From Glutamicibacter sp. PS (GTDB taxonomy: Bacteria > Actinomycetota > Actinomycetes > Actinomycetales > Micrococcaceae): DNA of 64,000 nucleotides. Location of the stretch: contig JANCMB010000001.1 of the NCBI GenBank assembly GCA_031317595.1, positions 1,916,971 to 1,980,970 of the forward strand, given 5' to 3'. This document shows, in pieces, positions 1 through 64,000 of the stretch. Position 1 is the stretch's first letter, and each line of letters begins with the position of its first letter. A model generated the notes under the pieces. That model was not told the DNA's origin. It worked only from the letters and a program-made list of their open reading frames with translations, and searched no databases. Both the position numbers and the translations under genes were made by a program.

Positions 1-10
1 CTTTCGTTGT

Positions 11-55
11 GGCCGGTGCTCCGGCCGGTGGGTGGGTTTCCCCAGCGTCGCTGGG
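11..55 (-). terminator. Two adjacent hairpins after the HopA1-like gene
   Basis: Two perfect inverted repeats lie just past the stop codon of the leftward HopA1-like gene. One has 6-bp arms GGCCGG and CCGGCC around TGCT (11-26). The other has arms CCCAGC and GCTGGG around GTC (41-55). Neither is followed by a T tract on the minus strand, so this could be a weak terminator, an mRNA-stabilising structure or simple intergenic spacing before the next, unseen gene. Confidence 0.35.
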
Positions 56-71
56 AAATCTGTGGCGGACG

Positions 72-1013
72 CTATCGGTTCAGGTTGCGTCCGGGATTAT
101 GTGGGTCGATTCGAGCCTGGTTGGCGGCTTGTTGCCATACGTCGCGCAGCGTGGTTCCGCTGCGGGCCGAGCTCAGGAGCGCTTCGGCCAGTACCCGTGA
201 TCGGTGTTGTCCGAAGCTCAGTCCCCGGTAGGCCGGGCGCGGGTCGACCGGCTCCTGTGCGGTGGCGAGTTGGCCGCCCAGTGCCTCGGTAAATATCGAG
301 GTGGGTGTCGTCGCGCGGTGCGGCCCGGCGAGAGCTTCTTCGCAGATCATGTGCACGGCGTTCACCTCGGTCCGCGGGAGGTAGAGGACGATGGCGTCCG
401 ATCGCGGGTGGCTGGCCGCGGTGGAAAGTGCCTTGGCCTGGTACCCACAACCGGTGGCATTTAGCGCCTGGAGCAGCGGGCCCCAGTACCGCACGGTATC
501 CGATGCCGAGCTTGAGGAGATGTAAATCCGGCTGATCTCCCCCGGGCCGGGTCCGTGCTCGCCAAGCGCGAGAACGTAGCCCGGTGTGGTGTTAGTGCGG
601 TAGCTAGGAAAGTACGCCCCGGTGATCGTTCCTTGTGCATCACGGACCAGGTGTTCGGGGTGGATCAGGACCTTGAGTCCGGCCACGTCTACCGGGGTCG
701 GTGAGCCCGTCTCGGCCAGCTGTAGGCCTAGCGCAGCCACCGGCTGGTACACCTGACGGTGCGGGATCTCTGCGATGAGGCGTTCGACGAGTTCGGGTTC
801 GCCGGTCGGTGGTGTTTGCGCAGCGGTCTCCGAGTGCCTGATGTGAAATTTCCGGTAGATGGCCGCCGACAACTCGGCCCGCAGTTCCGCCTCGCTGCCG
901 GCCTGAATCCGTTCGGAGCCAACCGTGGCAGCGGTACCGTTCGCCGCGACCGCAAGCTCGATCTCGTCGAGTACATCGAGGAAGTTCTGGGTGAGGCAGA
1001 TGCTACTACTCAT
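72..1013 (-). CDS. HopA1-family protein, probable RiPP phospho-Ser/Thr lyase
   Basis: A 313-residue protein resembling the T3SS-effector HopA1 family. In bacteria outside plant pathogens this family serves as the lyase half of split Ser/Thr dehydratases (LxmY in class V lanthipeptides, TvaD in thioviridamide-type pathways). Family-like segments are visible: GEISRIYISSSS near the middle, GCGYQAKAL followed by HPRSDAIVLYLPR, a PTSIF segment, and a C-terminal SFGQHRSRVLAEAL. The reading frame is open much further upstream, but that extension lies inside the kinase gene. The ATG at 1013 sits behind a good AAGGAA ribosome site in the 13-base gap after the kinase stop. It is the last gene of the leftward run seen here; the cluster probably continues past base 1. 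The family call is firm, the lyase role is inferred from the adjacent kinase. Confidence 0.83.
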   Translation of the reverse strand: MSSSICLTQNFLDVLDEIELAVAANGTAATVGSERIQAGSEAELRAELSAAIYRKFHIRHSETAAQTPPTGEPELVERLIAEIPHRQVYQPVAALGLQLAETGSPTPVDVAGLKVLIHPEHLVRDAQGTITGAYFPSYRTNTTPGYVLALGEHGPGPGEISRIYISSSSASDTVRYWGPLLQALNATGCGYQAKALSTAASHPRSDAIVLYLPRTEVNAVHMICEEALAGPHRATTPTSIFTEALGGQLATAQEPVDPRPAYRGLSFGQHRSRVLAEALLSSARSGTTLRDVWQQAANQARIDPHNPGRNLNR

Positions 1014-1026
1014 TGGTGTCGTTCCT

Positions 1027-2124
1027 TCAGAATCCCAGGGCCACACGATAGGCGGCCGGAGCGAGTAGAATTTTCCGCCCGATGCCGGCGGCGGCTCGTT
1101 CAATACCCGGCAGCCGGGAGACGGTCGCGGCTCGGGCGATGGTTCGATCCACCAAGTGCCATCCCAGGTGCGCGGTGGCACGCAGGGCGAGCTCGGGATC
1201 GTCGCGCTTGGCTTCGCGTCGATAGGCCTGCCACATCTGGCTGATGCGTGGGGCGAGGTGTTCCATGCGTTCGGTGATGCGCCGGGTGGCGCTGGCCGCA
1301 TCGAAACTCAGTGGTGGGGCTCCGGCTCCGCCGCGACTGGTGACGGTGTCGAGCACCGCGCGATAGATCCATTCGCCGGCGAAGGTTCCCAGGTCGCGGG
1401 CCGGATCTCCGAGGCCGAATTCTTCCCAGTCCAGCAGCACCGGGCGGCCGTCGCTGAGGTGGAACTGATCAAGTCGCAAATCTCCGTGGATGGGGGCTAC
1501 CTGATATGCCGCCTCCCAGGCCCGAAGTTCCTCGGCGGCGGTTACCAGCGCCTGATCCTCTTGCAGTTGTGGCCACAGGGCCAGCTCGGCCAGCGTGAAT
1601 CGTACATAACGCTCTTGTGAGACCCCGTGGCGCAGCATCTGCGTGGGTGGACTCGGGTGATAGCTGGCGGTGAGCCCGTCGGTGGGAGCCCGATGAAGGC
1701 GTGCCATGCGGCGTCCGGCTTGTGCGGCAAAGTCTTCCGGGATTGCTTCCCGGATCAGCAGTTCGGCAAGGTTGATTCCACCGCAGTGTTCGAAGATCAA
1801 CAATCCGTCGGCTTTGCGGTGGGCGATCAGTTGAGGGCTAAGTGGTGCCAGTGCGCTATGGCGCTGGGAGAACTCGGCGAAGGCCACTGAGCGTTCGAAG
1901 GCTCGGTCCCCGGAGACCTCCGCCGAGATGTGTTTGACGAAGATACGCTGCCCCGAGGTCAGGCTCATGCTCCAGGCGCCGTTGCGGCCGTTGAATGCTG
2001 GAGGTTGAACGTCGGTGATGTCCGCGTGGATCCCTGCATCGGCCAACAGGTCGGTAGCCCGGGCGGCCGCCGCGCTGAGCGTGGGATCTACCCGCCAGCG
2101 TGGTGTCTCAAGGGTGCGTGTCAT
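1027..2124 (-). CDS. APH-fold phosphotransferase, probable RiPP Ser/Thr kinase
   Basis: A 365-residue protein of the aminoglycoside phosphotransferase (APH) fold. A candidate nucleotide-binding lysine is seen in IFVKH (about residue 64), the catalytic loop reads HGDLRLDQF (213-221, catalytic Asp 215), and the second metal-binding Asp lies in LLDWEEFGLGDP (about 232). The usual Asn of the catalytic loop (HxDxxxxN) is Gln here. Because a HopA1-like gene follows after 13 bases, the likely role is phosphorylation of Ser/Thr in a RiPP precursor before elimination, like LxmK or TvaC, rather than antibiotic resistance. The start has a GGGAGA ribosome site. A small-molecule kinase is the main alternative. 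Confidence 0.8.
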   Translation of the reverse strand: MTRTLETPRWRVDPTLSAAAARATDLLADAGIHADITDVQPPAFNGRNGAWSMSLTSGQRIFVKHISAEVSGDRAFERSVAFAEFSQRHSALAPLSPQLIAHRKADGLLIFEHCGGINLAELLIREAIPEDFAAQAGRRMARLHRAPTDGLTASYHPSPPTQMLRHGVSQERYVRFTLAELALWPQLQEDQALVTAAEELRAWEAAYQVAPIHGDLRLDQFHLSDGRPVLLDWEEFGLGDPARDLGTFAGEWIYRAVLDTVTSRGGAGAPPLSFDAASATRRITERMEHLAPRISQMWQAYRREAKRDDPELALRATAHLGWHLVDRTIARAATVSRLPGIERAAAGIGRKILLAPAAYRVALGF

Positions 2125-2146
2125 GATGCGATCTCCCGGTGAGTCG

Positions 2147-2260
2147 TTAGAAGAGGAAGGTGACTACCACGTAGGCGGCGACGATACCGACCACCAGCCA
2201 CAGGGCGTTCTTCAGGAGTTTCTTTGCGCCGCCGGCGTTCTGGGTGTTGGAGGTGCTCAT
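2147..2260 (-). CDS. 37-residue single-pass membrane micropeptide
   Basis: A short ORF between the ABC permease and the kinase, in the same direction. It has a strong ribosome site (GAAAGGA, about 9 bases before the ATG) and ends 22 bases before the kinase start, so it is very likely translated. The peptide has a polar head (MSTSNTQNAGGAKKLLKN) followed by an unbroken hydrophobic stretch rich in Val, Ala, Leu and Phe that reaches the C terminus (ends VVVTFLF). That is one membrane span with a positively charged inner flank. It has no Cys, and its few Ser/Thr are almost all at the N terminus, so it does not look like a lanthipeptide core. It may be an accessory or immunity subunit of the transporter. 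No family recognised. Confidence 0.7.
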   Translation of the reverse strand: MSTSNTQNAGGAKKLLKNALWLVVGIVAAYVVVTFLF

Positions 2261-2294
2261 GGTGTGTGTCCTTTCAAGGTGGGTTGGGTGATGC

Positions 2295-3203
2295 TTAGGC
2301 TTGGTCGTCCGAGGCCATGGACTGGCGGATGGAGACGCGGGATCCGGTTCGCAGCGCGTTATTGCGGTAGACCCGGGTGGTCAGTCGGAAGAGCAGTGGG
2401 ACAGTAATGCCGGCGATGACCGCGGCGATGACGATCTCTGTTGTGCCGACGCTGTTTAGGGCGAAGCGCATCGGCATGAGGTAGGAGGAGAACAGCGGCA
2501 CATAGGAGAGGATGTTCACCCACGCTGCGTCGAGGTTTTGCGGCACCATGTAGAGGGCCAAGATCAGTAGCACCATCTGCAGCACCGATAGCGGGGTCGA
2601 GGCTGTGCCCAGGTCCTCTTGCCGGGAGACGGTGGAGGCCAGCAAGGTGCTCAGTCCGGCAAAGATCATGAAGCCTTGGATGAACCAGACGAAGAACCAG
2701 AGCAAACTGGGTCCCACGTCGACGGCCAGTACCGTCCAGCCACCAACGACGCTGAATCCGAGCACGGCGGCCCCGCCAATGGTCAGTAATTGGCCAAGGG
2801 TCACCAGGCCGACGCCGATCATTTTGCCGGCCAGCAGCGGTCCGACGCCGATCTTGGTCAACAGAATCTCCACAATGCGCGATGATTTTTCCTCGACCAC
2901 CCCGGAGGCCAGGGATTGTGAGGAGTAGACCAGGGAGGCGAGCAGGGCCGTGATCATGGCGGTGGCGAATAACAGCTGGGTGTCAAGGGCCAGCGGTTCT
3001 CCTCCCCGGTTGGCATTGACCAGGAACCAGCCGCCGATGCCGGCTCCGAGTCCGGCTAAGAGGGCCAGCACGCCGGTGGCGGTGAGAATGGTGCGGTTTC
3101 CGGTGCGGGTGAGCAGCTCACGGCGGATAATGGTGCGCACCGAGTCGAGATCCGTGGTGCGGCGGGTACCGGTGGGCAGAAGTTGGGTTGTCGTTGCCGT
3201 CAT
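2295..3203 (-). CDS. ABC-2 type permease (NatB-like)
   Basis: A 302-residue membrane protein of the ABC-2 exporter class. After a cytoplasmic N terminus (about 40 residues) there is a first membrane helix, then a short external loop, and five further hydrophobic segments. The motif VVEEKSSRIVEILL (about residues 102-115), typical of NatB-type permeases, follows the second helix. It begins 2 bases after the ATPase stop, so the two are translationally coupled and form one exporter. Neighbouring RiPP-type enzymes suggest it exports the peptide product or gives self-protection; the sequence alone does not show the substrate. Confidence 0.9.
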   Translation of the reverse strand: MTATTTQLLPTGTRRTTDLDSVRTIIRRELLTRTGNRTILTATGVLALLAGLGAGIGGWFLVNANRGGEPLALDTQLLFATAMITALLASLVYSSQSLASGVVEEKSSRIVEILLTKIGVGPLLAGKMIGVGLVTLGQLLTIGGAAVLGFSVVGGWTVLAVDVGPSLLWFFVWFIQGFMIFAGLSTLLASTVSRQEDLGTASTPLSVLQMVLLILALYMVPQNLDAAWVNILSYVPLFSSYLMPMRFALNSVGTTEIVIAAVIAGITVPLLFRLTTRVYRNNALRTGSRVSIRQSMASDDQA

Positions 3204-3205
3204 CG

Positions 3206-4177
3206 TTAGGCTCCAATGCTTTCAAGATCCGCTGAGGCGTTGGCGGTGTCGGTCAATAGGCTGGCGCTGAGCCGCTCGGAGAGCACCTCGGCCAGTGAAC
3301 GCTGCAGTGGTTCGATGGCACGAAGTCCGGGATTACGCATGAGCACCGCCAGCAGTTCGGATGGAATCTGCTCCTCCTCGCGCTGGCTATGCACCAGCAA
3401 CGCTTCCGGTTCATCGTCGAGGGCTTCGAGGGTGATGTGCGGCAGCATCGACAGTTCTGCGATGAGCCGGTCGCTGGGTACCGCGGCAAATCGAAGTTTC
3501 CACAGCGATTCTTGCCCGCCGCGTAGCTCGTCTACCGGGCCGCTGGCGACGACGCGCCCCTTATCCAGCACGCAGACCCGGTCGCAGATGCGCTCGACCA
3601 GTTCCAGCTGGTGCGAGGAGAAGAGCACTCCTACACCGCGCCGGGCTTGATCGGCGATCAGTCCAGCCATGGTCTCCACGGCCAGTGGGTCAAGGCCCGA
3701 GAAGGGTTCGTCGAGTACCAGCAGGGTAGGATCTCCTACCAGCGAGACCGCCAGCTGCACGCGCTGCTGGTTGCCCAGCGACAGGTCTTGGACCTTGGTG
3801 CGTTCACGTGTGCTCAGACCCAAGGAGGAAATGAGCTCGGCGGCGGTCGCGCGGGCTTGCTGGTGGCTTTTTCCCTCGAGAAGCGCGAAATGCACGATCT
3901 GGTCTTCTACGGTCATTTCCGGGTAGAGCCCGCGCTCCTCCGGCATGTATCCGATGGAGCTTCGCACCTGGTCGGTGATTGCTTCCCCATCCCATTCGAT
4001 ACGTCCTTCGGTGGCGGTGAGCAGTCCAAGAATCAGTCGCATGGTCGTGGTTTTGCCGGCGCCGTTACCGCCGATAAATCCAACAATTTCACCGCGGCCT
4101 ACCGACAGATCGACGCCTTGCAGTACCTTGTGACCACCGAAACTACGGCTTACACCCGTGAGCTGAAGGCCTAGCAT
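3206..4177 (-). CDS. ABC transporter ATP-binding protein (NatA-like)
   Basis: A 323-residue nucleotide-binding subunit. Visible motifs: Walker A GGNGAGKTTTM (near residues 35-45), ABC signature LSLGNQQRVQLAVSL, Walker B LLVLDEPFSGLDP, and an H-loop SSHQLELVERI. The last hundred residues form the extension usual in NatA-type exporters (DUF4162-like). The ATG at 4177 follows an AGGAGG ribosome site. It is the first gene of the leftward operon with the permease, micropeptide, kinase and HopA1-like genes, and is read divergently from the XRE-cupin regulator. Confidence 0.92.
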   Translation of the reverse strand: MLGLQLTGVSRSFGGHKVLQGVDLSVGRGEIVGFIGGNGAGKTTTMRLILGLLTATEGRIEWDGEAITDQVRSSIGYMPEERGLYPEMTVEDQIVHFALLEGKSHQQARATAAELISSLGLSTRERTKVQDLSLGNQQRVQLAVSLVGDPTLLVLDEPFSGLDPLAVETMAGLIADQARRGVGVLFSSHQLELVERICDRVCVLDKGRVVASGPVDELRGGQESLWKLRFAAVPSDRLIAELSMLPHITLEALDDEPEALLVHSQREEEQIPSELLAVLMRNPGLRAIEPLQRSLAEVLSERLSASLLTDTANASADLESIGA

Positions 4178-4244
4178 TCGTCCTCCTGAAGAAGAGTTGT
4201 TTTCCTGACAGGTATGACGTTACGCAGGAGCTGGGCGCGGCTTG

Positions 4245-4283
4245 TTGTACTTCGGTACAGCGCTGACTTGTACTTAAGTTCAA
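4245..4283. promoter_or_regulatory. Candidate operator repeats in the divergent promoter region
   Basis: Two copies of TTGTACTT lie 23 bases apart (4245-4252 and 4268-4275), so they face similar sides of the helix. Each starts a dyad: TGTAC-TTCG-GTACA (4246-4259) and the near-palindrome TTGTACTTAAGTTCAA (4268-4283). Read leftward, the second copy overlaps a possible -35 (TTGAAC) of the ABC operon. These are the best candidate binding sites for the adjacent XRE-cupin regulator. Binding is inferred, not shown. Confidence 0.45.
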
Positions 4284-4355
4284 TTGCGGGCACAGCCATG
4301 GGTGGCAAGGCACAACCCACTAGGAGAGAATGGGATAAGTGCACAATTAGTGCAG

Positions 4356-4369
4356 TATGATGCATCATA
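4356..4369. promoter_or_regulatory. Perfect 14-bp palindrome over the regulator start codon
   Basis: TATGATGCATCATA is its own reverse complement and covers the first ATG codons of the XRE-cupin gene. It could be an autoregulatory site, or a small mRNA structure hiding the start. It may also be chance arising from the repeated ATG and CAT codons of the Met-Met-His-His start. Confidence 0.35.
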
Positions 4370-4974
4370 TGGAGATGGATGCACAGTTGCTGGCCCGAGC
4401 CATTGGGGCCCGCGTCAAACACGAACGCAAAACCCGAGGGTGGACACTCGACCGCCTGGCAGATACCGCCGGGATCAGTCGACGCATGCTCATCAACGTG
4501 GAGCAAGGGGTCGCTAACCCCAGTGTCGCCACCCTGTTGCACCTTTCCGAGGCGCTTGGGGTCGGCCTGCCGGCGCTCGTCGAACCACCCAGCGAGCGGC
4601 AGGCCAAGTTGACCCGACGCGGCGAGGGCGCACTGCTCTGGTCCGGCGAGCGCGGCGGACAGGCCAGGCTCGTCGCTGGGGCCGATAGACCGGACAACGT
4701 CGAGCTATGGGACTGGTCGCTCGCCCCCGGTGACCGCCACGAAAGCACGGCGCACACCCCCGGCACCCGCGAACTACTACAGGTGCAGCACGGCATCCTC
4801 AGGGTGCACACCGGCGAGGAATCCTACGAACTGGCCCCGGGCGATGCACTGAGTTTCCACGGCGACCAACCGCATGCGTATGTCAACGACAGCAGCGAAA
4901 CCACCCACTTCGTCCTGACCGTCGTCGAGCCAAGTCTCGGTAGGTCTGGCGGAAAAGAGAGCTCTCATGATTGA
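4357..4974 (+). CDS. XRE-family regulator with C-terminal cupin domain
   Basis: A 205-residue regulator. Residues about 10-70 form an XRE helix-turn-helix (segment RLADTAGISRRMLINVEQG, then NPSVATLLHLSEALGV). The C-terminal part, about 110-190, is a cupin barrel (TRELLQVQHGILRV, ELAPGDALSFHGDQPHAY), which usually binds a small-molecule ligand. Several in-frame ATGs lie at the start (4357, 4360, 4369, 4375) and none has a clear ribosome site, so the exact start is uncertain. It is divergent from the ABC/RiPP-like operon and upstream of an EamA exporter in the same direction. It could regulate either or both; XRE-cupin proteins often control adjacent transporters. Confidence 0.88.
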   Translation: MMHHMEMDAQLLARAIGARVKHERKTRGWTLDRLADTAGISRRMLINVEQGVANPSVATLLHLSEALGVGLPALVEPPSERQAKLTRRGEGALLWSGERGGQARLVAGADRPDNVELWDWSLAPGDRHESTAHTPGTRELLQVQHGILRVHTGEESYELAPGDALSFHGDQPHAYVNDSSETTHFVLTVVEPSLGRSGGKESSHD

Positions 4975-5058
4975 TTCGGGACCGGCAGCTATTGCGACCG
5001 CCCACCAGAACCGGATAGTTTCCCCGGCCCAAAGTGCTGGCCTCAAAGGCGGTGTGCG

Positions 5059-5964
5059 ATGATGCGCGCTCGGGCACAGACCGTGCCGCCGTGGTCGCTG
5101 GCCATTGCGGCCATGTTGCTCATCCAGATCTCCAACGCGCTGTCCGTCACGGTGATCGACCAAGTCGGACCCGCCGGAACGGCGTGGCTGCGCATGTGCT
5201 TCGGCGGTCTGTTGCTGTTGCTCATTGTGCGCCCCAATTTCCGGTCGATCCGGGCCCGCGACATCCCGGCCTTGCTTACCTTGGGCCTGGTCACCGGCTT
5301 TATGACCACCTTCTTCTTGGCCGCGGTGGAACGCATCCCGCTAGGCACGGCCGTGGCGGTGGAGTTCCTCGGACCACTCACGGTGGCAGGTATTGCGGGG
5401 CGCAAATTACGCGCACTACTCTGGCCGATACTTGCGCTCGCCGGCGTGGTGCTCCTGACCGAACCCTGGCATGGTGAAGTCGATCTGGTGGGAGTTGGCT
5501 TTGCCCTGCTCGCCGGCGCTTGTTGGGGACTCTATAACGTCTTTACCCAATTGGTCGGTGACCGCTTTAGCGGCATCAGCGGTCTTGCTTTGGCGATCCC
5601 CGTTGCCGCCCTATTCACCACCTCGGTGGGGCTTCCTCAGGTACTCGCAGGTAATCCGGCAGCGTGGGTGCTGCTTCTCGCGGCGGGCATAGCCCTAATT
5701 ACCCCCGTGATCTCTTTTGGGTTGGAGATGTTGGCGCTGCGCCGGATGACGCATACTGCCTTCGGCACGCTGCTGGCCATTGAACCGGCCTTCGGCGTGC
5801 TGATGGGCTTGCTTATTCTGAGCCAGGCACCGAGCTTGTTGCAGATCGTGGGGATCGCATTGGTGGTCTTCGCCGGGGCGGCCGCACAACGTGGAAGTGC
5901 GCGCAGCACCCAGGGGCTCGAAGAACTACTCCCCCATACACCGGATAACCCCGCCACCGGCTAG
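5059..5964 (+). CDS. EamA/DMT-family exporter, RhtA-like
   Basis: A 301-residue protein with about ten hydrophobic segments and two EamA-type repeats, the usual architecture of drug/metabolite exporters. Segments such as LGTAVAVEFLGPLTVA and HTAFGTLLAIEPAFGVLMGLL are characteristic of the RhtA (threonine/homoserine exporter) branch. Two adjacent ATGs lie at the start. It sits 84 bases after the XRE-cupin gene in the same direction, so the regulator may sense its substrate. The substrate is probably an amino acid or a similar small molecule, which is not proven by sequence. Confidence 0.87.
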   Translation: MMRARAQTVPPWSLAIAAMLLIQISNALSVTVIDQVGPAGTAWLRMCFGGLLLLLIVRPNFRSIRARDIPALLTLGLVTGFMTTFFLAAVERIPLGTAVAVEFLGPLTVAGIAGRKLRALLWPILALAGVVLLTEPWHGEVDLVGVGFALLAGACWGLYNVFTQLVGDRFSGISGLALAIPVAALFTTSVGLPQVLAGNPAAWVLLLAAGIALITPVISFGLEMLALRRMTHTAFGTLLAIEPAFGVLMGLLILSQAPSLLQIVGIALVVFAGAAAQRGSARSTQGLEELLPHTPDNPATG

Positions 5965-6004
5965 GGCGTGGAGCCACTCGCCCAGTAGCCCGGGGCCGGC
6001 CAGT

Positions 6005-6859
6005 TTAGCCTCCCAGTAGGTGGACGAGTACCCGAGTGACACCATTTTCGCTGTTCGCCGGCGCCGCGTACGTTGCGGCCTGTTTGATCTGCGGGTGTGC
6101 GTTGGCCATGGCGAAGGACAGCTCACCGGCGGCCAGCATTTGCAGGTCGTTGAGGTAGTCACCGAAAACTGCGGTCTGTGCCGGGGTCACCGCCATGCGC
6201 TCCTGTAAGGCGCGCACCGCACGGCCCTTGTCGATGTCGGTCCGCATGATATCGAGCCAGCGCTGACCGGAGATCACCACCTGGTGTTCCTCGGCAAAAG
6301 GGGCATAAATCTGATCGAAGGCCTGCTGCGAATCGTCAAAGTCATGGATCGCAAGTTTGAAGAAGGTGTCCTGCACCTGAGTGAGATCCTGAACCACCTC
6401 AAGCTTGCGGTAGTACTTGCCGGCTTCGGCAAGGAATTCTTCGTCGCCGCGCTCCACATAGGCGCTGGCCTGCCCACAAAGCACCAATCCTAGGTTGCGC
6501 TGGGATGCAGCACCGCGCGTGGCCTCGATGCCCTTGCGCACGGTGTCTTCGCTCAGGCTTGCGGTGAAGATCGGCTCGTTGTGGTGCATCACCAAGTTGC
6601 CGTTCTCGGCAATGTAGGACAACGGGTAGCCGGCGTGGTCAAAGAGTTCGGCCAAGGTCGCATACTGGCGTCCGCTGGCCGGAACGAACACAATCCCTCG
6701 CTCGGTCAGTTCACGCAGCAACGGCCAAAAGTCCTCGGGCACCGTACCTTCATCGGTGAGTAGGGTGCCGTCCATATCGGCGACAACCAGTCGCAGGTCG
6801 ATCTCGCTGGCGGGGATCTGGGACCATTCGGTGCCCTGAGTCATCATGTCCATTCTCAT
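6005..6859 (-). CDS. Cof-type HAD-superfamily phosphatase
   Basis: A 284-residue HAD hydrolase. Motif I is VVADMDGTLL (nucleophile Asp near residue 27), followed by TERGIVFVPASGRQY (motif II region), a type IIB cap, and the late acidic motif GDYLNDLQML (motif IV). A lysine for motif III lies in MRTDIDKGRAVRAL. The length fits Cof/YidA-like sugar- or nucleotide-phosphate phosphatases. Three Met codons lie within the first six positions, so the start could be up to five codons later. It is downstream of a sugar-porter gene in the same direction but separated by a hairpin, so sugar-phosphate recycling is only a guess. Confidence 0.88.
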   Translation of the reverse strand: MRMDMMTQGTEWSQIPASEIDLRLVVADMDGTLLTDEGTVPEDFWPLLRELTERGIVFVPASGRQYATLAELFDHAGYPLSYIAENGNLVMHHNEPIFTASLSEDTVRKGIEATRGAASQRNLGLVLCGQASAYVERGDEEFLAEAGKYYRKLEVVQDLTQVQDTFFKLAIHDFDDSQQAFDQIYAPFAEEHQVVISGQRWLDIMRTDIDKGRAVRALQERMAVTPAQTAVFGDYLNDLQMLAAGELSFAMANAHPQIKQAATYAAPANSENGVTRVLVHLLGG

Positions 6860-6884
6860 CCTGTAGCTAGGGGCGAAAGTACGG

Positions 6885-6917
6885 CGCCGACCGACTCCCT
6901 GAAGATGTCGGTCGGCG
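6885..6917 (-). terminator. Terminator-like hairpin after the MFS gene
   Basis: An 11-bp perfect stem (CGCCGACCGAC with GTCGGTCGGCG) and an 11-base loop sit between the leftward MFS transporter and the HAD gene. A weak T-containing stretch follows on the minus strand. It probably ends or attenuates MFS transcription. Confidence 0.55.
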
Positions 6918-6935
6918 GTGCCACGAAAGCGGCTA

Positions 6936-8357
6936 CTAACCGGTCATTTCTTCAAGCTGTTTGCCCTTGGTTTCGGGCACAAACTTCAACACGAAGAGCA
7001 GCGAGAGCAGGGCGAAGGTCGCATACAGGCCATAGGCCAGCTGTAGGCCGACTTCGGCCAGCGAGGGGAAGGTCGTGGAGACCAGGAAGTTCGCCACCCA
7101 CTGGGCGGCCGCCGCCACGCCCAAAGCCATGGCACGGATCCGGTTGGGGAACATTTCGCCCAGCAGAACCCAGACGGCAGGTCCCCAACTGGTACCGAAA
7201 CCGATGACGAAGAGGTTCGCGAAAATCAACGCGGTCACGCCCCAGCTGCCCGGCAACACCAATTCCCCACCGACGATCTCGGACTGGGAGAAGGCCAGGG
7301 CCATGACTCCCAACGAGATGGTCATCATCGCCGAACCGGCCACCAACAACGTCTTGCGCCCAATCTTGTCGATCAGGGCGATCGCAATCACGGTAGCGAC
7401 AATGTTGGTTACCGAGGTGATCACGGAAATCAGGAAGGAATTGGATTCATCGAAGCCCACGGACTTCCACAGTGTCGTCGAGTAGTAGAAGATCACGTTG
7501 ATGCCGACGAACTGCTGGAACACCGAGAGCACAATGCCGATCCACACGATCGGTTTGAAGATGAACGATCCACCGAGCAGATCGCCGAAGGTTTGGCGTC
7601 GTTCTACGTTGAGGGTCTGACGGATCTCTTCGATCTTGGCCTCGGTACGCGCCCCGGCATCGATACCCACGTAGTGCACCAGAATGTGCGAGGCTTCGGC
7701 CAGCCGCTGGCATCCGACCAAATAGCGCGGGGACTCAGGCAAACGCAGGGCGAGGAGTCCGTAGAGCAGTGCGGGCAACAGCTCGCTCAGTAGCATCCAG
7801 CGCCATCCGGGCATGTCCAGCCAACCGGTTTCTGCGGCACCGCCGGTGGTGGAAACGATCAGCGTAGAAACCAAGAAGGCTAGGAAGATACCGGTCACGA
7901 CCGCCATCTGCTGAAGCGATCCCATGCGTCCGCGGTGCTTCGAGGGAGCAATTTCGGCAATGTAGGCCGGGGCGATCACGGAGGCGAAGCCCACGCCGAT
8001 ACCACCGACAAAACGCCAAATAATCAGGTCGGTCGAGCCAAAGGCTAGGGCCGAACCCACTGCACTGATCGCCAGTAGTGCCGAGGCGATGAGCATGGTC
8101 TTCACGCGCCCGATCCGCTGGGCGCACCAACCGGCGGTCCATGCACCGATGGCGGCGCCAATCAGGGCACAGGAGACCACGAAGCCGATCCCTACCGGCG
8201 AGAGCCCAAATTCTGCCTGCACGGCATCCACTGTGCCGTTGATGATGGCGCTGTCGTAACCAAAAAGGAATCCGCCTAGGGCGGCAACCGATGCCAGCCC
8301 GATGAGCTTGCCGGAGATTTTTCCGTCTTCGACATTCTGTGCATGCTCTGGTCTCAT
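6936..8357 (-). CDS. Sugar-porter family MFS transporter
   Basis: A 473-residue protein with 12 predicted membrane helices. It carries sugar-porter hallmarks: GGFLFGYDSAIINGTV in helix 1, a RIGRVKTML loop, GRMGSLQQMAVVTGIF, PESPRYLV before the central loop, and PETKGKQLEEM at the C terminus. It is close in pattern to proton-coupled xylose, glucose or myo-inositol symporters; the substrate cannot be read from sequence. The start has an AGGTAGG ribosome site. The preceding 220 bases (8358-8580) hold its promoter region and a GGGCCAA/TTGGCCC inverted repeat (8526-8565), with no convincing gene. Confidence 0.92.
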   Translation of the reverse strand: MRPEHAQNVEDGKISGKLIGLASVAALGGFLFGYDSAIINGTVDAVQAEFGLSPVGIGFVVSCALIGAAIGAWTAGWCAQRIGRVKTMLIASALLAISAVGSALAFGSTDLIIWRFVGGIGVGFASVIAPAYIAEIAPSKHRGRMGSLQQMAVVTGIFLAFLVSTLIVSTTGGAAETGWLDMPGWRWMLLSELLPALLYGLLALRLPESPRYLVGCQRLAEASHILVHYVGIDAGARTEAKIEEIRQTLNVERRQTFGDLLGGSFIFKPIVWIGIVLSVFQQFVGINVIFYYSTTLWKSVGFDESNSFLISVITSVTNIVATVIAIALIDKIGRKTLLVAGSAMMTISLGVMALAFSQSEIVGGELVLPGSWGVTALIFANLFVIGFGTSWGPAVWVLLGEMFPNRIRAMALGVAAAAQWVANFLVSTTFPSLAEVGLQLAYGLYATFALLSLLFVLKFVPETKGKQLEEMTG

Positions 8358-8580
8358 GCCTACCTCGTCCTTCGCTTTTCGCGGTCATCTCGCGGCGACC
8401 GTGATTAGCTGGCGCCGCTTGCAGATTCAGCACCGGGCGCCGCGACACGTCCGGTAGACCCCAGCCTAAACTACGAGGAATCCACTCACGCGTCGTCGCG
8501 CAACGTCGCCTATGGTAAGCATGCTCGGGCCAAAAAAGAAAGCAGATTTATCCGTTGGCCCAGGAACCGGTCCGTGGCCC

Positions 8581-9957
8581 CTAGGGGCGCCCGGCAATCC
8601 GAGAGGCCGCGATGGCTACTGGCGAGGTAGTGGCCCGTCCGGCAAGCTCGCTGCGATCGGCCCAGCTATAGGCGGCGTAGAGGCTCCGCGTGGCCAACCA
8701 ACGCAGTGGCTCCGGCTCCCAGCGCCGCACCCGGTGGTTCACCCAGGGCAGACGGGTCAGCTCACTCTCCCGCCCCAAAATCAGGTCGCGTAGGGTACGC
8801 CCGGCAAGGTTGGTGGCGCTCACCCCGGTGCCCACATATCCCCCGGCCCAGGCCATGCCGGTTCGGCGGTCGAGGCCGACCGTTGCGGTCCAGTCCCGTG
8901 GCACGCCGAGCACTCCCGACCAGGCATGCTCGATGTCTACCCCGGCGGTACCCGGAAACATTCGGTGCAACACTGTGCGCAGGTGTTCGATGGTGCGCTG
9001 CGGGGTCTGACCGTCGAGATCTGTGCGTGAGCCGAAGCGGTAGGGCACCCCACGCCCGCCGATGGCGATCCGCCCATCGGCGGTGCGTTGGGCGTACATA
9101 TACACGTGGGCGTAGTCCCCGAGCACCTCCCCCCGGCGCCATCCCACCCGATCGAAAAAATCCGCGCCCAAGGGCTCGGTGACAATCAGGGAGGAGTTCA
9201 TGGGTAGCCAGAGCCGGCGCAGCCCGGGAAGTTCGGCCGTAAAGCCCTCGGTGGCGCGCACCACGTACTGCGCACGCACCATCGCATGCTTGGTCTGCAC
9301 CACGCCCGGTGCGAGGGCGGTGGCGCGGGTGTTTTCGTGGATTTCCACGCCCAGCGAGCGCACCACACGTGCCAGCCCGGCAACCAGTTTCGCCGGATGA
9401 ATGCGCGCCGCATGCCGGTGCCAGGTCGCGGCCCGGGTTCCGGCGACGTCAATGGTGTTTTTGGCTTCGGCCGCATCTAGGAACTGCAGGTCGGTGTGTT
9501 TCCAGGTGCGTTCGGTCGCCACATGTTCACGCAGCCGACGTTCCTGCGCCGGAGTGTAGGCCACCTCGTATTCACCGCCGGGCAAAATGTCGGCGTCGAT
9601 TCCCTCGGCGGCGCAGCGGGCAATGACCTCCTGCACGGTACGATTCATTTCCAGCTGAAAGTCTTCGGCCAGTTCGCGCGAGTAGCGCGCGGCGTACTGG
9701 GCGCGGCCTCCGGTAATCGAGTTGGTCAGCCAGCCGCCATTGCGTCCCGAGGCGCCATAGCCCACGTGGCGTTGTTCGAGCACCGCAATGCGCAGGCTCG
9801 GATCTGCCTTTGCGAGATAGTAGGCGGTCCACAAACCGGTAAAGCCGCCGCCGACAATTACCACGTCCACCTCACGGTCTTCACCGAGCGGATTCGGAAG
9901 CTGCGGAATACCGACCTGTTGCCACCAGTGGGAGACTTCTCCATTACGCAGGCTCAT
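8581..9957 (-). CDS. DAO-type FAD-dependent oxidoreductase
   Basis: A 458-residue flavoenzyme of the D-amino-acid oxidase/glycine oxidase superfamily. The dinucleotide-binding motif VVIVGGGFTGLWTAYYLAK (about residues 29-47) is followed by GYGASGRNGGWL, the signature of the group that includes gamma-glutamylputrescine oxidase (PuuB) and related amine oxidases. A late WAGGYVGTGVSATNLAGRTL segment closes the FAD site. It has its own upstream region with repeats. The substrate is probably a primary or secondary amine. No polyamine-pathway partner genes are adjacent, so a specific name is not given. Confidence 0.88.
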   Translation of the reverse strand: MSLRNGEVSHWWQQVGIPQLPNPLGEDREVDVVIVGGGFTGLWTAYYLAKADPSLRIAVLEQRHVGYGASGRNGGWLTNSITGGRAQYAARYSRELAEDFQLEMNRTVQEVIARCAAEGIDADILPGGEYEVAYTPAQERRLREHVATERTWKHTDLQFLDAAEAKNTIDVAGTRAATWHRHAARIHPAKLVAGLARVVRSLGVEIHENTRATALAPGVVQTKHAMVRAQYVVRATEGFTAELPGLRRLWLPMNSSLIVTEPLGADFFDRVGWRRGEVLGDYAHVYMYAQRTADGRIAIGGRGVPYRFGSRTDLDGQTPQRTIEHLRTVLHRMFPGTAGVDIEHAWSGVLGVPRDWTATVGLDRRTGMAWAGGYVGTGVSATNLAGRTLRDLILGRESELTRLPWVNHRVRRWEPEPLRWLATRSLYAAYSWADRSELAGRATTSPVAIAASRIAGRP

Positions 9958-9997
9958 CGGTGCCCCTTCACTCGTCCGACCGGAACGATCTCAGTTC

Positions 9998-10030
9998 AAC
10001 CACGGAAATGAACCACACTCATTTGTGGTT
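9998..10030. promoter_or_regulatory. Candidate operator upstream of the FAD oxidoreductase
   Basis: The sequence AACCACACTCATTTGTGGTT (10011-10030) is an inverted repeat with 7-base arms AACCACA and TGTGGTT. A further direct copy of AACCAC lies at 9998-10003. It sits 40-70 bases before the ATG of the leftward oxidoreductase, where a repressor or activator could act. No regulator gene is adjacent. Confidence 0.4.
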
Positions 10031-10071
10031 TAGAGTCACCCTAAGCCGTCGGGGCACGCGGGACAAGGGTC

Positions 10072-11004
10072 CTAGTCGCTGAATTCCACCTTTGCGCCTG
10101 GCGCGGGGGCGGTGACGGCTACCGTTGCCACCCCTACCTCGTCACCAAGTTGCGCCATCACCTCGGCGGCATGCTCCGCATCGCGCACCAGGAGCGCGAG
10201 GGTCGGCCCCGAGCCAGAGACCATGGCCCGCAGGGCCCCAGCGCCCTCGGCCAAGTCACGGACCGTTCCCAGCTCCGGGGCGAGCGCGAGCGAGGCCTGA
10301 GTTAGATCATTGACCAAGAGGTCACTCAGTGCCGCGGCATCGGAATTCATCAGGGCCCCAATCACCTCGGGATCAACTTCGGTGGGCACCTCGAGCTCTT
10401 GGCCTTGGCGCAAACGGTCGAGCATCGCGTACACCCGCGGGGTGGACAAGCCATAGCTGGCCGGGATCAATACCCAGTGGGTGACCGCACGGGTCAGCAA
10501 CGGAGCCAGCTGGTCCCCCACGCCCAGTCCAATGGCGGCCCCGCCCATCAGGGCGAAGGGCACGTCGGCGCCCAACCGGGCCCCGAGGCGCGACAGCTCC
10601 TCGCGATCCAGCCCGGTCTGCCACAACTCGTTGCAGGCCACCAGGGTCGCCGCCGCATCGGCGGATCCCCCGCCCATGCCGCCGGCAATCGGTACCCGCT
10701 TGGTGATGCTTAGCTCGGCGCCTAGGGTGCACCCGGTATGCTCGCGCAGCAGTTCGGCGGCTTGGTACACCAGATTGCTGCTGCCCAAGGGGAAGTTCTC
10801 CGGATCGGCCACCACCTCGCTCTCGGGCTCAAGGCTCAGCAACAGCTCGCCATCGGTACGTAGCCGTGCCTCGATCTGCTCACGCAACGATACGGCAACA
10901 TAGAGGCTCGCCACATCGTGGTATCCATCGTCACGCGGTGGACCGACCCGGAAGTAGCAGTTGATCTTGCCGGGTGCGCTGGCTATGACGTGTTGCTTGC
11001 TCAC
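10072..11004 (-). CDS. ispE: 4-diphosphocytidyl-2-C-methyl-D-erythritol kinase
   Basis: A 310-residue GHMP kinase that phosphorylates CDP-methylerythritol in the non-mevalonate (MEP) isoprenoid pathway. Visible are the N-terminal [12 protein letters not shown], the glycine-rich ATP motif [17 protein letters not shown] (about residues 107-123), and a third GHMP motif [12 protein letters not shown] near the C terminus. It starts with GTG and overlaps the stop of rsmA by 4 bases (GTGA), so the two are translationally coupled. The rsmA-ispE pairing is conserved across actinobacteria. Confidence 0.96.
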
Positions 11005-11864
11005 GGTTGCACCTCTGCTGCGGCACGGGCGATCGCAATGTAGGCGTCAATATCCAGCTTTTCCCCGCGTTCCTTCGGGTCAATCCCGGCGGACACGAGG
11101 ATCTGCTCGGCGCGGGCCCCCGAACCGGCCCACCCCGATAGGGCAGCCCGCAGCGTTTTGCGGCGCTGGGCAAAGGCGGCGTCGATAATTGTGAATACCT
11201 CGGCGCGCGGTGGGGCGTCGACGCGTTCGGCTCCGCGCGTGAATGACACGAGCCCGGAGTGGATTTTCGGCGCCGGCCAAAAGACGTTCATGCCGATCAC
11301 TCCGGCCTTTCGCAACGTCCCGTACCAGGCTCCCTTCACCGAGGGCACCCCGTAGATCTTGCTTCCGGGCACCGCGCTCATCCGGTCGGCGACCTCGTCT
11401 TGAACCATTACCAACCCGTGGGCGATGGATGGGAAGGTCTCCAGCAGGTGCAGCACCACGGGCACCGCAACGTTGTAGGGAAGATTTGCCACCAAGGCGG
11501 TCGGTGCGACCGGCAACTCGGTGACCTTCAGCGCATCGCTCTCGATGACGGTGAGATCTTCTTCGCGTCCCGGACGGAACTCGGCCATGGTCTGCGGCAG
11601 ACGTCGCGCCAACGGCGGGTCGATCTCAACGGCCACCACCTGTGCGGCGGCATCCATGATCCCCAGGGTCAGTGAGCCCAGCCCGGGTCCAACCTCGAGC
11701 ACCGTCTCATCCGGCCGTAGATTCGCACCGGCAACGATGCGACGAATGGTGTTTCCGTCGATCACAAAATTTTGGCCCAGAGTTTTGGTCGGCCGGATTC
11801 CCAGCTCGTCGGCCAAACGGCGGATTTCGGTTGCGCCCAGCAGCGGCAGGGATTCCTTAGACAT
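11001..11864 (-). CDS. rsmA: 16S rRNA (adenine1518-N6/adenine1519-N6)-dimethyltransferase
   Basis: A 287-residue KsgA/RsmA-type methyltransferase that dimethylates two adjacent adenines near the 3' end of 16S rRNA during small-subunit maturation. It shows [13 protein letters not shown], the SAM-binding motif [16 protein letters not shown], a [14 protein letters not shown] acidic ribose-binding segment, and the catalytic [14 protein letters not shown] lies directly before the chosen ATG; the GGAGA ribosome site favours the ATG. It lies between rpfB and ispE in a conserved actinobacterial order. Confidence 0.96.
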
Positions 11865-11910
11865 CACGTCTCCAATTCTAGGTCAGGGCGAGAGTGCGCC
11901 CCACAAGGCG

Positions 11911-11943
11911 CAACGCGCCCACCGCCAAGCGGTGAGCGCGTTG
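11911..11943 (-). terminator. Strong hairpin between rpfB and rsmA
   Basis: Outer arms CAACGCGC and GCGCGTTG and inner arms CACCGC and GCGGTG, with one mismatch between them, form a long stem with a CAA loop. It lies 25 bases past the rpfB stop. The following minus-strand sequence is not T-rich, so it may be a partial terminator or an RNA-processing site that separates high rpfB expression from rsmA-ispE. Confidence 0.6.
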
Positions 11944-11968
11944 TCTGAGAGTTTGAGCCGTATGAGGC

Positions 11969-13150
11969 CTAGATGAGGCCCAGCTTGCGGGCGCAGGCCG
12001 GCCAGTGACCCCAACCGCCGCTGGCACGCAGGCGTTCGGCCGCGGCAATCTGCTCCTGTGCGGTGGCCTGGTGCGGCAATGGCGCATACTTCGTGCCACC
12101 GACCGCGCGCCACGAGGAGGCGGAGAACTGCAGGCCACCGTAGTAGCCGTTTCCGGTGTTGATCGACCAGTTGCCACCGGACTCACACTTGGCCAGTGCG
12201 GCCCAGGTTGAGGAGATCGAACCGGTCGGCGCCTTGGTCTTCGAGCTACCGCTGGAGTCGCTGGAGCTGCTGCTTTCGGGCTTCTTGGTGCCCACGCGCA
12301 CAACCTCTGTCACCGGTTCCTTGGTGACCTTGGACTTCAGGACTTCTTCCTCGCCCTTCTTGCCATCGCGAATCTCTTGGCGCAGGGTCAGCTTGCGCTC
12401 GCCCTGCTCGCCCTCGGTCTTCACCTTGGTCTTGCCCTTGACCAGGTCCTTATCCTTGACCTTGGTGGTCTTGAAGTCGATGTCGCGGGTTTCATCCCAG
12501 GTCTTGATTTCGACCTTGATCGCGCGAATTTCGGAGCCTTCGACGATGGCGGTCTTTGCGTCGACGTCCTTCTCGGTTTCATCATCGACGCGGACCTGAA
12601 TTTCGTCGTCCTTATCGAGCTTGACGCCCTCTTCCTTGAAGAGGTCGGCAATGGTCTCGGCGGTGGTGGACAACTTCTTCGAATCCTTGCCCTGCTTAAG
12701 GGTGACTTCCTTCGGAGTGATGATCTCCAGCCCACCGCTCAGCGCGGAAATGGCGAGGTCTTCGGCCTGCGAAAGCTTCGCGTCCTGATCCACGTCGAGT
12801 TCGTTGATCACATCGGCCACCGTCATGCCGGTGGTGTGCACTACACGCTCTTCACCGTCGAGCACTACTTCGATGGACTTGTTCAGCGAGATGTCGATAC
12901 GCTGCTCGTCGCTGAGTGGCGAGGCCGGGTCGGCCGAGATTTCGTCACGCTCATCCAGCGTGATGTCTTCTTGGGTGAGCAAGTCCTGCACGGAGGCGGC
13001 ACGGGTACTGACCACCTGTTCCTTGCCGTCAATGGCGATGGTCACCGACTTTTGGCCGGCAATATAGAACACGGCGCCGGCGATAACCAGTGCCAGAACG
13101 GCGGCTTGGGCGATGAATTTCGCCCAGCGCTTTTTGAACAAGTGAGTCAC
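11969..13150 (-). CDS. rpfB: RpfB-like resuscitation-promoting factor
   Basis: A 393-residue cell-wall lytic transglycosylase that reactivates dormant cells. Domains in order: a membrane anchor or uncleaved signal (about 12-31), three DUF348 ubiquitin-like repeats (about 33-75, 91-133, 146-188), a G5 adhesion domain (about 206-286), a Ser-rich linker (292-305), and the Rpf catalytic domain (about 313-388). The catalytic Glu 323 lies in CESGGNW. The last residues are CARKLGLI. The order tatD, rpfB, rsmA, ispE is the same as in other actinobacteria. The 209-base leader is structured, so regulation at the RNA level is possible. Confidence 0.95.
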   Translation of the reverse strand: MTHLFKKRWAKFIAQAAVLALVIAGAVFYIAGQKSVTIAIDGKEQVVSTRAASVQDLLTQEDITLDERDEISADPASPLSDEQRIDISLNKSIEVVLDGEERVVHTTGMTVADVINELDVDQDAKLSQAEDLAISALSGGLEIITPKEVTLKQGKDSKKLSTTAETIADLFKEEGVKLDKDDEIQVRVDDETEKDVDAKTAIVEGSEIRAIKVEIKTWDETRDIDFKTTKVKDKDLVKGKTKVKTEGEQGERKLTLRQEIRDGKKGEEEVLKSKVTKEPVTEVVRVGTKKPESSSSSDSSGSSKTKAPTGSISSTWAALAKCESGGNWSINTGNGYYGGLQFSASSWRAVGGTKYAPLPHQATAQEQIAAAERLRASGGWGHWPACARKLGLI

Positions 13151-13359
13151 GGTTGTGCTTACCCCATCGGTAGTGTCGGCCGGCGGTCGGCCAAGGCAGC
13201 GAACTGCCTGCTTACATCAGTGTCTACGTGGCCGCGATGCTGAGGGAAGCAAACCCAAAGACCCGGCGGCACCGCCCGCGGGCAATGCATCCTTTCAACC
13301 GTAACCGAATCTTAATAAAAGACGCAACCGAAATATGGCGCGTCGCACACCGAAAGCCC
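13151..13359 (-). promoter_or_regulatory. Structured leader region of rpfB
   Basis: This 209-base gap between tatD and rpfB contains two compact hairpins close to the rpfB start: AGGCAG-TTCG-CTGCCT on the minus strand (13194-13209), with a stable UUCG tetraloop, and GGCCG-ACCGC-CGGCC (13178-13192). An AT-rich stretch around 13310-13320 (CTTAATAAAAG on the plus strand) may hold the promoter. Some actinobacterial rpf genes carry a c-di-AMP (ydaO-type) riboswitch; its conserved core could not be recognised here. Confidence 0.4.
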
Positions 13360-14277
13360 TTAGAAGTCGCCGTACACTGCGCGCGTGTTCTGCGCCACCA
13401 GGTGGCAAAGCTCCGCCAGGTCCATCCCGCGTTCACGAGCCATGAATTCCACCGTGTAGGGGATCATATAGCTGGCATTGGGGCGCCCGCGGAAGGGGTG
13501 CGGGGTCAGGAAGGGCGCATCGGTTTCCACCAGAATCAGCGAGGGGTCCGCGACCCGCAAGGCCGCCTGCAGGTCGGTAGAATTCTTGAACGATACGGTC
13601 CCGGCAAAGGACATATACCACCCGTGCTCATTGCACAGCCGCGCCAACTCTTCATCGCCTGAGAAGCAGTGAAACACGACCTTTTCCGGGCGCTGCGCAT
13701 CGAGCAAAACCCGCACCACATCCTGGTGGGCATCCCGGTCGTGAATTTGTACGGCCTTGTGGTGCTCACGGGCCAACTCGAGGTGCGCCCGGAACGAGTA
13801 TTCCTGGGCCGGGCGCCCCGGCGCCTCGGTGCGGTAGTAGTCCAACCCCGTCTCTCCGATGGCACGCACCCGCTCATGCCCGGCCAACGCGGCGATGTCA
13901 TCCAGCGCGGCCTCAAGCTCACCACGTTCGGCCAGACGTGCGGCGTCGTTCGGATGGATGGCGACCGCGGCCAACACCTGAGAGTGAGCTTCGGCCAATT
14001 GCACCGCCTGACGCGATGAATGCACATCGCACCCCACCTGCACCACGCCGCTGACCCCGACGCGGGCCGCGGCATCCAGGGCCTGCTCCACGTCAATCGG
14101 GGAACTTTTCTCGAAGTCCATATGCGTATGGTTATCGATCACCGGCACCGGTAGCGCTTGTGGCGCGGGCGGATAGATCCGGTTGCGCTCCATGCTTGAT
14201 GCCTCGGAATTCAGCGGCTGTGTTGGACGATATGCCTCGGGAATCTGTTCCAGATCGATTGCCTTGCTCTTAGCCAT
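13360..14277 (-). CDS. TatD-family metal-dependent DNase
   Basis: A 305-residue TIM-barrel metallohydrolase. The first metal motif is VIDNHTHMDF, followed by GETGLDYYR, a QIHDRDAH segment, VFHCFSG, and LVETDAPFLTP near the end, all TatD hallmarks. TatD proteins act on DNA ends in repair and degradation. The ATG at 14277 has a GGGAGAG ribosome site; an upstream in-frame ATG at 14304 is less likely. The gene precedes rpfB, rsmA and ispE, the order typical of actinobacteria (often after metG, which is not here). Confidence 0.92.
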   Translation of the reverse strand: MAKSKAIDLEQIPEAYRPTQPLNSEASSMERNRIYPPAPQALPVPVIDNHTHMDFEKSSPIDVEQALDAAARVGVSGVVQVGCDVHSSRQAVQLAEAHSQVLAAVAIHPNDAARLAERGELEAALDDIAALAGHERVRAIGETGLDYYRTEAPGRPAQEYSFRAHLELAREHHKAVQIHDRDAHQDVVRVLLDAQRPEKVVFHCFSGDEELARLCNEHGWYMSFAGTVSFKNSTDLQAALRVADPSLILVETDAPFLTPHPFRGRPNASYMIPYTVEFMARERGMDLAELCHLVAQNTRAVYGDF

Positions 14278-14304
14278 GCGTTTACTCTCCCGCTCGTCGA
14301 ACAT

Positions 14305-14474
14305 CCGCTAGCCATTTTTCCATTAAGCTCAGCAATCCCACGCACCACGGTCCAATCGACTATCGAGCCGGAGCCCAACCGCCTATGATGTGAAACACAC
14401 ACTAAAAGGGCGAAACCGGGGCCTGACACACACATCAGCACGCATGTGCGGGTCACTGCCCCAGGAGGAATTCG
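14305..14474 (+). promoter_or_regulatory. Promoter region of the moxR operon
   Basis: The 170 bases between divergent tatD and moxR include a good -10-like TATGAT followed by TGTGAAACACA, a small dyad, near 14382-14397. A strong AGGAGGA ribosome site lies 6 bases before the moxR ATG. The transcript start is inferred. Confidence 0.4.
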
Positions 14475-15443
14475 ATGAATTCGCAGCAGACCATCCCGTT
14501 GCGCGACACCAGCTTTCGGGAACAGGCCGAGGCCATCACCAACTCGATGCGCCGTGTGCTCTCCGGCAAGGACGAGGTGATCGAGCAGGCGTTGATCGTA
14601 TTACTCGCCGAGGGCCACCTGTTGGTCGAGGACGTACCCGGAGTGGGGAAGACCATGCTGGCCAAGGCCCTGGCACGTAGCGTGGACTGCAGCGTACACC
14701 GTATTCAGTTCACCCCGGATCTGCTGCCCAGCGACGTCACCGGCGTCTCGGTGTTCTCCCCCAAAACTCAGGAGTTTTCCTTCCACCCTGGCCCAATCTT
14801 CGCGAATATCATCATCGCCGATGAGATTAACCGGGCCAACGCGAAAACCCAATCCGCGCTGCTCGAGAGCATGGAAGAGCATCAGGTCACGGTCGATTCG
14901 GTAACTCATGATCTGCAGCGCCCGTTCATGGTGGTCGCCACGCAGAACCCGATCGATTCCGAGGGAACCTTCGCCCTCCCAGAAGCCCAACGCGACCGTT
15001 TCATGGCACGGATTTCCATGGGGTACCCACAACGCGGGGATGAAATCGCGATGATCGCCAACCGGCACTTGCACGAGCCGGTGGACGACGTGCGCCCGGT
15101 GATCGACCGAGAACAGCTACGCACCATGATTCATCAGGTCGCCAACGTCACGGTGACCGAACAGCTCGGTGCCTACGTTGTCGATCTGGGCCGTGGCACC
15201 CGCGAACACCCCTCGGTGCGGCTCGGCGCTTCACCGCGCGCCTTGCTTCAGCTCGTCCGCGCCGCCAAAGCCCACGCGGCGCTGCGCGGTCGAGACTACG
15301 CCATTCCCGAGGATGTGCGGGCCGTGGGTGCCCTGGTTCTGCCGCACCGGCTCATCCTCACCCGCAATGCGGTGGCCGATGGACAGGAGCCACAGCAGAT
15401 CGTCACCGCACTGTTGCAGAACACCGATGTGAATCAAGGCTAG
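14475..15443 (+). CDS. MoxR-family AAA+ ATPase
   Basis: A 322-residue AAA+ chaperone-like ATPase. Walker A is DVPGVGKTMLAKAL, Walker B is IIADEINRANAKTQSALLE, and the sensor region is VVATQNPIDSEGTFALPEAQRDRF, all diagnostic of MoxR proteins. A strong AGGAGG site precedes the ATG. It heads an operon with a DUF58 protein and a membrane transglutaminase, the standard MoxR module thought to mature or activate other proteins or complexes. The DUF58 partner often carries a VWA-like fold. Confidence 0.95.
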   Translation: MNSQQTIPLRDTSFREQAEAITNSMRRVLSGKDEVIEQALIVLLAEGHLLVEDVPGVGKTMLAKALARSVDCSVHRIQFTPDLLPSDVTGVSVFSPKTQEFSFHPGPIFANIIIADEINRANAKTQSALLESMEEHQVTVDSVTHDLQRPFMVVATQNPIDSEGTFALPEAQRDRFMARISMGYPQRGDEIAMIANRHLHEPVDDVRPVIDREQLRTMIHQVANVTVTEQLGAYVVDLGRGTREHPSVRLGASPRALLQLVRAAKAHAALRGRDYAIPEDVRAVGALVLPHRLILTRNAVADGQEPQQIVTALLQNTDVNQG

Positions 15444-15450
15444 GCCGCCG

Positions 15451-16755
15451 ATGCCTACCGTGCACCGCTTCGACTCACGCGATTCGCTGTCCTGGGAGCG
15501 TTCAAATGACCGCCCCCGGCCACGCGTACGCTGGCTACGCCTAGACCTTTTGACCACGCGGGGCCGAATTACCGCCGGCGGCGGACTACTCTGTCTGTTG
15601 CTGGCTTTCATGCTTGGCCGACCCGAATTGATGGCCCTGGGAGTGGGACTACTCTGCGTGGTTCTGCTGAGCATGCTGGTTCTGCTACGCACCCGGCACC
15701 ACACGGAGATTCAGCGACTCATACACACCGCGGCCCCCACGGCCGGGCACAGCACCCACTTGACCCTGTCCTGCCCCGAGCCAGCGCAGATTCACGAAAC
15801 ACTGCCCGAACCCATCGGCTGGGGCCCACAATTACAGGCCCCGGGAAGCGTGGACTACGAGGTGGTTTTCCGCGAGCGCGGGATCCACTTGATCGGCCCC
15901 GCGCAACGCGTGTTGGCCGACCCGTTGGGGCTGATCCGCGGCATGGTCTCCACCGGCCAACTGTTCCCCGTGCCCGTGCGCTGCGCACCGCTAGGGGGTG
16001 AGCAACCACCGGCGGTGGGCGAACGCAACCTCACCGGCGACGCCCGCCATGCCCACAGCCCCACCACCGACTACTACGACGTGGCCACCCGCGACTACCA
16101 GCAGGGTGATTCGGTGCGACAAGTGCACTGGAAAGCTACCGCCCACCAAGGCAAGCTCATGGTGCGTCAAGAAAACCAGATCGCCACCGCACAGGCTCTG
16201 ATCATCCTCGATCGCTACCTTGAACACTGGAATCAGGCCGCCGACTTTCGTCTCTCCATTCCGCAAGGGCAGGAGCCGGAGCTAAACAGCACCCGACGCT
16301 TCGAAAGCGCACTGCAAACCATCTGTTCCATCGGCGAGCGCTACGCCGCCGGAGGCTACCAGGTGCAAGTGCGTGATCTGGCCGGACACGATCTGCGCCA
16401 CGACTCGGCCGCCCATGGGGCGGGCACCTTCGAGGCATTCCACGCCGCCACCCCCAGCCTAGCCTTGGAACCGGGCAACGGGCAGGCCCAAAGTCCCGAC
16501 CTACTGGCGCCTGCACTCCGTGGAGCCCTACACCACCACCGGGACGAACCGATCTTCGTGGTTCTGGGCGATCTCAGCGAGGCGCAAGCTCACCGGCTGG
16601 CCCCGCTGGCACTTCGCCAAAGGCAACTGCATCTCTACCTGGTGCTCTCGCATCCCGAACGCCACCGCCGAGCCATCGACCGGCTGGCCGACACCGCATG
16701 GAAGGTGCACGTCATGGATGCCTCCGGGCACCGAGTGCAGGAGCGCCGCTCATGA
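15451..16755 (+). CDS. DUF58 domain-containing membrane protein
   Basis: A 434-residue protein with two adjacent hydrophobic helices near residues 45-85 and then a soluble region. The DUF58 core is seen at DYYDVATRDYQQGDSVRQVHWKATAHQGKLMVRQ (read as two segments around residues 205-235), where the R-Q-V-H-W-K-A-T motif is diagnostic. DUF58 proteins accompany MoxR ATPases and probably act as substrate-binding adaptors. The gene begins 7 bases after moxR and its stop overlaps the next start (ATGA). Confidence 0.9.
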   Translation: MPTVHRFDSRDSLSWERSNDRPRPRVRWLRLDLLTTRGRITAGGGLLCLLLAFMLGRPELMALGVGLLCVVLLSMLVLLRTRHHTEIQRLIHTAAPTAGHSTHLTLSCPEPAQIHETLPEPIGWGPQLQAPGSVDYEVVFRERGIHLIGPAQRVLADPLGLIRGMVSTGQLFPVPVRCAPLGGEQPPAVGERNLTGDARHAHSPTTDYYDVATRDYQQGDSVRQVHWKATAHQGKLMVRQENQIATAQALIILDRYLEHWNQAADFRLSIPQGQEPELNSTRRFESALQTICSIGERYAAGGYQVQVRDLAGHDLRHDSAAHGAGTFEAFHAATPSLALEPGNGQAQSPDLLAPALRGALHHHRDEPIFVVLGDLSEAQAHRLAPLALRQRQLHLYLVLSHPERHRRAIDRLADTAWKVHVMDASGHRVQERRS

Positions 16756-19151
16756 GCCTGCCCGTTGTAGAACACCAAGCACACCGTGACCCGCAGCCGG
16801 TACACATCGGGCAGTCCCCCTCGACTCTCCCGTGGCGGCTGCTGGCGGCCGGGGCGCTGGCCACCGCCGTATTGGCTAGTTACGCCTCTTTCAACGGTGT
16901 CATCGCCGGCTGGCAGTTCTTTACCCCGGTCATCCTGCCGGTCGTGCTTCTGCATGTCGTTGGTTTTTCCCTGACCTCCCGGCCACGCACCCGACTGCTT
17001 GCCGTTCCGGTATTAATCGCCGTGGCGATCGGGGCGGTGCTGTTCAGCCCTGCCATCGTGCCTTGGCTTGGTTCGGGACTGGAGCTGGCCCGGATCAATC
17101 GGTTGTGGCAAGGAGCCATGATCGAGTTCTATACCCAGCTGCCACCGGTGGCCGACTCCCCATTCGTCGGGTTCGTGCTCTACCTGGCCGCCATCGCGGT
17201 GAGCCTGATCGCTCAGCTCTTGGCGACCTTCCCACGCACGGCCGGGTGGGTACCGGTGCCGCTGGCGGTGCCCCTGATCATCGCCTCCCTGTTTAAGCTC
17301 AGCGGTGCGGGGATGAGCTACCTACTGCTGGTCTTCCTCACGCTGATCCTTTACTACTACCTATTGCCGTGGGTTCATGGCGGCGTGGATCTCGAGCGGC
17401 CGACACGCCCCGGCCGACGATCGGGCGGCACGGTAGCAGTGATCGCCACCGCCAGTGCCCTGGCCATGCTTGCCGCGAGCCTCTGGGTGCCCGGCTTCCG
17501 CCAGGGCATGTTCCCCGAAGGCACCCGCCCCTCCGGTGAACGATTGGCCAGCAACATCGATCCCCTGATCAATCTGGGTCGTGACCTACGTTCAAACAAC
17601 GGCTCGGTGGTATTCACCTACCTGAGCACCGCCGAGAACGCCCCCTATTTGCGTACCGCCGTGATCGATGATCTTTCCACCGAACGCTGGGAACCGAGCG
17701 ACGACGAGATGGAGGTTGACCACGTGTATTCCTCCGGACTCGAGCGTGGGCGCTCGCCGTGGGTCAATACGCACCGTCACTTGCTGACCATGTTCTGGAC
17801 GACGCCCGGCTCGGCGGCAACGCTTCCCATGCCGCAGGGTGCCGACAGCGTCTTGGGGCTCGATGGGGCCTGGACGTGGAGCCCGGAGACGGAAATCCTC
17901 AAACTCAACGAAATGACACGTGAGAGCCGCACCGCCACGGTGGAATACGACGAGCTCGACATGTCGGCCGCCGAAATCAACCGGGTACAGAATCGTTTCA
18001 ATCCCAGCCCGCCGGTGCTTCACCCCAACTACACCGACCCCGGTCTCGACGCCAACGGGGCGTTGGCTCGCGATCTCGGTGAGTTCCTCGAGGCCGCCTT
18101 TGACGACCTGGGCAGCTCCCCCACCGACCTGCAAAAGGCTCAGGCCATCCAGGATTATCTGCGATCCACACGCTTTAGCTATTCGGAGCAGACCCCGCTG
18201 CGCGAAGGCTATGACGGCGCCAACCAGCGGGTCATTGAGGCTTTTCTCGAGCGTCGCGCCGGGTATTGCGTGCACTTCGCCTCCACGATGGTGCTCGCCG
18301 CCCGAAGCACCGGCATCCCGGCACGGCTGGTACTGGGCTACGCCCCGGGCCAGCAGGTAGCCCTTGACCCCGTGCTGGAGCGGTACTTCGGGGGCGCCGA
18401 TGCGGTGGACCTGTCGCCGGAGGGCTCCGAGCTCCGGGCCTATGAAATCACCGGTCGGCAGGCTCATGCTTGGCCGGAGCTGTTCCTGCCGGGCATTGGC
18501 TGGGTACCGTTTGAGCCGACGCCGGGCCGTGGGCAGGCTCCGGGGTATGCCCCGGCCCCGCAATTGGCCGGGGGTAGTTCCACCGCCCCCGAAGAGGTTC
18601 CGCGCACCCCGCGGGCCACGCAGACCACCACGGAGTCGGAGACCGAAAGCCAACCGCCGACAGCGGCGGGACCGGGGAGCACGCAATCCTCGGTCGCCGG
18701 CTGGATCGTGGGCGGTGTGGCGCTTCTGCTTCTAGCGCTGCTGTCGGTTGCGCCGCTGCTGCGTCTTTCCCAGCGCCGCTCCCGGGAGCAGGCCATCCGT
18801 ACTGGGTCTGCCGCCGCCGCACAAGGCCTGTTCGATGAGTTGCGGGCGATCGGATGCGACCATGGCCGCGCCATGCGTCCGGCGGATTCGGTTGGTGACT
18901 ACCTGAAGAACCTCAATGAAGCACTGCCGGGCAATGACGAGCTCTTTGAACGACTGCGCCAGAGGATTGAGCCGAGTTTCTACGCCCATCGCCACCCCGG
19001 TAAGGCCGATGCCGAGCAGCTACTGGCGGATCTGGCGCAACTACGTCAGGAATTCGCTCACATCAACAACGGCACTACCCGATTGCGCGCCTGGTTGTTC
19101 CCGCCCTCGCTACGATCGCTCACGGTCCGTGCGATGGACCAACAAAAATAA
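16752..19151 (+). CDS. TgpA-type membrane transglutaminase-like protein
   Basis: A 799-residue protein with several membrane helices in the first 220 residues (DUF3488/TgpA-like), a large external part with the transglutaminase-like core, a final helix near residue 660, and a cytoplasmic DUF4129-like tail. The core shows the catalytic Cys in AGYCVHFASTMVLAAR and the His in QAHAWPEL; the segment GWVPFEPTPG has Glu where many homologues have Asp. The ATG overlaps the DUF58 stop, so the start at 16752 is preferred over one 18 codons upstream. The third member of the MoxR module; a cell-envelope peptidase or cross-linking role is inferred. Confidence 0.92.
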   Translation: MSLPVVEHQAHRDPQPVHIGQSPSTLPWRLLAAGALATAVLASYASFNGVIAGWQFFTPVILPVVLLHVVGFSLTSRPRTRLLAVPVLIAVAIGAVLFSPAIVPWLGSGLELARINRLWQGAMIEFYTQLPPVADSPFVGFVLYLAAIAVSLIAQLLATFPRTAGWVPVPLAVPLIIASLFKLSGAGMSYLLLVFLTLILYYYLLPWVHGGVDLERPTRPGRRSGGTVAVIATASALAMLAASLWVPGFRQGMFPEGTRPSGERLASNIDPLINLGRDLRSNNGSVVFTYLSTAENAPYLRTAVIDDLSTERWEPSDDEMEVDHVYSSGLERGRSPWVNTHRHLLTMFWTTPGSAATLPMPQGADSVLGLDGAWTWSPETEILKLNEMTRESRTATVEYDELDMSAAEINRVQNRFNPSPPVLHPNYTDPGLDANGALARDLGEFLEAAFDDLGSSPTDLQKAQAIQDYLRSTRFSYSEQTPLREGYDGANQRVIEAFLERRAGYCVHFASTMVLAARSTGIPARLVLGYAPGQQVALDPVLERYFGGADAVDLSPEGSELRAYEITGRQAHAWPELFLPGIGWVPFEPTPGRGQAPGYAPAPQLAGGSSTAPEEVPRTPRATQTTTESETESQPPTAAGPGSTQSSVAGWIVGGVALLLLALLSVAPLLRLSQRRSREQAIRTGSAAAAQGLFDELRAIGCDHGRAMRPADSVGDYLKNLNEALPGNDELFERLRQRIEPSFYAHRHPGKADAEQLLADLAQLRQEFAHINNGTTRLRAWLFPPSLRSLTVRAMDQQK

Positions 19152-19154
19152 AAA

Positions 19155-19192
19155 TTAGGCCCGGTTCCCGCATGAGCGGGGACCGGGCCTAA
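19155..19192. terminator. Bidirectional terminator between the transglutaminase gene and gabD
   Basis: A perfect 17-bp inverted repeat (starting TTAGGCCCGG, ending CCGGGCCTAA) closes on an ATGA loop. On the minus strand it is followed by TTTTTATTTTTG, an excellent terminator for gabD; it also serves the rightward moxR operon. Confidence 0.93.
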
Positions 19193-19206
19193 CTACGCGG
19201 CGGCAG

Positions 19207-19226
19207 CGCGCACCACGTGGTGCGCG
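19207..19226. repeat. Perfect 20-bp palindrome past the gabD stop
   Basis: CGCGCACCACGTGGTGCGCG is completely self-complementary and lies 9 bases after the gabD stop codon on the leftward strand, before the main terminator. It could act as a first hairpin of a tandem terminator or as a protein-binding site. Confidence 0.6.
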
Positions 19227-19235
19227 TGCCGGGCG

Positions 19236-20720
19236 TTACTTCGCGGCGTAGGGATCGGCGATGCCGATGTACTGCACGGTGGTGTATTCGGCCAGACCCT
19301 CGGCGCCGCCTTCGCGACCCAAGCCCGACTGCTTCACACCGCCGAACGGAGCGGCGGCGTTCGAAATCACACCGGCGTTGAAGCCCACCAGACCGAACTC
19401 GATCTGCTCCGAGACGCGGAACATGCGGTTGTAGTCCTTGGTGTAAATGTAGGAGGCCAGGCCGTACTCGGTGGAGTTGGCCAGGGCGATAGCCTGGGCC
19501 TCGTCGGCGAAGGTGGTCACCGGGGCCACCGGGCCGAAGATCTCCTGGGAGAGGATCTCGGCGTCGTTGGCCACGTTGGCCAGCACGGTGGGCTGGTAGA
19601 AGTAGCCCGGGCCCTCGACCGGGGCGCCGCCGGTGACGGCGGTCGCGCCGTTGGCGACCGCTGCCTGGACGAGGCCGTCAATTTCGGTACGAGCCTTTTC
19701 CTCGATCAGCGGGCCCACATTAGAGTTGGCGTCGGTGCCGCGTCCCGGCTTCAGGGCGCCCATGGCGGCGGCGAACTTCGCGGTGAACTCCTCGGCCACA
19801 TCCTGGTGCACCAGGAAGCGGTTGGCGGCGGTGCAGGCCTCGCCCATGTTGCGCATCTTCGCGGCCATTGCACCCTCGACGGCGGCGTCCAGGTCGGCAT
19901 CCTCGAAGACGATGAACGGGGCGTTGCCACCAAGCTCCATCGAGGTACGCAGGACCTTATCGGCGGCATCCTTCATAAGCTGCTTGCCCACTGCGGTGGA
20001 ACCGGTGAAGGACACCTTGCGCAACCGATCGTCGCTCATCAAGGGTGCCGAGATTTTTGACGCCGAAGCGCCGGAAACCACATTGAGTACGCCCGCGGGA
20101 AGGCCGGCCTCGATCATGGTGGCGGCAAAGAGCTGGGAGGTCAGCGGGGTCAGCTTGGCGGGCTTGAGCACCATGGTGCAACCGGCGGCGATGGCCGGGG
20201 CAACCTTGCGGGTAGCCATGGCCAACGGGAAGTTCCACGGGGTGATCAGCAGGCACGGGCCAACCGGCTTGTGCTGCACCAGTACCTTGTTCTTGCCTTC
20301 CGGGGTGGTCACGTAGCGGCCGTAGTGGCGCACGGTCTCCTCGGAGAACCAGCGCAGGAATTCGGCACCGTAGGTGACCTCACCGCGGGCCTCGGCCAGC
20401 GGCTTGCCCATTTCGAGGCTCATCAGCAGTGCGAAGTCATCGGCGCGCTCGGTCACCAGATCGAACGCGCGGCGCAAGATTTCCGCGCGCTCACGCGGTG
20501 CGGTGCGGGCCCAGTCGGCCTGTACGGCGTCGGCTGCATCCAGTGCGGCCATGGCGTCCTCAGAGGTGGCGCTGGCCAGAGTGGTCAGCTTCTCGCCGGT
20601 GGCGGGGTCCATCACATCGAAGGTGCCGCCATCAGAGGCGTCACGCCATTCGCCATTAATAAGCAGTCCGGTAGGGACCTTGGCGAGAAGTTCAGCTTCG
20701 TGCTGTGCGGTAATGGTCAT
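19236..20720 (-). CDS. gabD: NAD(P)-dependent succinate-semialdehyde dehydrogenase
   Basis: A 494-residue aldehyde dehydrogenase. The catalytic Glu lies in MELGGNAPF and the nucleophilic Cys in GEACTAANRF; cofactor motifs TPWNFPLAM and FTGSTAVGKQL are intact. The C-terminal GLVGFNAGVISNAAAPFGGVKQSGLGREGG is typical of GabD (read around residues 445-475). It oxidises succinate semialdehyde to succinate in GABA/polyamine degradation. The ATG at 20720 has an AGGAG site about 9 bases upstream; an in-frame ATG three codons earlier is too close to that site. No gabT is adjacent, so a broader semialdehyde role is possible. Confidence 0.92.
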   Translation of the reverse strand: MTITAQHEAELLAKVPTGLLINGEWRDASDGGTFDVMDPATGEKLTTLASATSEDAMAALDAADAVQADWARTAPRERAEILRRAFDLVTERADDFALLMSLEMGKPLAEARGEVTYGAEFLRWFSEETVRHYGRYVTTPEGKNKVLVQHKPVGPCLLITPWNFPLAMATRKVAPAIAAGCTMVLKPAKLTPLTSQLFAATMIEAGLPAGVLNVVSGASASKISAPLMSDDRLRKVSFTGSTAVGKQLMKDAADKVLRTSMELGGNAPFIVFEDADLDAAVEGAMAAKMRNMGEACTAANRFLVHQDVAEEFTAKFAAAMGALKPGRGTDANSNVGPLIEEKARTEIDGLVQAAVANGATAVTGGAPVEGPGYFYQPTVLANVANDAEILSQEIFGPVAPVTTFADEAQAIALANSTEYGLASYIYTKDYNRMFRVSEQIEFGLVGFNAGVISNAAAPFGGVKQSGLGREGGAEGLAEYTTVQYIGIADPYAAK

Positions 20721-20862
20721 AACGCGCATCTCCTGAAGTCGAAGGTTGTCGGTATTTTCTTCATGCCTAACCTAAGTCTTCGGTGAAAGCAGTGTAAACC
20801 TCCCGGTGCACTATAAATACCCGGATTCATTGTGCATTCAAACCAAGGGATCTCGGCCCGAT

Positions 20863-21714
20863 TCAGCTTTCCCGAGCGGCAAGAACAGCCTCATAGAGTT
20901 CCCGTTTCTTCACCCCATGCGCACTGGCTACTTCGGCTGCGGCATCTTTCATGCGCGTTCCCTCGGCCACCCGCTGCTGCACCAGCTCGATCAGATCTTC
21001 GGCCTTCTCCGGTTCCGGTTCCGGCGCGCCAGCGATCACCACCACGATTTCGCCGCGTACCCCTTCGGCGGCCCACTGGCTCAGTTCCCCTAGCTCACCG
21101 CGGCGTACCTCTTCGAATTTCTTGGTCAACTCGCGGGCCACCGCCCCGAGCCGTCCGGTTCCGAATTCTTCGGCGGCTGCACTGAGAAACTCGGCGACAC
21201 GGTGTGGCGCTTCGAAGAACACCATGGTGCGTTGTTCGGTGGCCAGTGCCTGCAGACGCTTGCGTCGCTCACCGGCCTTGCGCGGTAAGAAGCCTTCAAA
21301 GGTAAACCGTCCGGTGGGCAGCCCCGATAGCGCCAGCGCGGTGAGTACTGCGCTGGGACCGGGAACGGCGGTGACCAGCACCCCGCGCTCCATCGCGGCG
21401 GCAACCAGTGGATAACCCGGGTCCGAAACGGCCGGCATCCCGGCGTCGGAAACCACCAGCACGGTGGCTCCGGACTCGGCCAGGTCAATTACTTCTTCGC
21501 GTTTGGCCACCTCGTTGTGTTCATGCAGGCTCATGACGCGCCCACTCACAGTGACCCCTAGTGCCGAGGCCAGGTGATGGAAGTTTCGCGTGTCTTCGGC
21601 CGCAATCACATCTGCGGTGGCCATGATCTCGCGCAGGCGCGGCGAGGCGTCGGCCAGATTGCCAATGGGTGTTGCGCCCAGCACGATGGCGCCGGCTGAT
21701 TCGTCCTTATTCAC
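20863..21714 (-). CDS. rsmI: 16S rRNA (cytidine1402-2'-O)-methyltransferase
   Basis: A 283-residue tetrapyrrole-methylase-fold enzyme that 2'-O-methylates C1402 of 16S rRNA. It shows IVLGATPIGNLADASPRLRE at the N terminus, AAEDTRNFHHL, VVSDAGMPAVSDPGYPLV and FFEAPHRVAEFL, all RsmI signatures. The frame is open upstream into the PMT gene, but the GTG at 21714 gives the family N terminus and has a -10 box (TAGGCT) 7 bases before it, so the mRNA is probably leaderless. It is divergent from the O-mannosyltransferase, as in mycobacteria. Confidence 0.94.
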   Translation of the reverse strand: MNKDESAGAIVLGATPIGNLADASPRLREIMATADVIAAEDTRNFHHLASALGVTVSGRVMSLHEHNEVAKREEVIDLAESGATVLVVSDAGMPAVSDPGYPLVAAAMERGVLVTAVPGPSAVLTALALSGLPTGRFTFEGFLPRKAGERRKRLQALATEQRTMVFFEAPHRVAEFLSAAAEEFGTGRLGAVARELTKKFEEVRRGELGELSQWAAEGVRGEIVVVIAGAPEPEPEKAEDLIELVQQRVAEGTRMKDAAAEVASAHGVKKRELYEAVLAARES

Positions 21715-21721
21715 AGGTATT

Positions 21722-21727
21722 AGCCTA
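21722..21727 (-). promoter_or_regulatory. -10 box of a leaderless rsmI transcript
   Basis: TAGGCT on the minus strand ends 7 bases before the GTG start of rsmI. There is no ribosome site, so transcription probably starts at the start codon. Confidence 0.5.
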
Positions 21728-21766
21728 CTGTGCGTCGCAAACCCGGGTTTTGCTCGACCACGGCGG

Positions 21767-21772
21767 TAGCAT
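21767..21772 (+). promoter_or_regulatory. -10 box of a leaderless O-mannosyltransferase transcript
   Basis: TAGCAT ends 8 bases before the ATG at 21781, with no ribosome site between. This suggests a leaderless mRNA divergent from rsmI. Confidence 0.45.
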
Positions 21773-21780
21773 GAACTTCG

Positions 21781-23391
21781 ATGAGCACAACGGTTTCGCG
21801 TCCCACCGTCCACGCCACGGTCCAGTCCTCGCGTCAGGCCTTCAGCGCCGCGAGCCTTCGAGCGCGCCTGCTGTTAGCTACGGCCCCACGGGATGTGCGC
21901 ACCTGGCTGATTCCATTGGTGATCACCGTGTTGGCCGGAGTGCTGCGCATGGTGAACCTCGAGCATCCGCATCTGCTGATCTTCGACGAAACCTATTACG
22001 TCAAGGACGCGTACTCACTGCTCCACCACGGCTATGAGATGGAATGGGTCAAGGACTCAAATGAGCAGTTCATTGCCGGCAATCCACAGCTGACCGGCGA
22101 GCCCTCATATGTGGTGCACCCACCGCTGGGTAAATGGTTGATCGCTCTGGGCATGGCGCTATTCGGTGAGTTCAACGGTTTTGGCTGGCGTTTTGCCACG
22201 GCGGTGGCTGGCACGCTGTCGGTGCTCCTCGTCGTTCTCTGTGCACGCAGACTCTTCGCCTCTCATCTGCTGGCCGGACTGGCCGGACTGTTCATGGCGG
22301 TGGATGGGCACAGCATTGTGCTTTCGCGTACCGGCTTGCTCGATATTTTCCTGATGTTCTTCCTGCTTGCCGGGTTCTATTTCCTCGTGCTGGACCGGGA
22401 GTTTGCGCGAAAGCGCCTAATCCGGACGTTGTCGGTGCCCGAGGGGCACAAACCCGATGATTTCTCGCTACTTCATGGACCGTTCTTGCCGTGGCGTCCG
22501 TGGCGACTGGCTGCAGCCCTAATGTTGGGCTGCGCCGTGTCCGTTAAATGGTCGGCTTTGGCCTTCATCGCAGTGTTCTGCGTGCTCAGCGTGCTCTGGG
22601 ATTTCTCGGCACGGCGGACGATCGGCATTCGCCACTGGTTCCAGGCATCCTTCGTCAAAGACGGCATATATGCCTTCTTCACCATGATGCCGCTGGTACT
22701 GATTACCTATTTGAGCTCCTGGACCGGCTGGTTTGTCAGCACCGGCGCCAAATACCGTAACTGGGCTGCCGAACACCCCGGCGAGGGCCTCGCTTGGTTG
22801 CCCGAGAGCCTCCGCTCGCTGTGGCACTATCATCAGAGCGCCTATCAGTTCCATACCGGTTTAGGGTCGGAACATGGGTGGGCTTCTGCCCCGTGGACCT
22901 GGCCCTTCGCCGGCCGCCCGGTACTCATGTATTTCGAGGGTTACGACCAGGGCGTGAACGGTTGCACCGTCTCGCGGTGCACCGAGGTGATCACCGATCT
23001 GCCAAATCCGGTGATGTGGCTTGCCGCAACACTGAGCATGTTCCTGCTCATCCTGTGGTGGGCCGGGGCCCGCGACTGGCGGGCGGGAGCCATTCTGTCC
23101 TCGGTGGTCGCCGGATTCCTGCCGTGGTTGATGTACCCGGAGCGGACCATGTTCTTCTTCTACACGCTACCGCTGGTGCCATTCATGTGCTTGGCCCTGA
23201 CCTACATGATCGGCAGGTTCCTGCCCGCACCGAATGAACCGCGGGGTACCGACCATACCCGGGTGCTCCTGGTGGGCATCTTCGTGGCGTTAGTGTTGCT
23301 CACTTCTGCCTTCTTCTGGCCCATCTGGTCGGGTGAAATGATTGACGATGCCTACTGGAAGGCTCACCTCTGGATTCCCAGCTGGGGCTAA
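21781..23391 (+). CDS. Dolichyl-phosphate-mannose-protein mannosyltransferase (PMT family)
   Basis: A 536-residue polytopic GT39 enzyme with about ten membrane helices. The catalytic acidic pair is in the first external loop, HLLIFDETYYVKDAYSLL (about residues 60-77), and a conserved VVHPPLGKWLIALGM follows. It transfers mannose from polyprenyl-phosphate-mannose to Ser/Thr of secreted proteins. The pairing with rsmI is conserved in actinobacteria (Rv1002c/Rv1003). Cargo candidates in this window include the Ser-rich linker of RpfB and the extracellular part of the DUF5719 protein; this is inference. Confidence 0.94.
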   Translation: MSTTVSRPTVHATVQSSRQAFSAASLRARLLLATAPRDVRTWLIPLVITVLAGVLRMVNLEHPHLLIFDETYYVKDAYSLLHHGYEMEWVKDSNEQFIAGNPQLTGEPSYVVHPPLGKWLIALGMALFGEFNGFGWRFATAVAGTLSVLLVVLCARRLFASHLLAGLAGLFMAVDGHSIVLSRTGLLDIFLMFFLLAGFYFLVLDREFARKRLIRTLSVPEGHKPDDFSLLHGPFLPWRPWRLAAALMLGCAVSVKWSALAFIAVFCVLSVLWDFSARRTIGIRHWFQASFVKDGIYAFFTMMPLVLITYLSSWTGWFVSTGAKYRNWAAEHPGEGLAWLPESLRSLWHYHQSAYQFHTGLGSEHGWASAPWTWPFAGRPVLMYFEGYDQGVNGCTVSRCTEVITDLPNPVMWLAATLSMFLLILWWAGARDWRAGAILSSVVAGFLPWLMYPERTMFFFYTLPLVPFMCLALTYMIGRFLPAPNEPRGTDHTRVLLVGIFVALVLLTSAFFWPIWSGEMIDDAYWKAHLWIPSWG

Positions 23392-23449
23392 ATTCAACTA
23401 TATTACTAGGCGGTAATCCCCTCATCCCCGCCGCCGCCGAAGGAATCCC

Positions 23450-25291
23450 ATGCGTGAAGTCCATGTTGATCTACTCACCGAACTCGACCCGGGATACAAC
23501 GCCACCAACCTGCTGTTAGATCGAGTGGCTTCCGCGGGCGACCGCGCCCTCTTCAGCGTGCAGCGCGGCCACCGGTGGCACGATGTAACCGCCAACGACT
23601 TTCTGCGCGATGCGCGCCGCTTAGCCACAACACTAATAGCCGACGGGCTGCGCCCCGGGGATACCGTCGCGATCATTTCGCGCACCCGCTATGAATGGGC
23701 TCTGGCCGAAGAGGCCATTTGGTTCGCCGGAGCGATTTCGGTTCCGATCTACGAAACCTCCAGCCCATACCAGATCGAGTGGATTCTGCGTGACTCCGGA
23801 GCACGCGTGGTATTCGCCGAAGATCACGAGATCCGCGCCAATGTGCGCAAAGCCGCCGCCACCCTCAGCGAAAGCGTGACGGTGCACCTGTTCGAAGGAG
23901 CCGCGAGCTCCGATGACGATCTCATCCCCAGCCCCGGCCTACATGCGCTGTTGACCGATGAACACCAGATCGACTCCGCCGCGCTGGAGACCGCCCGGGC
24001 GAGTGCCGGACTGCACGACCCGGCGACCATGGTTTACACCTCGGGCACCACCGGTCGCCCCAAGGGCTGCACCATGACCCACGCGAATTTCTGCCTCGTG
24101 GCGCACAACCTCGCCGCGTACATGCTCGAACTTCTCGGCGAAAAGCGCCGCACCCTCATGTTCCTGCCGCTGGCCCATGTGCTGGCCCGGGCCGTGCAGC
24201 AGACCTGCATCCACGGCGGCGCGGTAATCGCCCACTCCAATTCCACCGCGACGATCGCCGAAGATATGGCCGCCGTACGCCCCGGTTTCCTTCTGGCCGT
24301 GCCCCGAGTCTTCGAAAAGATCCGCACCACCGCGCTGGCCAGCGCCGAGCAGATCGGCAAGGCCCAGCTATTTCTCAGCGCTGAACAAACCGCCATCGCA
24401 GTTTCGCGCATTCGCGATGCCCGTGGGCGTGGCATGCCGGCTCGCTTCCCACTGAGTCTTCGACTGAAACATGCGTTCTTCGACCGGGTGCTCTATCCAA
24501 AGTTGCGCGCGGTTTTCGGCGGCGAATGCGGGTACGCGATCTCCGGGGCCAGCGCGCTGAACCCCGAAGTGGCACACTTCTTCCGTGGCGCCGGCATTCA
24601 GCTCGTCGAAGGCTATGGACTGACCGAAACAACCGCCCCGGCCACGGTTAATCAGGCCCATGCCACCCGCGTGGGCACCGTGGGACGTCCCATCCCGGGC
24701 ACCAGCATCAAGATCGCCGACGACGGCGAAATACTCATCAAGGGCATCGGTGTGTTCGCCGGCTACCACCACAACCCCACGGCCACTGCCGCGGCATTCA
24801 CCGACGAGGGCTATTTCCGCTCCGGCGATATGGGTGAACTCGACGATCAGGGTTATCTGCGTGTCACGGGTCGGAAAAAGGAGCTCATCGTCACCGCCGG
24901 AGGCAAGAACGTCTCCCCCGGGCCCATGGAGGAAATGGTCCGCGCCGGGCGGATCGCCGGTCAATGTGTGGTCGTCGGTGAAAACCGCCCCTTCGTGGCC
25001 GCCTTGATCACGCTCGATACCGAAGAGCTAGGCCTTTGGGCCAAGTCTCAGGGGCTCGGCGAACTCACCCTCAGCCAGGCCGCGGAGCACCCGCAGGTCC
25101 TCGCCGAGGTACAGAGCTACGTCGATGAGGCAAACCGCACCGTGTCTAAGGCCGAGTCAATTCGAAAGTTCCAGATTCTGCCCACCGAATTCACCGAAAC
25201 CAACGGTTACCTCACCAGTTCGTTGAAGCTCAAGCGGGCCACCGTGCTGGAAAACCATACGGATCAAGTCGAGGCCCTCTACGCGCGCTAA
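23450..25291 (+). CDS. Long-chain acyl-CoA synthetase (FadD15-like)
   Basis: A 613-residue AMP-forming ligase. The P-loop-like motif is MVYTSGTTGRPKGCTMTH (about residues 194-211), the adenine-binding motif YGLTETTAP, and the hinge/late motif YFRSGDMGELDDQGYLRVTGRKKELIVTAGGKNVSP (read around 460-495). These are typical of FadD15-type long-chain fatty-acid ligases. A good GAAGGA ribosome site precedes the ATG. It follows the PMT gene by 58 bases and ends at a very strong terminator. Confidence 0.93.
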   Translation: MREVHVDLLTELDPGYNATNLLLDRVASAGDRALFSVQRGHRWHDVTANDFLRDARRLATTLIADGLRPGDTVAIISRTRYEWALAEEAIWFAGAISVPIYETSSPYQIEWILRDSGARVVFAEDHEIRANVRKAAATLSESVTVHLFEGAASSDDDLIPSPGLHALLTDEHQIDSAALETARASAGLHDPATMVYTSGTTGRPKGCTMTHANFCLVAHNLAAYMLELLGEKRRTLMFLPLAHVLARAVQQTCIHGGAVIAHSNSTATIAEDMAAVRPGFLLAVPRVFEKIRTTALASAEQIGKAQLFLSAEQTAIAVSRIRDARGRGMPARFPLSLRLKHAFFDRVLYPKLRAVFGGECGYAISGASALNPEVAHFFRGAGIQLVEGYGLTETTAPATVNQAHATRVGTVGRPIPGTSIKIADDGEILIKGIGVFAGYHHNPTATAAAFTDEGYFRSGDMGELDDQGYLRVTGRKKELIVTAGGKNVSPGPMEEMVRAGRIAGQCVVVGENRPFVAALITLDTEELGLWAKSQGLGELTLSQAAEHPQVLAEVQSYVDEANRTVSKAESIRKFQILPTEFTETNGYLTSSLKLKRATVLENHTDQVEALYAR

Positions 25292-25313
25292 TAATGGGGC
25301 ACAACTACAAGAA

Positions 25314-25354
25314 GTCCGCCGCCGCACCCATAAAGCTCGGGTGCGGCGGCGGAC
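25314..25354. terminator. Strong terminator between convergent genes
   Basis: A perfect 16-bp inverted repeat (GTCCGCCGCCGCACCC and its complement) with a 9-base loop separates the rightward acyl-CoA synthetase from the leftward DUF1461 gene. It can serve both directions, though no long T tract follows. Confidence 0.85.
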
Positions 25355-25372
25355 GTCTACGTCTGGTGGGAA

Positions 25373-26848
25373 TTAACCCCCAAGGCCAAAGACGCGGGCG
25401 TCCTGACGCAGCCGCGAGGCTTCACGGCGTCGGGCCGTGGGCCAGCAGGCGCTCAGCGTGATCACCACACACAACACCACGAGGGCGGCCACGGTGATCG
25501 CCGAGTCAATCCAGAACTGCTCCGGATAGAGCCGGATGAGCGTATCGGTCACGTTGAAGGTCCAGGTCCCCTCGGTGAAGAACAAGGCGTGGAAGCTTGA
25601 GAAGAAACCGTTCCAGCCCAGCACGGCGGCCACGGCCAAGGCGGCAATTACCACCAGGAGCAGAATGGCTCCGGTAAAGCAGGAACGGCGTACGCCTCCG
25701 GCATAGCGACGCGCAAGATACACGATGCAGATAATGGCCAGTACCGCCAGGATCGCCCCGCCCAGATACACCGTGCCCATAAGGTTTTTCACATCGATCA
25801 TGTGTTGCACCTCACCGTCGGTGAACATGGTGGACCCGGTCGAGAATTTGAGACCAGAAAGGAATTCTGGTCCGGCAAAGTTATTGAGGAAATCCACTCC
25901 GTAGCTGCCATAGGTCAAGCGCTGCTCATCGGTGAATCCGTAGGCGTCCGAGGGGAAACCCGGGCGGCCGTAGGCCAGGGCCAAGAACAGTGGGGTGGCC
26001 ACCAGCCGTACCGCCGCAATCAAGGCCAGCAGCGGAAAGAGGATGGAGAGCACCACTTGCGCCGTACGCGCCAGCGGAGGCTTTGAGTTGAGGGCTCGTT
26101 CACGCGCCGCGCGGCGCTTGAGCGCCTCGGGCGAGGGTTTGGGTTCCGGAGAGTAGCTGCCGAAAACTCGGCTCCGCGCCTGGGCGACGGCCGCGGCCGA
26201 TGCCGGGGAGGACTTCTCGCTCGAATCGGCCACGCTGACCGGAGGAACCTCCGCGGGACGCTCGACCGGCTTCTGCCCTGCCGCGGACGGCTTGCCCGGT
26301 GCTGGCTTCGGTGCGGTTTGTGCGGCGGTGCGTGCCGCCTCCTTCTCGGCCTGAACCTCATGGGGAAGCTTGATCGCCCGGATCACGTCCTCGACGTCAC
26401 TGCCGGCTTTATCCCCATTCGTCGCTGCTTTGGCAGCGGGCTTGGCCGCGGCTGGCTTCGCAGCGGCCGGCTTGGCCGTGGGCTTCGCGGCCGGTTTGGC
26501 TGCAGCTGGCTTGTTCTGTGGGGCCTTGGCTGCGGCGGGCTTCGCCGCCGGTTTCGCGGTGGCCGAGGCGGCCGCCGGCTTAGCCGAGGCTTCCTTGGCG
26601 GCAGGCTTGCTCGTCTCCGGTGCGGCGCTGGTTGGCTTCGCTGGGGTCTGGGACTTGACCGTAGGCTGCTCGTTCGTTGCGGTTCGAGCCTGTTCCTGTG
26701 ACTGCTTTTTGTGCGCTTCGAGCCGCGCGGCGAGTTTCTCGGCCTTTTGGCTCAGCGAGGCCTGCTGCTTCGCGTCAGGCGTGGCCGCGGTCGTGGACTG
26801 AGATGCCGGGGTAGATGACCCGTTGGTATCTTTCGCCGCCTCTGCCAT
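25373..26848 (-). CDS. DUF1461 membrane protein with Ala/Lys/Pro-rich N-terminal tail
   Basis: A 491-residue protein in two parts. The first 240 residues are low complexity, dominated by AKPAAAKPAAK-type repeats (about residues 70-145) like histone H1 or PE/PK-rich linkers, with a Gln/Glu/Lys-rich start. The second half matches the DUF1461 (TIGR01906) family: a helix near 265, an external region with DGEVQHMIDVKN, two central helices, a FFTEGTWTF/RLYPEQFW segment and a last helix. The family has no known function. DUF1461 proteins are normally about 220-250 residues, so the tail is an addition. A GGAGG site supports the ATG. The tail is predicted to be cytoplasmic and could bind nucleic acid or acidic surfaces. 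Confidence 0.85.
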   Translation of the reverse strand: MAEAAKDTNGSSTPASQSTTAATPDAKQQASLSQKAEKLAARLEAHKKQSQEQARTATNEQPTVKSQTPAKPTSAAPETSKPAAKEASAKPAAASATAKPAAKPAAAKAPQNKPAAAKPAAKPTAKPAAAKPAAAKPAAKAATNGDKAGSDVEDVIRAIKLPHEVQAEKEAARTAAQTAPKPAPGKPSAAGQKPVERPAEVPPVSVADSSEKSSPASAAAVAQARSRVFGSYSPEPKPSPEALKRRAARERALNSKPPLARTAQVVLSILFPLLALIAAVRLVATPLFLALAYGRPGFPSDAYGFTDEQRLTYGSYGVDFLNNFAGPEFLSGLKFSTGSTMFTDGEVQHMIDVKNLMGTVYLGGAILAVLAIICIVYLARRYAGGVRRSCFTGAILLLVVIAALAVAAVLGWNGFFSSFHALFFTEGTWTFNVTDTLIRLYPEQFWIDSAITVAALVVLCVVITLSACWPTARRREASRLRQDARVFGLGG

Positions 26849-27026
26849 GAGGAAACCTCCAGAATATGCGCACTGATCGATGATTAACGGCGCGGTGTGC
26901 CCAGCGTAGGCTCCTGCAGGTTCAGCTTATCCAGCGCGAGGAGCGCAACGGCGCATATCCACACCGAAAACCCAGCCGAGGTTGAGAGATTTCGGCGGCC
27001 GTTACGCTACCGGGGCACGATGCTGG

Positions 27027-27419
27027 CTAGGACTCTTCCGGATCGGTGCGTGGAAAGAGCATGGCGACGCGAGGCCCACTATCGAGGCGCGCCCCGCGGG
27101 CGGTACGCATCGTTTCCGGGGCCGGGTTCTCCTGGAGTTCGGGTCGAGCATCGCGTTCGCGCACGGCTTGGGCCAGCGCATAAAGTTCATCGACCGGCTC
27201 GGGTTCGGCGGGCAGTTCGGATAACGCCCCTCGGATCAGTTTCCACCCGCTGGGCACGGTCAAGCCATTGGCGTGCCGGGCACAGAGGTCGTAGCAGTGT
27301 GGCTCGGGGTATGTGGCCAATGGACCAAGCACGGCCGTGGAGTCCGCGTACACGTAGGTCAACGTGGCGCGAGCGGCCTCCTGGCAGGCGGGGCGGGAAC
27401 ACAGACGTAGAGCATGCAC
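27027..27419 (-). CDS. DUF3499 family protein
   Basis: A 130-residue actinobacterial protein of unknown function. It has two paired-Cys segments, LCSRPACQEAA near the N terminus and HCYDLCARHANGL in the middle, which probably bind zinc, and a conserved TLTYVYADSTAVLGPLA. In mycobacteria the homologue (Rv3259) lies beside whiB2; here whiB lies on the far side of two large genes, so the neighbourhood is conserved but rearranged. The ATG at 27419 overlaps no gene and is divergent from the zincin-family gene. Confidence 0.87.
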   Translation of the reverse strand: MHALRLCSRPACQEAARATLTYVYADSTAVLGPLATYPEPHCYDLCARHANGLTVPSGWKLIRGALSELPAEPEPVDELYALAQAVRERDARPELQENPAPETMRTARGARLDSGPRVAMLFPRTDPEES

Positions 27420-27508
27420 ACCTTTAGTCTACTCGGCGAGTACCTGCTGTGCGCTGTAGCCGACGCGGCCGGAGCGCATGGCGTTCGCTTCAAGTGCCTA
27501 GCGACTTG

Positions 27509-27514
27509 TAGTGT
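27509..27514 (+). promoter_or_regulatory. -10 box of a leaderless zincin-family transcript
   Basis: TAGTGT ends 7 bases before the ATG at 27522; no ribosome site is present. The arrangement suggests a leaderless mRNA. Confidence 0.45.
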
Positions 27515-27521
27515 TAGCTCC

Positions 27522-27971
27522 ATGGACGATCAGTTCGCGGCGCCACGCCGGCGCCGTTGGCGGCATGGACGTGGCCGTCGCGGCCCGCTGATGCCCATGC
27601 ATTTGCCTGGCTACCGCTCACGGCCAGAGCGTTTCGATGACGCGGTCATGGCCAGCGCCCAACGACTCGCCGAACGGTGGGGCACGGCGATCGAAGCGAT
27701 CGACTTCAGTATCTTGCCGGTCCCCGGCGACAAACTTCTCGACAAAGCCGCAGCGCATGGCACCCGTGTGCCATTGAGCAGTTCTCGGCCGGCCAAGGAG
27801 CGGCGCCCGGCACGCATTACGATCTACCGGCTGCCCATCGAACGGCTGGCCGAGTCGCCGGTGGATATTGTGGACATTGTGCACCAGTGCATCGTGCAAG
27901 AGGTCGCGAATCTCTGGCTCCGCGACCCGCACGAAATCGATCCGGAGTTCTACCCCGACGACCGCGACTAG
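27522..27971 (+). CDS. Zincin_1 (metallopeptidase-like) family protein with degenerate active site
   Basis: A 149-residue protein with a basic N terminus (RRRRWRHGRGRRGPLMP) followed by FDDAVMASAQRLAERWG, PARITIYRLPIERL and a C-terminal VHQCIVQEVANLWLRDP. These match the small metallopeptidase-like family found beside DUF3499 in actinobacteria. The zinc motif HExxH reads QEVAN here, so catalytic activity is doubtful; other actinobacterial members also depart from the motif. The first ATG of the open frame (27414) overlaps the DUF3499 start, while the ATG at 27522 has a well-placed -10 box. It converges with the DUF5719 gene, ending 3 bases from it. Confidence 0.78.
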   Translation: MDDQFAAPRRRRWRHGRGRRGPLMPMHLPGYRSRPERFDDAVMASAQRLAERWGTAIEAIDFSILPVPGDKLLDKAAAHGTRVPLSSSRPAKERRPARITIYRLPIERLAESPVDIVDIVHQCIVQEVANLWLRDPHEIDPEFYPDDRD

Positions 27972-27974
27972 TCG

Positions 27975-29813
27975 CTACCCGGCAACGTTCACCACGATGC
28001 CATCGCGCCCAGTGGTGGCCTGTGGCATTGCTGCCCAGCCCAAAGAGCGATCCGCGCCCCAGACAAGCTGGGCAATGTAGGCGTTCGAATCACCCTCGAA
28101 GACCACTGCGCTGGCCTGCTCATCGGTATCCCGGGGTTTAAAGTTCACGCTGGTGCCCTGGGCGATTTTCAGACTCTGCGACTTGTGCAGTTTTCCGTCC
28201 TTGCCCACCACGGTGGCGCGTACTTCGGAGGCGGCGAAGGGCGCCGTCAGCGTAAATTCGCCGTTGCCTTCGGCCGCCACCGGCATGACTTGGGTGCCGT
28301 TGAGGGCCTGTGAGCTAGCCGCCCATGCCTGGTCGGAGGACTTCTTGGGATCCGACCCACGCACCATGCGTACCGACGCGGTCACCGGATCGTTGGATTC
28401 AACCACCACCGAATAGGTTCCCGGGGCCACCGAAGATAGGTCCACAATGCTGGTGGCGTTGGACGCGACCGCCAGATTATCTCCCAGCTCGGCCTTGACC
28501 TCGCCCTTGGCATCGAGCAGTTTCACTGTGAAACCAGCACCGGCGGCACCGGTGGCCGCCACGTGCAGCTGCGGCACAAGATTGTTCTGACCTCCAGAGC
28601 CGGTTAGCTTCTCGAGATCACCGGGCTGCGGAATCCACACACCGGGGATGACCTGCTTGGCGGCTGCCACCGCATTGGCTTGTACCCAGTCCACGCCGGA
28701 GGGCGTCAGACCACGCAGGGAGGCTTGCTGCACCATCGCGGTGATCTTACCGCCGGTGCTATCCACCGATACGGCCACGGACTCTTCATCCGGCGCATAT
28801 GCTCCGAGCACGATGGCCCGGGTAGCCCCCGGCGCCAGCACAATATTCTGCAAGGTCGGGGCATCGATGAGCCCCTCACGGCCACGTAACTGCAGGTTCA
28901 ACTGCGCGCTGGTCCGCGTGGGGTTCGCCAGGTGCAAAACACTGGTGGTACCTGTTTGCGTCTGCAATCCGGTAAAGCGCCAGTTGGCCGAGGGTACCTG
29001 ACAGCTGGCAATCGCCAGGCCGGCTAGGTCGCCGTCCTTTGCGAAGAAACTACGCAAGCCGCTGCCGATGGAGGGAAGCTGCCCCAGCGGCTGAACACCG
29101 AACAAGGCAGCCGAGGAGCGTTTGGAATCCGTATCCACCCGAGCAACACGCCCGGTCAAACCCTCGGCATCGGCTCCCTTGGCTTCGGCGGCTTCCTGCT
29201 CGTCGATGCGCTTGGTGATGTCTTTGGCATCGCTGCCGTCAAGTGCCGACAGGCTCGCTCCCGGCATCCGCTTGGCAAGATCGGAGACCAACGCGGTGCG
29301 CAGGCTCGTCGAAATGTCCTTCGCGCCAGGCTCAAACTGCGGGTCAACCCCGTCCACGCCCTTCAGAAGCTGCGGCGCGGGCAGGCACACGCTCTGCGCG
29401 TCACCGGCAGGCAAGGAGGTCACCGCGGCCGGAAGGGTTTGTCGATCCGGTTCTGGTAGCAGTAGCGAGCCCGCGGCGACGAGTCCGCCGGTGACACCAA
29501 CCGCTAGGCAAGAGAGCAGTGCGGCGCCAACTTTCCGGCGGCGCTGATGGTGCTGTGCGTCCTTCTTCGCGGCACGCGAAACCTTTGCCAACTTGCGCTG
29601 GCGCTTGGCCACGGACGGATCCAGCGGTTCGGATGCCTTCTGGGTTGCCTCTGTCCCGGCGCTTTGGTCCTTGACCGGCTCGGGTGCAGGCTTCGGCGCT
29701 GGCTCCTTGGACGAGGCTGGCTTCGGTTCAGGCTGGCGCTCTGGTTTGGCGGCACCGACCGGTTCGGGCAGGTCGGAGTCGCGGGCCGGTTCCCCTCGGG
29801 TGGAATCAGACAC
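27975..29813 (-). CDS. DUF5719 family membrane-anchored secreted protein
   Basis: A 612-residue protein. A Pro/Glu/Lys-rich cytoplasmic head (about 1-85) leads to one membrane helix (about 93-117, VGAALLSCLAVGVTGGLVAAG), after which the protein is external. The external part has beta-rich repeats like GTTSVLHLANPTRTSAQLNL and GTYSVVVESNDPVTASVRMV, as in DUF5719. Its ATG overlaps the stop of the giant glycosyltransferase (shared base 29813), so the two are coupled. This gene pair is conserved in actinobacteria and probably works in envelope glycan assembly. Function unknown. Confidence 0.83.
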   Translation of the reverse strand: MSDSTRGEPARDSDLPEPVGAAKPERQPEPKPASSKEPAPKPAPEPVKDQSAGTEATQKASEPLDPSVAKRQRKLAKVSRAAKKDAQHHQRRRKVGAALLSCLAVGVTGGLVAAGSLLLPEPDRQTLPAAVTSLPAGDAQSVCLPAPQLLKGVDGVDPQFEPGAKDISTSLRTALVSDLAKRMPGASLSALDGSDAKDITKRIDEQEAAEAKGADAEGLTGRVARVDTDSKRSSAALFGVQPLGQLPSIGSGLRSFFAKDGDLAGLAIASCQVPSANWRFTGLQTQTGTTSVLHLANPTRTSAQLNLQLRGREGLIDAPTLQNIVLAPGATRAIVLGAYAPDEESVAVSVDSTGGKITAMVQQASLRGLTPSGVDWVQANAVAAAKQVIPGVWIPQPGDLEKLTGSGGQNNLVPQLHVAATGAAGAGFTVKLLDAKGEVKAELGDNLAVASNATSIVDLSSVAPGTYSVVVESNDPVTASVRMVRGSDPKKSSDQAWAASSQALNGTQVMPVAAEGNGEFTLTAPFAASEVRATVVGKDGKLHKSQSLKIAQGTSVNFKPRDTDEQASAVVFEGDSNAYIAQLVWGADRSLGWAAMPQATTGRDGIVVNVAG

Positions 29814-32800
29814 TACTTCTTCTCCTGCTCTGCGTCGCTGTCGGAAATCCGGTCGCTGAGCTTCGGGTTGAGATCTTCACGAACACGGTGGGCACGTTCA
29901 CGCGCCTCACGTCGGCTCAGGGCCGGTCGCGGTGCCGCAGTGGCGGCCGGTACGGTCTCGGGAAGCACCTCTGGCTCTTCCGACGTAGTTTCCGTGGTCA
30001 CTGAAGCGTCGTTCGATTTACCGCGGAATCGGTATTCTCCGGTGCGGTAACTCACCAGACGCCGGTTGCTCGGTACCGGGATGGCCAAGAGGACGGTGAT
30101 CAACAAGACCACTGCACCAAGCACAATCGCAGGAATCGCCAACGGTTGCTCGTATCGGACGGAAAGTTGGCCCGCTTCGGCTGGAACCTTCCAGGCTTGC
30201 GCCCAACGGTTCTGTGAGTCATCCGGATAGCTCACCGACTGCAGAGGTTCACCATTGAAGCTGGCCCGCCACCGCGGGTCGGCGGCAGTGCCCAGCACCA
30301 GAGTCCGTTCAGCGGAGGCCTCTGAAAGCTGAAGGTTACGAATCTTATCGCGACTGGATTCCAGCACGGAGATCGTTCCGTTCTCGTGGATAATGCGGGC
30401 AAACCCGCTGCCGGCCTCACCGTCGCTGTCCTCGTAGCCCACACGCCAGAGCCAGCCGCTGTCGGTTTGACCCACGGCGGCCAAGCCGGTGGCCGAGTCC
30501 AAGACGCGAACCGTCGCCGACGCGGCCTCGCCACGTTCGTTGAGCACCACATAGCCAACGCCCAAATCGCCGAGCAATTCACGGGCGTCCAATGCTGATT
30601 CGGACAGCAGCATCGCCACGGCTTCGCGCTGCGCCTGCTCGGTGGCCGAATCATTGTTCCGCTCCGGGGCCCACAGTGGGCCGGTCAGCTGGCGAGCCTG
30701 GCTGACGATACTAAGCGAATCGAGGCTTTGGCCGTCTCCACTAACTAGTTGGCTGTCGATATCCCCGTTTGAGCGTCGGGTGAGCACGAGTGTGCGTTCG
30801 GCCGCGGCACTGCGCCCCGCATCGGCCGCGGTGGCCGGTACGGTACGGGCCACCGACGGTCCTACCTGGCGGGTCCCAGCCAGCGCCACGGAACGATCGT
30901 CCTGGGCGGTAAACAGTTGCCCGGCCATGGAGATGGTTCCGGCAGCCAACACGCTGATCACGGCCAGCGCCGTGATCGCTCCAAGCAGGCTACGCGGTGC
31001 CGGCCGACGTGCCGAACGAGCCAGTTGTTCCTGCCGCACGGCCGCCACCGAGGTCGCGGCGGCACCTATCAGTGCCAGTACCGCGAGCGAGATGAACGGC
31101 CCGGCATAGGCGGTCACCGCCTGATCGGAATCGAGCGCTGCCGGCAAACGCCCCAGCCCCCACCCGGCCAGTAGCGATAGGGCCGCGGCCCACATGAGCA
31201 ATCGCGGGTTGCGCCGCGAGGCAAAGTTGGAGCTGAAACCGGCACCGATGGTGCCAGCGCAGGCCAGCAGCAGCACCGGGGCCCCGACGAGTAGCGCCGC
31301 GACGAGGGCCCACGGACCCTGCGGAAGCCAGCCGAAACCTACCGGCGCACCGGCGATGTCGAAGGCCTGTGGGAAGCCCAGGAGCATCTGCCATAGCGGG
31401 GCCGGATCGTAGGCCAATGGGGCGCCTGGTTCGCCGAGCAATACGCGTGGGGTTTCAATGGCATCCAACAGCACTGGCAGATTCCAGAGCACCGCAGGTA
31501 GCGGCACCCACCACAGGGTTTTGGCTCGGCGCGGTGCGAGCAGTGCCAGCAGGTACACGAGCACCACGAGCGTTAGGAAGAAAGGTAGGGATCCGGTCGA
31601 GATCGCAAAAAGAAGCAAGGCAGCGCAGGCCGACGCGGTCCACGCCGACTTACGTTGTTCGGTGGCCTCGCGTTCCACCGTGCCCTCAACCGGCACCTGT
31701 GCGTTCATGGCACGAAGCAGGGCCATAAGGAACAACGGCAACAGTACGTGAATGGCTGCCGCCCCTAGGCGCCCGGAGTTCAGCGCGGCGAAAAGCGAGG
31801 GCTGCAAGCCCCAGAGCAATGCCACGACGAATCGCAGCGCGCGCGAACGGCTGAGGGCACCAATCCCCCACCATGCGGTGAATCCGGCCAGCGGAATCAG
31901 CGCCAGATACAGGATCACCATGGCTTGATTTGCGTGGTTTACCGAGATCAGCCCGAGTAGCAAATACATCGAATCAGCATTGTCCGGAGCCGCGCCGAGA
32001 CCCGTTCCCAACGGTTGCCACCAGGAAAAAGCGTTGGCCACAAGCTGCGAAAGCGAGGTCGACAGCGGGCGCATGGCACCACCGTCTAGCGCCGACGCGC
32101 CAAGAATTGAGCGCCAGCCGACCAAAGAAACACCTACGAGTAGCGCAAGGGCCAGCAACAGCGAAAGCACCGCCGAGGTCCGCGGCGGGCGGGCCAAACT
32201 GGCGTAGTCGCCGAAGTTATCGCCACTGGGTTCCATCGGTCCGGCGGCACCCGAACCGTCTCCGTAGACGTCTTGTTCCGTACGTCCGGTGGCGAGGTTG
32301 CGGCGATATTCGCGCACCTGCGCGCCGGTAGCCATGAGCTTGCGGACCTGTCGCCGCGGGATCTGCTTGCTCGAGCGCACCTGGCGGCGCGAGGCGGCAA
32401 GTTTCAGCGGAGAAAAGAGCCCGCGCAGCGTGGCGCCGAGATGGCTAAAGGCGTGCCCCGGGTCCTTGGCCAGTAGCGCACCCATGAAGTGCACGAGCGA
32501 ACCGGCGAGAATGCCGATCCAGAGTAGCGGCAGGGCGGCCGGGGCCGCATATTTGAGCCGCATGAAAACTTCGGCACGTCGCGCTTCCCGCGGACCTGCC
32601 ATGCTCTCGACCACATCGGCGTGGTGATACATCTTGGCCTCGGGGACCACAACCACGCGGTGCCCGGCTAGGCGGTTGCGCCACGACAGGTCGACGTCGT
32701 CTCCGCGTCCGGGCAACGCCGGGTCGAAACCACCGAGTTCCTCGAATACTTCACGCCGGATGAACATGCCTGCGGAAGAGACGGCAAAGTAGTCGCTGCG

Positions 32801-33292
32801 CGCGTCATACTGCCCCTGATCAACTTCGTCGGTGTCGACCATGGTCAGGCGTTGCGCAAGGCGGTCCACCACAAGTCCTACCTCGACCAGCCGCCGCGGA
32901 TTATCAATGTCCAGCAGCTTACAACCCGCGATGGAGACCGATTCGGAGGCCTCCACGGTCCGGGTGAGGTGTTCCAGCGCGTCGGTGGCCGGGGTTGAAT
33001 CGTCGTGGATGATCCAGAGCCACTCGTCACGATCTTCGCGGGCAGCAGGCAAGGCTTCAACGGCCTCGGCCACGGAGCGCCCCAGGGAATGCTTGGGCGC
33101 ATGGAGCAGCGCGGCGTTGGAGGGAAGATTGACCTTCAGCGTCTCGAACGAGCTGTCTTGAGAGGCCGCGTCCACGCCAACGAATCGTTCAATGGGGCGA
33201 GTCTGGTTGCGCAGAGCGGCAAGAGTGCGTGGCAAATAGTCAGCGCCATCGTGCGCAGCGACGATGGCGGTGACATGGATTGGCGGGCGAAT
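29813..33292 (-). CDS. Large multi-pass membrane family 2 glycosyltransferase, probable ATT start
   Basis: About 1159 residues. Residues about 1-260 form a GT2 (GT-A) domain with VTAIVAAHDGADYLPRTL at its start, an acidic WLWIIHDDSTPATDALEHL metal site, and GRGDDVDLSWRNRLAG. About 13 hydrophobic segments follow, an external C-terminal region, a last helix near 1080 and a basic tail. The family N terminus lies upstream of the only usual start codon (TTG at 33235). No ATG, GTG or TTG occurs between there and an in-frame TGA within whiB. An ATT at 33290-33292 overlaps the whiB stop by one base (TAATT) and would give the N terminus Met-Arg-Pro-Pro-Ile-His-Val. It probably adds sugars to envelope polymers. 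Confidence 0.83.
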   Translation of the reverse strand: MRPPIHVTAIVAAHDGADYLPRTLAALRNQTRPIERFVGVDAASQDSSFETLKVNLPSNAALLHAPKHSLGRSVAEAVEALPAAREDRDEWLWIIHDDSTPATDALEHLTRTVEASESVSIAGCKLLDIDNPRRLVEVGLVVDRLAQRLTMVDTDEVDQGQYDARSDYFAVSSAGMFIRREVFEELGGFDPALPGRGDDVDLSWRNRLAGHRVVVVPEAKMYHHADVVESMAGPREARRAEVFMRLKYAAPAALPLLWIGILAGSLVHFMGALLAKDPGHAFSHLGATLRGLFSPLKLAASRRQVRSSKQIPRRQVRKLMATGAQVREYRRNLATGRTEQDVYGDGSGAAGPMEPSGDNFGDYASLARPPRTSAVLSLLLALALLVGVSLVGWRSILGASALDGGAMRPLSTSLSQLVANAFSWWQPLGTGLGAAPDNADSMYLLLGLISVNHANQAMVILYLALIPLAGFTAWWGIGALSRSRALRFVVALLWGLQPSLFAALNSGRLGAAAIHVLLPLFLMALLRAMNAQVPVEGTVEREATEQRKSAWTASACAALLLFAISTGSLPFFLTLVVLVYLLALLAPRRAKTLWWVPLPAVLWNLPVLLDAIETPRVLLGEPGAPLAYDPAPLWQMLLGFPQAFDIAGAPVGFGWLPQGPWALVAALLVGAPVLLLACAGTIGAGFSSNFASRRNPRLLMWAAALSLLAGWGLGRLPAALDSDQAVTAYAGPFISLAVLALIGAAATSVAAVRQEQLARSARRPAPRSLLGAITALAVISVLAAGTISMAGQLFTAQDDRSVALAGTRQVGPSVARTVPATAADAGRSAAAERTLVLTRRSNGDIDSQLVSGDGQSLDSLSIVSQARQLTGPLWAPERNNDSATEQAQREAVAMLLSESALDARELLGDLGVGYVVLNERGEAASATVRVLDSATGLAAVGQTDSGWLWRVGYEDSDGEAGSGFARIIHENGTISVLESSRDKIRNLQLSEASAERTLVLGTAADPRWRASFNGEPLQSVSYPDDSQNRWAQAWKVPAEAGQLSVRYEQPLAIPAIVLGAVVLLITVLLAIPVPSNRRLVSYRTGEYRFRGKSNDASVTTETTSEEPEVLPETVPAATAAPRPALSRREARERAHRVREDLNPKLSDRISDSDAEQEKK

Positions 33293-33825
33293 TAGATGGC
33301 TCGTTTCCGTAGGCGGCGGCGTTCGCGCTCCGAGAGCCCTCCCCAGATACCGAAACGCTCATCGTTGCTCAACGCATATTCAAGACACTCTGAACGTACC
33401 GCACAGGCACCGCAAACGCGCTTCGCATCGCGGGTGGATCCACCCTTTTCCGGGAAGAATGCCTCCGGATCGGTCTGTGCGCACAGGGCACGGGCCTGCC
33501 AGCCCAGCTCACCCTCGTCCAGATCGCCGCCGACACCCAGCCATACGGCCTTGATGCTGTCGCGGACCTGCTCATCTTCATCGAGTTCCGGTGCCCACGA
33601 GCCTGCGGTGGACACAGCCTCGGTCGCCTCTACTGGCTGCGCCTCTTCTTCGCGCTCGAGGAGCGCGTCTGCAGCCTTCTCTAGATCTTCAGCGAGCGAA
33701 TCTCGCTCTTGATCCTCCGCCTGAGGATCGACAAACCAATCGGATGGAGCGCCTTCGAGCCCGTACTGGGACGACGCAACAGCTGATGTCGAAATATCGG
33801 AGTACGCCTGCTCCAAATTCGCCAT
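33292..33825 (-). CDS. WhiB-family iron-sulfur transcription factor, WhiB2-like
   Basis: A 177-residue WhiB protein. The C-terminal half has the four cluster cysteines (ALCAQ, then VCGACAVRSEC), the turn FGIWGGLSERERRRLRKR and a basic DNA-binding tail. The N-terminal 85 residues are acidic, with many Glu/Asp, and longer than in typical WhiB2. The neighbourhood (GT2, DUF5719, DUF3499, manA) matches the mycobacterial whiB2 locus, which controls septation. The ATG at 33825 has an AAAGG site; the ORF extends upstream without support. Its stop overlaps the putative ATT start of the glycosyltransferase. Confidence 0.9.
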   Translation of the reverse strand: MANLEQAYSDISTSAVASSQYGLEGAPSDWFVDPQAEDQERDSLAEDLEKAADALLEREEEAQPVEATEAVSTAGSWAPELDEDEQVRDSIKAVWLGVGGDLDEGELGWQARALCAQTDPEAFFPEKGGSTRDAKRVCGACAVRSECLEYALSNDERFGIWGGLSERERRRLRKRAI

Positions 33826-33988
33826 GTGATGTTGACCTTTCGCTTGGTTTGAGTTAGTTAGGCAGGTTACACCGATGCCCATTCGCTTCTATTTATTCCA
33901 TCGATCTAGCGTAAATGGCTATCGAAGCGAACTCACCATCTAATTACATCCGTGTAACTCGCCCATAGTCAAGCGGGGAGGTCATTCT

Positions 33989-34135
33989 ATGGAGACTTCT
34001 CAGCAAACTCTCGGCACAACACGCCGAGAAGAATGGAAGGTTAACCGGGCGTGCCCCCGTGGGGGTCGTATCTTGACGCGGAATTGGTTAAGTTTCTTCT
34101 ATGACCGATACAGCGCGCCCCGCTCCATACATTGA
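33989..34135 (+). CDS. Possible 48-codon upstream ORF before the TIGR03089 gene
   Basis: An ATG with a strong GGGGAGG site 7 bases upstream opens a 48-codon frame that runs 35 bases into the TIGR03089 gene in another frame. The peptide (starting METSQQTLGTTRREEW) is basic and has no recognised features. It lies in the whiB/TIGR03089 divergent region (33826-34100), which otherwise holds an AT-rich whiB promoter area and a GCCCCC-GT-GGGGGT dyad near 34051. It could be a regulatory uORF or chance. Confidence 0.25.
   Translation: METSQQTLGTTRREEWKVNRACPRGGRILTRNWLSFFYDRYSAPRSIH
34089..34094 (+). promoter_or_regulatory. -10 box of a leaderless TIGR03089 transcript
   Basis: TAAGTT ends 6 bases before the ATG at 34101 and a TTGACG lies about 10 bases before it. 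The -35 spacing is too short, so only the -10 and leaderless start are suggested. Confidence 0.35.
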
Positions 34136-34832
34136 CGATTTGCTCTCCACTCGCCGAGCCCAAGCCACGCCGTGGCTGATATGGCACTCTCACGAGGGCG
34201 AACGCATCGAGCTCTCCGGCAGGGTCTTCGACAACTGGGTGGCCAAGAGCGCCAACCTACTCATGGACCTCCCGGCGCTGAATCCCGGTGACACCGTCGT
34301 GCTGGACCTGCCGACACACTGGAAATCGCTGGTGCTGGCCTTCGCCGTTTGGCACCACGGTGCGGTACTCACCACTCCCGACGATGAGCTGGCCACCGAG
34401 GCGGTGCTTTGGGTAAGCACCGACCCCAATGATGCGCGTATTCCTCCGGCAGCCGAGATCCTGGCAGTGAATCTCGCCTCGCTGGCTTTGGCTTTCGACG
34501 GCGATCTAGGACCCGTAGCAGAGGACTATACCGCCCTCGTCCGGTCGTTCGCCGATAGCTTTTCCGCCTCGGCCCTACCCGGGCACCTCACCGCACTCGC
34601 CGCCGGCAGCACAAAACTCAATTTGGCCGAGATCTGCAACGGCGACCAAAAAGAGCAAGGCACCGTTGCACTCAACGGCGCACTCCCCCTGCCAGAAGTC
34701 CTGCCCTGGATCGTGGAACGCTTCGCCGCCGGTGACAGCATTGTGCTGCTCGGAGAGCAAGTCGAACTTAGCGACTCACTGCGCAGTAGTGAAGGTATCG
34801 GTTCCGAGTACGGGTTCGCGCAGAAAAACTAA
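34101..34832 (+). CDS. TIGR03089 family protein (truncated AMP-ligase fold)
   Basis: A 243-residue protein that resembles only the N-terminal part of acyl-adenylate-forming enzymes (NLLMDLPALNPGDTVVLDLPTHWKSLVLAFAVWHHGAVLT read in the region 50-92). It lacks the adenylation core motifs and the C-terminal lid, so catalysis is unlikely. This matches the actinobacterial TIGR03089 family, which is usually found near LCP and envelope genes as here. It converges with gtrA 3 bases downstream. Function unknown. Confidence 0.8.
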   Translation: MTDTARPAPYIDDLLSTRRAQATPWLIWHSHEGERIELSGRVFDNWVAKSANLLMDLPALNPGDTVVLDLPTHWKSLVLAFAVWHHGAVLTTPDDELATEAVLWVSTDPNDARIPPAAEILAVNLASLALAFDGDLGPVAEDYTALVRSFADSFSASALPGHLTALAAGSTKLNLAEICNGDQKEQGTVALNGALPLPEVLPWIVERFAAGDSIVLLGEQVELSDSLRSSEGIGSEYGFAQKN

Positions 34833-34835
34833 CAC

Positions 34836-35393
34836 TTAGACCTTGGGCTGGGCGCCGGTATCGGTGCCCAGCGGCTCGGCGATCACCGGCTCTTCGTGGT
34901 GGTGCGAGCCGATCAGCTCACGGTCGTGAGCGAACTGTTCTTCCTGATCCAGTTCGGCGCCAAAGACCCAGAAGCGGTAGGCGAAGAAGCGGAAGATCGT
35001 ACCCAGCACCAGACCAACCACCGAACCGGCAATGAAGACGCTCGTCGGGTCGGTCAGACCCAGAACATACTTGGTCACCCAAACACAGGCCGCAGCAATG
35101 CCCAGACCGATGGCGTTCATCACGATGAACATAACCAGCTCGCGCACCACATTCGCCTGACGGCGGTGGCGGAACGTCCAGTAGCGGTTAGCGACCCACG
35201 AAAAGAGGGTGGCCACGACACCAGCGACGATTTTGGCCTTCACCTGTGAATCGCTCATCGGACCATGCAACATCCACAGGTAAATCGACGAGTCAATGAC
35301 GAAGGCGACACCGCCGACGACTCCGAACTTGGCGACCTCGCGCCACAGCATCGATACGAGTCCTGCGATCTTATGGCTGATGCGCTCGAACAT
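34836..35393 (-). CDS. GtrA-family membrane protein
   Basis: A 185-residue protein with four membrane helices and the GtrA pattern: REVAKFGVVGGVAFVIDSSIYLWML, SWVANRYWTFRHRRQ and a final FFAYRFWVFG. GtrA proteins are thought to flip undecaprenyl-phosphate-linked sugars or to anchor glycosyltransferases. The ATG at 35393 is preferred; upstream in-frame codons add a basic non-conserved stretch. The 237-base divergent region to purK (35394-35630) holds both promoters. Confidence 0.88.
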   Translation of the reverse strand: MFERISHKIAGLVSMLWREVAKFGVVGGVAFVIDSSIYLWMLHGPMSDSQVKAKIVAGVVATLFSWVANRYWTFRHRRQANVVRELVMFIVMNAIGLGIAAACVWVTKYVLGLTDPTSVFIAGSVVGLVLGTIFRFFAYRFWVFGAELDQEEQFAHDRELIGSHHHEEPVIAEPLGTDTGAQPKV

Positions 35394-35618
35394 TGCCCTC
35401 CACACACGGCCCAAGACCACCAACGCGTTCCTGTTCGGGTTGCGCGGGCGGTCGGGCACGAAATTCTATAGGTCCCCGGCGGTAGCCGGGATCTGTACGC
35501 TTTCCCAATTCCAAGTAAATCGGAGTTGTCCGACCCATTTTATAGGCGATTCCTGTTAATAGGCCGGAGATTACGCGGAACGAGAGCACTAGCACACTCC
35601 TCGAGCGCAGTATTTCGA

Positions 35619-35624
35619 TAACCT
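35619..35624 (+). promoter_or_regulatory. -10 box of purK
   Basis: TAACCT ends 6 bases before the GTG start. An AGGTGG lies between, so both a leaderless start and a ribosome-site start are possible. Confidence 0.4.
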
Positions 35625-35630
35625 AGGTGG

Positions 35631-36791
35631 GTGAGCTTTCCAAAAATTGGTGTGATTGGTGGCGGGCAGTTGGCCCGCATGATGGCCCCCGAGGCACTAA
35701 ACCTCGGATTTGAACTGCATATTCTGGCGGAAGGAGCAGAGGTCTCGGCTGCGCGCTGCGTGCCCGATGCCCCGGTCGGCGACTACAAAGATCTGCAGAC
35801 CCTGCGCGATTTCGCCCGGGGCAAGGATGTGGTGACCTTTGACCACGAGCATGTCCCGAATGAACACCTCAATACCCTGATCGACGAGGGCGTGAACATT
35901 CAGCCACGCCCGCAGGCGCTGATTCACGCCCAGGACAAACTCATTATGCGGGCGGCCATTGAGCGCCTCGGCCTGCCAAACCCGGCGTGGGCCAAGGTCG
36001 AAACCGTGGCGGAACTCGTGGAGTTTGGCGATCGCATCGGCTGGCCCGTGGTCTTGAAGACCCCGCGCGGCGGCTACGACGGCAAGGGTGTGCGCATCAT
36101 CGATGACGCTGCGTCCGCCGCGGAGGCAGCCGACTGGTTCGCCAACGGTGCCCTATTAGCCGAAGATAAGGTCAACTTCAGCCGCGAGCTTTCCGCGCTG
36201 GTCGCACGCACCCCCTCGGGCGAATCCAAGGCTTGGCCGGTCGTGCACACCATTCAGGTCGATGGCGTGTGCGACGAGGTTATCGCCCCCGCACAGGATT
36301 TGGACCCGGCCGCCGCGTCGGCGGCCGCCGATGCGGCCCTACGCATCGCCGAGGAGTTCGGTGTCACCGGGGTGATGGCCGCCGAGCTCTTTGAGACCCC
36401 GGGGCAGGGCGTGGGCTTCGTCATTAATGAACTGGCCATGCGCCCGCACAACACCGGCCACTGGACGCAGAACGGCTCGATCACCAGCCAGTTCGAACAG
36501 CATTTGCGTGCCGTCCTCGACCTGCCGTTGGGTGCGACCGACGCGCTGGGAACCACGGTTATGAAGAATTACCTCGGCGGCGCCAATGAGGATCTATTCT
36601 CCGCTTTCCCTGCCGCACTGGCCCACGCGCCGGAGGTTAAGGTGCACGCCTATGGCAAGTCCGTCCGCACGGGCCGCAAGATCGGCCACGTTAACGTGGT
36701 GGCAAACAACGGGCAAAGTGTCGATGAACTTCGCCAGCGCGCCGGTGAAGTCGCCGCACTTATCCGTGACGGCGTCCCGGTCCACGGGTAA
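35631..36791 (+). CDS. purK: 5-(carboxyamino)imidazole ribonucleotide synthase
   Basis: A 386-residue ATP-grasp enzyme that carboxylates AIR to N5-CAIR in purine synthesis. It shows [21 protein letters not shown] at the N terminus, [30 protein letters not shown] (ATP lysine), [14 protein letters not shown] and HVNVVANN at the end. It starts with GTG. It is followed by purE 59 bases downstream. Confidence 0.96.
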
Positions 36792-36850
36792 TCTTCCAAC
36801 CGGGGCCCGCCTTGTCGTTGCCCCGACCTAACGCAAGGACTCTTTTTCAA

Positions 36851-37384
36851 ATGACTTCAACTGCACCATTGGTCGGCCTCGTCATGGGTTCGGATTCCGA
36901 CTGGCCGGTTATGCGGCTAGCGGCCGAGGCCCTGACGGAATTTGGCATCCCCTTCGAGGCCGATGTGGTCTCCGCACACCGGATGCCCACCGAGATGATC
37001 GAGTATGGACAGCGTGCCCATGAGCGTGGACTACGGGTGATCATTGCTGGTGCCGGAGGTGCCGCGCATCTTCCCGGAATGCTCGCTTCGGTCACACCCT
37101 TGCCGGTGATCGGCGTGCCGGTGCCGCTGGCCAAGCTCGATGGCATGGACTCCTTGCTGTCGATCGTGCAGATGCCGGCCGGCGTTCCGGTGGCCACCGT
37201 GTCGATCGGTGGGGCCCGCAATGCGGGTCTGCTGGCTGCGCGCATGCTCGCCTCGGGAACCGATGAGCTGGCCGAGTCGTTGCAGAACAAGTTGTTGGAA
37301 TTTGCCAACTCTCTGCGCGAATCGGCTTACGCCAAGGGTGCCTCCCTGCGCGCAGAAGTCGCCAACGAGAAGTTCACGTCCTAA
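36851..37384 (+). CDS. purE: N5-carboxyaminoimidazole ribonucleotide mutase
   Basis: A 177-residue class I PurE that converts N5-CAIR to CAIR. The active-site signature is [13 protein letters not shown] with [26 protein letters not shown] and GIPV-like [15 protein letters not shown] follow. The ATG at 36851 has an AAGGA site about 11 bases upstream and fits the family N terminus; an ATT-rich upstream extension does not. It completes the purK-purE pair. Confidence 0.96.
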
Positions 37385-37403
37385 AGAAAGCCGCTGCAAA
37401 TAT

Positions 37404-39020
37404 ATGGGTTCCGCCTCGCATCGCGCACCAAGTCCATTGCGCCATCCGGAAGATTTGAATTCACCGGCGCGCAGTAAGCGCGCCCTGCTACTGGTCATCA
37501 TGACCATCCTGATTCCCGGTAGCGCTCAGCTCATCGCCGGTAACCGCGCGCTCGGTCGTATTGCGCTGACCGTAACCCTCACATGCTGGGCTATCGCGTT
37601 GGCGGTGCTCGGGCTGTACTTCATCGATCGCGGCGTCATTCTTTCCACGATCGCGCACCCGAATTTCCAGCTTGTGCTGATCGTCGTGCTCGGCGCGCTG
37701 GCCGTGGGCTGGCTGATCATGTTCTTGAACACGCTGGCGATTATCAGGCCGAAACTGCTGGCGCCGGGCATGCGAGTCATCGTCGCGGCCTTCACGATTT
37801 TGGCCGTGGTGGCCACCAGTGGTGTGTTTATCTATGGTGCGTCGCTGGTGAACACCGGACGCGAGACCATCACCAAGGTCTTCGACGAGGGACCTGCCTT
37901 TGACCCGGTCGATGGGCGCTACAACATTGCCGTGCTCGGTGCCGACTCGGGCGATAACCGCACCGGTGTGCGTACCGACTCGATGGCACTACTCTCGGTA
38001 GACGCCAAAACCGGCAAGTCGTTGATGATTTCGATTCCGCGCAATATGCAGAATGCCCGCTTTGCCGATGACTCACCGATGAAGCAGTTCTACCCGAACG
38101 GCTACAACTGTGGTGATGAATGCCTGTTCAATGCCATTTACCGCGATGCCGAGGATAACCACGCCGACGCCTTCCCGGATTCCGTGAAGAATGTTGGCGC
38201 CCAGGCCGTGATGGACGCGATCTCCGGCAGCACCGGTCTGGCAGTTCAGGGTTACGTCATGGTGGACATGGCTGGATTCCAGCAGTTTATCGACGCGCTG
38301 GGTGGGGTGAAGATCAACTCCGGAGGTTGGGTTCCCTACAACGCGAAAAAGTGGGAGGGCACCAACATCCGCACCCACTGGTTCCCACCGGGCGAGCTGG
38401 AGTTGAACGGCAAGCAGGCCCTGTGGTTTGGCCGCTCGCGCGACTTTACCGATGATTACCACCGCATCAAGCGGCAGCAGTGCCTGCAGCAGGCAATCAT
38501 CAAGCAGTTCAACCCGGAGACCATCCTGACCCGCTTCACCGCGATCATGCAGGCCGGCGAACAGCTGGTGGAAACCAACATTCCCGCCGGACAGCTGGGT
38601 TCCTTCGTTTCGCTCGCGGATAAGACCCGGGCCACCCCGTTCAAGCGGCTGACCTTGGGCGCGCCGGACTTCCCACGCAGTTTCTCGACCTACCCGGACT
38701 TCGACGAGATTCATTCGCGCATCGAAAAACTCATCGCCGCGCAGAATGAGGAAAAGAAGAAGGCGCCGAAGAAGAAGGACGAAAAGAGCAACTCGGCCTC
38801 GCCGAGCGAGTCCTCGGAGAAGAACGAGGAAAGCGAAGAACCAAATGACGGTACCGGGACGAACGACGCCCCGAAGCTCTCGAACGGTTCCGAGCAGACC
38901 TTCACCCAGCCAGATGGCAGCCCGATCACCGAGGAATACCTCGTAAACCTCGAGTACAACGGTGCGCGCACCCGTATCGCGCAGATCGCCGCCAACAACG
39001 ACGAATGCTCGGTGCCCTAA
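37404..39020 (+). CDS. LytR-CpsA-Psr (LCP) family cell-wall polymer ligase
   Basis: A 538-residue membrane protein. It has three to four N-terminal membrane helices (about 30-160) and an external LCP domain (about 180-400). The LCP core shows NIAVLGADSGDNRTGVRTDSM (phosphate-binding), SIPRNMQNARFADD and GRSRDFTDDYHRIKRQQ. LCP proteins move polymers from undecaprenyl carriers to peptidoglycan. The C terminus has a low-complexity Lys/Glu/Ser-rich linker (about 445-490) and a final Cys. The start at 37404 follows purE by 19 bases. The multi-helix head is common in actinobacterial LCPs. Confidence 0.9.
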   Translation: MGSASHRAPSPLRHPEDLNSPARSKRALLLVIMTILIPGSAQLIAGNRALGRIALTVTLTCWAIALAVLGLYFIDRGVILSTIAHPNFQLVLIVVLGALAVGWLIMFLNTLAIIRPKLLAPGMRVIVAAFTILAVVATSGVFIYGASLVNTGRETITKVFDEGPAFDPVDGRYNIAVLGADSGDNRTGVRTDSMALLSVDAKTGKSLMISIPRNMQNARFADDSPMKQFYPNGYNCGDECLFNAIYRDAEDNHADAFPDSVKNVGAQAVMDAISGSTGLAVQGYVMVDMAGFQQFIDALGGVKINSGGWVPYNAKKWEGTNIRTHWFPPGELELNGKQALWFGRSRDFTDDYHRIKRQQCLQQAIIKQFNPETILTRFTAIMQAGEQLVETNIPAGQLGSFVSLADKTRATPFKRLTLGAPDFPRSFSTYPDFDEIHSRIEKLIAAQNEEKKKAPKKKDEKSNSASPSESSEKNEESEEPNDGTGTNDAPKLSNGSEQTFTQPDGSPITEEYLVNLEYNGARTRIAQIAANNDECSVP

Positions 39021-39059
39021 ACGGCAACGGGTTCAACCGCTATGAAAGGCTCTCCCTCG

Positions 39060-40265
39060 ATGATTGAGTTGCAGAACCAGATCCGGGACTACCACTGGGG
39101 TACCGCATCACAGATCACCGACGAGTTGGGCCTGCCCCGGTCCATCACTCCGCAAGCGGAGTTGTGGATCGGGGCCCACCCCGGTTCGCCGAGTTGTTCG
39201 CTTGAAGGTGTCTCGTTGGCCGAACTCATTGCGGCCGACCCGCAGGGTCTTTTAGGCGCGGATGTCGCCGAACGCTATGGCCGGTTGCCGTTCTTGTTCA
39301 AGGTGCTGTCCGCCGCGCAGCCGCTGTCGATTCAGGTACACCCGACGCTGCAACAGGCCCGTGCCGGGTATGCCGCCGAGCAGGCTTCCGGCGTTCCGGC
39401 CGATGCCGCACACCGCAACTACAAGGACGATAACCACAAGCCGGAGATGCTTTATGCGTTGACCGAGTTCACCGCGCTCTCCGGGTTCCGGGAACCGGCG
39501 GCCATCGTCAGTGACCTGCGTTTACTGCAAGGAGACCTAGGTCAGGGAGGCGCCGCCACCTGTCAGCGCCTCATCGAGCTGCTCGAGGGCGAAAAGCCAC
39601 TGGCTGAAGCGCTGGATTTCGTGCTCACCGCCGGGGAGCCGGTCACCGTCATGCTCGATGAGATGCTGACCGCCATCGAAGCCGACCCGACGCTCAATGA
39701 CATTCCCCGCTTCGCCGAAATGTTGCGGATCAGCACGATCTACCCTTCCGATCCAGGCATCTTGGTGTCTTTGCTGTTGAATTTGGTGACCCTGCAACCG
39801 GGACAGGCCATTAGCCTTGGGGCCGGAAACGTTCACGCCTATCTGCGCGGGCTCGGCATCGAAGTGATGGCCAATTCGGATAATGTGTTGCGCGGCGGGC
39901 TGACCAGCAAGCATATCGACGTGCCCGAATTGCTCAAGGTCACCGTCGCGACCCCGGCCCCGGCTCCACTGCTGGAGGGCGAGTCGCTGGGAACCGGGAA
40001 TCGACAGTTCATTCCGCAGTTCTCCGAGTTCAAACTGCAGGTGCTCGATGGCATCGCCGACGGTGAGGAGGTAGATCTGCAACTCCACGGTGGATCCATT
40101 TTGCTGTGCACTCAGGGGCGCTTCAGCATCCGTGGTGCCGCTGGAGAACGCGTGGTGGAACGCGGCCAGTCGGTGTTCGTGCCCGCGACGGAACTACCGT
40201 TGCAGGCCAGTATGCTCGGCGCAGAGCCCGGGCGTCTTTTTGCCGCCAGCGCGCAACCGGCCTAG
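39060..40265 (+). CDS. manA: Mannose-6-phosphate isomerase, class I
   Basis: A 401-residue cupin-fold zinc enzyme that interconverts fructose-6-P and mannose-6-P. The zinc ligands are seen in SIQVHPTLQQA (Gln, His), NYKDDNHKPEMLYALT (Glu), and AGNVHAYLRGLGIEVMANSDNVLRGGLT (His and active-site Arg). The ATG at 39060 gives the family N terminus (IELQNQIRDYHWG); a start six codons earlier is possible. It feeds GDP-mannose and polyprenyl-mannose synthesis for the surrounding glycosyltransferases. Confidence 0.95.
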   Translation: MIELQNQIRDYHWGTASQITDELGLPRSITPQAELWIGAHPGSPSCSLEGVSLAELIAADPQGLLGADVAERYGRLPFLFKVLSAAQPLSIQVHPTLQQARAGYAAEQASGVPADAAHRNYKDDNHKPEMLYALTEFTALSGFREPAAIVSDLRLLQGDLGQGGAATCQRLIELLEGEKPLAEALDFVLTAGEPVTVMLDEMLTAIEADPTLNDIPRFAEMLRISTIYPSDPGILVSLLLNLVTLQPGQAISLGAGNVHAYLRGLGIEVMANSDNVLRGGLTSKHIDVPELLKVTVATPAPAPLLEGESLGTGNRQFIPQFSEFKLQVLDGIADGEEVDLQLHGGSILLCTQGRFSIRGAAGERVVERGQSVFVPATELPLQASMLGAEPGRLFAASAQPA

Positions 40266-40340
40266 CCCACCACCGCAATAGAGAGCCGCAGCGTGAGCCG
40301 GAACACTACCGGATCATCCATCGTCGAGATATGAAATAGA

Positions 40341-40366
40341 CTGATGGTTGCCCTTCCACCCATCAG
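40341..40366 (+). terminator. Hairpin in the manA-GT87 intergenic region
   Basis: CTGATGG and CCATCAG form a 7-bp stem with a 12-base loop, 75 bases after manA. No T tract follows, so termination is uncertain. The rest of the 205-base gap (40266-40470) shows nothing recognisable. Confidence 0.35.
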
Positions 40367-40470
40367 ACTGTTGCGCGCCCGGCGCAGAGCCTGAGGTCTT
40401 GGGGCAGTCCACTTTCGAACTCAACTTGAGCCTTGCCGCCTGGCGGTGCCAGGCTCGATAGGCGACCTAC

Positions 40471-41742
40471 GTGCAGTTGAAAACCACGGCCCCGACCTCA
40501 CCACGCTCCGAGTTGCCCTTCGGGCTACGCGCCTCGGTATGGCTGGCACCCTACGGTCACTGGTTGCTGGTGCTTGCCGTACTGGCCGCCGCACTGATGC
40601 TCTTCGGTATGCCCTTTACGCCAGGTTCCCCGGTCTATCACCTAGATCTGGATGTGTACCGGCTCGGTGCCGTGGCGCTGCTCTCGGGTCAGGACCTCTA
40701 CGGCGTCTTGCCGCCGACGTCATCGGGGATCGCGCTGCCGTTCACCTATCCACCCTTTGCCGCGCTGATGTTTACCCCGATGGCGCTGCTGCCGCTGTGG
40801 TTGACGAATCTGATCTTCACGTCCGTCTCGCTCGGCTGCCTGGCGTTGACCCTTTGGATTGCGGCACGTGAACTCGGTGCGAGCACTACGGTTAAACCAG
40901 TGCTGTTCCTACTGTTCGTGCTGGCCATCGCCCTCGAACCGGTGCGGCACACTTTGGGCTTGGGGCAGATTAATCTGTTGTTGATGGCCCTGGTGCTGGC
41001 GGATATCAGTCTGGGTCGTGGGCGATGGTGGCAGGGCTCGCTGATCGGCTTGACCATCGCTATCAAGCTCACCCCAGCCGTTTTTCTGGCGTTCTTTCTG
41101 CTCAATGGTCGCTGGCGCGCGTTGGGCATGGGAGTGCTTAGCGCACTGGCCGCCACCGGCTTTGGTTTTCTCGTGGCCTTCCAGGATTCGGTGACCTACT
41201 GGTTTGCCACCATCACCGATCCTTCGCGTATTGGCGATCTAGCCTATGCGGGCAACCAGTCGCTCAAGGGGCTATTGGCACGGTTCTCGGCCGCCGAGGT
41301 TCCCTTGCTGTGGTTCGCGCTCTGCGCCATCGTCGGGCTGAGCGTGCTGTATGTCGGTCGCCGCCTCATCGCGCGCGGCGACGAGTTTGGGGCCGTGTTG
41401 CTGTTGGCGATCTACGTCCTTTTCGCGTCCCCGGTGTCATGGACCCACCACTGGGTATGGATTGTGCCGGCACTGATGTATGTGGCCCACCGGCTGAGCA
41501 ACGGGGCGCCGAAAACCTGGACGGCGCTATTACTCGGCGGCGCAGCAATCTTTGCCATCGGTACGCCCCGGCTCCTGCCGCGTGGCCATGACCTTGAGCT
41601 GCAGTGGTCGTGGTGGCAGTCGCTGCTGGGCAATGCCGACATTCTTTGGGGAATCGCCTTCTTGGTAGCGCTAGCCGCTAGTGCCTTACGCCGCGCGCCG
41701 GAGTCGTTAGCGGTGCGCGTAAGTTCTAATACGCTAGCCTAA
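40471..41742 (+). CDS. GT87 (DUF2029) membrane mannosyltransferase-like protein
   Basis: A 423-residue protein with about ten membrane helices. It has the GT87 pattern: an acidic first loop VYHLDLDVYRLGAVALLSGQDLY, FTYPPFAALMFTPMALLP, GQINLLLMALVLADI, AIKLTPAVFLAFFLL, and SPVSWTHHWVW. GT87 proteins use polyprenyl-phosphate-mannose to build PIM, lipomannan or similar glycans. It starts with GTG at 40471. It follows manA, which supports use of mannose. Confidence 0.88.
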   Translation: MQLKTTAPTSPRSELPFGLRASVWLAPYGHWLLVLAVLAAALMLFGMPFTPGSPVYHLDLDVYRLGAVALLSGQDLYGVLPPTSSGIALPFTYPPFAALMFTPMALLPLWLTNLIFTSVSLGCLALTLWIAARELGASTTVKPVLFLLFVLAIALEPVRHTLGLGQINLLLMALVLADISLGRGRWWQGSLIGLTIAIKLTPAVFLAFFLLNGRWRALGMGVLSALAATGFGFLVAFQDSVTYWFATITDPSRIGDLAYAGNQSLKGLLARFSAAEVPLLWFALCAIVGLSVLYVGRRLIARGDEFGAVLLLAIYVLFASPVSWTHHWVWIVPALMYVAHRLSNGAPKTWTALLLGGAAIFAIGTPRLLPRGHDLELQWSWWQSLLGNADILWGIAFLVALAASALRRAPESLAVRVSSNTLA

Positions 41743-41838
41743 GCGCGCAATATTCAGGAAGAACTTTCCCCGCCACGGCGTCGATGTTAGCGCTATCATT
41801 AAGTGGTTCGAGCATGCCTAGCGTCACGGAAGGACCCC

Positions 41839-42819
41839 ATGAGCGAGCCAATCACCCCCGCAACGGGACAGCAATACTGGATACAAGCCGGGGCCTATCG
41901 GGCCTGTATTTCCAGCGTGGGCGCCTCCCTTCGCGTGCTGCGTCATGAACAGGGAGACTTGCTCCTCCCCTTCGACGCCAACCGGCTACGGCCGGGCTTT
42001 CACGGCGCGGTGCTCGCCCCCTGGCCCAATCGCATCGTCGACGGCCGCTACCACCACGCTGGGACTACCGAGCAGCTTCCGCTCACCGAGGTGGCACGCG
42101 GCCATGCCCTCCACGGATTGGTGTGCTGGCAGGAATGGACGGCGGTGGAGGAAGGTGAACACCATGTCACCCTGCACACCGAAATCGCCCCACAACCCGG
42201 CTACCCGCATCGACTGCGACTTCTTCAGCGCTACCTGCTCGACGAGCAGGGATTGCACGGTAGCCTCGAGGTCACCAATCTTGGCAACGAGCCGGCACCT
42301 TTCGGCAACAGCATCCATCCCTACTTCGTCGCCGGTAACGCTCCGGCCGATCAGTGGACGCTGCAGCTACCAGCAGATCTCGTCCTACTCGCCGATGAGA
42401 AACGACTGATCCCTGAAGAACTGGCCCCGGTCGACGAGCACCGAGAATTCGATTTCCGCACCGCTCGTCGCCTCGAGTCGCAAGCTATCGATCATGCCTT
42501 CGGCGGACTCCGGCACGACTCCGAGGGAACCGTGACCATCAGCCTGGTCAATGACCACGGACAAGGCGTCCAGCTGGCCTTCTCGGCCGAAGATTTCCGC
42601 TGGGTACAGGTTTACACCAGCGACGACGAGCCCCCGGCAGCACATCGCGCCGCGGTAGCCATCGAACCGATGACCTGCCCACCCGACGCGTTCAACTCGG
42701 GCACCGATCTCATCCATCTCGCACCGGGCCAGCCGGTAGAAAACCACTGGTCGGTCAGCGCGGTGAAGGCTCCGGCACTAGCAACCGGCGCCCCAAGTGT
42801 CGCACAACACCTGCCGTGA
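41839..42819 (+). CDS. Aldose 1-epimerase family protein
   Basis: A 326-residue protein of the galactose mutarotase fold. It shows GFHGAVLAPWPNRIVDGRY, HALHGLVCWQEW (catalytic His), FGNSIHPYFVAG (second His) and a late VAIEPMTCPPDAFNS with the catalytic Glu. The ATG at 41839 has a GGAAGGA site. The substrate sugar is unknown. It ends at a strong terminator shared with glpX. Confidence 0.92.
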   Translation: MSEPITPATGQQYWIQAGAYRACISSVGASLRVLRHEQGDLLLPFDANRLRPGFHGAVLAPWPNRIVDGRYHHAGTTEQLPLTEVARGHALHGLVCWQEWTAVEEGEHHVTLHTEIAPQPGYPHRLRLLQRYLLDEQGLHGSLEVTNLGNEPAPFGNSIHPYFVAGNAPADQWTLQLPADLVLLADEKRLIPEELAPVDEHREFDFRTARRLESQAIDHAFGGLRHDSEGTVTISLVNDHGQGVQLAFSAEDFRWVQVYTSDDEPPAAHRAAVAIEPMTCPPDAFNSGTDLIHLAPGQPVENHWSVSAVKAPALATGAPSVAQHLP

Positions 42820-42822
42820 AAT

Positions 42823-42865
42823 AACAGGGGCGTTGCCGACCGCAACGGTCGGCAACGCCCCTGTT
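42823..42865. terminator. Bidirectional terminator, aldose epimerase/glpX
   Basis: A perfect 19-bp inverted repeat (arms beginning AACAGGGGCGTTGCC) with a GCAAC loop lies between two convergent genes. Confidence 0.92.
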
Positions 42866-42885
42866 CTCCTCGGCTGCGTGCGAGT

Positions 42886-43932
42886 TTAGCGAGTGTAAGC
42901 TTCCCACTTATCCTGCGCGTGCTCACCCTCGACGAAGCGAATGGTGCCGGACTTCGAGCGCATCACGATCGACTGGGTGTGAATGCGGTTGTTCTTGTAG
43001 CGCACACCGCGCAGCAGATCACCATCGGTGATGCCGGTCGCCGCGAAGTAGCAGTTATCGCTGGTCACCAGGTCGTTGGTGGTCAGCACGCGATCGAGCT
43101 CATGCCCGGCTTCCAGCGCCTTCTCACGTTCGGCGTCATCGATCGGTGCCAGGCGGCCCTGAATCACGCCACCGAGGGACTTGATCGCGCAGGCGGTCAC
43201 AATACCTTCGGGGGTTCCACCAATACCCATCAGCGCGTCCACGCCGGTTCCCTCACGGGTGGCGGCGATGGCACCGGCAACGTCGCCGTCCATGATGAGC
43301 TTGGTGCGGGCACCGGCAGCGCGGATTTCCTCAATCAGCCCGGCGTGACGCGGGCGGTCCAGCACGGTCACCGCGATCTGGCTGATCTTCTTGCCCTTGG
43401 CCTTGGCGATCAAGTGCAGATTCTGCTTCACCGGCAGACGCAGGTCAACGAGTTCAGCCGCTTCCGGGCCGGTGACCAACTTCTCCATGTAGAACACGGC
43501 CGACGGATCAAACATCGCGCCACGATCAGCCACGGCCAGAACCGACAGGGCGTTATTCAGGCCCAGAGCGGTCAGTCGCGTGCCATCGATGGGGTCCACG
43601 GCCACATCGCACAACGCGCCCGAACCGTTGCCGACCTGCTCTCCGTTGAAGAGCATCGGGGCTTCATCCTTCTCGCCCTCGCCGATGACGACGACTCCGT
43701 TGAAGTTCACGGAGGACAGCAACGAACGCATCGCGTCCACGGCGGCCCCATCGGCAGCGTTCTTGTCGCCAAAGCCGACCCACGGGGAAGAAGCGATGGC
43801 CGCGGCCTCGGTGGCTCGGACCAACTCAAGTGCGAGGTTGCGGTCCGGCTCTGCGTCGGAAACCGACAGTCGATCGGACAGCTGGGCGTAATTATTGTCT
43901 TTGGTCACGAAGGGTCCCATCACTTCAGTCAT
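42886..43932 (-). CDS. glpX: Class II fructose-1,6-bisphosphatase
   Basis: A 348-residue GlpX-type FBPase for gluconeogenesis. The metal and substrate motifs [31 protein letters not shown] and [15 protein letters not shown] are intact. The ATG at 43932 fits the family N terminus ([13 protein letters not shown]); the open frame extends 40 codons further but overlaps the divergent DUF4245 gene region. The glpX/DUF4245/fumC arrangement is conserved in actinobacteria (Rv1098c-Rv1100). Confidence 0.95.
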
Positions 43933-44068
43933 TGTCTTTGCGCCTATGCAAACATCCCCATCATATCGCCAATCGCCGGAGAACCTCATGGGGTGTGTCG
44001 CCCAAGTCCCAATGTGTCGACGCCCATAGTGGTTCGATTTGCACAGGTTCATCGGGGAGAATAGAGCC

Positions 44069-44713
44069 GTGCAACAACCGGAGAATCAGCCACCCACCGA
44101 ATCCGTCGACCCGCAGCGTCGTGACTTGAGCGACCCGAAGGCCACCTACGAAGACCTTCCATTCAAGCCGGTCCTCACGGAAAAGCAGGCCAAGCGGGCC
44201 AACCAGACGTTTAAAGGTATGGTGCTCTCCATTCTCTTCACGGTGGCCGTGGCCGTGCCGATCCTGTTGCTCAATCCCGGGCCGAAGGACGACAGCTTCA
44301 AAAATCCGGTGGATCTCCAGCAGGTTGCGACCGAAGCCGCGCAGGTCGCCAAATTCCAGGTATGGGCCCCGCAGCTCTCCGGCGACGAATACGCGAACTT
44401 CGCACGCTGGCGCACCAATGCGGTGCAGGACGTGTCCTATTGGGAATTCGGACTGGTCCTCAGCGACAGCAAATTTGCCTGGGTACGCCAGACCGCCGAC
44501 GCGAACCCGACCTGGCTGGCGAATATCACCGAGAACGCCACCCCCACCGATAAGCTCGTGCTTGATGGCACCGAGTGGGAGGTCCGCACGAAGGACGACG
44601 AAACCTACCTCATCGCCGAGCTGAGCCAGAGCACCTTGGTTCTCTCCAGCGACACCGGCGAGGAAGAGCTCATCAATCTCGCGCGCCTGGCCCAGACCCA
44701 GCTTCAGCGCTGA
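44069..44713 (+). CDS. DUF4245 family membrane-anchored protein
   Basis: A 214-residue protein with a short cytoplasmic head, one membrane helix (about 50-72, [18 protein letters not shown]) and an external domain. The external part shows [20 protein letters not shown] and [22 protein letters not shown], as in DUF4245. The GTG at 44069 is the best start. It is divergent from glpX, as in mycobacteria. Function unknown. Confidence 0.85.
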
Positions 44714-44763
44714 CTTATTTCTACTTAGTCGCCCTCCTGCCCTACCGGCGAGTATCGGACGAG

Positions 44764-44769
44764 TAAAAT
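44764..44769 (+). promoter_or_regulatory. -10 box of a leaderless carbonic anhydrase transcript
   Basis: TAAAAT ends 8 bases before the ATG at 44778, with no ribosome site between. Confidence 0.45.
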
Positions 44770-44777
44770 TCGAAATC

Positions 44778-45422
44778 ATGAGCACAAAGTCATCTGATCA
44801 GGGCATGACCCCACAGGCCGCATGGGAACAACTGGTAGCCGGTAACCACCGCTTCACCGGCGACTCCACCCAACACCCCAACCAGGACGCCACACGCCGC
44901 GAATCACTGGTCGGCGGTCAGGAACCTTTCGCCGCGATCTTCGGTTGCTCCGATTCACGACTCGCCGCGGAGATCATCTTCGACGTGGGGCTCGGCGACG
45001 TCTTCGTGGTACGCACCGCCGGGCATGTGGTGGATGCCGCGGCCCTGGGTTCGCTGGAATACGCGGTAGATATCTTAAACATTCCGCTTATCGTCATCCT
45101 CGGCCATGACAGTTGCGGCGCCGTCACCGCCGCCGTGGAATCCAAGAAGACCGGGCAAATGCCCAAGGGCTTCGTGCGCGACCTGATCGAGCACATCTCC
45201 CCCTCGGTCTTCGCCGCCGAGCGCAAGGGCCTCACCACGGTCAACGAAACCGTGATCGAGCACGTCAAGGAAACCACCGATCTGCTCGTGGATCGTTCCC
45301 GTATCATTTCCGAGGCAGTGAAGGACGGACGCACCGCGGTGGCCGGTGTGGCCTATAACCTCGCCGAAGGCAAGGCGCGCCTCGTATCGCACCTCGGGTT
45401 GAGCGACGACGACCTAGCGTGA
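44778..45422 (+). CDS. Beta-class carbonic anhydrase
   Basis: A 214-residue beta-carbonic anhydrase that interconverts CO2 and bicarbonate. Zinc ligands are in FGCSDSRLAAE (Cys with the Asp-Arg dyad) and LGHDSCGAVTAA (His and Cys). FVVRTAGHVVD is also conserved. It lies between DUF4245 and fumC, a conserved actinobacterial neighbourhood. Confidence 0.94.
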   Translation: MSTKSSDQGMTPQAAWEQLVAGNHRFTGDSTQHPNQDATRRESLVGGQEPFAAIFGCSDSRLAAEIIFDVGLGDVFVVRTAGHVVDAAALGSLEYAVDILNIPLIVILGHDSCGAVTAAVESKKTGQMPKGFVRDLIEHISPSVFAAERKGLTTVNETVIEHVKETTDLLVDRSRIISEAVKDGRTAVAGVAYNLAEGKARLVSHLGLSDDDLA

Positions 45423-45485
45423 GACAACTCACCACGGCTCGTGATATGTAGGTCAACGCCCTGTTATTTAGCTGCCGTGGAAGAG

Positions 45486-45491
45486 TAACCT
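45486..45491 (+). promoter_or_regulatory. -10 box of a leaderless fumC transcript
   Basis: TAACCT ends 7 bases before the ATG of fumC and there is no ribosome site, a typical leaderless layout. Confidence 0.5.
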
Positions 45492-45498
45492 GTGGCTC

Positions 45499-46911
45499 AT
45501 GACCACGAGTAACGAATTCCGCATCGAACATGACACTATGGGCGAAGTCCGGGTGCCGAAAAACGCGCTATACCGGGCGCAGACCCAGCGAGCCGTGGAG
45601 AACTTCCCGATCTCCGGCAAACGCTTGGAAGCAACCCACATTAGGGCCCTGGCTCAGGTCAAAAAGGCCGCGGCCAGGGCCAACCAAGCACTCGGGGTAC
45701 TAGATTCCGAGCGTGCCGAGGCCATCATCGCCGCCGCCGACGAGGTCGCCAGCGGGGCCTACGACGACCAGTTCCCGATCGACGTCTTCCAAACCGGGTC
45801 CGGCACGAGTTCAAATATGAACACCAACGAGGTGATTGCAGAACTGGCCAGCCGCGCCCTGGCGGCAGCGGGTTCCGAAACCAGCGTGCACCCCAATGAC
45901 CACGTCAACGCCTCTCAGTCCTCCAACGACGTCTTCCCCACCTCGGTTCACCTAGCGGCCACCGCGGCGTTGAGCGGGGAACTGATCCCCGCGCTCGAAC
46001 AACTCGCCAGCTCGCTGGAGGCCAAGGCCAAAGAATTCTCCGGCGTCGTCAAGTCGGGGCGCACCCACCTCATGGATGCCACCCCGGTGACCCTGGGGCA
46101 GGAATTCGGCGGCTACGCCGCCCAAGTCCGCTACGGGATCGAACGCATCGAGGCCGCGCTACCACGCGTGGCCGAAGTACCTCTGGGTGGGACCGCGGTA
46201 GGTACCGGCATCAACACCCCGAAGGGTTTCCCACAACAGGTACTCGAGTTCCTGCGCGCGGATACCGGTCTGCCCATCACCGAGGCACGCAATCACTTTG
46301 AGGCACAGGCCAACCGCGATGGGCTGATCGAAGGCTCGGCCCAGTTGCGTTCCATCGCCATCTCACTGATGAAGATCGCCAACGACCTGCGCTGGATGGG
46401 TTCTGGCCCCAACACCGGACTCGGTGAGATCTCCATTCCGGATCTGCAGCCCGGCTCCTCGATTATGCCCGGCAAGGTCAACCCGGTGATCTGCGAGGCC
46501 GTTATTCAGGTGGCCGCTCAGGTGATCGGCAACGACACCACCATTGCCTGGTCCGGAACCAACGGCGCCTTTGAGCTGAACGTCGGCATTCCGGTGATGG
46601 CTTCGAACCTGCTTGAGTCCATCCGCTTGCTCTCGAATGTCTCGGGCGTGATGGCCACCAAGATGATTGACGGGATCACAGCTAATGAGCAGCGGGCCCG
46701 TTTCCTTGCCGAGGCCTCCCCGTCGATCGTTACCCCGCTGAATAAGCTCATTGGGTACGAAAACGCCGCGAAGATCGCTAAGAAGGCCGTGGCCGAGTCG
46801 CTCACCGTTCGTGAGGCCACGATCGCTCTAGGCTTCGTCGAACGCGGCGAGATCACCGAGGAGCAGCTTGATGAGTTGCTCGACGTCTCCACCATGACCG
46901 GCAACTTCTAG
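45499..46911 (+). CDS. fumC: Class II fumarate hydratase
   Basis: A 470-residue TCA-cycle enzyme. It shows [38 protein letters not shown] (active-site region), [19 protein letters not shown] and the superfamily signature [12 protein letters not shown]. The C-terminal domain is complete (ends TMTGNF). It follows carbonic anhydrase and is followed by a hairpin. Confidence 0.96.
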
Positions 46912-46920
46912 GCCGTCGCC

Positions 46921-46959
46921 GGCGGACTCGGTTCAAGCTCTCCCGGTTCCGAGTCCGCC
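46921..46959 (+). terminator. Hairpin after fumC
   Basis: GGCGGACTCGG and CCGAGTCCGCC form a perfect 11-bp stem with a 17-base loop, 9 bases after the fumC stop. No T tract follows. Confidence 0.65.
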
Positions 46960-46976
46960 TGTGGCACACTGGGCTT

Positions 46977-47558
46977 ATGCCTGCTCAGCGCGTTCTTCAT
47001 GCTGCCGACCTGACTTTGCGTCCTCCACAGACCTCCGATGCACCGTCCATCGCCGAGGCATGCCGAGACGAACTCACGCAACAAGGCATCGTGTTGCCGC
47101 GCCCCTATGGTGTGACGGAAGCGCAGCAGTTCATCACCCGCGCCGGCGAGCTTCGACAGGCCGGCGAAGAATACAGCTGGGCCATCCTTCGCGATGCGGA
47201 AGTGGTGGGGATGATGAGCCTGCATCCGCAGTCATCGCACGCGGCCGAACTCGGTTACTGGAGCCATCCGCGGTACCGCCGTCGCGGCTATCTACGCACC
47301 GCCGGCCTCGCGGTCCTCGCCCACGCCTTCGACGCCGAGGGCCTAGGCGTGCAACGCATTCTGTGGCGCGCCTTTACCGGCAATCTCGGCTCGGCGGCAC
47401 TGGCGCGTGCCTTGGGTTTTCGGCTCATCGGCGAAACCCGCCGGAGCGCCGACTGGCACGGGCAATGGCGCGATGAATGGTGGGCCGAGCTGCTCCACGA
47501 CCAGGCCCCGAGCCCGGACAGCTGGAAAGCTATCTTCCCGCAGGAGCACAGCGGCTAG
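46977..47558 (+). CDS. GNAT-family N-acetyltransferase (RimJ/RimL type)
   Basis: A 193-residue acetyltransferase. It shows LTLRPPQ-like LTLRPPQTSDAPSIAEAC, AELGYWSHPRYRRRGYLRTAGLAVLAH (acetyl-CoA motif A with RRRGY), and RILWRAFTGNLGSAALARALGFR. This pattern fits the RimJ/RimL group that acetylates protein N termini or small amines. The last 4 bases overlap the convergent SGNH gene. Confidence 0.85.
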   Translation: MPAQRVLHAADLTLRPPQTSDAPSIAEACRDELTQQGIVLPRPYGVTEAQQFITRAGELRQAGEEYSWAILRDAEVVGMMSLHPQSSHAAELGYWSHPRYRRRGYLRTAGLAVLAHAFDAEGLGVQRILWRAFTGNLGSAALARALGFRLIGETRRSADWHGQWRDEWWAELLHDQAPSPDSWKAIFPQEHSG

Positions 47559-48397
47559 GCCGCCCGGCGAGCGCGCTCAGCCTTACGCTGTTTCTTGGCG
47601 AACTTACGCAGCCCACCCTTCTCGGGCACCGTCACCGGACGCGGCCAACGCGCCGTGAGGTGATCCCCCATGGTCACGCCGCGCACCTTGCGCCCCATGA
47701 GCGGCAAGACCCAATCGTTAATCCACTGGCGTTGTTCCGCCGCCCGCTGGCGAAGGCTGCGGCGTTCGGGCGGCTCGAACAGGGTCAGCTTAATGCTGTC
47801 CTTGATTCCCAGTAGTTTGAGCACGCGGTGCGCCAGATACTTGTGCCCTGCCTTGGACATATGTAACCGATCATCACCCCACATGCGTCGATCCTCGTAT
47901 TCGGTGAAGGTCTCGTAATCCAACAGCAGGGCCCCGGTTTCCTTGGCGATGGCACGTACCTGCTCATTGAAATATGCGTTGCGTTTCTTCAACGGCTCGA
48001 GCAGTAGCGAAACCTTGACGTTGTATCCGGTAAAGAGCACGAGCCGGGCTCCGGTGGCAGCAAGGCGTTTGGCCATCCACCGGTAGTCCGCCATGAGCTT
48101 CTCCATGCTGGTGCCTAAGTCCATGATGTCGTTGCCACCGGCATACAAGGTGATCAACGTAGGGTTCATGGCCACCGCTGGCTCAAGCTGGTCAGCGATG
48201 ATATGCCGCATGCGTTTGCTGCGTACAGCCAGATTGGCATACTGCCACCCGGGAGAATTCTTCGCCAGTTGTTCGGCCACCCGGTCGGCCCAACCGCGCA
48301 CACCATTGGGCAACTGTTTGTTCCAGTCGCCTACGCCCTCGGTAAAAGAATCCCCGATGGCCACATAGAGTTTTCGTTCGTGGTCCGGCACGCTCAC
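47555..48397 (-). CDS. SGNH/GDSL-family hydrolase
   Basis: A 280-residue esterase-like protein. Catalytic motifs: YVAIGDSFTEGVGDW (Ser, block I), YAGGNDIMDLG (Asn, block III) and DDRLHMSKAGHKYLA (Asp/His, block V). There is no clear signal peptide, so it is probably cytoplasmic. The C terminus is basic (KFAKKQRKAERARR). It starts with GTG. Substrate unknown; other actinobacterial homologues are annotated only as SGNH hydrolases. Confidence 0.88.
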   Translation of the reverse strand: MSVPDHERKLYVAIGDSFTEGVGDWNKQLPNGVRGWADRVAEQLAKNSPGWQYANLAVRSKRMRHIIADQLEPAVAMNPTLITLYAGGNDIMDLGTSMEKLMADYRWMAKRLAATGARLVLFTGYNVKVSLLLEPLKKRNAYFNEQVRAIAKETGALLLDYETFTEYEDRRMWGDDRLHMSKAGHKYLAHRVLKLLGIKDSIKLTLFEPPERRSLRQRAAEQRQWINDWVLPLMGRKVRGVTMGDHLTARWPRPVTVPEKGGLRKFAKKQRKAERARRAA

Positions 48398-48448
48398 CAG
48401 CCTGCCGTGTGGAGGTTGACCGGCGGTGACCAGCGGGTTACGCCGCAG

Positions 48449-48910
48449 TTAGAAGTAGCCCCCGGGTTTGGGGTTCAGCGCCCAGTGCACGGCCCGTTCA
48501 TGCAATGGCGGCAGCTGCGGACGGTTGTCGAGCGGGAAGTAGCCGACCTCGAGGTTCTCGTCGTCGTTGACCTGGGCTTGTCCGGCGCGGTGTTCGGCGC
48601 GAAAAACGATGTCAACATACTGGGCTTGATCGCCGTTGGGGTAGGTGACCGGTGCGGTGACCCCAACGCCCAGAAGCGCGGTGAGTGTGCAGTGCACGCC
48701 GCATTCCTCGAGCACTTCACGCACCGCGGTGTGTGCAGGTTCTTCGCCCGGATCCACGATGCCAGCTGGCAAGGTCCAGCGGCCGTTATCGGCCCGCCGC
48801 ACGAGCAGTAGTTTGTCGCCGTTGAACACCACGACCTTCACCCCAGACATCCACAACGGGTCGTGGCCGATCTTGGCCCGCAGGCGGGTGACAAATTCGG
48901 GCGTAGGCAT
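48449..48910 (-). CDS. NUDIX hydrolase
   Basis: A 153-residue NUDIX protein. The NUDIX box GIVDPGEEPAHTAVREVLEECGV is intact around residues 50-72. It is preceded by VVVFNGDKLLLVRRADNGRWTLPA and followed by a long C-terminal part with YVDIVFRAEH. It cleaves nucleoside diphosphates linked to another moiety; the substrate is unknown. The prepilin peptidase gene ends 4 bases before its start. Confidence 0.9.
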   Translation of the reverse strand: MPTPEFVTRLRAKIGHDPLWMSGVKVVVFNGDKLLLVRRADNGRWTLPAGIVDPGEEPAHTAVREVLEECGVHCTLTALLGVGVTAPVTYPNGDQAQYVDIVFRAEHRAGQAQVNDDENLEVGYFPLDNRPQLPPLHERAVHWALNPKPGGYF

Positions 48911-48914
48911 GACC

Positions 48915-49421
48915 CTATCCTGTCATAGCTAGGGCAATCACCGCGCCGAGGATCATAAAGGGACCAAAAGCCACCCGTGAAGACATGCTCAGTTTGCGTA
49001 CCGCCACCCCGATCAGCACCATGAAAGTTGCCGTGACGAAGGCCAGCACCGTCGCGAGGAACAGTGCGCTTAATGCGAAGAACCCGAGGTTGAAGCCCAG
49101 TACCCCGGCCAATTTAACATCCCCCATGCCCATCGCCCCGCGGGTAAGCACATGTAATAACAGGTACGCGCCGAGCAAAATCACCATCCCGGCCCCGGCA
49201 TACAGCAACCGTTTCGGTTCCCCGGCAACCAGCGCCATCAGCAACAAGAGCAAGGCGCTAGCGCCCAGCCATGCGGCCACGACGGTATTGGGCAATCGGT
49301 GCCAACGCAGGTCGGTGATCGAGAGCCAGAGGCCAAAGCCCAAGCTCGTTGCCCAATACAAGCCCATCAGTAGCCACAGCGCCGGGGATCCGCTCGCAAA
49401 GGTCAACATACCGTCGAGCAT
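48915..49421 (-). CDS. Prepilin peptidase, A24 family (short form)
   Basis: A 168-residue membrane protein with about six helices. Catalytic aspartates are seen in LSITDLRWHRLPN and in AMGMGDVKLAGVLGF (the GxGD motif). The N-terminal methylase domain of full-length PilD is missing, as in TadV/CpaA-type enzymes. No pilin or secretion genes lie nearby, so its substrates are encoded elsewhere. Confidence 0.88.
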   Translation of the reverse strand: MLDGMLTFASGSPALWLLMGLYWATSLGFGLWLSITDLRWHRLPNTVVAAWLGASALLLLLMALVAGEPKRLLYAGAGMVILLGAYLLLHVLTRGAMGMGDVKLAGVLGFNLGFFALSALFLATVLAFVTATFMVLIGVAVRKLSMSSRVAFGPFMILGAVIALAMTG

Positions 49422-49549
49422 ATGCGGTGGGGTGCCGACCGCCTAGCCACACGGCAACAAGCTGTGGACACCGGGCATCGCACAATGCGCCCATCCGATA
49501 GCATGCTCCACGACATCACGAAATTCGTTCTGGCCCCCGAAGGAGCACC

Positions 49550-50113
49550 GTGCCACCAACCTCCCCCGCCGTCGCTCAGTTCGAGTTTCACCCGCTCGCC
49601 GCGTCGAATGCCCCACTTTTACTCGAAGCCACCACGGCGAACCTCAACTGGTGCGGCGAGCGGTTCACCGCAGAACAGGTACGAAGCACGCCGGAACTGG
49701 CACACTATTGCCAGCTCCAACCCGATCGGGGCGATTACGGCATTCTGGCCATAGACGCTCACCAACGCTGGGCTGGTGCGGCGTGGGTGGTATATCCACC
49801 GGCTACCGATCCCGGCTATGGGTTTATCGCCCCGGACATTGGTGAACTAAGCCTGTGTGTGCACGCCGCCTTTCGCGGGCAGGGCCTTGGCCGGGAACTA
49901 CTCCGGCGGGCCGTTGCGTACGCCGAGCACCGTGGCGAACGGGCCATGAGTCTGAGTGTGGAGGCGGAAAACTTCGCCCGCGTACTCTACTTCTCCGAGG
50001 GGTTCGTCCCTGCTCCGGAAGCCACCAATGCCGGCACGATGATCAAATCAATTGGCGGGCGCCGCAATTCAAGGCGACCAAACCGAAGCCGAGGAGGCTC
50101 CGTCCTTGCGTGA
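49550..50113 (+). CDS. GNAT-family N-acetyltransferase
   Basis: A 187-residue acetyltransferase. The acetyl-CoA motif is ELSLCVHAAFRGQGLGRELLRRAVAYAEHRG (around 102-132), with SLSVEAENFARVLYFSEGF after it. It starts with GTG behind a GAAGGAG site. The C terminus is Arg-rich (GRRNSRRPNRSRGG). Substrate unknown. Confidence 0.85.
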   Translation: MPPTSPAVAQFEFHPLAASNAPLLLEATTANLNWCGERFTAEQVRSTPELAHYCQLQPDRGDYGILAIDAHQRWAGAAWVVYPPATDPGYGFIAPDIGELSLCVHAAFRGQGLGRELLRRAVAYAEHRGERAMSLSVEAENFARVLYFSEGFVPAPEATNAGTMIKSIGGRRNSRRPNRSRGGSVLA

Positions 50114-50139
50114 CAGCGGCAGGCTTCTAGACTGAATTC

Positions 50140-50985
50140 ATGAAGGCAGATACCCACCCGCAGGTTTTCGCCCACGCCCCCGAACCGAATTCGGCCGCGC
50201 GGCGCCGTTTCCGTGCCTTGGCCCGCTCGGCGCCCTGGCTCAGCGACTCGTTGCACGTGGAACTCGAGGTGCCCGAGCAGCTGGGTCTGCCCGAACGCGG
50301 GCTAGTTGGTCATCTGCAGGTGCTGTTGCGTGAACGGGAGGCCATTACCGTACGTGCCGGCGACGAGATTGTCTTCCAGCATGAACTGTTCACCGTGGAC
50401 CGGGGGCGCGACTATGTGGCCGCGACGGCCAGTTCGTGGGCGCTGCCGGCCTCGCTAACCTCGCCGGTATATACCGACGATCACATGGTGGCCCGCCGCC
50501 CGGCCATCGCTGACTACGGCGACCTACTACCACTGCCCTACTGGGCAACCGTGCTCGACCCGTGGGAGCTCGCCGGGTCGCAGGAAGCCGAACTTGACCT
50601 GCCGTTTAACCATCCCACGTTCATCCATGAGCTCACCCCGGTACGCACCGAAAGTGACCGCCCGGCGGTGGCCGCGGTTCTTTCGGCCGGCTATAGTTAT
50701 CGCCCGGCGCTGGCCGAGTTCCCACTCGTCCCGCCCGGCACTCGTACGCTGATCGTGCTCGATCAAGCCACGGGAATCTGCCTCGAACGCAAGATACTCA
50801 CCGGGCCGGCGGCACCCGAACTACGGGCGCGGGTGCTCGCCAGCAACGAGTACTACATTGACTCGCTGTTCACCGGCGAGGCACCCACGCTCACTGATGT
50901 GCGATCCTTCGAGCCCTATGAGCTACGCATGGATGTCAGCCCGCCGCAGGGCCGTCGAGCATCTGGGTCACCAGGGCAGCAATAG
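50140..50985 (+). CDS. Uncharacterised protein, no family recognised
   Basis: A 281-residue soluble protein with no membrane helix, no signal and no recognised motif. Visible features: an Arg/Ala-rich segment [24 protein letters not shown] at about 22-45, a repeated [20 protein letters not shown] region, [18 protein letters not shown] near 205-222, and an acidic last third. The codon use looks native. Its 3' end overlaps the 3' end of phoH by 50 bases on the opposite strand. It is not adjacent to a partner gene other than the upstream GNAT. Function unknown. Confidence 0.6.
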
Positions 50986-52252
50986 CCGAACGCTCCGAAC
51001 GGGTCAGCGTCACATGCCCGAACAGCTCATGACCCTTGAGCTGTTCGACCACCGCCGCCACACCGTCATGCCGCCCCACGTGCAAGTTGTCGCGTTGGGC
51101 CACATCGTGGGTGAGCACCACCTTCGAATGCTGGCCGATACGGGAAAGCACCGTCAGAAGCACATTGCGTTCCAACGACTGCGCCTCGTCGACAATTACG
51201 AAGGTATCGTGCAGCGAACGACCACGAATATGGGTCAGCGGTAGGACTTCGAGCATGCCACGCTCGACGACTTCATCGATGGCGTTCTTTGAAACCACCG
51301 AGCCGAGGGTATCGAAAACCGCCTGCGCCCAGGGACCCATCTTGTCCCCCTCGGTGCCCGGCAGGTAACCCAGTTCTTGACCGCCGACCGCGTAGAGCGG
51401 ACGGAATACGGTGATCTTCCGGTGCTCGCGGCGCTCAAGCACCGCTTCCAGCCCGGCGCACAGGGCCAGCGCGGACTTACCGGTACCCGCGCGTCCGCCG
51501 AGCGAGACGATCCCCACCGAAGGGTCCATGAGCAAATCTAGGGCCAACCGTTGCTCGGCACTGCGCCCGTGCAACCCAAAGGCCTGGGCGTCGCCGCGCA
51601 CGAGCCGCACCCCACCGTCGGGTCGCACCCTAGCCAGTGCACTTCCGCGCGTGGAGGTGAGCACCAGACCGGTGTTGACCGGCACCTCGTCCAGCCCATC
51701 CAAACTGTCCAGTTGTTCGGACTCGTAGAGTTCGGCCATCTGCTCTTCGCCGATTCCCAGTTCCACCACGCCCGAGTAACCGGAGCTGGGGGTCAGCTCG
51801 CTGCGATACACCTCGGCGTGGATACCGATCGCCGAGGCCTTGATGCGCATCGGCAGGTCCTTGGTCACCAGGGCCACATCGTTGCCCTGGTCGAGCAGGT
51901 GCTTGGCCACCGCCAAGATCCGGGTGTCGTTTTCGCTGGTGCGCATGCCCACCGGCAGCACTTCCGCGGCAATGTGATTCAGCTCGATACGTAGCGTCCC
52001 ACCGACCTCGGAAACCTGCACCGCGGTCGCTAGTCCCCCGTGTTCGGCGATCAGGTCGTCGAGCAAGCGCAGCGCCTGCCGGGCGAAATAGCCCAGCTCC
52101 GGGTCTTTGCGCTTATGTTCGAGCTCCGTAATGACCGTCAACGGGAGCACGACATGATGTTCTTCGAATCGAAACATCGCCCGCGGGTCGGAGAGCAACA
52201 CCGAGGTATCGATAACGTAGGTTCGCACAGCCGTGTCGGTGGTTCGGGTCAT
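50936..52252 (-). CDS. PIN-PhoH fusion protein (PhoH2)
   Basis: A 438-residue protein with an N-terminal PIN RNase domain ([21 protein letters not shown], about 12-32, and acidic residues later at [14 protein letters not shown]-like positions) and a C-terminal PhoH ATPase/helicase with Walker [19 protein letters not shown] (about 249-266) and Walker [16 protein letters not shown]. PhoH2 proteins unwind and cleave RNA in an ATP-dependent manner. The C terminus overlaps antiparallel with the upstream unknown gene. It follows uppS in the same direction after 207 bases with two hairpins. Confidence 0.93.
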
Positions 52253-52277
52253 ATCAGCTCACCCATTCTCTGCTCCG

Positions 52278-52383
52278 GCGTGGGGTAGCTCCCCACGCGA
52301 TGTGGGGAATCCCGCCACCGGATGAGGCCACCTAGACTCATCGAGTGTCAGAACCCTTCGGTCACCAGGGCCGGTTGGCCCTG
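52278..52383 (-). terminator. Two hairpins in the uppS-phoH gap
   Basis: In the 207 bases between leftward uppS and phoH, two perfect hairpins occur: GCGTGGGG-TAGCT-CCCCACGC (52278-52298) and CAGGGCC-GGTT-GGCCCTG (52366-52383). The second probably terminates uppS; the first lies close to the phoH start and may fold in its leader. Confidence 0.5.
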
Positions 52384-52459
52384 CCTGTTATCTCAGGCTA
52401 GCCCCAAATGGCGGCCTACGGGTTAACTCCGGGTGGAAGAGAGGAAAAAAGTCCTGAGC

Positions 52460-53257
52460 TCAGGCACCGAAACGCCGTTGCCGGTCGGCGAAATCACGCA
52501 AGGCCCGCAGGAAATCGACGCGCCGGAAGTCCGGCCAGAGCGCTTCGCAAAAATAAAATTCGGAGTAAGCGCTTTGCCAGGTGAGAAAGCCGGAGAGACG
52601 CTGTTCGCCACTGGTGCGAATCACCAGATCGGGGTCTGGCTGACCCTTGGTGTATAGGTAGGCCTCGACATCGTCGACGTCCAGGTCGGCGGAGATCTCC
52701 TCCAGGGCGCGTCCCTGCTGCGCAGCATCGTGCAACAGGGCCTTGACCGCGTCGATGATTTCGCGCCGTCCGCCGTAGCCGATGGCGACGTTGACGTGGA
52801 TCCCCGAGCGTTGCGCGGTGGCGGCTTCCAGATGAGCCAGCTTCGTGGCCAGCTCCGCCGGGAGCAGATCTCGTGCCCCGACCTGCTGGACCTTGACCCG
52901 GTTCGTTTCACCCAAGCGGTCCAGGGTGTTGCCGATGATGTCGAGCAGATCGCGTAGCTCGTCGGCCTCGCGGTTCAGGTTGTCGGTGGAGAGCATGTAG
53001 AGGGTCACGAGTTTGATGCCCAGCTCATCGCACCAGCCAAGAAATTCGAGGATCTTATCGGCCCCGGCCTGATGACCGGCCTTGGTGGGGCTACCGGCGA
53101 GTTTTGCCCAGCGGCGGTTGCCGTCGACCATCACACCGATGTGGTGCGGAAGCCGTTCGGTGGACAAAGACTTCGCGACGCGCCGTTCGTAGTAACGGTA
53201 CACGAGGGACGGAAGTCGCACCTTGGCTCCTTGGGGGTCGAAAACTGCTAGATTCAA
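52460..53257 (-). CDS. uppS: Isoprenyl (polyprenyl diphosphate) synthase
   Basis: A 265-residue cis-prenyltransferase. The signature HHIGVMVDGNRRWAKLAG contains the catalytic Asp; DELGIKLVTLYMLSTDNLNR and the late motif DLVIRTSGEQRLSGFLTWQSAYSEFYF (IPP binding) are intact. It makes the long-chain polyprenyl diphosphate that carries peptidoglycan and mannose units. It follows the YyaL-like gene by 2 bases, so the two are coupled. Confidence 0.95.
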   Translation of the reverse strand: MNLAVFDPQGAKVRLPSLVYRYYERRVAKSLSTERLPHHIGVMVDGNRRWAKLAGSPTKAGHQAGADKILEFLGWCDELGIKLVTLYMLSTDNLNREADELRDLLDIIGNTLDRLGETNRVKVQQVGARDLLPAELATKLAHLEAATAQRSGIHVNVAIGYGGRREIIDAVKALLHDAAQQGRALEEISADLDVDDVEAYLYTKGQPDPDLVIRTSGEQRLSGFLTWQSAYSEFYFCEALWPDFRRVDFLRALRDFADRQRRFGA

Positions 53258-53259
53258 AT

Positions 53260-55368
53260 CTACAGCTTTTCGTGGCGCAACATGGCCAGAAGCTCACTGG
53301 CCGAGCCCACGGCGGGCCGGCAGGAACCCAGCCGACAAGGCTCGATCCGCAATTCTTCGCCGTCCGTTGCCTTTTCGCCGCCCACGGCCAACCCGAGTGC
53401 CCGGGCCAGTACCCGTGCCTGTTCGCGTTGCTCGGCAGTGCCACCGCTGATGTTCAGGTAATGCGCCGGGCCGGCTATTTCATGCGCGACAATCAGCGAG
53501 TTGGCGACCTGGGCCGGCACCTGGGCGGCAAGGATCCCTGCGTGCGCCACCAGGTGGGTGATGCGCTCAATACGGTCGGCGGCCTGCTCTTCTGGGTCAC
53601 CGCGGAGCAAATCTTGCTGGGCCGCCCGCCAACTGGCGCGTGCGTAAAGCCCAATGGCCGAGGGTTCGGCCTCATCCAATACCGACACGGCACCGGCTAC
53701 CCCGCGCTGTGCCTGCAATTGGTGGTCGAGTCCCGCTGCGTCCACCGGCAGGCCGGTGTCATCGACGAATTCTCCGGCACGGTCAAGCAATTGCCGTGCG
53801 CCCTCGGCCCACTGCGGGTCCTCGCTCAGCTGCGCGAGGGTGGCAAAACCCAGCGCGAGCGCGGCGTAATCCCCCAGCGTGCCTTCATTATCTTCGGCGG
53901 CGCGGCCGGCAAAGCTCACCCGAGCCAGCCGCCCGGTCTGCGTATCAACATGCACCTCATAGACGCTGCGTGCGGTACGTTCGGCCAGTTCGATCCACCG
54001 AGGTTTGCCCAGTAGGGCTCCGGCGTGCGCGAGCGCCTCGATAAGCAGGCCGTTCCACCCGGCCACCACCTTCGCGTCGCGGCTCGGGCGGGCCCGTTGC
54101 GCACGCAGCTGCGCCAGTTCCTCGCACAGTTGCTCCCACCCGGCCAATTCCCCGGCCATCGGGTAGCGTCCGAGGGACAGGCAATAGTGACCCGGGTCTT
54201 CGGCTACCTGCGCCAAGCGTAGGAATCCGTTACCGAACTGCTCGGTGTAGCGGCTCAGGATCGGGTTTAGTTCCTCACGGTTGAATGTGTAGGCGGCTCC
54301 CTCGATGAGTTTCCCGGCACGTAGGGAATCGGCATCCAACGACGCCGCGAAGGCATGCAGCGATTGTTCGGGATCCGCTACCAACAGTTCGCGCTCGAGG
54401 AATGCCACAAGCTTCTCGACGGCCCGCAGCGAGGCGGCGCGCAATTGCTGCGCACGGACCGCCAGCGCCGGAGGTGCACTGCTGGCGTACTGTCCGGCCA
54501 GCACCGCCGTATCGGATAGTAGCTTGAGCAATCCCGCATTGTCGTAGAGCATCTTCTCGAAATGCGGCACGCTCCAGTGCTCGTCGACGCAGTATCGGGC
54601 GAATCCGCCGCCGACATGGTCATGTAGTGCCCCGAGCAGGATCGACTCGAGGGTTGTAAACAGCGCCTCGGCACTGTGCGTCGTGGAGCTAGGATCCAGC
54701 ATCACCGTGCGCCAGAAGGCACCCAGCGCCCAGGTGGGCGGGAATTTCGGGGCCGTGCTAAAGCCGCCGGTTTCGGCGGTGTGGTCGGTGAAGTAGTCGC
54801 GTACGGCGCTGAGGTCGACCCCCTGCTCACCGGAAAGCCCCAGACGCAACAGCTGCCCATTCCGTGCGGTGAGTTCCGACAGGTGACTGGCCAGCAGGGC
54901 GGCCTGCTCTTCGACCTGGGCACGACGCTGCGCCCATGCCTCGTGCACCGCATCGAGGACCTGGGTGAAGGAGGGGGTGTTTTGCCGTGGGTGCGCCGGG
55001 TAGTAGGTCCCGGCTTGGAAGGTCCGCCCGTCGGGTAGCGCGAACACGGTCATCGGCCAACCACCGGCGCCGGTCATCGCCTGGGTGGCCATCATGTAGG
55101 TCTCGTCCACGAGCGGGTGCTCTTCACGGTCGACCTTGATCGGCACGAAGTGCTCATTGATCTTTCGGGCGATCACCGGATCGTCGAAGGATTCGTAGCT
55201 CATCACATGGCACCAATGGCAGGCCGCATAGCCGATCGATAGCATCACCGGCACGTCACGTTCGGCGGCTATGGCAAAGGCCTGCGCTGAGTAAGGCCAC
55301 CAGTCCACGTCTTGGTGCGCGTGCTGGCGTAGGTATTGGCTGGCTGCGTGTTCTAGTCGATGGGCCAC
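53260..55368 (-). CDS. YyaL/DUF255 thioredoxin-domain protein
   Basis: A 702-residue protein. Residues about 1-160 form a thioredoxin-like domain with the motif GYAACHWCHVMSYESFDDP (CHWC), typical of the family; the rest is an (alpha/alpha)6 barrel-like region similar to six-hairpin glycosidases. Sequence features AGGWPMTVFALPDGRTFQAGTYYP and GGFARYCVDEHWSVPHFEKMLYDN are conserved. Family members (YyaL, spermatogenesis-associated 20) have no clear biochemical role. It starts with ATG and lies upstream of uppS. Confidence 0.9.
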   Translation of the reverse strand: MAHRLEHAASQYLRQHAHQDVDWWPYSAQAFAIAAERDVPVMLSIGYAACHWCHVMSYESFDDPVIARKINEHFVPIKVDREEHPLVDETYMMATQAMTGAGGWPMTVFALPDGRTFQAGTYYPAHPRQNTPSFTQVLDAVHEAWAQRRAQVEEQAALLASHLSELTARNGQLLRLGLSGEQGVDLSAVRDYFTDHTAETGGFSTAPKFPPTWALGAFWRTVMLDPSSTTHSAEALFTTLESILLGALHDHVGGGFARYCVDEHWSVPHFEKMLYDNAGLLKLLSDTAVLAGQYASSAPPALAVRAQQLRAASLRAVEKLVAFLERELLVADPEQSLHAFAASLDADSLRAGKLIEGAAYTFNREELNPILSRYTEQFGNGFLRLAQVAEDPGHYCLSLGRYPMAGELAGWEQLCEELAQLRAQRARPSRDAKVVAGWNGLLIEALAHAGALLGKPRWIELAERTARSVYEVHVDTQTGRLARVSFAGRAAEDNEGTLGDYAALALGFATLAQLSEDPQWAEGARQLLDRAGEFVDDTGLPVDAAGLDHQLQAQRGVAGAVSVLDEAEPSAIGLYARASWRAAQQDLLRGDPEEQAADRIERITHLVAHAGILAAQVPAQVANSLIVAHEIAGPAHYLNISGGTAEQREQARVLARALGLAVGGEKATDGEELRIEPCRLGSCRPAVGSASELLAMLRHEKL

Positions 55369-55393
55369 AGCCTTATGCTAGCCCCGTTACCTG

Positions 55394-55654
55394 TTATTTA
55401 TCCTCACGAGTCATCGGATCTTCAGGCTCTTCTGGCTCCTGAAGACGTTGCGCCTCACCACGGGCCACCAGATCGGCCTGCTGCGTTTCGGCCGCCGAAG
55501 AGTAACGTACCCGGCGCACACGACGGATCATGTCGCGAATCAAGAAGATCGCGGCAATCACCATCAACGCGGTGGCGACGAATCCAATGAACCCTGGGCC
55601 GTAGCTGTTGTTCTGGAGGGTTTCATTCTGCACTGGCGTGCCGGTGGCCGACAT
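55394..55654 (-). CDS. Small single-pass membrane protein
   Basis: An 86-residue protein with a helix at about 20-42 (GFIGFVATALMVIAAIFLI) followed by RDMIRRVRRVRY and an acidic tail (EEPEDPMTREDK). It occurs next to mca in many actinobacteria. Upstream in-frame codons (TTG 55687, GTG 55675) exist, but the ATG at 55654 fits the conserved start. Function unknown. Confidence 0.78.
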   Translation of the reverse strand: MSATGTPVQNETLQNNSYGPGFIGFVATALMVIAAIFLIRDMIRRVRRVRYSSAAETQQADLVARGEAQRLQEPEEPEDPMTREDK

Positions 55655-55718
55655 CGTCAGGTATAGCGCGTTCACGGGTGGGAACAACTCTTCTCTATGA
55701 CGTAGTTTTGCTTAACTT

Positions 55719-56636
55719 CTATCGTAAACCGGCGAAGAGGTCCTGCTCGGGCAGCTCGGTGGGAACCTTGGAATTGATAAGTGTGAAATCTTCCCACGGC
55801 CAGTGTTCGGCATAGATATGCTCGGGCACCGCAAAGAAGAATCCCTCCGGGTCGATCTGCGTGCGGTGGGCCAGCAAGGCCTGATCGCGCTGCGAAAAGA
55901 ACTCGGCGCAGGGAACCTGCGTGGTGGTCGTGTGCGGTGAAACCCAGCCGAACATCTGTTGCTCTTCATCCTGTTCCCACACGGCCACACGTTCGGCATA
56001 GGGAGATTCGAAGCCTGCCTCGATCATTGCATAGTGCAGAGCACGAAAACGCTCCGGGGCAAAGGCACGGTCATAGTAGAGCTTGCGAACCTCCCATGGG
56101 GCGCCGAGCTCCGGATACATCTCGGGATTCCCAGCGTGCTCATAGGCGAAGGCTGCGACCTTGTGCGCGTGAATATGATCCGGGTGCGGATAACCGCCGT
56201 TTTCGTCATAGGAGGTGATGACATGCGGGCGGAACTCACGAATGAGTTTGATGACCCCGGCGGCGGCGACCTCCACCGGTTGCAGGGCAAAGGCACCGAA
56301 GGGAAGATCCGGGAGCGGGTCCCCCTCCGGCAGGCCGGAGTCAACGTAACCCAGCCAACGGTGCTGAATGCCTAGTACCGCAGCTGCTTCGGCCATCTCC
56401 ATGCGGCGCACCCCGGGAAGATCGCGGTGCGCGTGCGCCAGCTCGCCGGCGGCCGCGTTGAGAATATCTCCACGTTCACCTCCGGTGCAGGAAACCACCA
56501 TCACCTCGGCACCGGCGGCCACATAGGCCGCCATGGTGGCTGCACCCTTCGAGGACTCGTCGTCCGGGTGGGCGTGGATCGCCATAAGACGAAGGCCCTG
56601 CGAGGGGGCCAGCTTCTGAACTGCGTGGTTCTGCAC
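55719..56636 (-). CDS. mca: Mycothiol S-conjugate amidase
   Basis: A 305-residue LmbE-fold zinc amidase. Zinc ligands are in RLMAIHAHPDDESSKGAATMA and in HPDHIHAHKVAAFAY; VVSCTGGERGDIL is also conserved. Mca cleaves mycothiol conjugates during detoxification of electrophiles. It starts with GTG and is divergent from DUF4307, as in mycobacteria. The MshB deacetylase is a close relative, but the gene context supports Mca. Confidence 0.92.
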   Translation of the reverse strand: MQNHAVQKLAPSQGLRLMAIHAHPDDESSKGAATMAAYVAAGAEVMVVSCTGGERGDILNAAAGELAHAHRDLPGVRRMEMAEAAAVLGIQHRWLGYVDSGLPEGDPLPDLPFGAFALQPVEVAAAGVIKLIREFRPHVITSYDENGGYPHPDHIHAHKVAAFAYEHAGNPEMYPELGAPWEVRKLYYDRAFAPERFRALHYAMIEAGFESPYAERVAVWEQDEEQQMFGWVSPHTTTTQVPCAEFFSQRDQALLAHRTQIDPEGFFFAVPEHIYAEHWPWEDFTLINSKVPTELPEQDLFAGLR

Positions 56637-56800
56637 CGATGTATTCCTTCTGCGCTACGCCGTGGGCCTTGGGACCGTCGTGGACTCATCTGTGGATGAG
56701 AACTCTCACCAGCGTTCGATTATTCCCACCCATGCCGACGCGCGTAAACTGGAAGTCGGTTCCAGCACACGCAACGGTACAGAACGGCACAAGGCACCCT

Positions 56801-57223
56801 ATGTCTGATCCCAGCTTAACGGCTCGCTACAATGCACCCAAGAAACTCAACGTGCCTAAACGTGTGAAGATTATCGCCGGCGCGGTGGTACTGCTCGCGG
56901 CCATCGTGGCTGCCGCTATTTTCGCAACCAATAAATACGATGCATTACAGGCACAGGACGTGGGTTTCACTGTCCTATCTGAGGCCCAGGCGGTGGCCGA
57001 AATTGAAGTGCAGTACGACGCCAGCAAGCGGATCCAGTGCGATGTGCGCGCAATGAATGATTCCTACGCCGTGGTCGGGTTCAAAACCGTGCTCTTGCCC
57101 CATGACGCACAAGGCGGCCACACGGTGCAACATCTGAAGGTGCCGTTGCGCACCGAGAACCTCGCCAACACCGCCGGGGTGGAATCTTGCTACGAGGTCC
57201 CGTTGGAGCACATCGGGGAATAA
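56801..57223 (+). CDS. DUF4307 family membrane protein
   Basis: A 140-residue protein with one membrane helix (about 26-44, IIAGAVVLLAAIVAAAIFA), preceded by SLTARYNAPKKLNVPKRVK and followed by an external part with a conserved QYDASKRIQCDVRAMNDSYAVVGF. This matches DUF4307, normally between mca and greA, as here. The ATG at 56801 has an AAGG site. Function unknown. Confidence 0.87.
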   Translation: MSDPSLTARYNAPKKLNVPKRVKIIAGAVVLLAAIVAAAIFATNKYDALQAQDVGFTVLSEAQAVAEIEVQYDASKRIQCDVRAMNDSYAVVGFKTVLLPHDAQGGHTVQHLKVPLRTENLANTAGVESCYEVPLEHIGE

Positions 57224-57515
57224 AACGTTCACCGGTCAGAAACCGCTTAGTCAATTATTGGGCTTTACCCTCAAAGGGGTTTAGTATCGTTGAAAGTACG
57301 TTTCGCCCCGCACCGGTATGAACGGTAGCCCCTTCAGGCTCAGTTCCTGCCTCTGCGGGGTCTTTACTTGTGGTTCATCCGTCGAATGCCATGGAGGAAT
57401 CATATGGAAACCGACTTCCGCGCCGCCGCACCCGGTGGACGTGGCCGAAGGGTACCAGGGTAAATCCCAGCACCACCGACCACGAGAAGTCCCGAATCAC
57501 CAAAGGAAGTGCATT
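57224..57515 (+). promoter_or_regulatory. Structured leader of greA
   Basis: The 292 bases between the DUF4307 stop and greA hold a promoter (TTGGGC, 18 bases, TAGTAT) near 57258-57290. Then comes a three-branch-like fold: outer stem CCCCGCA/TGCGGGG (57306-57312 with 57354-57360), inner stems CCG/CGG (57313-57325) and AGGC/GCCT (57336-57352). TCTTTACTT follows, so this may act as a terminator or attenuator. A small ORF with a strong ribosome site follows (57404). No known riboswitch class fits. Confidence 0.5.
57404..57463 (+). CDS. Possible 19-residue leader peptide before greA
   Basis: An ATG with a strong GGAGG site about 7 bases upstream encodes METDFRAAAPGGRGRRVPG and stops 52 bases before the greA start. 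The peptide has runs of Arg and Gly that could slow translation. It may be part of an attenuation device with the preceding hairpins, or chance. Confidence 0.4.
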   Translation: METDFRAAAPGGRGRRVPG

Positions 57516-58010
57516 GTGAGCATCAACAGCAACGAACCTGCTGTCTGGCTGACCCAGGAAGCCTACGACCGTTTGCAGGATGAACTGACCTACCTCTCCG
57601 GTGAGGGTCGCGCTGAAATTGTTGCCCGCATCGAGCAGGCCCGCTCGGAGGGCGACCTGAAGGAGAACGGCGGCTACCACGCGGCCCGTGAAGAGCAGGG
57701 TAAGGCCGAGGCACGCATTGTTTACCTCACGGACTTGCTGCGCCGCGCCGAGGTCGGCGACGCTCCGGCAGACGACGGAATCGTCGAGCCGGGCATGATG
57801 GTCGTGGCCAAGGTCGCCGGCGACGAGACCAGCTTCTTGTTCGGCAGCCGTGAGGTCGCCGGTGACAGCGACCTCGAGGTCTACTCCGAGCAGTCCCCCA
57901 TCGGTAAGGCCGTGCACGGCAAGAAGGTAGGCGACAAGCTGACCTACCAGGCACCCAATGGACGCGAAATTTCGGTGGAGATCGTTTCCGCCAAGCCATA
58001 CAGCGCCTAA
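57516..58010 (+). CDS. greA: Transcription elongation factor GreA
   Basis: A 164-residue protein that binds RNA polymerase and stimulates cleavage of backtracked transcripts. The N-terminal coiled coil is seen in WLTQEAYDRLQDELTYL and ARIEQARSEGDLKENGGYHAAREEQGK, with the acidic tip GDLKEN; the C-terminal FKBP-like domain carries VYSEQSPIGKAVHGKKVGD. It starts with GTG behind an AAAGGAAG site. It ends at a terminator shared with ilvA. Confidence 0.95.
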   Translation: MSINSNEPAVWLTQEAYDRLQDELTYLSGEGRAEIVARIEQARSEGDLKENGGYHAAREEQGKAEARIVYLTDLLRRAEVGDAPADDGIVEPGMMVVAKVAGDETSFLFGSREVAGDSDLEVYSEQSPIGKAVHGKKVGDKLTYQAPNGREISVEIVSAKPYSA

Positions 58011-58021
58011 CACCAAAAATT

Positions 58022-58068
58022 AAAGCACCGGCTCGGTCATCCCGCGTGGATGATCGAGCCGGTGCTTT
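58022..58068. terminator. Bidirectional terminator, greA/ilvA
   Basis: A long inverted repeat (arms starting AAAGCACCGGCTCG, one mismatch, CGCGT loop) with a TTTT on one side ends both convergent genes. Confidence 0.92.
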
Positions 58069-58085
58069 TAAGCGCTAGGTCGCCG

Positions 58086-59369
58086 TTAGGCTACCGAGCC
58101 ACCGACGGTGTTGGTGATCTGCGGGTCGAAGCCTTCGGCCCTCAGGTTATCGAGCACGAGGCGCGAATGCTCATGCCCCTTAGTTTCCAAATCAATGGTG
58201 ATGGCCACGTCACCCATGGAAAGGGCGCCGCCGATTCGGGTGTGGTCCAAACGCGTCACGTTGGCATCCGACTCGGCGATGATCCGGGAGATCGCGGCCA
58301 ACGCACCGGGGCGATCCGGAAGCATCATGCGGATCGTCAAGAAGCGCCCGGCCGCCGACAAACCGCGCTGAATGACCTTGAGCATAAGCAACGGGTCGAT
58401 GTTGCCGCCCGAGAGGATCACCGCAGTGGTCTGCGGGTTGATGTTGTGTTGTGCCAGCGTGCCTTCGAGCAACGCGGCCACCCCGACGGCGCCGGCCGGT
58501 TCCACGACGAGCTTATTGCGCTCGAGCAACACGACCAGTGCGCGAGCCAGTGCATCTTCGGACACCGTAATCACATCATCGACCAGTTCCTTGATGATGG
58601 TGAAGGGCAGCTGGCCGGGCAAGCCCACGGCGATGCCATCGGCGATGGTGTGCACGGTGTCGAGCGGGACTAACGCATCGGCGGCCAGCGACGGCGGGTA
58701 CGCCGCCGCATTCGCCGCCTGCACGCCGATGACCTTGATCTCGCGACCGAGCTGTCGGCCGCGTTCCTTCAAGGCGATGGCCACACCGGCGAGCAGTCCG
58801 CCGCCACCCACGCCCATCAGTACGGTGTCGACCTCGGGGAGCTGTTCGAGTAGTTCAAGACCGATGGTCCCCTGACCCGCGATGATATCCGGGTGATCAA
58901 AGGGATGCACGAATACGGCCCCGGTCTCATCCGCGTACCGTTTGGCCTCGGCGAGAGCCTCGTCCACGGTGGCCCCGTGTAGCACCACTTCGGCGCCGTG
59001 GTCTCGGGTAGCCTGCAGCTTGGGTAGCGCAACGCCCAGTGGCATATAGATACGTGCTTGGATGCCCAGATGAGATGCGGCTTGGGCAACGCCCTGCGCG
59101 TGATTACCGGCCGACGCGGCCACCACGCCACGCGCTTTCTCCTCGTCACTGAGCTTGCTCATGCGCACGAAGGCACCGCGTACCTTGAAGGAGCCGGCCT
59201 TCTGCAGGTTTTCGCATTTGAGGAACACCTCGGAACCGAGCTGTTGACTCAACACCCGGGAATGCTCGATCGGGGTCCGCGCAATAATGGGGGCGAGCAC
59301 CTCGGCGGCTTCCTCGATGGCTTCTAAGCTAACCGGTAGTGTCGTTTCCTTGCTCAATTCATTCCCCAT
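58086..59369 (-). CDS. ilvA: Threonine ammonia-lyase (biosynthetic or catabolic type)
   Basis: A 427-residue PLP enzyme that deaminates threonine to 2-oxobutanoate. The PLP lysine is in AGSFKVRGAFVRM, the phosphate loop in GVGGGGLLAG, and SAGNHAQGVAQ is conserved. The last 80 residues look like an ACT-type regulatory domain (FLTIRMMLPDRPGALAAISRIIAE). Length and single ACT domain fit the shorter actinobacterial IlvA. Its start overlaps the end of the AI-2E gene by 11 bases. Confidence 0.93.
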   Translation of the reverse strand: MGNELSKETTLPVSLEAIEEAAEVLAPIIARTPIEHSRVLSQQLGSEVFLKCENLQKAGSFKVRGAFVRMSKLSDEEKARGVVAASAGNHAQGVAQAASHLGIQARIYMPLGVALPKLQATRDHGAEVVLHGATVDEALAEAKRYADETGAVFVHPFDHPDIIAGQGTIGLELLEQLPEVDTVLMGVGGGGLLAGVAIALKERGRQLGREIKVIGVQAANAAAYPPSLAADALVPLDTVHTIADGIAVGLPGQLPFTIIKELVDDVITVSEDALARALVVLLERNKLVVEPAGAVGVAALLEGTLAQHNINPQTTAVILSGGNIDPLLMLKVIQRGLSAAGRFLTIRMMLPDRPGALAAISRIIAESDANVTRLDHTRIGGALSMGDVAITIDLETKGHEHSRLVLDNLRAEGFDPQITNTVGGSVA

Positions 59370-60660
59370 TCATCGTGTTATTCGTTGGTCGCGGTGCCGC
59401 AACGCCCACTGTGCCGTCGTTATCCGGGATCGGTACGGTAGCCGACGGGCTTGTTGCCGGTGGTGGATTGACCAGCGGACCATAGCGTTCGATCACCAAT
59501 TGGTCGTTCTCCCAGGTGCGGTTGGCCAGGTACTTCACGACCGTGTTGAGCACCGCCATCGCGGGCACCGCGAACAATGCACCGGCAATGCCGGCGATCA
59601 TGGTGCCACCGGCGACTGCAAGCACCACGGCCAAGGGGTGCAGGCTCACCGCCTTGCCCATAATGAGCGGCTGCAAAATATGCGACTCCGCCTGCTGCAC
59701 CACCAGAACCACGGCCAGCATGATCAACGCATTGACCCAGCCATTGGCAACGAGGGCCAGCAGGACCGCCAGCGCGCCGGTGAGTAATGCACCGATCACC
59801 GGGATAAAGGAACCCATGAATACCAGCACGCTCAATGGCAGCGCCAGCGGCACGCCGAGAATAAACGCACCGAGCCCAATGCCCACCGCATCGATGAGCG
59901 CGACGAGTAGCTGCACTCGCACGTAACGCACCATGGAGGTCCAACCGCGGGTCACCGCTCCGTCCATGGCCGGACGGGCCCGTCGTGGCAGCAAGTTGAT
60001 CAGGAAGCTGGCAATTTTCCGCCCGTCGAGCAGCATGAAAATCAGCGCAAAGATCGTCAGCAGGAAGCCGGTGACGATCTGCCCCAGCACCGAACCCCAG
60101 CTCAGTGCCTCGGACAGGATGTTGTTCGAGTTACTGCGCAGTTGCGCCAGCGTGTCCTCCAGGAAGGACTGCAGGTCATCGTTGCTCAATTGCAGTGGGC
60201 CGGTGAATAACCAGGTCTGCACCTGCTCAATACCGACCAGTGCTTGTTGCCAGAGCTGCGCGAAACCGACCCCGAGACGCTGTCCGGCCAGTGAAAGCCC
60301 GGCCGTGGTCGAGGCCAAGAACGCAATAAGCGTCAGGGCGACAGCCAATCCACGTGGCACCGACAGTTTTGCATGCATGAAGTTCACCAGTGGCCCGAGC
60401 AAGCCGGTGAGCAGTGCGGCGATCATCAGCGGCACGATCAGCACCGAGAATTTCGACATCAGCCACACCAGAACGCCAAGGGCCGCGGCTATCACTAGGA
60501 GCCGCCACGCCCAACTTGCGGCGATCTTGACTGCATATGGGAGGTCGTCTGCCTCATGGAATTCGGTGGTATCCAGGGGGCGCTGCGACGTTGGGGGATG
60601 TTCAACGCGCGGTCGGACCAGACGTACGCGACGTAGCCGTGCCAGTCTGTTGCTCTTCAT
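59359..60660 (-). CDS. AI-2E family transporter
   Basis: A 433-residue membrane protein with about eight helices. It shows the AI-2E pattern: a long central soluble region (SNDDLQSFLEDTLAQL), LPRRARPAMDGAVTRGWTSMVRYVRVQLLVALIDAVGIG, and GSFIPVIGALLTGALAVLLALV. The family includes the AI-2 exporter TqsA and sodium/proton antiporters. The real substrate is unknown. The last 11 bases overlap the ilvA start, so the two are cotranscribed. Confidence 0.9.
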   Translation of the reverse strand: MKSNRLARLRRVRLVRPRVEHPPTSQRPLDTTEFHEADDLPYAVKIAASWAWRLLVIAAALGVLVWLMSKFSVLIVPLMIAALLTGLLGPLVNFMHAKLSVPRGLAVALTLIAFLASTTAGLSLAGQRLGVGFAQLWQQALVGIEQVQTWLFTGPLQLSNDDLQSFLEDTLAQLRSNSNNILSEALSWGSVLGQIVTGFLLTIFALIFMLLDGRKIASFLINLLPRRARPAMDGAVTRGWTSMVRYVRVQLLVALIDAVGIGLGAFILGVPLALPLSVLVFMGSFIPVIGALLTGALAVLLALVANGWVNALIMLAVVLVVQQAESHILQPLIMGKAVSLHPLAVVLAVAGGTMIAGIAGALFAVPAMAVLNTVVKYLANRTWENDQLVIERYGPLVNPPPATSPSATVPIPDNDGTVGVAAPRPTNNTMNGE

Positions 60661-60720
60661 GACTCAAAGTTACCGCGCCGCGTCGGGCTCACAGGGTTCT
60701 ATGTCGGCTTTGTGACAGAA

Positions 60721-60761
60721 AAACGTGAACCGGCAAGCATTTAGCTTGCCGGTTCACGTTT
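60721..60761 (-). terminator. Terminator after the Bax1-I gene
   Basis: AAACGTGAACCGGCAAGC and its complement form an 18-bp stem with an ATTTA loop, flanked by T-rich sequence on both strands. It lies between the leftward Bax1-I gene and the AI-2E gene. Confidence 0.9.
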
Positions 60762-60779
60762 TTGGATTCAATCTGCGCG

Positions 60780-61589
60780 TTACTCTTCTCGAAGAATAGC
60801 CAGAATGCGCAGAATCTCCGTGTACATCCACACGAGGGTTACGGTCAGCCCAAAGGCTCCGCGCCAAGCCATGATGGCAGGTGCACCCTGGCGCTCCAGA
60901 TCCTGGATCATGGTGAAGTCCGAGACCAATGCGTAGGTGGCCAGCAGAACGGCGATCACACCGATAACCAGTCCGAGCACACCACTACGCAGGCCGAACA
61001 TTCCTCCTACGGTGCCAGTCCACATCAGCACCACGTTAAGCAAGGAGAAAGCAATGAGACCAATCATGGCCACGAAGAACATCTTGTTCAGCTTCGGGCT
61101 CACCCGGTACTTACCCGAACGGTACAAGGCCAAGGTCGCACCTGCCACGCACAGCGTGGCAATGACAGCCTGAAGTGCGACTCCGTCATACATCGAATTC
61201 AGGAAGCTGGACAGGCCGCCGAGGAACAGGCCCTCGGCCGCGGAATACAGCAGAATCAGCGCCGGCGAGGGTGTGCGCTTGAAAGCATTGACTAGACCGA
61301 GCACAAGACCGGCGATCGCTCCAACGAACATCAACGGCGTGTAGAACCAGCCCACCGCGGCGCCAATGGCCACCAATCCCACGCAAAGGATGGTCTTGTT
61401 AATGACATCGCCAATGGTCATGCGTCCGGTGTCGTAGCCAGTAGCCGAAGGCTGCTGGTACATCGCCTGCAGGTCATGGGCACTCAAATTCTGCGATGGT
61501 TCGTGAAATCCGACCGTGCCTTGACCCTGGTTACCGGTGCCCCAGGCGGCCGACTGGTTCTTGGAACCGAAAATCGGGTTTCCGCTCAA
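60780..61589 (-). CDS. Bax inhibitor-1/YccA family membrane protein
   Basis: A 269-residue protein with seven helices. A polar N-terminal tail (about 60 residues, SGNPIFGSKNQ at the start) is followed by MTIGDVINKTILCVGLVAIGAAVGW, FLGGLSSFLNSMYDGVALQAV and a conserved late FTMIQDLERQGAPAIMAWRGAFGLTVTLVWMYTEIL. The TTG at 61589 has a GGGGGAA site and is preferred; the open frame extends upstream. The family includes YccA and calcium-leak channels, role here unknown. Confidence 0.88.
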   Translation of the reverse strand: MSGNPIFGSKNQSAAWGTGNQGQGTVGFHEPSQNLSAHDLQAMYQQPSATGYDTGRMTIGDVINKTILCVGLVAIGAAVGWFYTPLMFVGAIAGLVLGLVNAFKRTPSPALILLYSAAEGLFLGGLSSFLNSMYDGVALQAVIATLCVAGATLALYRSGKYRVSPKLNKMFFVAMIGLIAFSLLNVVLMWTGTVGGMFGLRSGVLGLVIGVIAVLLATYALVSDFTMIQDLERQGAPAIMAWRGAFGLTVTLVWMYTEILRILAILREE

Positions 61590-61742
61590 CGTTGTATTCC
61601 CCCGTAGGTAGTTGTTTGCAACGACGTATAGGCGACGTCGCCGATACCTCAATTCTAGGTGATCTCGGCCCAGCGCACCTCAGCCACAGGGATGACATCG
61701 GAATTTTGTCCGGCGGATCGTGACAGTGGCATAGTGACTCTC

Positions 61743-63125
61743 ATGCAGAGCACCGAGCCGGTAGCGGTCCCCTTTGACGCGAGCCTTGGCATGGCCGAAG
61801 CCGCTGCCGCCCTATACCCAGACTCACGAACCGACTCCTTTTCCTGGGAGGGACCACGCTGGTGGTGGGCCGGAGCCTTGGATGTTGAGGCCCTCGTGCT
61901 GGACAGCTATCAGTTTCTCAGCTCGATGCTGGGTCCCAACGCGGCTTTCACTAGTAGCGACGCGGTGGCAACCTTCAACTCCCTGGCGCATTTACGCATC
62001 GATGGTCGCACGCCGCAAAGTTTCGCCCCGCTCTCAGGTTTTCGCCGAACCAACGATGGCTGGGTGCGGTTGCATGCCAACTACCCACACCACGAACGCG
62101 CGTTGATGCGCGGACTAAGGCTCCGGGACGCTCGCGGCCTGGATGCCACCCTAAGCAGCCTGAGTGCGCAGGAGGCCGAAACCACCATCACTCAGGCGGG
62201 TGGGATCGCCGCCGCAGTCCGCCGCAGGGAGGAGTTTTTAGCTACTCCGGCCGGAGGAGTCCTCGCGGCAGAACCATTGGTGAACCTGCAGTGGCACGAT
62301 ACTCCCGGCCCGCGCCGAGCCTCTCCGGTGGGCAGCGACCCCACGTCCCTCCCCCTAGCAGGACTGCGCATCGTGGATCTTACCCGCGTCATCGCCGGTC
62401 CCTGTGCCGGGCGGATCCTCGCCAGCCTCGGGGCCGATGTACTGCGCATCGACCCGCCCGATTTTCCGGAGTTACTCGATGCGCATATCGACACCTCGTT
62501 CGGCAAACGCAGCGTGGTCGCCGACCTGTCGGCCAGCGACGTCGCACAGCAACTGCATGCCGCGCTGGATCAGGCCGACGCGGTATTGCTCGGGTACCGC
62601 ACCGGCAGCCTCGATCGCTTCGGCTTAGCCAGCGATGAGTTGCTCGAGCGGCACCCACACTTGGCCGTACTCGAGCTCAACGCTTGGGGACACAGCGGGC
62701 CGCGGCGCTCGATCCGCGGATTCGACAGCATCGTCCAGGCGGCCACCGGAATCTCCGTCGCTTATGGCACGGGCGACGACCCAGCGGCCCCTGACTTTAC
62801 GCCCGGGGCACTGCCGGTCCAAGCGTTAGATCACGCCACCGGGGTCGTGGTGGCTGCCACGGCCATCGGCATCCTGCGGCATCGCGTCGACGGTCGCAGC
62901 GCCCGGGCACGCTTCTCGCTGGCTCGAACGGCGCACGAACTCCTGTCCTTACCCACGCCGCCGGCAAGCGCCACCCAGCGGCAAAGCGCAGTCGAGCTAC
63001 GGGACACGGACAGCGCCTTCGGCGCGCTACGGTACGTGCCGCCGGCGCTACGCTGGGGAGGACGCCGACTGAATTACCTCACGCCCCCGCCTCCGGTCGG
63101 CTCTTCAGCACTCACCTGGCGCTAG
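61743..63125 (+). CDS. Family III (CaiB-like) CoA-transferase, circularly permuted
   Basis: A 460-residue protein. The segment LRIVDLTRVIAGPCAGRILASLGADVLRIDPP, normally near the N terminus of CaiB/BaiF proteins, lies at about residue 205. The small-domain-like part (FRRTNDGWVRLHANYPHHERALM) comes first, at about 100. The order of domains is therefore swapped. The presumed catalytic Asp is in VQALDHATGVVVAA. It occurs in this order in several actinobacteria to my knowledge. Its final bases overlap the convergent reductase. It transfers CoA between organic acids; substrates unknown. Confidence 0.82.
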   Translation: MQSTEPVAVPFDASLGMAEAAAALYPDSRTDSFSWEGPRWWWAGALDVEALVLDSYQFLSSMLGPNAAFTSSDAVATFNSLAHLRIDGRTPQSFAPLSGFRRTNDGWVRLHANYPHHERALMRGLRLRDARGLDATLSSLSAQEAETTITQAGGIAAAVRRREEFLATPAGGVLAAEPLVNLQWHDTPGPRRASPVGSDPTSLPLAGLRIVDLTRVIAGPCAGRILASLGADVLRIDPPDFPELLDAHIDTSFGKRSVVADLSASDVAQQLHAALDQADAVLLGYRTGSLDRFGLASDELLERHPHLAVLELNAWGHSGPRRSIRGFDSIVQAATGISVAYGTGDDPAAPDFTPGALPVQALDHATGVVVAATAIGILRHRVDGRSARARFSLARTAHELLSLPTPPASATQRQSAVELRDTDSAFGALRYVPPALRWGGRRLNYLTPPPPVGSSALTWR

Positions 63126-64000
63126 CCGGTTCTCCAGCACCATCTCGCAATTTCAGGGCCCGATAAATGGTGTCGTGAATCGGTACCGCGATCCCATGGG
63201 GTCCGGCGAGACGTACTACGGCCCCCGATTGCTCCTCGATTTCCGAGTGGCGCCCAGCCGCTAGATCACGCTGCATCGATGCTGTGCTATCCGGTTCAAA
63301 CCTGTCGAACTGTGCCATGGCCGAAGCCACGTCGGCCTCCCCGAGCCGAGCCCCATAAGCGCCCGCGAGGTTGGCCACCTCGCGCATCGCATCACTGACC
63401 AGCGACCGGCTCAGCTCGTTGGTACGGGTACGGCCCACGGGCTCACCCGACAAGGCACCGACTCCCCCATAGGAGGTGATGAGCATGAATTTTCGCCACA
63501 TGTCGGTGACAATATCGTTAGAAATTTTGGCTTTGATTCCGGCGTCACCGAGCGCTTCCATGAGCTTTTGCACTCGCGGACTGGCTTCCCCATCCAGTTC
63601 TCCGGCAATCACCGCGGGACGTCCGCCCACATGATGCACCACGCCGGGCTCGGTCAAATAGGAAATGATCAGGCACACGCCACCCAAGGCGTGCCCTTTG
63701 CCCGCCGCAGCGGTGATCTGCTCGACCGCGGTGACTCCGTTCTGAAGGGGCAAAATCGCCGTCTCGGGCCCAACCATCGGTAGCGCATTCGAGACGACGT
63801 CGCACACTTGGTCGGCCTTGCAGGCAACGATCAGCGCATCGCATATGCCGATCTCATGCGGGTCCGTGCTAATGCCAGTCGGCTGGACCGTGTAGTTACC
63901 GTTCCCATCTCCGGTGGTGACCCGTAATCCCTTGTTTCGCACCGGCGCCACATGCCGCGCAGTACTCAGCAGATGAATCTCATGTCCGGCTCGGGTCAGC
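63112..64000 (-). CDS. Ketopantoate reductase family protein, N terminus outside the window
   Basis: At least 295 codons; the gene runs past the right edge, so the Rossmann GxGxxG motif is not seen. Visible are LTRAGHEIHLL (NADPH domain), CDALIVACKADQV, ILPLQNGVTAVEQI, the catalytic-lysine-type segment DMWRKFMLITSYGGVGALSGEP and a C-terminal EQSGAVVRLAGPHGIAVPIHDTIYRALK. This fits PanE/ApbA-type 2-dehydropantoate 2-reductases, though many paralogues act on other 2-ketoacids. Confidence 0.88.
   Translation of the reverse strand, partial: LTRAGHEIHLLSTARHVAPVRNKGLRVTTGDGNGNYTVQPTGISTDPHEIGICDALIVACKADQVCDVVSNALPMVGPETAILPLQNGVTAVEQITAAAGKGHALGGVCLIISYLTEPGVVHHVGGRPAVIAGELDGEASPRVQKLMEALGDAGIKAKISNDIVTDMWRKFMLITSYGGVGALSGEPVGRTRTNELSRSLVSDAMREVANLAGAYGARLGEADVASAMAQFDRFEPDSTASMQRDLAAGRHSEIEEQSGAVVRLAGPHGIAVPIHDTIYRALKLRDGAGEPASAR

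What the first reader, a model, noticed from the sequence alone, without database searches (positions are those of the whole stretch)
72..4177. Edge of a probable RiPP cluster with a split kinase/HopA1 dehydratase
A leftward run of ABC ATPase, ABC-2 permease, micropeptide, APH-fold kinase and HopA1-like protein is seen directly. Kinase plus HopA1-like lyase is the Ser/Thr dehydration pair in class V lanthipeptides (LxmK/LxmY) and thioamitides (TvaC/TvaD); known examples are mainly from Streptomyces-like organisms. No precursor or LxmX-type cyclase lies in the window. A HopA1/kinase pair next to a dedicated exporter in a Micrococcaceae-type chromosome suggests an unexplored dehydroamino-acid peptide.
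Basis: partly seen in the sequence, partly recalled or inferred. Interest (0 to 1): 0.85.

Follow-up and report, generated by a model that had tools for sequence, protein, structure and literature searches.

The report
Paired class V lanthipeptide antibiotic cluster
The window edge cuts through a gene cluster that very probably makes two small ring-bearing antibiotic-like peptides of a recently described class, and relatives that lost the production genes but kept the transporter and a tiny membrane peptide point to the genes that protect the producer.

Summary
The kinase is a LxmK (347.8 bits, cut-off 315), the HopA1 protein a LanY-type lyase. Left of the window follow four precursor genes (all over the LxmA-leader cut-off), LanD, a kinase-fold LanX, an M16 peptidase pair and a convergent two-component system: a class Va lanthipeptide cluster, not a thioamitide.

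Apparently new: (1) in 11 of 12 complete clusters of this type two core types (alpha, beta) occur together, conserved by type across genera while leaders follow the locus, suggesting a two-component product; (2) a one-helix micropeptide lies between permease and kinase in 14 of 14 clusters; (3) four genomes carry deletion alleles, two separate events, that lost the synthesis genes but kept ABC transporter, micropeptide and regulators: probably the immunity module, so the peptide probably harms kin.

Class membership is strong (0.92) and immunity likely (0.7); alpha/beta cooperation (0.35) and the chemistry are inferred. Published mining lists such clusters in bulk; my searches found no description of this group.

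The parts
3206..4177 (-). ABC transporter ATPase (T_ATP), first gene of the operon; proposed immunity/export
   Evidence: PF00005 115.5 bits; TIGR03740 lantibiotic-protection ATPase 146.5 bits but below its cut-off of 309.75; kept in 4 deletion alleles
2295..3203 (-). ABC-2 permease (T_perm)
   Evidence: PF12698 66.9 bits; relatives at E 1e-50 in 18 of 395 family genomes
2147..2260 (-). one-helix membrane micropeptide, 37 aa
   Evidence: ORF; conserved slot and pattern in 14 of 14 clusters; model match in 16 of 395 family genomes
1027..2124 (-). LanK, class V Ser/Thr kinase (LxmK type)
   Evidence: NF038156 347.8 bits, cut-off 315; PDB 9dk1_A E 1.3e-50
72..1013 (-). LanY, HopA1-fold phospho-Ser/Thr lyase; the operon goes on left of base 1 with four precursors, LanD, LanX and two M16 proteins (coordinates in the Full report section)
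   Evidence: PF17914; PDB 9dk1_B E 1.3e-23; R162/K194/R204/Y211/H57 spaced as the CaoY residues

Best explanation
This is a complete class Va lanthipeptide operon. Steps inferred by homology to cacaoidin, lexapeptide and rosin enzymes: LanK phosphorylates Ser/Thr of leader-bound precursors and LanY eliminates the phosphate, giving Dha/Dhb. LanD oxidatively decarboxylates the C-terminal Cys18. LanX, a dead-kinase fold, closes the C-terminal AviMeCys ring between Thr13 and Cys18. Cys5 adds to Dhb1 (or residue 2), forming the N-terminal (Me)Lan ring. The M16B pair cuts after A-P-A. Product: 18-residue bicyclic, very hydrophobic peptides of two kinds, alpha (TSPLCVGIIVGATLGAGC) and beta (TSPFCAGVVIGATLTVGC), plus a mixed one. 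They probably lack D-Ala and N-methyl groups, since no F420 pathway was found and no reductase or methyltransferase gene is in the run. The ABC transporter, helped by the one-helix micropeptide and controlled by the convergent two-component system, protects the producer and may also export. Shown by sequence: gene content, catalytic residues, conservation, deletion alleles. Inferred: the chemistry, immunity, regulation, and cooperation of alpha and beta.
For: LxmK equivalog above cut-off and LxmA leaders. Kinase and lyase match the solved LxmKY complex. In 58 aligned LanY, R162, K194, R204 and Y211 are in 58 of 58 and H57 in 56 of 58, with the spacing 32/10/7 of CaoY R187/K219/R229/Y236 (PMC9486802, sections read). 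LanX has lost the catalytic Asp in 16 of 16 rows shown (11 distinct loci), keeps an HxxD pair like RosX H269/D272, and its model's best PDB match is TvaE. Thr1-Cys5 and Thr-X4-Cys in 28 of 28 intact precursors. Alpha/beta statistics. Deletion alleles, with mostly silent changes in the retained transporter (see evidence against).
Against: No chemistry or activity is shown. Leader position -17, fully conserved Tyr in published type-A leaders, is Phe in 17 of 28 here. LanD is below the CypD equivalog cut-off. Rosin A1, from a cluster of like gene content, showed no antibacterial activity (PMC12291118), so class membership alone does not make this an antibiotic. The micropeptide was not seen in two stand-alone transporter loci, L107 and L108. 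In the Rothia deletion alleles silent divergence differs strongly between permease (dS 0.12), ATPase (0.01) and P2 remnant (0) for the same pair (L103-L104), which suggests recombination, so part of the silent changes may have arisen in producers. The P2 remnants carry no stop codons.
Confidence: 0.92

Rival explanations
1. A thioamitide or another HopA1/kinase RiPP (kintamdin-like) rather than a class V lanthipeptide: same dehydration and AviCys steps, but thioamides or other final chemistry.
For: TvaC/D/E/F are homologues of K/Y/X/D (PMC9486802, PMC12291118); the LanX model's best PDB match is TvaE of the thioviridamide pathway.
Against: No YcaO over cut-off in the genome; the one weak match is about 91 kb left of the window. 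The kinase passes the LxmK equivalog cut-off and all four precursors the LxmA-leader cut-off. Each core has a second Cys in Lan spacing.
Confidence: 0.04
2. The ABC transporter is only the exporter of the peptides, and the micropeptide is a transporter subunit; the deletion alleles are just decaying clusters.
For: It is the only transporter in the operon, so some export role is likely. The three Rothia alleles share one deletion event. The micropeptide was not seen in L107 and L108. Recombination with producers could have kept the transporter intact (uneven dS).
Against: Two different deletions spare exactly the transporter, micropeptide and two-component system. Between Rothia alleles transporter changes are mostly silent where there are enough of them (T_perm L103-L104: 7 non-synonymous, 26 synonymous; T_ATP L104-L105: 5 and 16; but T_ATP L103-L104: 2 and 2), while the P2 remnant shows 4, 1 and 3 non-synonymous and no synonymous changes in the three pairs. 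An exporter without cargo should decay.
Confidence: 0.26
3. Alpha and beta are independent variants made by one machinery (like rosins A1-A3 or sistertides), without cooperation.
For: Multi-precursor class V clusters without reported cooperation are known (PMC12291118, PMC11162475). One locus (L037) has a single precursor of mixed type, and own A3 is mixed.
Against: The same two cores persist over three genera while leaders homogenise within each locus. The order alpha first, beta last holds in 11 of 11 loci with both.
Confidence: 0.5

Closest known systems
Rosins A1-A3 (ros cluster, class Va; PMC12291118)
   Same: K, Y, D, X, two M16B peptidases, three precursors, no N-methyltransferase; Lan i,i+4 and AviMeCys Thr-X4-Cys
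   Different: Rosin has a F420H2 reductase (J), three ABC transporters and a core of 25 residues with 9 dehydrations; here no J, no CofH in the genome, one ABC pair, an 18-residue core with 3-4 Ser/Thr, and a micropeptide
Lexapeptide (lxm; class Va)
   Same: LxmK and LxmY homologues (PDB 9DK1-3), LxmA leader family, M16 pair
   Different: No reductase and no LxmM-like methyltransferase here; among the 56 kinases of my tree, into which the lexapeptide kinase itself was not put by name, the own group is a separate clade (99/99)
Cacaoidin (cao; class Va; PMC8068269, PMC9486802)
   Same: Lan at 1-5 and C-terminal AviMeCys spacing, CaoY catalytic residues
   Different: No sugar genes, methyltransferase or F420 oxidoreductase in the run; the leader has His at -20 and Phe or Tyr at -17
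Two-component lantibiotics (class II, e.g. haloduracin, lichenicidin)
   Same: Two distinct conserved core types encoded together
   Different: One shared class V machinery; class II pairs use one LanM per precursor (passage, names from references); synergy untested here

Membership tests
class Va lanthipeptide | stand-alone LanK kinase | tested here: met
   NF038156 347.8 bits over the cut-off of 315; R47, K64, D215, Q220, D232 invariant in 11 of 11
class Va lanthipeptide | stand-alone LanY (PF17914) with lyase residues | tested here: met
class Va lanthipeptide | LanD flavoprotein Cys decarboxylase | tested here: met
   PF02441 over cut-off; the narrower CypD equivalog NF033753 is not reached (59.9 of 215)
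class Va lanthipeptide | LanX: kinase fold without kinase residues, with catalytic Glu/His/Asp | tested here: met
   Asp lost in 16 of 16 rows shown; E203, E206, H249, D252 invariant in 7 of 7; fold match to TvaE first, LxmK tenth. Which Glu matches RosX E220 is not settled
class Va lanthipeptide | type-A leader: L/M-24, Y-17, E/D-12, A-3, P-2 | tested here: inconclusive
   28 intact precursors: L-24 28, E-12 28, A-3 27, P-2 28, but -17 is F in 17 and Y in 11. All four own precursors pass NF038146; three relatives tested give 25.6, 22.0 and 16.1 bits against a cut-off of 25
class Va lanthipeptide | no LanB/LanC/LanM/LanKC/LanL in the cluster | tested here: met
   every large gene of the run is otherwise assigned by profile or fold; only the micropeptide is unassigned
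class Va lanthipeptide | (Me)Lan and AviMeCys in the product | not testable with these tools
   needs mass spectrometry or NMR; only the Thr1-Cys5 and Thr-X4-Cys spacings are seen
class Va lanthipeptide (frequent extra) | F420H2-dependent reductase LanJ | tested here: not met
   nearest PF00296 match on the contig is over 500 kb away, no CofH match in the genome
thioamitide | YcaO (with TfuA) in the cluster | tested here: not met
   only a sub-cut-off YcaO match about 91 kb left of the window; TfuA not searched
two-component lantibiotic | two distinct precursors kept together | tested here: met
   11 of 12 complete loci
two-component lantibiotic | synergy of the two mature peptides | not testable with these tools
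   bench assay needed

The most novel reading that the evidence does not exclude
A lineage of two-component class V lantibiotics in Glutamicibacter, Arthrobacter and Rothia: alpha and beta 18-residue Gly-rich bicycles that act together in the membrane, with an immunity module of ABC transporter plus a one-helix micropeptide under a two-component system. Non-producers in two genera have separately dropped the synthesis genes but kept this module, i.e. natural resistant non-producers. It would be the first two-component system built on the class V machinery that I know of, and the micropeptide a new kind of lantibiotic immunity helper.
Probability: 0.3. Interest if true: 0.72.

Novelty: new variant of a known kind. 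Interest (0 to 1): 0.55.

Why it matters
Class V lanthipeptides include potent antibiotics against Gram-positive bacteria (massatide A, cacaoidin), and those whose producer I saw named (cacaoidin, pristinin, massatide, sistertides) come from Streptomyces. This group has a plain gene set: no reductase, methyltransferase or sugar genes, and one ABC pair. It would suit reconstitution. The deletion alleles turn self-protection, for which I saw only a general proposal (the cacaoidin ABC transporters), into a directly testable question with defined genes. If alpha and beta cooperate, class V joins class II in having two-component lantibiotics.

Tried and rejected
Thioamitide reading: rejected for lack of YcaO. 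CofD (PF01933) as a test for F420: useless, because 10 of 14 control genomes ring as well; replaced by CofH. Syntenic empty site: the flanking regulator and LacI gene are far apart in congeners that hold both, so no clean empty site was defined. Promoter and terminator scan over the precursor stretch: nothing found. Micropeptide as a chance ORF: rejected by conservation in 14 of 14 clusters and dN/dS of about 0.14-0.16 in the two more diverged pairs (L037-L040, L037-L039); the five closer pairs give 0.4-0.7 and tell little. Micropeptide model against ORFs of L051-L102: significant only in the ten own-type loci, best other E 0.91 in L064. dN/dS for the two-component system failed in my script and was not repeated. 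My first P2 reference began upstream of the likely start; corrected for the model.

Literature: Glutamicibacter + lanthipeptide (9 papers, listing only); Rothia + lanthipeptide + class V (none); two-component lanthipeptide + class V (6 papers, listing, plus passages of two: PMC7794033 with other terms, PMC11447909); two-peptide/AviMeCys (12 of 19 listed); class V lanthipeptide (40 of 52 listed). None of the titles, abstract starts or passages seen describes this group; supplements could not be read.
Full report
Check of the observation. The five genes at window 72-4177 are as described: HopA1 (PF17914, 90.6 bits), APH kinase, ABC-2 permease and ABC ATPase by Pfam, with a 37-aa ORF between permease and kinase. 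The HopA1 gene most likely starts at 1013, not at the ORF's first ATG (1301). The window lies at G000:C1:1916971-1980970 of a 3.44-Mb genome, so I could read leftward (L002, window base 1 = L002 18001).

What lies left of base 1. On the same strand and in tight order follow four short ORFs of 55-58 aa, then a flavoprotein, a weak APH-like protein, an M16 peptidase and a partner overlapping its stop codon. A NarL-type response regulator and a histidine kinase lie convergent behind them. Parts outside the window, in L002 coordinates (subtract 18000 for window-relative, add 1898970 for contig C1): precursor A1 17817-17993 minus; A2 17574-17741 minus; A3 17314-17481 minus; A4 17048-17218 minus; LanD 16319-16954 minus; LanX 15468-16322 minus; M16 active subunit P1 14221-15477 minus; M16-fold partner P2 13271-14224 minus; response regulator 12575-13252 plus; histidine kinase 11340-12578 plus. 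All four short ORFs pass the NCBIfam LxmA-leader cut-off of 25 (36.7, 33.8, 32.4 and 30.5 bits) and the kinase passes the LxmK equivalog cut-off (347.8 against 315). LanD: PF02441 36.4 bits (cut-off 22.7), CypD model 59.9 (below 215). LanX: PF01636 23.2 bits, just at its cut-off. P1: PF00675 49.3 bits with HLIEH. phmmer against the PDB finds one entry group each for kinase and lyase at E 0.001, and it is the same one: 9DK1-3 (E 1.3e-50 and 1.3e-23), titled in the fold search as the lexapeptide dehydratase complex LxmKY.

Catalytic residues. Among 58 aligned LanY proteins (nine duplicate loci dropped) R162, K194, R204 and Y211 are in 58 and H57 in 56. The spacing 32/10/7 is that of CaoY R187, K219, R229 and Y236, the first three tested by mutation there (PMC9486802, sections read, passages). 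The kinase keeps R47, K64, D215, Q220 and D232 in 11 of 11 aligned rows. The APH-like protein has lost the catalytic Asp in 16 of 16 rows shown (those over 60 bits, of 33 hits; 11 distinct loci). It keeps an invariant HxxD and two Glu in 7 of 7 aligned rows, as described for RosX, the AviMeCys cyclase with a kinase fold (PMC12291118, sections read). Its AlphaFold model (pLDDT 75) matches TvaE best (E 6.8e-9), then small-molecule kinases, with LxmK at rank 10. The second M16 protein has no Pfam match and no HxxEH, but its model (pLDDT 83) matches M16-fold proteins, mostly bc1 core subunits and M16B subunits, which fits an active/inactive pair as proposed for LxmP1/P2 (PMC8068269, passages).

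Missing extras. The nearest F420-type reductase family match (PF00296) on the contig is over 500 kb away, and the genome, 99.75% complete, has no CofH match. So the D-Ala step common in this class should be absent. No methyltransferase gene is in the run. The only YcaO match in the genome is below cut-off and about 91 kb left of the window, which argues against a thioamitide.

Relatives. LxmK is over cut-off in 8 of 18 genomes of the genus (10 of 18 at E 0.001) and in 13 of 395 of the family (307 of 395 at E 0.001, mostly other APH kinases by score). Of 15 loci taken from the family search, 11 have the own-type cluster. With the own locus and two named Arthrobacter loci (L051, L052) that makes 14. 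The other four are L043 (a Streptomyces-type class V cluster) and the distant L048, L049 and L050. Contig lengths identify the own genus as Glutamicibacter (GTDB sense), g3 as Rothia and g10 as Arthrobacter in the wide sense. Order in all: ATPase, permease, micropeptide, K, Y, precursors, D, X, P1, P2, then the convergent regulator pair, as far as the contig goes. Two loci (L038, L042) run off a contig before the precursors, so 12 are complete. In a tree of 56 kinases (of 68; nine duplicates, two distant rows and one partial row dropped) the 14 form one side of a branch with 99/99 support; the own kinase sits with Rothia (96/92), not with its congeners, which hints at transfer within the family.

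The precursors. The 12 complete loci hold 28 intact precursors; one further copy in L045 is frameshifted and was left out. All 28 have Thr1 and Cys5, and Thr five residues before a C-terminal Cys. This is the T-X4-C motif named in PMC11162475 (section read), and the 1-5 and i,i+5 spacings are those of cacaoidin (passage). Cores fall into alpha (14), beta (12) and mixed (2: own A3 and the single precursor of L037). In 11 of 12 loci both alpha and beta are present, alpha first and beta last.

Core against leader. For the 11 loci with both (mixed, duplicate and frameshifted copies dropped; the 19-residue L044 alpha dropped from core counts), core identity alpha to beta within a locus averages 0.61 (n 11, highest 0.67), but same type between groups 0.87 (n 94, lowest 0.78). 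Leaders behave in reverse: 0.91 within a locus (n 12) and 0.60 between groups (n 102). Thus the leaders are homogenised within each locus while two core types are kept apart across three genera. This is what a two-component product would leave behind; two independently useful products could too.

The micropeptide. All 14 clusters have a 37-45 aa ORF with a charged N-terminal half and one hydrophobic stretch, with Gly and Tyr invariant in the 11 rows aligned, between permease and kinase. A model of it finds 16 of 395 family genomes at E 1e-6: the 12 family genomes with own-type clusters and four without a LxmK over cut-off.

Natural deletion alleles. In those four the transporter and micropeptide stand without synthesis genes. 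Three Rothia genomes share a deletion of 6,316 bp relative to producer L046, with breakpoints just after the micropeptide and inside P2. One Arthrobacter genome has its own deletion, 6,011 bp of L047 replaced by 65 bp, again just after the micropeptide and ending in P2. Flanks match producers on both sides in L103 against L045 (about 89%) and L106 against L047 (89-91%); against L046 the match starts only just before the transporter. Lost: K, Y, precursors, D, X, P1 and more than half of P2. Kept: ATPase, permease, micropeptide, a P2 remnant and the regulator pair.

Selection after the loss. Between the three Rothia alleles, permease and ATPase changes are mostly synonymous where there are enough of them (permease L103-L104 7 against 26; ATPase L104-L105 5 against 16; but ATPase L103-L104 2 and 2), while the P2 remnant shows 4, 1 and 3 non-synonymous and no synonymous changes in the three pairs. 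The micropeptide has too few changes to judge (0-2 each) but is intact. Two cautions: dS differs widely between genes for the same pair (L103-L104: permease 0.12, ATPase 0.01, remnant 0), so recombination with producers is likely and part of the silent changes may be older than the loss; and the remnants still carry no stop codons.

Stand-alone transporters. The permease occurs in 18 of 395 family genomes at E 1e-50: 12 producers, these four, and two more, L107 (with both M16 proteins and regulators) and L108 (regulators only), neither with a micropeptide that I could see. My reading: transporter, usually with micropeptide, plus two-component system is an immunity module worth keeping after production is lost, so the product probably harms close relatives.

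What is and is not new. Class V machinery, multi-precursor clusters and AviMeCys chemistry are known. The rosin study counted 851 putative class Va clusters in actinomycetes (its taxon 1760), 151 of them without methyltransferase; another study lists 1172 precursor-flavoprotein pairs; decRiPPter reported 219 actinobacterial gene pairs outside Streptomyces (passages). This group may well be inside those lists, whose supplements I could not open. Not found described in the listings and passages: the alpha/beta pairing, the micropeptide, or the non-producer alleles. Confidence: class Va cluster 0.92; immunity role about 0.7; micropeptide part of immunity about 0.5; alpha/beta cooperation about 0.35.

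Noticed in passing
L065 11024-11713 (Pseudarthrobacter polychromogenes, same locus as L043): A Streptomyces-type class V cluster with three precursors, two of which end in GGPGR or GGPPKR without a C-terminal Cys, so not every product there can carry AviCys.
   Followed up: no
L107 6947-12977 (genome G107): Transporter, both M16 proteins and the two-component system stand together without any synthesis gene or visible micropeptide; the M16 pair may have a role in protection as well as leader cutting.
   Followed up: partly
L045 (Rothia MAG): LanX and the first precursor gene appear frameshifted; either assembly error or decay.
   Followed up: no
window 1027-2124 (tree): The own kinase groups with Rothia rather than with other Glutamicibacter, suggesting cluster transfer within Micrococcaceae; Rothia rows have unusual composition, so caution.
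   Followed up: partly
control genomes: A HopA1-family (PF17914) protein over cut-off occurs in Corynebacterium glutamicum; its context was not examined.
   Followed up: no
L064 16783-17001 (Streptomyces tibetensis): A small ORF with one hydrophobic helix also follows the ABC permease of a Streptomyces class V locus (E 0.91 to the micropeptide model); possibly an analogous micropeptide.
   Followed up: no
plasmid collection: LxmK-like kinases occur on plasmid records of Streptomyces (22), Pediococcus (3), Nonomuraea (2) and Arthrobacter (1).
   Followed up: no
window 4357-4974: Divergent HTH-cupin regulator upstream of the operon; no match to it in the 15 fetched family loci, so probably not part of the cluster.
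   Followed up: partly
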